IMG/VR virus record: IMGVR_UViG_3300004092_000012
Span: 1-20,391 of that record
Origin: a virus
DNA length: 20,391 nt
Reading direction: 5' to 3' (one strand)
Below, one piece after another: positions 1 through 20,391 of this stretch. Position numbers and translations under genes: made by a program. Under the pieces are notes generated by a model. The model saw only the letters and a program-made list of their open reading frames with translations. It ran no database searches and had not been told where the DNA came from. Every line of letters starts with the position of its first letter. Within the stretch, counting starts at the first letter, position 1.

Positions 1-2172
1 GGCCAGCGGCCCCACCACCAGCACGCCGTCGCGAAAGCAGCGCAGATTCGAGCCGTCCCAATCATAGGACATGGTATGCGTCGCGTTCAGCGTGAAGCCG
101 GTATCCGCCGAGGTCCCGCTCACCAAGCCGTTAGTGGTCGTCACGATTTCGCAGAAGGTCTTGCCGCTGCTGTTGACTGCCATCTGCACTGGCGTGTTGT
201 CCGCGCCGGCGGCGTTGTAGAGGCCGGGATAGGCCGTGAACCATTGGAATAGCTGTCCGGTCGATCCGAGCGAACTGAGATTCACCACCATCTCGACGCC
301 GATCTGAGTATTGCTGTTGAAATTGACCGCCACTGAATTGAGCCAGTCCGACAGCACCAGGTTCGGCGCTCCGCCCGTTGCGGCCATCGAATTGCCGCTG
401 CCCACCAGCGCGCTGGCATAGGTGATATTGTTTGCCGCAGGCGCCTCCGCGACTACCGACGGCCCCGCGAAGTTCGGACATAGCCGCGCATGCGCTCCCC
501 ACGTATTCGCCATCGTGTCACTGCCGAAATCGAGGCCGCCGCAATAGATGCGGATCGGCTGCGTAATCCGATAGCAGCCCGCCGGCCCGGTATAAGGCAG
601 CAGCACCCGCGCGAGCGGCACATGCGCACCCAGCGGCGTTGACCCTGGTGACGTCATTCCGCAAGCTGCCAGGACCGCGTTCTGGATCGCTGCGGTATCG
701 TCGTGATAGCTGTCGCCGGTCGCGCCCATCGCCAGGGTCGTGCCAGCACTCGCGGCGACCCCCGTGAATGGCGCCATTACATTGATCACGCCGTTGAAAC
801 TGCCGCGCAGGTCGTTCACCACCCCGCCGCTCGAACCGTGCAGGATCGGTGCCGACTGAATCGCTGCGGTTGGATAAAACGCCAGCGCAATCGCCGACAG
901 TGCGCCCGCCGCGCTGGTATTAAAGCCGATCGCCGGGGACGCGCCATAGGCATTAGTCAGTCCGGTCACCGCAAAATTATTGCCACTCGGGGCGAATAGT
1001 TGCGTACCGATTTGTGCCGCCAGGTTACCGCCCGACGACGAGGTCGCCGCCGCCACGATAAAATCGTTTTCGTGGGCCAGCGCCGTTGGAAACGCGCCGA
1101 TGCTGATACTCGCGATTGAACCGTTGTTGCCGCCGTTCGATCCGTAAGCCTCCTCGAACTGCGCGCAATTGGTCCCCGCGATATTCAGCAGGATGATGTT
1201 GTAGAATTGGCTGGTGCTCCAGCTCACTGCATAATTGCCCGCTTCGCCCGCCGCTGTTTTGCAGAAGCCCGCGATTATCGATCCAGCCGTATTTGCGTAG
1301 CTGCCGCCAAGCTCGCTGAACCCGCTGGGCGGCGTATAGGTCTCCGACGCCTGCGCATTCGCAACGATCAGCACCAGGGCGTTGCCGTTGCTGATCGAAG
1401 CGGGCGCCGCGATCGTGGCCGAAGTGCCGGGGCCGGCGTCCGCCGTGCTCTGCGAGACGACGTAAACCCCCGGCTGATTATGTTTCAACTGAGCGTTGGC
1501 TTGCGCAAAAGCAATCGCGTCACCGCCGGTTCCCGCCGTCCCCAGGTTCTGCAGCTTCTGCCCATTGACTGAGTACGCACTGGTTAGCGGCGCAAGCGAA
1601 GTCAGGCTGCTTTGCGATCGCGACAAAGCATCGCCGGCAGCTAGGTCCGATGACAAATTCTCTATGCGATGCGACGCGGCGGATACGTCTGAATTCAGCG
1701 GAAACGCGTTGCCCCCGCTGCCTCCGGTCGAGCATGACCACAAACCCAGGGCTCCGATTGCAAGACCGCCATTACCACCGCCCTGGCAAGGCGTCGTCTG
1801 CTCGCAGTCCTTGCACCAGTAAAGCTGGCCGTCCCGCTCGGCAGGCAACTGAGCATAGTTAAGGGCCACCAGCCGGGGAGCCACAGGTGTTATGCCCGAT
1901 AAATGGTTATTCAGATCGTTGCGGAACGCCAGGCCCGCACCAATCCCGGTATAATTCGGTATGGGTACATATTGAGTGTAGCCCCGCCTGCTGCTTATAC
2001 CCAATACGAACACGATCGCGATGGCTATCGCGGCGGCAATTAGCCCAAGCCGCGAACGTGTCCGCGCACTAACTGGGGTGATAGCGGAGTTCAGCATATT
2101 TTGCCTGGGAACTGCCGCCGGTTGCTTGATCGCTTGTCCTTCGGTAAATGCATTCGAACCGTTCATCTCCAT
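1..2172 (-). CDS. Large tail spike protein, C-terminus beyond window; N-terminal hydrophobic helix, pectate-lyase-like and lectin-like segments
   Basis: An open frame of 724 codons runs from ATG at 2172 to base 1 with no stop, so the C-terminus lies outside the window. The start is one base after the stop of the preceding fibre gene, with AGG about 9 nt upstream. Residues about 42-60 form a hydrophobic helix (GLIAAAIAIAIVFVLGIS) flanked by arginines (RTRSR before, RR after). Residues 120-147 hold four cysteines (WCKDC, PC, WSC) in a Gly-rich stretch. Residues about 200-225 (NGQKLQNLG) look like a degenerate fibre-shaft repeat. Residues about 480-550 (GATGDSYHDDTAAIQNAV, then LLPYTGPAGCYRI) match the start of pectate-lyase-superfamily beta-helices common in tail spikes. 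Residues about 625-720 (TMSYDWDGSNLRCFRDG) look like a LamG/concanavalin-type lectin fold. The role is probably host-surface binding or polysaccharide cleavage. A membrane-type helix is unusual in a virion protein. Family assignments are by eye. Confidence 0.82.
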   Translation of the reverse strand, partial: MEMNGSNAFTEGQAIKQPAAVPRQNMLNSAITPVSARTRSRLGLIAAAIAIAIVFVLGISSRRGYTQYVPIPNYTGIGAGLAFRNDLNNHLSGITPVAPRLVALNYAQLPAERDGQLYWCKDCEQTTPCQGGGNGGLAIGALGLWSCSTGGSGGNAFPLNSDVSAASHRIENLSSDLAAGDALSRSQSSLTSLAPLTSAYSVNGQKLQNLGTAGTGGDAIAFAQANAQLKHNQPGVYVVSQSTADAGPGTSATIAAPASISNGNALVLIVANAQASETYTPPSGFSELGGSYANTAGSIIAGFCKTAAGEAGNYAVSWSTSQFYNIILLNIAGTNCAQFEEAYGSNGGNNGSIASISIGAFPTALAHENDFIVAAATSSSGGNLAAQIGTQLFAPSGNNFAVTGLTNAYGASPAIGFNTSAAGALSAIALAFYPTAAIQSAPILHGSSGGVVNDLRGSFNGVINVMAPFTGVAASAGTTLAMGATGDSYHDDTAAIQNAVLAACGMTSPGSTPLGAHVPLARVLLPYTGPAGCYRITQPIRIYCGGLDFGSDTMANTWGAHARLCPNFAGPSVVAEAPAANNITYASALVGSGNSMAATGGAPNLVLSDWLNSVAVNFNSNTQIGVEMVVNLSSLGSTGQLFQWFTAYPGLYNAAGADNTPVQMAVNSSGKTFCEIVTTTNGLVSGTSADTGFTLNATHTMSYDWDGSNLRCFRDGVLVVGPLA

Positions 2173-2173
2173 C

Positions 2174-2749
2174 TCAAAAGCCTATCGCGATCCAGGAGAA
2201 TCCATTGGTAATCTCGGGACTGGCGCCGTTGGAACCCAGCAGCGCTCCTGGAACATCCAGCACAAACGTGCCTCCGGCCGCGTTGTAGGCAACCACTGAT
2301 ACCACCAGGTTCATGCCGCCGGTTTTGTAATAGTAGTTGGTTGCGATCGGTGGAATTAGTATCGCGCTTGGAAATCGCACCGGCCACGTGACACTATACT
2401 GCGCGTCGGCCGCGACCTTGAGTTGCGCGAGTGAGAAATAGCCCCATTGAATTAGCGCGCTCACCTGCCCCCGCTGTATGTCATTGATAGGTATATGCAG
2501 ATACCCGCCGGTCTGGAGTGAGCCGGTAAACCCCGCAGCAAACGCCTGCAGCACGGCAATATTGCCGATATTCGTGTCTTGCCGCTGTTTCAGATACGCC
2601 GTGCGGTTGGCAAGTTGCTGATGCGGCTGATTGCTTATGCCGATCCCGCCGAAGCTTGCATTGAGTGCCGCGCCCTCCACCGGATCGGCCTGCTGAATCT
2701 CGTAGACCTCATTCAGCGTGAATTCAGGATCATCGATTAATGTAGTCAT
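2174..2749 (-). CDS. Tail fibre protein with gp53-like C-terminal domain (191 aa)
   Basis: The N-terminal third (residues 8-60: NEVYEIQQADPVEGA, then LANRTAYLK) has the pattern that opens many Mu/P2-type tail fibre proteins: an aspartate/glutamine-rich stretch followed by an 'L.nRT.yLk' helix. The C-terminal part, from about residue 100 and ending in FSWIAIGF, matches the compact receptor-facing domain at the tip of many short fibres (gp53-like), whose last residues are typically WIAIG plus an aromatic or lysine. The start ATG at 2749 has AGGA 7 nt upstream. The gene lies 63 bp after the previous fibre gene and its stop is one base before the ATG of the large spike, so the two are probably translationally coupled. 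It is short for a full fibre and probably acts as a receptor-binding tip or adaptor. The family call is by eye. Confidence 0.75.
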   Translation of the reverse strand: MTTLIDDPEFTLNEVYEIQQADPVEGAALNASFGGIGISNQPHQQLANRTAYLKQRQDTNIGNIAVLQAFAAGFTGSLQTGGYLHIPINDIQRGQVSALIQWGYFSLAQLKVAADAQYSVTWPVRFPSAILIPPIATNYYYKTGGMNLVVSVVAYNAAGGTFVLDVPGALLGSNGASPEITNGFSWIAIGF

Positions 2750-2812
2750 TATTTATCCTGGCCTGGCGCGGCCGGCGTGGATGGCCTTAGTCCGGCCGGT
2801 TCACCCGCCAGC

Positions 2813-3460
2813 CTAGAAGGTCAGCGTCCACGTTCCGCTGTATTGAGATGCCCCATCGTAGGGAAAAGCTGGCACTGAGACGTGAGCTATCATCGGACCC
2901 GGGGCGGTATGCAGTGCCACCAGCGTCCACACCGCGGTACCGTCGGTGGTAAGCGAACCGGGTGTCGTGGCCCACCCTGGCGTGTTCGCGCCGGTCGTTC
3001 CCGGCGTTCCGCAGCGCTGCAGGTTGCCATTAGCGTCAACTACCAGGCTGCCTGCGGCCTCCGCCGTCACGCTGCTCCAGGATGGATTAGCGCTCCCGCT
3101 GGCGGCCGGGAGAATAACGCCCCCGGCATTAGCGAAAAGGCCCAGTTCCTGAATCGTCATGCCCAGCGCACCGTAGTCAGTGCTTTGCAGGGAATAGTTG
3201 AACTGAACACTTCCAGCGGAAGGAAAGCTGTGCGCCACGATCGTGTTGTAATACGCCGGCGGTGCCGTCAGCGCGGAATCCGCGGTGGCCGGAGCGGCGC
3301 CCCCGGAACCGAAGCCTATCGCCGTTGCATACTGGCCCGCTGTGACCCCCGCAATCAGATTTGCTAGTGCCGGCAGCCCTGCATCGACGAACAAGTTAGG
3401 CTCCTCCCACCAAAGTGTTCCGCCTTGATAAAGCTTGACCAGTCCTCTTGGACGCATCAT
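2813..3460 (-). CDS. Tail fibre-associated protein with inserted TDGTxW module (215 aa)
   Basis: Residues 1-112 and 188-215 together resemble a small phage tail fold: NLFVDAGLPALANLIAG, a glycine-rich IGFGSGG turn, an IQELGLFANAGG motif, and a final beta strand ending GTWTLTF. Between them, roughly residues 118-187, lies an extra module with NGNLQRCGTPGTTG...TDGTAVWTL, a pattern that recurs in tail proteins and is often suggested to bind carbohydrate. Two ATG codons are adjacent (3460 and 3457). GAGGAA immediately upstream is better spaced for 3457, so the true start may be the second. It lies 109 bp downstream of the I gene, where Mu and P2 carry their fibre genes. No enzymatic motif is visible. 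The product is probably a virion fibre or adaptor component; the exact role is unknown. Confidence 0.7.
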   Translation of the reverse strand: MMRPRGLVKLYQGGTLWWEEPNLFVDAGLPALANLIAGVTAGQYATAIGFGSGGAAPATADSALTAPPAYYNTIVAHSFPSAGSVQFNYSLQSTDYGALGMTIQELGLFANAGGVILPAASGSANPSWSSVTAEAAGSLVVDANGNLQRCGTPGTTGANTPGWATTPGSLTTDGTAVWTLVALHTAPGPMIAHVSVPAFPYDGASQYSGTWTLTF

Positions 3461-3569
3461 TTCCTCATTTCGCTCGCAATCGATTTCATCCCTAAGCAGT
3501 GTCGCGCCGCTCCGGCATTTCTCGCCTCGTCAATCGCGTCTCCCGCCGCTGTCCGCGATCACTCCGGCG

Positions 3570-4406
3570 TCAGGTCAAACCCGCGATTGCTAACCCGTTA
3601 ATCTCCACACCGTCATCAGCTGCGGCCGGCTCATTGAAACCATAAGTGATTCCGGCATGGCGGAAGTGCCCATCATAGTAGGGCGCCAGCGTCTTACTAT
3701 CCGCGATCGGCCATCCCATCCCGCTAATCGAATCCCATGGCGTTGGGGCTTGGTCAGCTTGTGCGAAGACCGTCATCAGGATATCCACCGGCCGTTGAGC
3801 CAGGTCCGCCACCGCTGCCGCTGTGAACCATAGTGAGTCGAGCCAGGCGCGCACCGGCTTGAAAAAATTAATCGCTGCTGCTGCGCGTGCCGCCTCGCCT
3901 GAACCTACGGCTTGGCCTCCGGCAAGTTGTATGTATGCACGAAATACCGCCCACCCTTCGTTCGCCGGCCACGCTGTGCCGCCCCAGCTCGCTTGGCCTT
4001 CCTGAAAACTCGCCGCCGCCCAGCCAAGTGACTTCAGCGCCGCCTTTATCGCATATGGTGTTCCGCGCGTTCGATGCAGCGGAATTGCGGACTTGAGCAG
4101 CGCCCTCAATGAATCGAAGTCGGAAGGGCCGGCCAAACTGCCAGCCGAGCTAAGTGTGTCGATATTACTCAATCCGTCCACTGTCGTTAGTGTATCAATC
4201 GACTCTCCCGCCTGGACCGTTAATTGCCACTCTGGATCCAGCATGTCGAACTGCCACGCCAATAGAGTTAGTGCGCTCTCCGGCACTGAGTCCAGCCGAT
4301 AGACCAGGATAGGAACGAGGTCGAGTGCACCGAGGCGCTCGATCAAGTCCAATAGCGCACGGCCGCGTACATCGTTGATCGAAGGCTGGAGACTCAGTTC
4401 GGCCAT
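3570..4406 (-). CDS. I: Baseplate protein, P2 gpI / Mu gp48 family (278 aa)
   Basis: The protein is recognised by its N-terminal helix (RGRALLDLIERLGALDLVPI), the LLAWQFDML segment, and the HRTRGTPYAIKAALKSLGW motif at residues 111-129. This last motif is characteristic of P2 tail protein I, the baseplate component that links the wedge to the fibres. The gene follows J, as in Mu and P2. Residues about 66-97 are a Ser/Thr/Asp-rich insertion with an imperfect internal repeat (SIDTLTTVDGL, then NIDTLSSAGSL) separating the LLAWQFDM segment from the RALLKSAI helix. The C-terminal YYDGHFRHAGITYGF looks like a small beta unit fitting a baseplate contact role. The start ATG at 4406 has only a weak GAG upstream, and 49 bp separate it from the J stop. 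Confidence 0.88.
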   Translation of the reverse strand: MAELSLQPSINDVRGRALLDLIERLGALDLVPILVYRLDSVPESALTLLAWQFDMLDPEWQLTVQAGESIDTLTTVDGLSNIDTLSSAGSLAGPSDFDSLRALLKSAIPLHRTRGTPYAIKAALKSLGWAAASFQEGQASWGGTAWPANEGWAVFRAYIQLAGGQAVGSGEAARAAAAINFFKPVRAWLDSLWFTAAAVADLAQRPVDILMTVFAQADQAPTPWDSISGMGWPIADSKTLAPYYDGHFRHAGITYGFNEPAAADDGVEINGLAIAGLT

Positions 4407-4455
4407 AATATTTTGCTCAGCTCACACAGGCTCTCGGCGGGCGGCTCGTGGCCTC

Positions 4456-5625
4456 TTAACTTGCACTCGCCGCCACTGCCTGGGCCAGAACTATCGCTGT
4501 ACAGTTGGCCCACTGTCCTGGTTCTAGCTGAGTGTAGGGAGGCGACGTCAGCGCCACTTGGTAAACACCGCTTACTGAAAGGGCTTCGATAATCTGGCTC
4601 GGAACCAGGTCTCGTTGAATCCTTGAAGCCAGTGCGATTGCAAAGTTCGCCGCGGCCTCATTGGCGGCGGCCATCGTCGCTACAGGTTCCGCATCAGCAT
4701 ACAATGTGATTGTCCCCGCGATCGCGTAGTCTACTTCCGTTACCCCTGTCACGTTAACCGTATCAGTCAGCGGCCTGACGTTATCAGCACTAAGCGCCGT
4801 GGCTAGTTTCCCTATTAGTGTCGCGCTGGCGATTCCTGAGGGATTTGGCGAAGGCGCCGGCTGCGCTGTTATCGGACCTGTCAGAATACAAACCGTCACC
4901 TGGCCGGGTGCCGGTGAAAGCACTTGCGCGTCACCGATCGACGAGTCCGCACTAAGCGCGAAGAATCGGTACGCACCCTCCGGGCCTGCCACGCTGAATT
5001 GATTAGGCGCCGCCTGAATCCTCGATCGCAAGTGATCATCGGTTTCGGGCGCCGACCCGCCCGCGCTGATCGTTATATTCGTCACCGACGCAATCAAAGC
5101 GTCGGGGTTTAACTCAACTGTGATCTGGCCTGCCAGATAGCCATTCGCTCCCGCACCCGCCGGTGTGGCTGATGCCACCACTGACCCCGTAAGCGCGCCT
5201 GCGGGAATTAAAAGATCCTCATTGGTGGCGAACACTGCTTGGCCGTCCGCCGAGCCGGCCGTGGTGTTCGCTGGAATCGTGTAAGACACACTGAGAGCTT
5301 CCGTCAGTGTAAATTCCAGGGTGGTCGTGGCGCTTTGCGCGGCCAGCCGCGCGACTCCAACCAATTGCCCAAGGTAATCGATCATCGGAAAACCGGCAAA
5401 AGCCACCAGGTTCTGCTCGCCCGCGTATTGAATCGCATTTCGAACCAGCGACTCACGATAAGCGTACAAGTTAATTAGCAGGCGCTCGACTTGGGCTGGC
5501 TGGAGCGTCCGGCCCGCCGCCGCTTCAAACGCCGCTATCATGTCCGCAAGGATAAGATTCGGATTGAGGCCGTCGCTATCATTGACAAATTGCGGCGGCG
5601 GCAGTTGAGGTAAGCTCGCTCCCAT
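4456..5625 (-). CDS. J: Baseplate assembly protein J, Mu gp47-like (389 aa)
   Basis: This is the baseplate wedge protein J family (P2 gpJ, Mu gp47, related to T4 gp6). Visible family features are the N-terminal helical region (ILADMIAAFEAAAGRTLQP), the YRESLVRNAIQYAGEQNLVAFA segment at about residues 51-72, the YLGQLVGVARL motif, then beta-rich repeats with LIPAGALTGSV and ETDDHLRSRIQAAP (about residues 193-206). Near the C-terminus it has ALASRIQRDLVPSQIIEAL followed by SGVYQVALTSP, as in other J proteins. Length is normal for the family. The start ATG has GGAG about 10 nt upstream. The W-J-I gene order matches Mu and P2. Confidence 0.93.
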   Translation of the reverse strand: MGASLPQLPPPQFVNDSDGLNPNLILADMIAAFEAAAGRTLQPAQVERLLINLYAYRESLVRNAIQYAGEQNLVAFAGFPMIDYLGQLVGVARLAAQSATTTLEFTLTEALSVSYTIPANTTAGSADGQAVFATNEDLLIPAGALTGSVVASATPAGAGANGYLAGQITVELNPDALIASVTNITISAGGSAPETDDHLRSRIQAAPNQFSVAGPEGAYRFFALSADSSIGDAQVLSPAPGQVTVCILTGPITAQPAPSPNPSGIASATLIGKLATALSADNVRPLTDTVNVTGVTEVDYAIAGTITLYADAEPVATMAAANEAAANFAIALASRIQRDLVPSQIIEALSVSGVYQVALTSPPYTQLEPGQWANCTAIVLAQAVAASAS

Positions 5626-5644
5626 GCAAGGTTGCTCCGGAAAT

Positions 5645-5704
5645 TCAGTTTACTGGCGTGCTGGCGGTTAAAGCTTCGAAAAATGCCGTCACCGCCTGGT
5701 TCAT
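5645..5704 (-). CDS. Possible 19-residue microORF coupled to W
   Basis: The reading frame MNQAVTAFFEALTASTPVN starts inside the stop of W (ATGA overlap) and ends 19 nt before the J start. It has no Shine-Dalgarno sequence of its own, so translation would depend on termination-reinitiation from W. It may be a real coupling peptide or chance. Its only support is the ATGA junction and its exact fit in the W-J gap. Confidence 0.22.
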   Translation of the reverse strand: MNQAVTAFFEALTASTPVN

Positions 5705-6150
5705 GGCGTAAATATCGAGACCGCGGTGGTCTGAAGCGTACCCGCAGGCGCCGCCCCGTTTCCATTCCTGGTCAGTTTTAGTTTCCACACAACCGAAACG
5801 TTCAAATGCGCGCCCGATTGTGCTGTGCCATCCAGCACTGGATCCGCCCCTATTGACACGATCGTGAGCCTCGGTTCCCACAGTGTCAGCGCCAGCGTGA
5901 CTTCGCGCACCACCGCCGACAGAACGCGATTGATTGGGTAGTCGATGAATTGCCAGAGATCGGCCGCGAACGTGGGCCTCAGCGGATCACTCCCTTTTGG
6001 TGTTGTTAGTATAATGCCTACGCACTGATTCACATCTGCGACGCCCTGAACTACGTTGCCGATGCCCGATCCCGGCTGTCCGGACCCGTCCAGCGCCAAT
6101 GACCAGTCCGCTGAACTGATATCAGCAAGTGTCACCGCACCGGCGGGCAT
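5701..6150 (-). CDS. W: Baseplate wedge protein W (gp25-like family, Mu gp46 position) (149 aa)
   Basis: This is the small baseplate wedge protein of the P2 W / T4 gp25-like family. Its core runs from about residue 30 to 105: VNQCVGIILTTPKGSDPLRPTF, then DYPINRVLSAVVREVTLALTLWEPRL. The second half carries the conserved pattern of a helix leading into 'EPR' and a beta strand that packs in the wedge. A beta-rich C-terminal tail of about 40 residues follows. The start ATG has GGGAG 7 nt upstream and shares its A with the stop of a preceding microORF (TGATG). The gene sits between the glycosyltransferase-like gene and J. In most Mu/P2 relatives W directly follows V, so the glycosyltransferase appears to be inserted between them. 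Confidence 0.88.
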   Translation of the reverse strand: MPAGAVTLADISSADWSLALDGSGQPGSGIGNVVQGVADVNQCVGIILTTPKGSDPLRPTFAADLWQFIDYPINRVLSAVVREVTLALTLWEPRLTIVSIGADPVLDGTAQSGAHLNVSVVWKLKLTRNGNGAAPAGTLQTTAVSIFTP

Positions 6151-6245
6151 CAGCCTTCTCCCTTCCCGGCTTGCCGGTTGATCCGATCGCCTCTAGCGAA
6201 ATCAGGGTATGCGTGTCCATCCGTTTTCGCGCGCCTGGAATTCAT
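6150..6245 (-). CDS. Possible 31-residue microORF between glycosyltransferase and W
   Basis: ATG at 6245 lies 8 nt after the stop of the glycosyltransferase-like gene, and the frame ends in TGA sharing its last base with the ATG of W (TGATG). The peptide is basic and hydrophilic (begins MNSRRAKTDG, ends AGKGEG), with no recognisable domain. No Shine-Dalgarno precedes it; the ribosome binding site of W lies inside it. It could be a coupling leader or chance. Confidence 0.25.
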   Translation of the reverse strand: MNSRRAKTDGHAYPDFARGDRINRQAGKGEG

Positions 6246-6253
6246 TGGAGGCT

Positions 6254-7174
6254 TCACTGGATAGTGTTGCAGTCTTCGTTGCGTTGCCGGAAGTAAACAT
6301 CCAGATCGTGCCGCAGGCGCGGCTTGTTGCCCGTCAATTCGAACACACCCCATACGTTCCGCTTCAGATCGGTATCCGGGTCGAACTGGTGCTTGGTGAT
6401 TATGTCCCAGCGCTGCACATATCTGCGATCATTTTTTCGGCCATGCCACGAGTGCTCAATCGTGGAGCCTTCGAGAAACCCGATATTCTGGTTCAGATGG
6501 CGCAGCGCACGGCGCTGCCACTGCATCAGCGGCCGCATATAGCCTGGCGCTACCCCCTTAGGCACGCTCAATTTGACCTTGCCGATCAGAGCGAGCGCCA
6601 TGTGGTGATCACCCGCTCCCACCGCCGCCGTGTCCATCAACCCGCCGAGTGCGCCGACTGCGCTGCGCGCCGCCGCCCAAGCATAACCCGGATGAGCGAA
6701 ACCATAGTAATGGCCTTGCCCAACCTGTACCCCTTTCCACCACTGGCGGCAAAACGACCGATGATGTTCCACATGCTCGCCCTTGGGCCCCAGGTCGTAA
6801 CAATCCGACCAAGGCTGCAAAACATCATATTGTTGTAAAAGGTCTACCGTATCGGCCGCCCAGTGTTCATTCCGAAACTTTATATCCGCATCGATCCAGG
6901 CCACGTATTGCCAGTTCTCCGGCAAGCGCGATATGCCTAGGTTGATCAGGTTTTCTTTGTTCCATAAAAGTGTACTCGCCCGAACCCCAACGTGATTAAC
7001 CCGCGCTTCGCCCCCTAGCAGGTGAGGCCGGCTGCCCAGTGCGCACTCGACCGTGGTAAGGCATACCCCGCTGGCCAGCATATGCGCTTCGAATTCGCGG
7101 TAAAGCCGCAGCCGGCTTTCCCAATCAATCGGATTGTAGACAACGGTGACGACATGGAGCAGGTTCGCTTTCAT
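6254..7174 (-). CDS. GT-A-like glycosyltransferase in the baseplate cluster (306 aa)
   Basis: The N-terminus (NLLHVVTVVYNPIDWESR) is a beta strand-loop typical of nucleotide-sugar binding in GT-A glycosyltransferases. YVAWIDADIKF at residues 90-100 contains the DxD metal-binding motif (D95-A-D97). GAGDHHMALALIG at about residue 187 sits where GT-A enzymes carry an acidic acceptor/base motif. Length is normal for a single-domain cytoplasmic enzyme, with no signal peptide or membrane helix. The gene is 10 nt after V and on the same strand, so it is cotranscribed with the baseplate genes. The substrate cannot be read from the sequence: virion protein, host surface glycan and modified DNA base are all possible. 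The start ATG at 7174 has a weak CGGA upstream. The fold call is good; the activity is inference. Confidence 0.78.
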   Translation of the reverse strand: MKANLLHVVTVVYNPIDWESRLRLYREFEAHMLASGVCLTTVECALGSRPHLLGGEARVNHVGVRASTLLWNKENLINLGISRLPENWQYVAWIDADIKFRNEHWAADTVDLLQQYDVLQPWSDCYDLGPKGEHVEHHRSFCRQWWKGVQVGQGHYYGFAHPGYAWAAARSAVGALGGLMDTAAVGAGDHHMALALIGKVKLSVPKGVAPGYMRPLMQWQRRALRHLNQNIGFLEGSTIEHSWHGRKNDRRYVQRWDIITKHQFDPDTDLKRNVWGVFELTGNKPRLRHDLDVYFRQRNEDCNTIQ

Positions 7175-7184
7175 GATATCCGCG

Positions 7185-7751
7185 TTACTCCGCTCTTACA
7201 GCGTTGCTGGCTGTTGTTATGGTACCGGTACCCGCGGGGCAAACGACGGTGTCGCCCAGGCGCGCGACCCCTTTTATAGCGGCCGCTCCGCCCAGAAGTA
7301 TTTGCCCCGCCGTAACAATCGCGACGTCACCGTTCGAATCGATCGTGACCGACGCGCCGCTCGCCTGAATAGTCAATGTCGCGGCGGGAAGTGCTACACT
7401 CAGAATGTGCGTATTGCGATCGTATTCCAGCGAGCTTCCATCCTTGAAGCTCCAATGCGCCTTATCGCCGCTCTGGACGGGGGTCGTACCCACCTCCGAG
7501 TAGATAGCTCCAAGCACCGCGCCGTCTTCGTCGTTCTCATCCATCATGCACACGACCTGCTCCCCTAGGTCTGGAAGCCAATACGCTTTGTCGGCTTGGA
7601 CTTTAGGGACAACTACCGCCAGCCACCACGAGGTCATTTGATCTCGATCCGGGAATGAAACCCGCACCCGGCATTTGCCGGCATCTTGCGCCTTGACTAT
7701 TCCCACTCTGAACACTTGCCGCCATCCTCTGTCCCGTGCTTTACCTAACAC
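7185..7751 (-). CDS. V: Baseplate spike protein V (Mu gp45-like), 188 aa
   Basis: The central spike of the contractile tail. Residues about 14-90 are the OB-fold (RVGIVKAQDAGKCRVRVSFP, then WWLAVVVPK, LPDLGEQVVCMMDEND, GAVLGAIYSE), diagnostic of gpV. Residues about 95-160 are short beta repeats (SLEYDRNTHILSVAL, ATLTIQASGASVTIDSNGDV) forming the spike shaft. The end (GVARLGDTVVCPAGTGTI) resembles the PAAR-like tip that sharpens many phage and type VI spikes. The start is GTG at 7751 with only a poor ribosome binding site, 19 nt after the D stop; no better start lies upstream. The order D then V fits Mu and P2 relatives. Confidence 0.9.
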   Translation of the reverse strand: MLGKARDRGWRQVFRVGIVKAQDAGKCRVRVSFPDRDQMTSWWLAVVVPKVQADKAYWLPDLGEQVVCMMDENDEDGAVLGAIYSEVGTTPVQSGDKAHWSFKDGSSLEYDRNTHILSVALPAATLTIQASGASVTIDSNGDVAIVTAGQILLGGAAAIKGVARLGDTVVCPAGTGTITTASNAVRAE

Positions 7752-7770
7752 TCCCGCCCGCTGGCCCGCC

Positions 7771-8775
7771 TCAAATACTCACTTTTCGCGCATCTATTTC
7801 CGTTGTATAGCCTGTTTCGCGCCTCAGTTGATGCCGCGCCTGCTCAATCAGGTAGGTTCCGTCATTGACGCCAAACCCCGTGACTGCAACGGTATTGCCG
7901 GCCACCAGATAAGGTGATCCGCTACACGCGATCTGCATGGTCGCTTTCATCATATTGGCCGCGTGCAGCGCGCTCTGCGCCTTTAACTGAGCCTGCTGCC
8001 CGTTCTCGCACCGCATCACCCGCTTCGCGCTGTCACTGGTTGGAACCGCCGAAGCCGCGTTCGCGGTCTGTGTGATCAATTGTTTCGCTAGCGGCTGCTG
8101 ATAGGCGACCTGCGCCGCTGCATAAATCTGATGCGATCGGTCTTTGAAACCAAATCGCGCCACATCGCTCCGCCCGATTGTTGTTACTGGAGCCGAGGCT
8201 TCTAGCGCTTCACGGGCGTAGAATATCAGTTGCGAGCCCCTGATCGTGAAATCATAGTCGTGGTCGAGCGCCAGCCGCCGCAGGAATCCCAAGTCGGTCT
8301 CTTGCCTCTGCGTCACCCTCTGAAACGCCGGATTCAGCGCGCCAGCTTTACTCACCAAGCCTAGTGCGTATTTTTCCGCGATCGTGCCAGCGATTTCCGT
8401 GAGCGTCTGCCCTTCATAGCTGGCGCTGCTGATCGTGCGCATTGCCGGCGTGATATACGTGGCCAAGCACCTTATATGGAAAACGTCCGGCGGCCCGCTC
8501 AATGCTAATTCGTCCACTTGAAAGCTTCCGCACGGCAACAGTGCTTCGCCGCGATAACCAATTTCGAGGTTGACGACATCGCCTTCCTTCGGATACCAGG
8601 GTCCTTGCCACCTCTTGTTGCCATCCTCTAGTGTGATTTCTAGATCACCCGACGCGGCGCCCAGCTTATCCGCATACACGATAGCCAGCACCATGGCCGA
8701 GATATCCGAGCTGATGTCCACTGATTGGTAACTAAGCACCCATCCTGGCGACCGCACTGAATAGACTGCATCCAT
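7771..8775 (-). CDS. D: Baseplate hub protein D (P2 gpD-like), 334 aa
   Basis: This is the P2 gpD / late-control D family, the hub that carries the V spike and is related to T4 gp27 and VgrG. Visible features: an N-terminal beta domain (LEITLEDGNKRWQGPWYPKE, GDVVNLEIGYRG at about residues 65-76), the RTISSASYEGQTLTEIAGTI region, and the conserved motif RQETDLGFLRRLALDHDY at about residues 157-174. A C-terminal domain ends with GTYLIEQARHQLRRETGYTT, typical of the family. The start ATG at 8775 has GAGGA close upstream; 57 bp separate it from X. Length is normal. Confidence 0.92.
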   Translation of the reverse strand: MDAVYSVRSPGWVLSYQSVDISSDISAMVLAIVYADKLGAASGDLEITLEDGNKRWQGPWYPKEGDVVNLEIGYRGEALLPCGSFQVDELALSGPPDVFHIRCLATYITPAMRTISSASYEGQTLTEIAGTIAEKYALGLVSKAGALNPAFQRVTQRQETDLGFLRRLALDHDYDFTIRGSQLIFYAREALEASAPVTTIGRSDVARFGFKDRSHQIYAAAQVAYQQPLAKQLITQTANAASAVPTSDSAKRVMRCENGQQAQLKAQSALHAANMMKATMQIACSGSPYLVAGNTVAVTGFGVNDGTYLIEQARHQLRRETGYTTEIDARKVSI

Positions 8776-8832
8776 TTCCTCTTTTCCTTCGCCGGGCCTG
8801 TATCGCCTCGATAGTGCCTGCGCTGAGCACCG

Positions 8833-9057
8833 CTACCCGCGGCTCCACGGCGGCAGATCCGCGGATAGCGCCTGCTGCACCAGCAGAATTGGAATGGCTA
8901 TCTTCAGGCCCGCCTCGAACACGGGTTCGATCGGGATCAGTGGATTAGCCATAATGATCGGAGAATACAGCGTCGCATCGCCGTAGTATTGCCACGCTAA
9001 CAGGTCCCAGCGTTCGCCAGTTGCGGTCAGGTGCACGATGAACTGTGAGTTGGCCAT
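8833..9057 (-). CDS. X: Tail protein X (P2 gpX-like, LysM-like), 74 aa
   Basis: This is the P2 X family, a small LysM-like tail protein of the tail tip. Visible family residues are GERWDLLAWQYYGDATLYSPIIMANP (W, D, YYGD, IMANP), then IPIEPVFEAGLKIAIP, the usual 'G..L.IP' ending. I place the start at ATG 9057 (MANSQF), 13 nt after the preceding stop. An in-frame start at 9090 would overlap the previous gene and add residues the family lacks. AAGGG lies about 11 nt upstream. The C-terminal extension after IPILL is short. Confidence 0.9.
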   Translation of the reverse strand: MANSQFIVHLTATGERWDLLAWQYYGDATLYSPIIMANPLIPIEPVFEAGLKIAIPILLVQQALSADLPPWSRG

Positions 9058-9070
9058 TGCTTGCCGGCCC

Positions 9071-9289
9071 TTAAGCCTGCGTCCTGACAATGGCGCCGGC
9101 CGGAACGTCGTCCGGATTTCCAGCGGCGGAAGCCGTGCGAGTCAATACGTTATCGGCGAGAATCGGCGAGACTCCTGGGGCACCGGTCAGTGTGGCGATG
9201 TAATTGCCGGCCGCGCCAGAAAACTCCGCCACGCCTGACGCGCCCGAGTAAGTGACTTGGCCGCCCGCCTCACCGCCTGGAGCGGGCAC
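9071..9289 (-). CDS. Hypothetical small protein between U and X (72 aa)
   Basis: GTG start at 9289, 5 nt after the U stop; the frame ends 13 nt before the X start. The protein is Gly/Ala-rich (MPAPGGEAGGQVTYSGASG, later GNYIATLTGAPG), with no membrane helix and no recognised domain. No clear Shine-Dalgarno is visible, so translation may be coupled to U. Its exact fit in the gap makes it likely to be real. U and X are often close neighbours in related tail clusters, so this would be an accessory baseplate-region gene. Function unknown. Confidence 0.5.
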   Translation of the reverse strand: MPAPGGEAGGQVTYSGASGVAEFSGAAGNYIATLTGAPGVSPILADNVLTRTASAAGNPDDVPAGAIVRTQA

Positions 9290-9294
9290 AACAG

Positions 9295-9717
9295 CTATAG
9301 GTGCGAATGCGGCTGCGCCGGCGCTGAGGCATCAACTTCCGCGTCCAGAGCCCACTCCTTCAGTTCCACCATTACCGTCATAGCAAACATGTCGCCTTCA
9401 GCACTCATTTGCGTCGATGTCACCCGGAGCGCAACCATCACAAAGTACCCTTCATGATCCCCGTTGCCGAACACCAGCGGCCGCGCGCTATGGTCGCGGC
9501 CCGCAGCCAGTAACTGGGCAAGCTGCCCGGCCGGGTTTGTGAATGACGCGTGGAACCTCAGCTCAAGCTCGATCGTTCGCAGATTCTCCGATAGCCATTG
9601 TAGTCGCGGGCGCGCCTCGGCCACTTCTTGCTCTGCATAAGTCCAGCGGTAGACTGATTCGTATGACAGGGGCGAACTCAGTAATTCGAACGTGATCTCG
9701 CCTAAGGTTCCGAACAT
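9295..9717 (-). CDS. U: Tail protein U (P2 gpU-like), 140 aa
   Basis: This is the P2 U family of small tail completion/assembly proteins. Conserved features: the N-terminal FGTLGEITFELLSSP, the YRWTYAEQEV segment, GQLAQLLAAG at about residues 63-72, the FGNGDHEGYFVM motif at about residues 82-93, and the closing MTVMVELKEWA. The last 14 residues are a short Ala/Ser/Pro/His tail. The start ATG at 9717 has AGGA 8 nt upstream. It follows the tape-measure-position gene, as U does in P2 relatives. Confidence 0.92.
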   Translation of the reverse strand: MFGTLGEITFELLSSPLSYESVYRWTYAEQEVAEARPRLQWLSENLRTIELELRFHASFTNPAGQLAQLLAAGRDHSARPLVFGNGDHEGYFVMVALRVTSTQMSAEGDMFAMTVMVELKEWALDAEVDASAPAQPHSHL

Positions 9718-9770
9718 GCGGTTTCCTTTCCATTCTCTCGCCGCTCAACCCGAGCGTCGCTTTTTGCCCT

Positions 9771-10904
9771 TCAGAATTCGATGCGCCGTTGTTTTGCGGC
9801 TTCCTGATCAATCACGCGCATTAAGTCATAGCTGTGCCGCCTGAGAGCCTCGATAATATTGACTTTGTCCTGCTGATCGAGGATCAGGCTGCCGCCTTTT
9901 AGTACGACAGTGGGGCTGAACTGTATGACAACTGGCCGAGCCATCTTCCGTTCACGGCGTGTGGAATCGTGAACGGCTCGCCGCGCGAAGGATGCCGGCC
10001 GCTCGCCGCTATCGGCGTAATCGCTCTTTCCACTAAGCCCCAGCTTTGCCGGCCCCGCAAAGGAACCGATCTCCTCCTTGGCTCCGTTCCCTGGTGAGCT
10101 ATGATAGTTCCGCGCCCTGACGGCAGTTCCGCCGCGCTGGTGCAGCCGCGGCGAAGAGCCGATCCCCTCGGCGTCCATCCCTCTGCGGACAACGTCGAAA
10201 ACGATTGCTTTGCCCAACAGGCCGCGTCCGGCCGTCAAAACTCGAACTAAGCGGCCCCTGCCCTGCCGGCCAGCTAATGCCGCTGCCGCATTTACATCCG
10301 GTAACATTCTACTTCCTAGTCGAACACTTCGCCGGCCGTACGCCGCCGCCGTGGAATGTCTCCTGTTCTCGCTCAGTTTACCGGCCTGCCGATTCGCAGT
10401 TCCCATCAAAGCCTTGGACATCCGCTGGCGCGGCCAGCGCCGGGCGGCCTCTGAAGGGTCTTTTCGCGAACGGACACCTGGAACGGCTTTGCTGCTGCTT
10501 ATTGGACTGCCGTCAGCAATTGGATGAGTCCCATGTGAATCCCGCCTCCGTATCGCTTCCGCCTCTCGGCTGGCTCTCTGCTTAATTGCCTGCAGCCACC
10601 CCGCCGAGGTCGTCCGGAACGCTTCCCCATCCGCCTTTCCATGCGGGCCGGCACTTTCAGCCAGGAGCTTCGGCCAACTCACAGGCTTCGCCGGCCCCTT
10701 AACTGGCCATCTTGCCCGGGCCGCCCCGATACTATGTCGAAATGAACTTTCAGGCTTGGTGGCTCGAAGAACCATCGCGAAATGCGCAAGGCTCGCTTTC
10801 ATGGGCGGATTCATTCGTGAAAGTGATCGCGGCACTAGCGGCTTTAACCGCTGGGAATATCTCCTGCCTAGAGTCACGGCGCGGCGGAAATTACCACTCA
10901 ACAT
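9771..10904 (-). CDS. Short, arginine-rich protein in the tape-measure position (377 aa)
   Basis: The gene lies where the tape measure belongs, between the chaperone/RRM genes and U. The last 57 residues (RPVVIQFSPTVVLKGG, then VNIIEALRRHSYDLMRVIDQ, ending AAKQRRIEF) match the usual C-terminus of Mu/P2-type tape measures: a beta strand with NPT- or SPT-like residues, a helix and a basic end. Residues about 204-245 (AAAALAGRQGRGRLVRVLTA, LLGKAIVFDVVRR) recall the membrane/hub-proximal region. Residues 1-200 are very basic, proline-containing and not coiled-coil-like, which is odd for a tape measure. Tape measures commonly exceed 600 residues, so this is much reduced or partly degenerate. The start ATG at 10904 is 22 nt after the RRM stop with GGGGAG about 12 nt upstream. 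Confidence 0.62.
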   Translation of the reverse strand: MLSGNFRRAVTLGRRYSQRLKPLVPRSLSRMNPPMKASLAHFAMVLRATKPESSFRHSIGAARARWPVKGPAKPVSWPKLLAESAGPHGKADGEAFRTTSAGWLQAIKQRASREAEAIRRRDSHGTHPIADGSPISSSKAVPGVRSRKDPSEAARRWPRQRMSKALMGTANRQAGKLSENRRHSTAAAYGRRSVRLGSRMLPDVNAAAALAGRQGRGRLVRVLTAGRGLLGKAIVFDVVRRGMDAEGIGSSPRLHQRGGTAVRARNYHSSPGNGAKEEIGSFAGPAKLGLSGKSDYADSGERPASFARRAVHDSTRRERKMARPVVIQFSPTVVLKGGSLILDQQDKVNIIEALRRHSYDLMRVIDQEAAKQRRIEF

Positions 10905-10926
10905 GGTTGGTTAAGCTCCCCGCCGT

Positions 10927-11199
10927 TTAACGAACCGGGCGTTCTAGTTCGCGAGGCTTGGCCAGCGCTACCCTCAAGACACGCCCCATCACTTCGGCCC
11001 CGTCCAATTCTCCGATCGCGATCTCCGCGTCCTCTGCCGTCATCATGTCCACGAACGCAAAGCCGCGCGATAGCCCTGTCCAGCGGTCCTTCATGAGTTC
11101 AACCCCTTCGACCCCGGCGACTCGTGCGAACACCTCTCGCAGCGATTCATCGTTTAGCTCGAAGTTCAGGTTGCCTGCGTACAATCGCCTGTTACTCAT
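10927..11199 (-). CDS. RRM-domain RNA-binding protein (90 aa)
   Basis: This is a single RNA-recognition motif. RNP2 is RLYAGNLNF (residues 4-13 of this start), with the aromatic Y and GNL retained. RNP1 is RGFAFVDM (about residues 45-52), with both aromatic RNA-stacking positions (F-A-F) intact. The beta-alpha-beta-beta-alpha-beta order is visible: SLREVFARVAG helix 1, EDAEIAIGELDG helix 2, VMGRVLRVALAK strand 4. A short basic tail follows (RELERPVR). Such one-domain RRM proteins occur in bacteria as RNA-binding or cold-responsive factors; I know of no usual place for one in a phage tail operon. I chose ATG 11199 (MSNRRLY); a TTG at 11208 is an in-frame alternative. AAGG lies just upstream of the ATG. 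The gene is about 45 nt downstream of the frameshift-encoded chaperone and 22 nt upstream of the tape-measure-position gene. Confidence 0.88.
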   Translation of the reverse strand: MSNRRLYAGNLNFELNDESLREVFARVAGVEGVELMKDRWTGLSRGFAFVDMMTAEDAEIAIGELDGAEVMGRVLRVALAKPRELERPVR

Positions 11200-11244
11200 T
11201 ACCTTCAACTTTCCCTTGGACGATCCGTAAGTCCGCGTCTATGG

Positions 11245-11678
11245 CTATTCCCCGCTATCGCTGAAGTAGGCGTTCACCTCATTCAGCCAGAATCTCACTT
11301 CGCCGATTTCCATGGCCGCGATTTCCGCGTAGGCGAATCCGGTCTGGATCAGGGCCAGGAAATTAGTCCCCGGGGCAGCCGCGCCCGCCGCGCGCCCAGC
11401 TTCCCGGCCACCTAAAAATTTGCGCTGTCGTCTACCCCTCCGGCGACCTCCGCCTCCAGGCAAAGAACGTCTGCCAGATCCATAGCCAGTACGTCCTCAT
11501 ATACGATTGCTTTGCCATCGACTTCCGCCAATTCGGCTATCAGCGCAAACGTGATCGCCGTCGGCTCGGGATTGTGGCCGGCCACCCGATGCGCACGCAT
11601 CAGGTCGCGTCCGAAACCTTTTCGCACTACTGCCGGCCGGCCGGAAGGGAGCCTGATTTCCCGCGATGAATCGTCCAC
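11245..11678 (-). CDS. Tail assembly chaperone, -1 frameshift fusion product (about 144 aa)
   Basis: A -1 slip at the heptamer A AAT TTT (11421-11415) joins the first chaperone frame (88 codons from 11678) to a second frame reading LGGREAGR and ending at 11245, giving 88 + 56 residues. The second part has the P2 E'-like signature GFAYAEIAAMEIGEVRFWLN: an aromatic, A.(I/L)AAM, then a Trp-containing helix. Long and short chaperone products in a fixed ratio are typical of tailed phages (lambda G/GT, P2 E/E+E'), where they chaperone the tape measure during tube assembly. The downstream frame has no credible independent start with a ribosome binding site, which supports the fusion. The frame offset, heptamer position and residue count were checked by hand. 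Confidence 0.85.
11412..11678 (-). CDS. Tail assembly chaperone, short unshifted product (88 aa)
   Basis: GTG start at 11678 with GGAG about 10 nt upstream. The product begins with a beta strand and basic stretch (REIRLPSGRPAVVRKGFGRD), has AHRVAGHNPEPTAITFALIA at about residues 29-48, and ends ...DDSANF with TAG. Content and position downstream of the tube protein fit the P2 gpE / Mu gp41-type chaperone. The DLADVLCLEAEV segment matches the 'd..ll...' helix of such proteins. It is the normal termination product of the frameshift gene. Confidence 0.85.
   Translation of the reverse strand: MDDSSREIRLPSGRPAVVRKGFGRDLMRAHRVAGHNPEPTAITFALIAELAEVDGKAIVYEDVLAMDLADVLCLEAEVAGGVDDSANF
11415..11421 (-). 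promoter_or_regulatory. -1 programmed frameshift slippery heptamer A AAT TTT
   Basis: On the minus strand the 0-frame reads GCA AAT TTT TAG. The heptamer AAATTTT fits X XXY YYZ, so both P- and A-site tRNAs can re-pair one base back (AAT to AAA, TTT to TTT), and the 0-frame stop follows immediately. The GC-rich downstream sequence contains CCGGG and, further on, CCCCGG, which could pair as a stimulatory stem. Confidence 0.82.
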
Positions 11679-11732
11679 TATAGTTCTTCTCCAGGAATGA
11701 TGCTTTGAAAATCACCGGTGCCGGGAAGATTT

Positions 11733-12251
11733 TCAGCCGCCCAGGTTTGATCGCAGGATCGCGAGCTGATCGGTTCCATTCACGACATAGATGTTCGCGA
11801 TAACATCATAGAGATGTATCTGCGCGCCGGCCACGTATAGTTCGGAATGATAAACGGTGATAATCGACGTGCTGTCGGCGTTTTCGTGCTGGCGAAACGT
11901 AAAATTCCCCGCTTCCTTGAAAACGCCGGTCATTAGATACACTAGGGGCAGTTCCGCAATTCGGCCTTGGCTAGTGTACTGCTCGATGCTCCCGCGCACT
12001 TGAAATGAATGAGACACGAACGGATTAGCGGCTGCCGCAAGCGCCTCCGGATAAAGTGACGCCCACTTGATTTTCGCTTCCAGTTTGTCGACCCCGGCCC
12101 AGAACTCAGCGGTGCCCGCCATGCCAAGCGCTTTGTGATCGGCCATCTTTTGCTTCGGTTGAGCGACTTCGATCTCCTCAGCGCGGCCGAGCAATCCGAC
12201 TCCGTCCATGTAGATATTCGCGTTGGTAATTCGGTTAATTGAAATATTCAT
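11733..12251 (-). CDS. Tail tube protein, P2 FII-like (172 aa)
   Basis: This is the major tail tube protein family (P2 FII, Mu M). Visible: the N-terminal ITNANIYMDGVGLLGRAEEI (compare the 'N.F.DG....G..eei' of FII), LEAKIKWASLYPE at about residues 57-69, the SHSFQVRGSIEQY strand, and LPLVYLMTGVFKEAGNFTFR. The C-terminal part (LYVAGAQIHLYDVIANIYVV) ends with IL, as in family members. Length is normal. The start ATG at 12251 has GGGAGG about 13 nt upstream, unusually far. It is separated from the sheath stop by 66 nt; the order sheath, tube, chaperone, tape measure is the usual one. Confidence 0.92.
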   Translation of the reverse strand: MNISINRITNANIYMDGVGLLGRAEEIEVAQPKQKMADHKALGMAGTAEFWAGVDKLEAKIKWASLYPEALAAAANPFVSHSFQVRGSIEQYTSQGRIAELPLVYLMTGVFKEAGNFTFRQHENADSTSIITVYHSELYVAGAQIHLYDVIANIYVVNGTDQLAILRSNLGG

Positions 12252-12317
12252 ATATCACTTATTGCCTCCCCGTGGTGATCGCCTTGTTAACGCTGCACTT
12301 CAGCGCCGGGCCTTCCC

Positions 12318-14072
12318 TCACGCGTTGGCCGGCGTTCCGGTTAGCGCACTGGTATTGCCCGGCTGGCTCAAAAGCGTCGAGTCGATATAGACGTTGAATG
12401 TAAGTCGTTCGGCCGGCGGTGGCGGCATAACGTCAATGTCAAACACTAGTTGGCCGGCCGCGATCTGATTTGTCGGATTCTCCGCCGGATTGAATGACGC
12501 CGAGCCCGCCACCAATGCTCCCCGCTGAATTAGGCTGCGGATGAAAGCATTGACGCTCGCCAAAATAGCGGTGATAAGGGCATTGCTTATCGGCTGATCC
12601 ATGAACTGGAGCATCGAAAGTTCTACCGATTCTTCGATTACATCCATCGTTCGCCTGATATTAATAAAATTGTCCGGCGTCGTAATTGTGGGATAGCCAG
12701 CCGTGCGATTACCCCACACTCGAAGCCCGGTCCCAAAGGCGTTGAAGACCGTCACGATCCCGCTGGAATTAAGATTATTCACGTCAGAGGCCGCGTCGAG
12801 GAGCGACGCATACAGGGTGACATCGGGCCCAAGGATTCCGGTGACACTGGTGTTCGAGGGCGACCACCAATAGCCATTTCGCAGATCCTGATAAGCCATC
12901 GCGCCTGCGACCCATTGGGAGTACGGGCCGACCGCGGTCTGGTTGGCCGCGAGGGTTATCGGAACGGTACCATTTAAGGTTACCCCGGTTGGCACGAGCC
13001 CGGTGTCATAGAAGGATTCCTGTGGATAGCATAAGATCGCGCGCGTGGAGCTTGTGTCGAAAGCATTACCGGCCGCGCCGCGATTCGCGATTGCCGTTGC
13101 GGGAGGGGTGCTGGGCGGCGAATCAATCAGTGCCATCGCCCTTATCTTGATCGCAAGCGCCAACATCGCGCTAGCAACACCGCTATCTTGCGAATAGCCT
13201 GGGGCTATCAGCAGCTTGGGAAAAAAGCCCATCGTCCCGAACGTCGTTGTCAGTGCCTGCAGGCCCGAATAATTGGCGTTCGTAACAGCTCCAATTATGT
13301 CGCTGTCCTGGACTTTGCTGGGATCCGCGTAACTGAATGAGGCGGCCACGGTCGCGCCGGCGGCGATCGCGCTTCCCGTTCGCAATGCGATCACGCCGTT
13401 GATAAGGTCGGCGTTATAGTCCTGCCCGCTGATATAGGGCGATCCGGAATAGTAACTATAGCTCACCAGTACTTCTTGCGTCGTCCCGATAGCGCCCGTC
13501 CCCAGCCGGCTAATCAGGCCCGAACGCGCGTCAACCGCATAGTCAGTGCCCTGCACAAACGTCGTCCCGGCCGGATCGCTCGTCACCACTAGTGTCGGCG
13601 CCTCCGCGTTACCGTGGTTGAGCTGTACCGTTGCCGGACTGCCCCCAAACGTATGAACTTCCCCGCTCACGGCCGTTGTTACGGGCGGCATGATGGACAG
13701 GCCGGCTATTCCCATGTGGCCCAGATTGATTGCGCCAGCCGGACTGAACGTTCCCGTCAATACCAGGTCTGTGATGTGCCTTGCCGGATCGAAGACGTTG
13801 ACGACAATGACCTGTCCCGCTCCTTGTTGCAGAATCGCGTTCAGCGCGTAGGGAATCGTGTAACCCTGGACCATACCGCCGAAATTGGCGGCATCTAGTA
13901 TCGAATTGACTAGCGTCGGAGCGTTTACGCCGGGAGCCGCCGCTGGTGCCTGGACATTCCACACCGGCGCGGTGCCCACCAGGCCAATCACGGAAGACTT
14001 GACCACTGAGATTGGAGCGGGACCGGTGGTCGTTTCGATTACTTCGACGCCGTGTAGAAATGACGCGGGCAT
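12318..14072 (-). CDS. Tail sheath protein, Mu L-like, with inserted beta modules (584 aa)
   Basis: The contractile tail sheath. The N-terminus (SFLHGVEVIETTTGPAPISV) is the usual 'GV...E...G..pi..v..s.vg.vGtap' pattern. Residues 269-330 (SGLQALTTTFGTMGFFPKLL, then AIKIRAMALIDSPP) and 410-440 (QWVAGAMAY near WWSPSN) are sheath core motifs. The C-terminal region has NFINIRRTMDVIEESVELSM and ends with a strand (ERLTFNVYIDSTLL). Residues about 110-250 are extra and include two copies of a beta module with VQGTDYAVDARSGLISR and ISGQDYNADLINGVIAL cores. I use ATG 14072, with GAGG 8 nt upstream; it shares its A with the stop of the microORF before it (TAATG). A TTG at 14108 is a poorer in-frame alternative lying inside the hairpin. 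Confidence 0.92.
   Translation of the reverse strand: MPASFLHGVEVIETTTGPAPISVVKSSVIGLVGTAPVWNVQAPAAAPGVNAPTLVNSILDAANFGGMVQGYTIPYALNAILQQGAGQVIVVNVFDPARHITDLVLTGTFSPAGAINLGHMGIAGLSIMPPVTTAVSGEVHTFGGSPATVQLNHGNAEAPTLVVTSDPAGTTFVQGTDYAVDARSGLISRLGTGAIGTTQEVLVSYSYYSGSPYISGQDYNADLINGVIALRTGSAIAAGATVAASFSYADPSKVQDSDIIGAVTNANYSGLQALTTTFGTMGFFPKLLIAPGYSQDSGVASAMLALAIKIRAMALIDSPPSTPPATAIANRGAAGNAFDTSSTRAILCYPQESFYDTGLVPTGVTLNGTVPITLAANQTAVGPYSQWVAGAMAYQDLRNGYWWSPSNTSVTGILGPDVTLYASLLDAASDVNNLNSSGIVTVFNAFGTGLRVWGNRTAGYPTITTPDNFINIRRTMDVIEESVELSMLQFMDQPISNALITAILASVNAFIRSLIQRGALVAGSASFNPAENPTNQIAAGQLVFDIDVMPPPPAERLTFNVYIDSTLLSQPGNTSALTGTPANA
13326..13634 (-). repeat. Shared beta module in tail sheath (one full and one partial copy, in tandem)
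   Basis: Residues about 147-249 of the sheath contain a full copy (ATVQLNHGNAEAP..., TTFVQGTDYAVDARSGLISR, GAIGTTQEVLVSYSY) followed by a partial copy (SPYISGQDYNADLINGVIAL, SAIAAGATVAASFSY). The shared pattern is 'f..G.DY..D...G.i......I.....v...ysy'. The same pattern recurs in the gp37-like and decoration-like proteins. Confidence 0.75.
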
Positions 14073-14173
14073 TAAGTTGTCCTCTGTCGGATCAATGCGC
14101 CGGGCCAAATTGGCCCGGCGCCTGGCCCTTCTATGCGTTGAGGTTGGCGGGAACCATAAAGCGCTCTCATCAT
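14072..14173 (-). CDS. MicroORF between gp37-like gene and sheath (33 aa)
   Basis: ATG at 14173 overlaps the stop of the gp37-like gene (TGATG), and the frame ends in TAA sharing its last A with the ATG of the sheath (TAATG). GGAAG lies just upstream at a plausible spacing for the second ATG (14170). The peptide is basic (begins MMRALYGSRQPQRIEGPG, ends ALIRQRTT). Mu-like phages often have a small gene (gp38 type) here, but I see no sequence similarity to it. The frame contains a strong hairpin and the ribosome binding site of the sheath. It may be a real small protein or a coupling leader. Confidence 0.42.
   Translation of the reverse strand: MMRALYGSRQPQRIEGPGAGPIWPGALIRQRTT
14097..14121 (-). 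other. Strong GC-rich hairpin ahead of the sheath ribosome binding site
   Basis: A 10-bp perfect stem GCGCCGGGCC / GGCCCGGCGC with a 5-nt A/T loop (AAATT on the plus strand). No T-run follows on the minus strand, so it is not a classical intrinsic terminator. Its base is about 12 nt upstream of the GAGG of the sheath gene, so it could act as an RNA stability or processing element or as a translational control element. Confidence 0.7.
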
Positions 14174-15012
14174 CAGCTTCCGCTGCTCGCCGGATCCTCG
14201 ACGAGGCTCGGTGTCGCGATCACCGTCTCCGCAAAGCTGTAGCCGATACTTACCGAGGCTCCCGGTGGAATCGCGCCAGCCGGGTTGAGGGTAACCAAGC
14301 CTCCAACCGTGTCTACGGTATAGTCAGTTCCGGGAGTAAAGCCCGCACCCGTGGAAGGATCGATCACCTCGGCGGCCAATATATTGCCATTCGCTAATTG
14401 CACCTGGCCATTAGTGTCGAAAGTAAAGAGAGCAGGCAAGGCGCTTATCGAAGTAATCCCTCCCTGTTCTTGAGCCACCCCTAACACAAACAGGGGGTAG
14501 TCGTCGGTGGCGGACGGTTCGGCCGCAAGCGTTTTTAGCACAAAGGTGATAGCGTATATCCACACGCCGCCTTGTTTATCTCGTTCCACAAACCGCTCGC
14601 GCACCGGATGGATCTTGCCGCACCCGGGTATCCGAAATCCGGTCAAGCCACTGCGTATCGTTTCCAATAGTGCATACGCGCCGGGGCTCGTCCCCGACGG
14701 TTCTCCGCCAAAGCTCCACCCTATGTCGCGTATCAGCAAGGTAACCGCGAATTTCAGCGTGCGTTCCTGCACGATGGCGGCGGTATCCAGCAGCAGGCCA
14801 TAATCGGCTCCCTCGTAGCTCACCAGCGCCGCGCCTATCCGATGAGTCAGCCGGTACGCTTGCGGCTTATCCGGAAAATGCACTATCTCCACTGCGCTGG
14901 TTTGCGACGCGAGGCGATTAACTATTGCCAGCTCGATTGTACCGATGTCGATCGGGCTCGCCGGTGCGAACACGGTCCCGGACCAGGGAGCATCAAGCAT
15001 TACTGCGGCCAT
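14173..15012 (-). CDS. Mu gp37-like neck/tail protein with appended beta module (279 aa)
   Basis: The gene follows the gp36-like gene and precedes the sheath region, the place of Mu gp37. The core (about residues 10-170) has IDIGTIELAIVNRLASQTSA, YGLLLDTAAIVQERTLKFAV, YALLETIRSGLTGFRIPG and GVWIYAITFVLKTLA, consistent with the gp37-type small tail proteins that fold around a helix-strand core. After a linker, residues about 200-261 are the shared beta module (FTPGTDYTVDTVGGLVTL, IPPGASVSIGYSF). ATG 15012 has GAGG about 8 nt upstream and lies 20 nt after the gp36 stop. The in-frame ATG at 15078 would overlap gp36 by 46 nt and has a worse ribosome binding site. The end is Ser/Pro-rich. Confidence 0.75.
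   Translation of the reverse strand: MAAVMLDAPWSGTVFAPASPIDIGTIELAIVNRLASQTSAVEIVHFPDKPQAYRLTHRIGAALVSYEGADYGLLLDTAAIVQERTLKFAVTLLIRDIGWSFGGEPSGTSPGAYALLETIRSGLTGFRIPGCGKIHPVRERFVERDKQGGVWIYAITFVLKTLAAEPSATDDYPLFVLGVAQEQGGITSISALPALFTFDTNGQVQLANGNILAAEVIDPSTGAGFTPGTDYTVDTVGGLVTLNPAGAIPPGASVSIGYSFAETVIATPSLVEDPASSGS
14230..14415 (-). repeat. Shared beta module at the C-terminus of the gp37-like protein
   Basis: The last ~60 structured residues carry FTPGTDYTVDTVGGLVTL and AIPPGASVSIGYSF, closely matching the sheath and decoration copies (consensus f..G.DY.vD...G.i.l...gaI..g..v...Ysf). The upstream half (NGQVQLANGNILAAEVIDPS) resembles the first half of the sheath copy. It is appended after the gp37 core. 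Confidence 0.75.
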
Positions 15013-15032
15013 TCGGCTACCCTCGCTTCCCT

Positions 15033-15491
15033 CTAGTAACTCCGCAGCAAACGGCGGCTGAAAATCCGGTCGGACCATCCGGGCTGCATGCCATCTCCCG
15101 TTGTGATTGCTATCTCGTTCTCCCCATCGGCGGGTTCAAACTTGTCAGCCGCCAGGCCAAGAGTGACTTCCCCGCGAGCCACTCGAACCAGCAGTTCGAC
15201 CGCATCGTCGTAACGCTTGCGCGCATCCGCGATATCATGAATTGGCCGGAGCACCTGCAAGCGGTACATCGCGACGTCACAAGCGAGCCGATTCAAAACC
15301 ACCGGCGGGTCGGTCAAAGGCAGTGCGAATCGTCCATCCAGATAGCCATCGATCTCGGCGGACGCGTCGGCCAATGCCTGCTCGATCACCGTTGTCTCGA
15401 TCGTCGCTTGAGCCGGATCCTCATTAGTCAGTTGGACCAGATCCCGATTCGGATATCGGGCTATCATGTCGGCCGCGCTCGCGTATGGCAC
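15033..15491 (-). CDS. Mu gp36-like head-tail joining protein, DUF1320 type (152 aa)
   Basis: The N-terminus MPYASAADMIARYPNRDLVQLT is the diagnostic DUF1320 opening ('Y.t..dl..r.....l..lt'). It is followed by IEQALADASAEIDGYLDGRFALPL and LNRLACDVAMYRLQ at about residues 67-80, then ARKRYDDAVELLVRVARGEV at about residues 90-109, all family features of the Mu gp36 head-tail connector position. The end (RIFSRRLLRSY) is basic and typical. GTG start at 15491 with GAGG 7 nt upstream. It follows the major capsid gene by 87 bp. Mu has a small gp35 between T and gp36 that is absent here. Confidence 0.9.
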   Translation of the reverse strand: MPYASAADMIARYPNRDLVQLTNEDPAQATIETTVIEQALADASAEIDGYLDGRFALPLTDPPVVLNRLACDVAMYRLQVLRPIHDIADARKRYDDAVELLVRVARGEVTLGLAADKFEPADGENEIAITTGDGMQPGWSDRIFSRRLLRSY

Positions 15492-15578
15492 TTGCTACCT
15501 CACTCGATCCCTGCTGATCACTAGCGCTGGGCCCGTCGACCCACCGGGCACTTCCCTGTGCTGCCGATTTACCTTCGC

Positions 15579-16535
15579 TTACGCTAGGTATTCGCTGACG
15601 ATCAGGTTCGCACTGTTCTTCCAGATATTGCTCGCAGGCACACTCGCACTCGCCAGCGCACCCACCATGAATTCAGAATTGAGCATCTGGCGGGCAGCCT
15701 CTTCTAGCGACGGCGGCACGATCAAATAGCTATCCTGAGGACTCGTTAGCGCTCCAAATGGCATTCCCGCGTCGGTCTTGAACGAACGCATCGCTGTTCG
15801 CGCGGCGCCGTAATTCACGGGATTGCTCAGGTCGGTGTTGCTCGCATACGCCAGTTGCCAAAGTCCGACACCGGTATTCGCGCGCCCGTCCACCCCGAAA
15901 CGATACTCCCGCCGATTGAATACTGACTCGTCGTTGAGCGTGTCCATCCGTGTGATTGCATACTCACGACGCAGTTGGAAAATGAAGGGCCGGATGGCCC
16001 TCGAGGCGTCGATCAGAAACCAGTATGGACCGCTGCCGGACGAGTTCATATTCGACGCCACGCTGTCCCTGGAATCGCCCACCGCGCCCATCGGTCCCAC
16101 CGGATGCGCCGCCGAAAAATACGGCTGCCCGTCAAAACTCAGCACACTTGACGGACTGTTCACCGCATTCTTGACCATCGTGAACAACAAAGAGTCGGGA
16201 TGCACTTTCGTATCCCAGCCGAGCTGTTCGATCACCGGCTCGTACACCCCGTAAGTGTCATCTTCGATATCGTTGCGGCTGATGCTGATCGTGTCCTCGA
16301 AGTCCTTGTTGACGATCGTATAAGTGTGCGTTTCCAGCGCCTGCACCACACGATCGCCCAGCCACTCGCGAAATTTCGTCGTACGGCCCAGCCACGGATA
16401 GGTCGTCTGCCGCGACGTCGATCGGACAACTGTCGCGATCTTCTCGTAGTAGGAGGGCGGCTTCTCAAACCCGCGCTGAAAGATAACGTCGAAGCCGGTG
16501 AACAAAGCGGTCAGGTTTCCTGCGGTTATCTCCAT
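15579..16535 (-). CDS. Major capsid protein, Mu T-like (318 aa)
   Basis: This is the Mu gpT-type major head subunit. It has the family N-terminus (EITAGNLTALFTGFDVIF), SRQTTYPWLGRTTKFREWLG (about residues 40-59), HTYTIVNKDFEDTISISRND (about residues 70-89), LDFDGQ-like LSFDGQPYFSAAHP (about residues 132-145), and the TPxxLxVP-like QDSYLIVPPSLEEAARQ near the C-terminus. Length is close to the usual ~300 residues. ATG 16535 has AGGGG 6 nt upstream. It is preceded by the decoration-like gene, as in many Mu relatives. Confidence 0.94.
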   Translation of the reverse strand: MEITAGNLTALFTGFDVIFQRGFEKPPSYYEKIATVVRSTSRQTTYPWLGRTTKFREWLGDRVVQALETHTYTIVNKDFEDTISISRNDIEDDTYGVYEPVIEQLGWDTKVHPDSLLFTMVKNAVNSPSSVLSFDGQPYFSAAHPVGPMGAVGDSRDSVASNMNSSGSGPYWFLIDASRAIRPFIFQLRREYAITRMDTLNDESVFNRREYRFGVDGRANTGVGLWQLAYASNTDLSNPVNYGAARTAMRSFKTDAGMPFGALTSPQDSYLIVPPSLEEAARQMLNSEFMVGALASASVPASNIWKNSANLIVSEYLA

Positions 16536-16599
16536 TGGATCCCCTTGCGGCGGTCACGCGCGAACAGTTTGAATTTGGCGGCTGGGAGCGGCTGGCGGC

Positions 16600-17298
16600 T
16601 TAGGTCGCGGCCGCCGCTTGATGCCAGAAGTCGATCCATGCTTGTCCACTGGAATCAATTCCCGCGATTCGGCCCGCCGCACTCCTGGTGAGAGCACCCC
16701 AGCTATAGTCGATATAGACGGTTGAGGCGGCCGCGATAGCCCCACCGGCGATTAGCATTAGGATCCCTGCGGCGAAATCGGCTACATAGTCGATTCCTTC
16801 TACGTATACTGTTCCCCCAGCCACCGTACTGTGTATTTTCACTTTCGTGATGAATTCATGGCCCAGGCTCGCAATCTGTGCCGACGCCGAGGCTGGCAGC
16901 GTCACTGCCTGAGCGATAACGCTTGTCGCGCCGCTCCCATCAGCAATCGAGACCGAATTATCATCCACCGCAAAAGCTATCTGGCCGGCCTGCGCCGCCC
17001 CGATCGAACCGTCGTTCACCGCGTACAGGAAGACCCCGCGGCGCGCAACGATCGCAACCGCTCCCGCCAGCCCCGGATTGTTTATGGCATCTTGCCCCGG
17101 CACGCCCCCGCTGACCATTTCCGCGCGGCCGATTATCTTCAGGCCGGCCGTGCTTGTGGCTGGAACCGCATTGCCGCTCGCATTGAGGGCGACAATGCTT
17201 CCCAGGTAAATCGTCGAGTTGGCCTCAACCGGGTAAACTTGGGTCCGGCCCCCGTCCGCCAGTTCAGGTGTGTTGCGCGAATTCGTCAGTGCCGCCAT
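16600..17298 (-). CDS. Head decoration-like protein with inserted beta module (232 aa)
   Basis: The gene lies between protease and major capsid, the place of decoration/cement proteins in Mu-like phages. The core has YLGSIVALNASGNAVPAT, AIVARRGVFLYAVND, a QIAFAVDDNSVSIADGSGAT strand pair at about residues 106-125, and the closing GRIAGIDSSGQAWIDFWH, a typical end. Between these, residues about 131-205 are extra and contain the shared beta module (VYVEGIDYVADFAAGILML, AIAAASTVYIDYSW). The insertion separates two strands that are normally contiguous, so it likely projects from the capsid surface. ATG 17298 has GGTGA close upstream. No enzymatic motif. Confidence 0.8.
   Translation of the reverse strand: MAALTNSRNTPELADGGRTQVYPVEANSTIYLGSIVALNASGNAVPATSTAGLKIIGRAEMVSGGVPGQDAINNPGLAGAVAIVARRGVFLYAVNDGSIGAAQAGQIAFAVDDNSVSIADGSGATSVIAQAVTLPASASAQIASLGHEFITKVKIHSTVAGGTVYVEGIDYVADFAAGILMLIAGGAIAAASTVYIDYSWGALTRSAAGRIAGIDSSGQAWIDFWHQAAAAT
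16699..16860 (-). repeat. Shared beta module inserted in decoration-like protein
   Basis: Residues about 147-200 (GHEFITKVKIHSTVAGG, VYVEGIDYVADFAAGILML, AIAAASTVYIDYSW) follow the same consensus as the sheath and gp37-like copies. This copy sits inside the core of the host protein rather than at its end. Confidence 0.75.
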
Positions 17299-17359
17299 CT
17301 TGTCACCGTTTTGTTACTCGCCCTCGTACCCGCGTCCGCCCTCTTGTTGTGGTGCGCCT

Positions 17360-18499
17360 CTAGAACGCCGAGAGATCAGCCGGATTGGCCTTTAGATTGG
17401 CATAATCAGCCGGCTTGATTCCGAGGCGCCTGCAGACTGCGCTTTCGATCGCCGTCAGCCGCATAGCCGATTGATCGCGCTCCAGCCGTTCGTGACTCGT
17501 GCCAGCGCCGGCGAGCCCTTCACTTCCTCTTGGCCGGTTCGCGATGGAAATAAGGGGAGACTGTCGCGCCACGAACTTGGCAAAGCCGGCAGAGTCCGCT
17601 TGGCAATATGTCATCGCCCAGTCGCGCTGTGACGGAGCTAGTCGTCCCTCCCTCATCGCGCCATTCACCACTTGCTCTGCCTGCTCCCGAATTCGCTCTG
17701 CGCGAACTAGATTCAACTCCGTGAGTACTTGCTCGAATTGCGCGAGCGGAACGTAGCGCGCCGGATCCGCTTCACCTTCGCTGCTTTGGGCTTCGCGGGT
17801 ACGCACCCAAACCGCCCCTTCTTCGCCCGCTCGCTGCCGCCTCGGTGCACTGGTTAGCCGCCTCGCCTCAGCGATTATCTCTTCCTGAGCCGCCTCCGCA
17901 CTCAGGCCAAGAACCTCCCGCAACACCGTCTCGAATCTGCTCTTGGGATCATTCTTGCCGCCGCTAGGAATCATCATTGGTGCGGCCGCGGCTTCCCTGG
18001 GCACCTTTGCGGAAATCGCTGTCAAGTACAGGTTGGGATTGTTTGTCAATCCTGCTCGCAGCAGCCGCACTACTTCGCCCCCGCCCGCATACTCGAAGAC
18101 CGGCGAAACGTAACGGTACTCATGGGTTGCGACCGCATCAGCGCCAGGCCCGGTCCAATCAACCTTGCCCCATATTGCACCGTCACGTTCTTCAAAGGCT
18201 GAGATCCAGCCGGCGGCTGGAGCGGGCCGCCCCTCGGGCGCGCCGAAATCCGTCGCATGGTCATAATCGATTGGCAAGCCTGCATCCAGCTTCAATGCCG
18301 TCGTCGCTCTTATTACCTCCCCGGGATTACTCAGTCGGAAAGGTCCGCGCCCGTCGCGCCCGTTGAAGTCGCCCGGCGGTATAAGCTCGATCCACTCCGG
18401 CGCCGGTGCCTCGCCGCTTAGCTTCGTTCCGAGAACACCCAGCTCAGGCTCGTCCGTTCCTGCTCGGGGCTTGATTGTTTCGCCATTCATCGAGGTCAT
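17360..18499 (-). CDS. Mu I-type prohead protease/scaffold (379 aa)
   Basis: Residues about 35-165 are the Mu I protease domain: EWIELIPPGDFNGRDGRGPF, LPIDYDHATDFG, RPAPAAGWISAFEERDG, WTGPGADAVATHEYRYVSPVF. The DYDHAT and YRYVSPVF motifs are the most diagnostic. Residues about 185-300 are charged and helical (TVLREVLGLSAEAAQEEIIA, QFEQVLTELNLVRAERIREQ), fitting a scaffold core that is removed after capsid assembly. In Mu the scaffold Z is made from an internal start of gene I. Adjacent ATGs at 17977/17974 (MMIPSGGKND) are a possible analogue, with AGGGAAG only at long spacing. ATG 18499 is preceded by GAGA-rich sequence; ATG 18490 is an alternative. Confidence 0.9.
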   Translation of the reverse strand: MTSMNGETIKPRAGTDEPELGVLGTKLSGEAPAPEWIELIPPGDFNGRDGRGPFRLSNPGEVIRATTALKLDAGLPIDYDHATDFGAPEGRPAPAAGWISAFEERDGAIWGKVDWTGPGADAVATHEYRYVSPVFEYAGGGEVVRLLRAGLTNNPNLYLTAISAKVPREAAAAPMMIPSGGKNDPKSRFETVLREVLGLSAEAAQEEIIAEARRLTSAPRRQRAGEEGAVWVRTREAQSSEGEADPARYVPLAQFEQVLTELNLVRAERIREQAEQVVNGAMREGRLAPSQRDWAMTYCQADSAGFAKFVARQSPLISIANRPRGSEGLAGAGTSHERLERDQSAMRLTAIESAVCRRLGIKPADYANLKANPADLSAF

Positions 18500-18599
18500 A
18501 ATCTCAATCTCTCTACTTCTACATAAGGGTGAAATACTTCAGCTGCAGCCGGGCTTGGCGCGGGGTGCGCCTTATGACTACCGCGTGCCCGTCCGCCGG

Positions 18600-19982
18600 C
18601 TATTCCCTCGGCGGCGGCCGTGACGCGCTTAGCACGGGCTCGCCATTGCCCGGCTCCGGCACGCCGAGGCGATCGAGTATTGTCTTCTGTCCAATTCGCA
18701 AGCCCCGATCAACCAGCTCCGCTACCATGTCGGCAAACAGTTTTGTGTCTTGAGTATCCGGAAGCGCGAGCTGAAGCCGCGGATATCGCCGCTGTGGACC
18801 CGCGTTCAAATCGACCAGTGGCTTCACCAGGTCGCGTCCAAGCGTCTCTTCCAGTTTCCTTGCGTCGGCACTGAGGATATCCCGCCTAACCGCCTCATGG
18901 ACTTGCGCGGCGGCTCGTGATCCTGACCCTCGCGGCAGTTCCGTCGTAAGTGTCTGTCCCAGAACTGCCTTACTCACTTGATTATCGATGTATTGGCAGA
19001 AACGCTCATACAAATCAGTGCTCGCGCTGGTACGCGCCTGCGTGAATTCGATAATCATCGACTCTGGTATAATCGCGGCGGCATCGGTGCCGATATTCGC
19101 GACCGCTCTCAGCAGCGTCTCCCGCTCGTTCTCTGTCGCCCCCTGATGGTATTTGCCAACCCGCAGCGGCTGGCCAAAGACTTCCGCGAAGGTCACCCAG
19201 TCCTTGAGTACATAGTTCTTGAATAGGTAGGCCCAGCCAGCCGCGCGGGCAAGGCCGCCCCTGATCGCCAGGCCGGATTTGGCCCGCGCGTAATGAGTAA
19301 TAAACTTGAATGGCACCAGCGGCGCTGTCAGCGGCTGCAGGCCATTCCAGATTGACTCGGCGCTCCTTGCCTTGGCGGAACGGGCAAAGCGCTGCCCAGC
19401 GTGCGTATAGCCGCCATTGTCAATCATCGGGATGGGCGGCCCGTCATCGTCCATCGTCCGCACCAGCAGTTCCTCTCCGCTTATCCAGTCAAACAGGAAC
19501 CAGCGCGGATCCCGCCATATCAGCCGCACCGGCGACCACTCCCTTCCCGCCGTATCCCACACTATCTCAGTAGCCGAAAACCCTTTCCCCAACGCATCTT
19601 GAATATCGAACATTGCACTCGCCAGGTTGAACGTACCGTTCAAAAGGAGTTCGCTCGCCATGTCGGCGATCCGTATATCCCCCTTATCTTGCGATGCTGG
19701 CCTGACCACTAGGTCTAGTTGCGCCGCGGATTCCTTCCGCGTTCCGAGCACCGCCAGGTAATGAAGGTCCTTTTCCTCCATCTCCTCCGCCAACTCCAGG
19801 TAGAGAAACGGGTCGCCGTATTCGGCCTGCCGTAAAATCCCCGTTAGCCGTTCCGGCGTCAGCCCCGCAGACGGATGCATCACTGAGTATATGTTTCGAA
19901 CCCCCGCCATCGTCGCGCCAGCCTGTTCCACTCGCAACCGGCCCGTATCCACTTCACGGCCATACGCATCGAAAAGGATCAT
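18600..19982 (-). CDS. Portal protein, Mu gp29-like, DUF935 type (460 aa)
   Basis: The portal of the Mu gp29 (DUF935) family forms the dodecameric DNA-entry ring at the capsid vertex. Visible: the N-terminal VRNIYSVMHPSAGLTPERLT, YLELAEEMEEKDLHYLAVLG (about residues 61-80), TRKESAAQLDLVVRPAS, FSATEIVWDTAGREWSPVRL, and RDPRWFLFDWISGEELLVRT (about residues 156-175). Also present are FGQPLRVGKYHQGATENERE, DNQVSKAVLGQTLTTELPRG and the C-terminal AVRRDILSADARKLEETLGR. Length is typical. ATG 19982 has GGAG 8 nt upstream. The next gene downstream is the protease; the usual gp30/F head morphogenesis gene is absent. Confidence 0.95.
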   Translation of the reverse strand: MILFDAYGREVDTGRLRVEQAGATMAGVRNIYSVMHPSAGLTPERLTGILRQAEYGDPFLYLELAEEMEEKDLHYLAVLGTRKESAAQLDLVVRPASQDKGDIRIADMASELLLNGTFNLASAMFDIQDALGKGFSATEIVWDTAGREWSPVRLIWRDPRWFLFDWISGEELLVRTMDDDGPPIPMIDNGGYTHAGQRFARSAKARSAESIWNGLQPLTAPLVPFKFITHYARAKSGLAIRGGLARAAGWAYLFKNYVLKDWVTFAEVFGQPLRVGKYHQGATENERETLLRAVANIGTDAAAIIPESMIIEFTQARTSASTDLYERFCQYIDNQVSKAVLGQTLTTELPRGSGSRAAAQVHEAVRRDILSADARKLEETLGRDLVKPLVDLNAGPQRRYPRLQLALPDTQDTKLFADMVAELVDRGLRIGQKTILDRLGVPEPGNGEPVLSASRPPPRE

Positions 19983-20115
19983 TACTCGCTCCCGCTGAGT
20001 TGGCTAATGATGGCGGTGCACCGGCTGCGGTCAGCTTGCGCCACACCAGGTTGCTGGCGGGATCTGGAGGGCGGCGTTAGCGCAAGGCCATTTTTACCAG
20101 GTGCCCGCGCCGCGC

Positions 20116-20391
20116 TCACCAGGCGCCGGCGATTGATCGCATCCTGCTTCGGCCCGGCTCGTTTTCAACCATGTCGCGATCCGCCGCGGCAGAGTTATTA
20201 ACCGCTGATTGTCCATTCGCGGGATGAGTCCTCGCGGGCGTGTATGCCATCACCGGAACGCTTATCTGGCTTGCGTAAAACGCCAGCGCGCCCGCGATCG
20301 CGGAGTCTCCGTGGCGCTGTCCGCTCGCGCCCCGCACTCGCTGTTCGGGTACGCGCACGACGCCGTTCTCCATCACCAGGCTCCGATGGTC
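20116..20391 (-). CDS. Terminase large subunit, C-terminal end (partial)
   Basis: The frame is open to the right edge of the window (reading DHRSL before VMENGV) and ends at 20116. The last ~90 residues include RVRGASGQRHGDSAIAGALA, matching the C-terminal 'hgD...A.alA' motif of terminase nuclease domains (Mu gp28 type), where the Asp belongs to the metal-binding site. The gene is directly upstream of the portal, as in Mu. The remaining ~50 residues form a hydrophilic tail. Between this stop and the portal start lies a 133-bp stretch in which I see no convincing gene. Confidence 0.75.
   Translation of the reverse strand, partial: DHRSLVMENGVVRVPEQRVRGASGQRHGDSAIAGALAFYASQISVPVMAYTPARTHPANGQSAVNNSAAADRDMVENEPGRSRMRSIAGAW

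Follow-up and report, generated by a model that had tools for sequence, protein, structure and literature searches.

We found that a 20,391-nt stretch of viral DNA (IMG/VR record IMGVR_UViG_3300004092_000012, positions 1 to 20,391; referred to below as the window) encodes, within a phage tail operon, a small protein predicted to be a complete canonical RRM with an intact RNA-contact surface, and that a single lineage of Mu-like phages carries the gene in at least 72 IMG/VR records. As far as the literature and databases show, a conserved RRM gene in a phage tail operon is unreported. RRM-type proteins are chiefly familiar from the cells of humans and plants, and canonical single-RRM proteins are poorly understood in bacteria. 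Our preferred reading, held with moderate confidence, is that the gene encodes a late-expressed single-RRM RNA-binding protein, akin to the RbpB/Rbp class, which is vertically inherited in the Mu-like late tail operon, is accessory, and probably stands outside the frameshift mechanism of its neighbor. That many uncultured phages conserve an RRM among their late structural genes points to unexplored post-transcriptional control late in infection or, alternatively, to an RNA-binding protein connected with assembly of the tail.

The RRM gene and its predicted fold

The gene for the 90-residue RRM protein was assigned to 10927 to 11199 (minus strand), from an ATG at 11199, on the basis of homologue starts, Pfam RRM_1, and an AlphaFold2 model. 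The listed open reading frame (10927 to 11208, minus strand) includes an alternative start, an in-frame TTG at 11208; the ATG is favored because homologues mostly begin MS(x)R(L/V)(Y/F). Pfam RRM_1 (PF00076) matched the product from end to end (profile positions 1 to 70 of 70; 60.9 bits; E 1.1e-16; cut-off, 20.7), bearing out the preliminary description of the DNA, which had read a single complete RRM from the sequence. The family profile scored this frame at 141 bits and the best other frame in the window at 5.8 bits, which excludes a chance origin.

AlphaFold2 modeling with 23 aligned relatives gave a beta-alpha-beta-beta-alpha-beta fold with a pLDDT of 90.3. VIA alignment superimposed the model on RNA-bound RRMs of HuR and Sxl (Z of about 16; rmsd of about 1 Å), and the match to 3hi9 reached a Z of 16.4 and an rmsd of 1.0 Å over 79 residues. 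The best matches of the model by Foldseek and VIA were RRMs, and RRM proteins were among the matches listed in a PDB sequence search. Structure prediction and family search, both proposed in the preliminary description, therefore agree on an RRM.

The RNP2 motif LYAGNL (11167 to 11184, minus strand) contains the aromatic residue Y7, a position occupied by Y or F in all 56 distinct tail-slot RRMs. RNP1, RGFAFVDM (11044 to 11067, minus strand), contains F47 and F49; among the 55 distinct tail-slot RRMs covering the site, both positions are always aromatic (F in 54 and Y in 1 at the first position, F in 55 at the second). The RNA-stacking aromatics noticed earlier in the window are thus also kept in the homologues, in every distinct sequence with the site. 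Proteins and single-stranded DNA are also possible ligands of RRM folds.

The tail operon and its phage lineage

The RRM gene is embedded in a run of tail genes comprising a tail sheath gene (12318 to 14108, minus strand; Pfam PF04984/PF17482), a tail tube protein FII gene (11733 to 12251, minus strand; Pfam PF04985, 136.7 bits), a tail assembly chaperone gene, and, beyond the RRM, a tape-measure-slot open reading frame and a gpU-like gene (9295 to 9717, minus strand; phrog_788/76, with GpU found in Pfam for the L091 homologue). The zero-frame chaperone product (11412 to 11678, minus strand; phrog_21320) carries the slippery heptamer A AAT TTT (11415 to 11421, minus strand) directly 5' of its TAG stop, and the -1 frame extension (11245 to 11463, minus strand) ends 45 nt before the RRM ATG. 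The heptamer lies where the two frames overlap and is conserved in relatives, as is characteristic of a -1 frameshift chaperone. The tape-measure-slot product (9771 to 10904, minus strand; 377 residues) is Arg/Ser-rich, has no hydrophobic segment, and has no PHROG or Pfam match of its own. Its last 60 or so residues are conserved and form a segment common to relatives (C-terminal profile), which also gave a weak match (E 1.7e-8) to the annotated tape measure of Pseudomonas phage Bise. The window open reading frames and slippery site confirm the earlier placement of the RRM on the tail strand between the -1 frameshift chaperone and the tape-measure-position gene.

A search of the coding strand between 9000 and 12600 revealed no sigma-70-type promoter-like site, and the GC and GC3 of the RRM gene are like those of its neighbors; we infer from this that the gene is a member of the tail operon. 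In most relatives it is preceded by its own ribosome-binding-site-like leader. An Rfam search of the window returned no RNA element. In clade B the leader is 60 to 70 nt long and conserved within the clade (e.g., L136, 4928 to 4992); it contains a Shine-Dalgarno sequence and a (G/C)TGACTA-like word that occurs twice. No consensus fold was supported for this leader, which is absent from the other clades.

Two other features of the window were noted. A 306-residue open reading frame (6254 to 7174, minus strand) lies between the spike and gpW genes, has no Pfam or PHROG match, and has a homologue only in L118 to L120 among the RRM-scan loci compared. Positions 1 to 2181 (minus strand) belong to a family of long downstream open reading frames shared with L095, L096, L098, L100, and L109, which are 874 to 911 residues where complete or nearly so and have a signal-peptide-like hydrophobic start, odd for a tail fiber or spike.

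The window record itself is fragmentary; it includes Mu-like_Pro and a homologue of the portal. The lineage can be called Mu-like because one 43.9-kb relative, G057, combines a MuA-type transposase (rve plus Mu-transpos_C), a TniB-like ATPase in the MuB position, a terminase, and a Mu portal (Portal_Mu) with an RRM in the slot; together with the protease and tail module, these are the hallmarks of a Mu-like transposable phage. A domesticated, DNA-less particle was suggested by clade B and C records without a Mu portal, some of them with genes of host type immediately upstream of the protease. This reading was dropped because G050, of the same clade, has a terminase and portal upstream, beyond a block of about 8 kb with the same host-like genes. 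The missing portals probably reflect contig ends or provirus trimming.

Several records begin exactly at the protease, probably through provirus trimming. Host-like cargo lies between portal and protease in G050 (L188 and L189), G001 (L091 and L092), L095, L104, and L101. An SBBP/DUF7948/HYDIN protein and an ABC ATPase are common to several of these records, an Mrr nuclease is found in G050, and an FHA-CAP protein is found in L101. Judging by the type of cargo carried, we guess that the host phylum is Acidobacteriota.

Descent of the gene and its place beside frameshift site and tail

In order to survey the slot, IMG/VR was searched with the tail tube; 80 loci were fetched, and removal of duplicates left 69 records showing the slot. 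The RRM was present, and placed after the chaperone, in 46 of the 69 and absent from 23. A second search with the RRM alignment as the query gave 140 matches, of which 80 loci were kept; the same tail genes flank the RRM in 68 of these, adding 26 new records. The gene always lies on the tail strand, directly after the chaperone in all records but one (G059), and its 3' neighbor is the tape-measure gene or, where this is missing, gpU (G059 again excepted). The neighborhood search proposed in the preliminary description has thus recovered many Mu-like phages with an RRM beside the chaperone. Several relatives lack the gene, including some with otherwise similar tail operons (L024, L030 to L032, L072 to L075, and L081), and it is thus a conserved accessory gene. 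Apparent single-frame joining of chaperone and RRM in L133 and an N-terminal extension in L151 both look like incidental open frames.

Pairwise dN/dS values for the RRM were 0.03 to 0.15, compared with 0.07 to 0.33 for the chaperone, 0.02 to 0.50 for gpU, and 0.37 to 0.58 for the tape-measure slot. The RRM is therefore constrained similarly to or more tightly than the chaperone and gpU, and far more tightly than the tape-measure-slot protein; conservation of the frame, on which the preliminary description had made its reading depend, was borne out. The RRM tree recovered the main backbone clades, at the limited resolution that some 80 columns allow. A single clade of tail RRMs was not rejected (p-AU, 0.31), and the RRMs of L071 and L150 may be separate from the rest. 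Parsimony on the backbone tree required five presence/absence changes, and L024, which branches within a group of carriers, has probably lost the gene. Judged from these comparisons, the gene appears to be old in the lineage, inherited with the phage backbone, and under strong purifying selection.

These data bear on the view that the gene is a moron-type bacterial cargo whose action is confined to host RNA or stress and which happens to occupy a tolerated gap of the tail operon, an account that we consider unlikely. The closest cellular matches found are indeed bacterial RRMs (52% identity in Dolichospermum; 39 to 40% over about 80 residues in Porphyromonas gingivalis PG1, PDB 7jly), a third of the slot-showing relatives do without the gene, and the slot seems to take other small open reading frames in some records (L151). 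However, the fixed slot and orientation, a gene tree in broad agreement with the backbone, dN/dS as low as that of core tail genes, and GC matching the neighbors indicate that the RRM is not a recent or casual passenger. The preliminary suggestion that acquired cargo is the simpler explanation is weakened by the same observations; what stands of it is that the original source may have been a bacterial RRM gene.

The preliminary description also proposed that the protein might tune frameshifting. A protein that specifically tuned the -1 frameshift of the chaperone, or translation of the tape measure, would fit the position of the RRM as the next gene after the frameshift extension, 12 to 70 nt away in most records, but we regard such a role as very improbable. 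The heptamer AAATTT(T/C) is conserved in nearly all relatives in which the site is covered, with and without the RRM alike, and about 20 RRM-less relatives keep AAATTTT. In G059 (L192) the RRM was left between tube and gpU (6792 to 7091), and the chaperone and tape-measure genes have been relocated to a site some 3.5 kb or more upstream of it (1032 to 3362), between the capsid and DUF1320-position genes; the chaperone homologue there is a weak Phage_TAC_7 match under the Pfam cut-off. Furthermore, seven clade C records (L058, L060, L061, L063, L066, L068, and L069) keep chaperone and RRM with no tape-measure open reading frame in the slot, gpU following 33 to 74 nt after the RRM, and the chapB-RRM junction showed no conserved RNA structure. 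A frameshift cofactor was rejected as a likely role, since the slippery site persists without the RRM and the RRM does not move with the chaperone. The G059 and clade C rearrangements uncouple the RRM from the frameshift gene and thus argue against a frameshift role; a broader effect on late mRNA is possible. Frameshifting in the neighboring chaperone gene probably does not depend on the RRM.

Placement in the tail operon is equally compatible with a protein associated with the particle. Such a protein would be incorporated in the tail or virion or travel with it, perhaps together with bound nucleic acid, and may enter the next host and act early on its RNA. A role of this kind is possible because the RRM is tied to the tube-gpU neighborhood: it stays there in G059, although chaperone and tape measure have moved, and it persists in the seven clade C records. 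Nevertheless, its loss from relatives with otherwise similar tail operons indicates that it is not an essential structural part, and its RNA-contact face is kept as in free RNA binders; on these grounds we judge a particle role improbable. We give almost no credence to the further idea that the RRM works in particle or tail assembly by bringing or organizing RNA in the assembling tail, in place of a tape measure that is shrinking and, in one clade, wholly absent from the slot. In the tape-measure-less records searched, no other location yielded the C-terminal tape-measure signature.

The tape-measure-slot open reading frames of RRM-bearing records are short and Arg/Ser-rich. They lacked a hydrophobic segment in all 29 RRM-bearing records tested, and the segment was present in 11 of 17 RRM-less relatives. 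A tie between RRM presence and tape-measure type was rejected, since only four independent pairs differ, the association is not significant after phylogeny, and the RRM-bearing L150 (G057) has a hydrophobic segment.

We return to the preferred reading of a late-expressed RNA-binding protein. Binding of single-stranded RNA late in infection is the likeliest activity because of the kinship with bacterial RRM-1 proteins and the kept RNA-contact surface. The protein would be translated late, together with the tail genes, and its beta-sheet would bind single-stranded RNA; the ligands would most likely be mRNAs or small RNAs of the phage or host, and binding may adjust their translation or stability late in infection.

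Comparison with known RNA-binding proteins and phages

Database searches place the protein apart from annotated phage families. No PHROG gave a match to any of 23 members of the RRM family, and a set of 50,697 phage records yielded only one weak RRM match, in a Microcystis phage, and none in the tail-operon setting. A defense gene was considered and rejected, as the RRM matched no PADLOC model at an E of 0.1.

The organization of the tail operon is that of BcepMu/Mu-like phages. The isolated phages Escherichia phage PhiKM and Pseudomonas phage Bise share the order of sheath, tube, chaperone, tape measure, gpU, gpX, and hub, with tail tubes 42 to 49% identical. In PhiKM and Bise, however, the tape measure directly follows the chaperone and no RRM is annotated, in keeping with the earlier statement that no standard RRM gene is known between the two. 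The tape measure of Bise has 1,119 residues, compared with 257 to 475 in most of the RRM lineage.

Among phage proteins, the VIPR RAMP proteins are also built on an RRM core and combine it with a RAMP G-loop and thumb and with guide-RNA arrays (PMC13142463). The protein described here is unlikely to be one of them, since it is a lone canonical RRM_1 and is set apart by the architecture described there. T4 RegA is a phage translational repressor with an RRM-like fold (PMC7824862). The RRM protein resembles it in being small, phage encoded, and of the same broad fold class, and differs in its canonical RNP motifs and tail-operon location.

The closest parallel is with the free-standing bacterial single RRMs of some 80 to 100 residues with canonical RNP1 and RNP2, namely RbpB of Bacteroides thetaiotaomicron, cyanobacterial Rbp1-3, NF058537, and P. 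gingivalis PG1. RbpB has an RRM-1 domain, and CLIP has proved that it binds RNA globally (PMC11697453). The best NCBIfam match was NF058537, "RNA-binding regulator," at 80 bits for the window protein and 90.5 and 90.7 bits for its homologues in L060 and L045; these scores fall short of the equivalog cut-off of 100 bits, so that by this rule the phage RRM is a relative rather than a member. Unlike the bacterial RRM-1 proteins, it has no glycine-rich region, has a short C-terminal tail, and is encoded within a tail operon.
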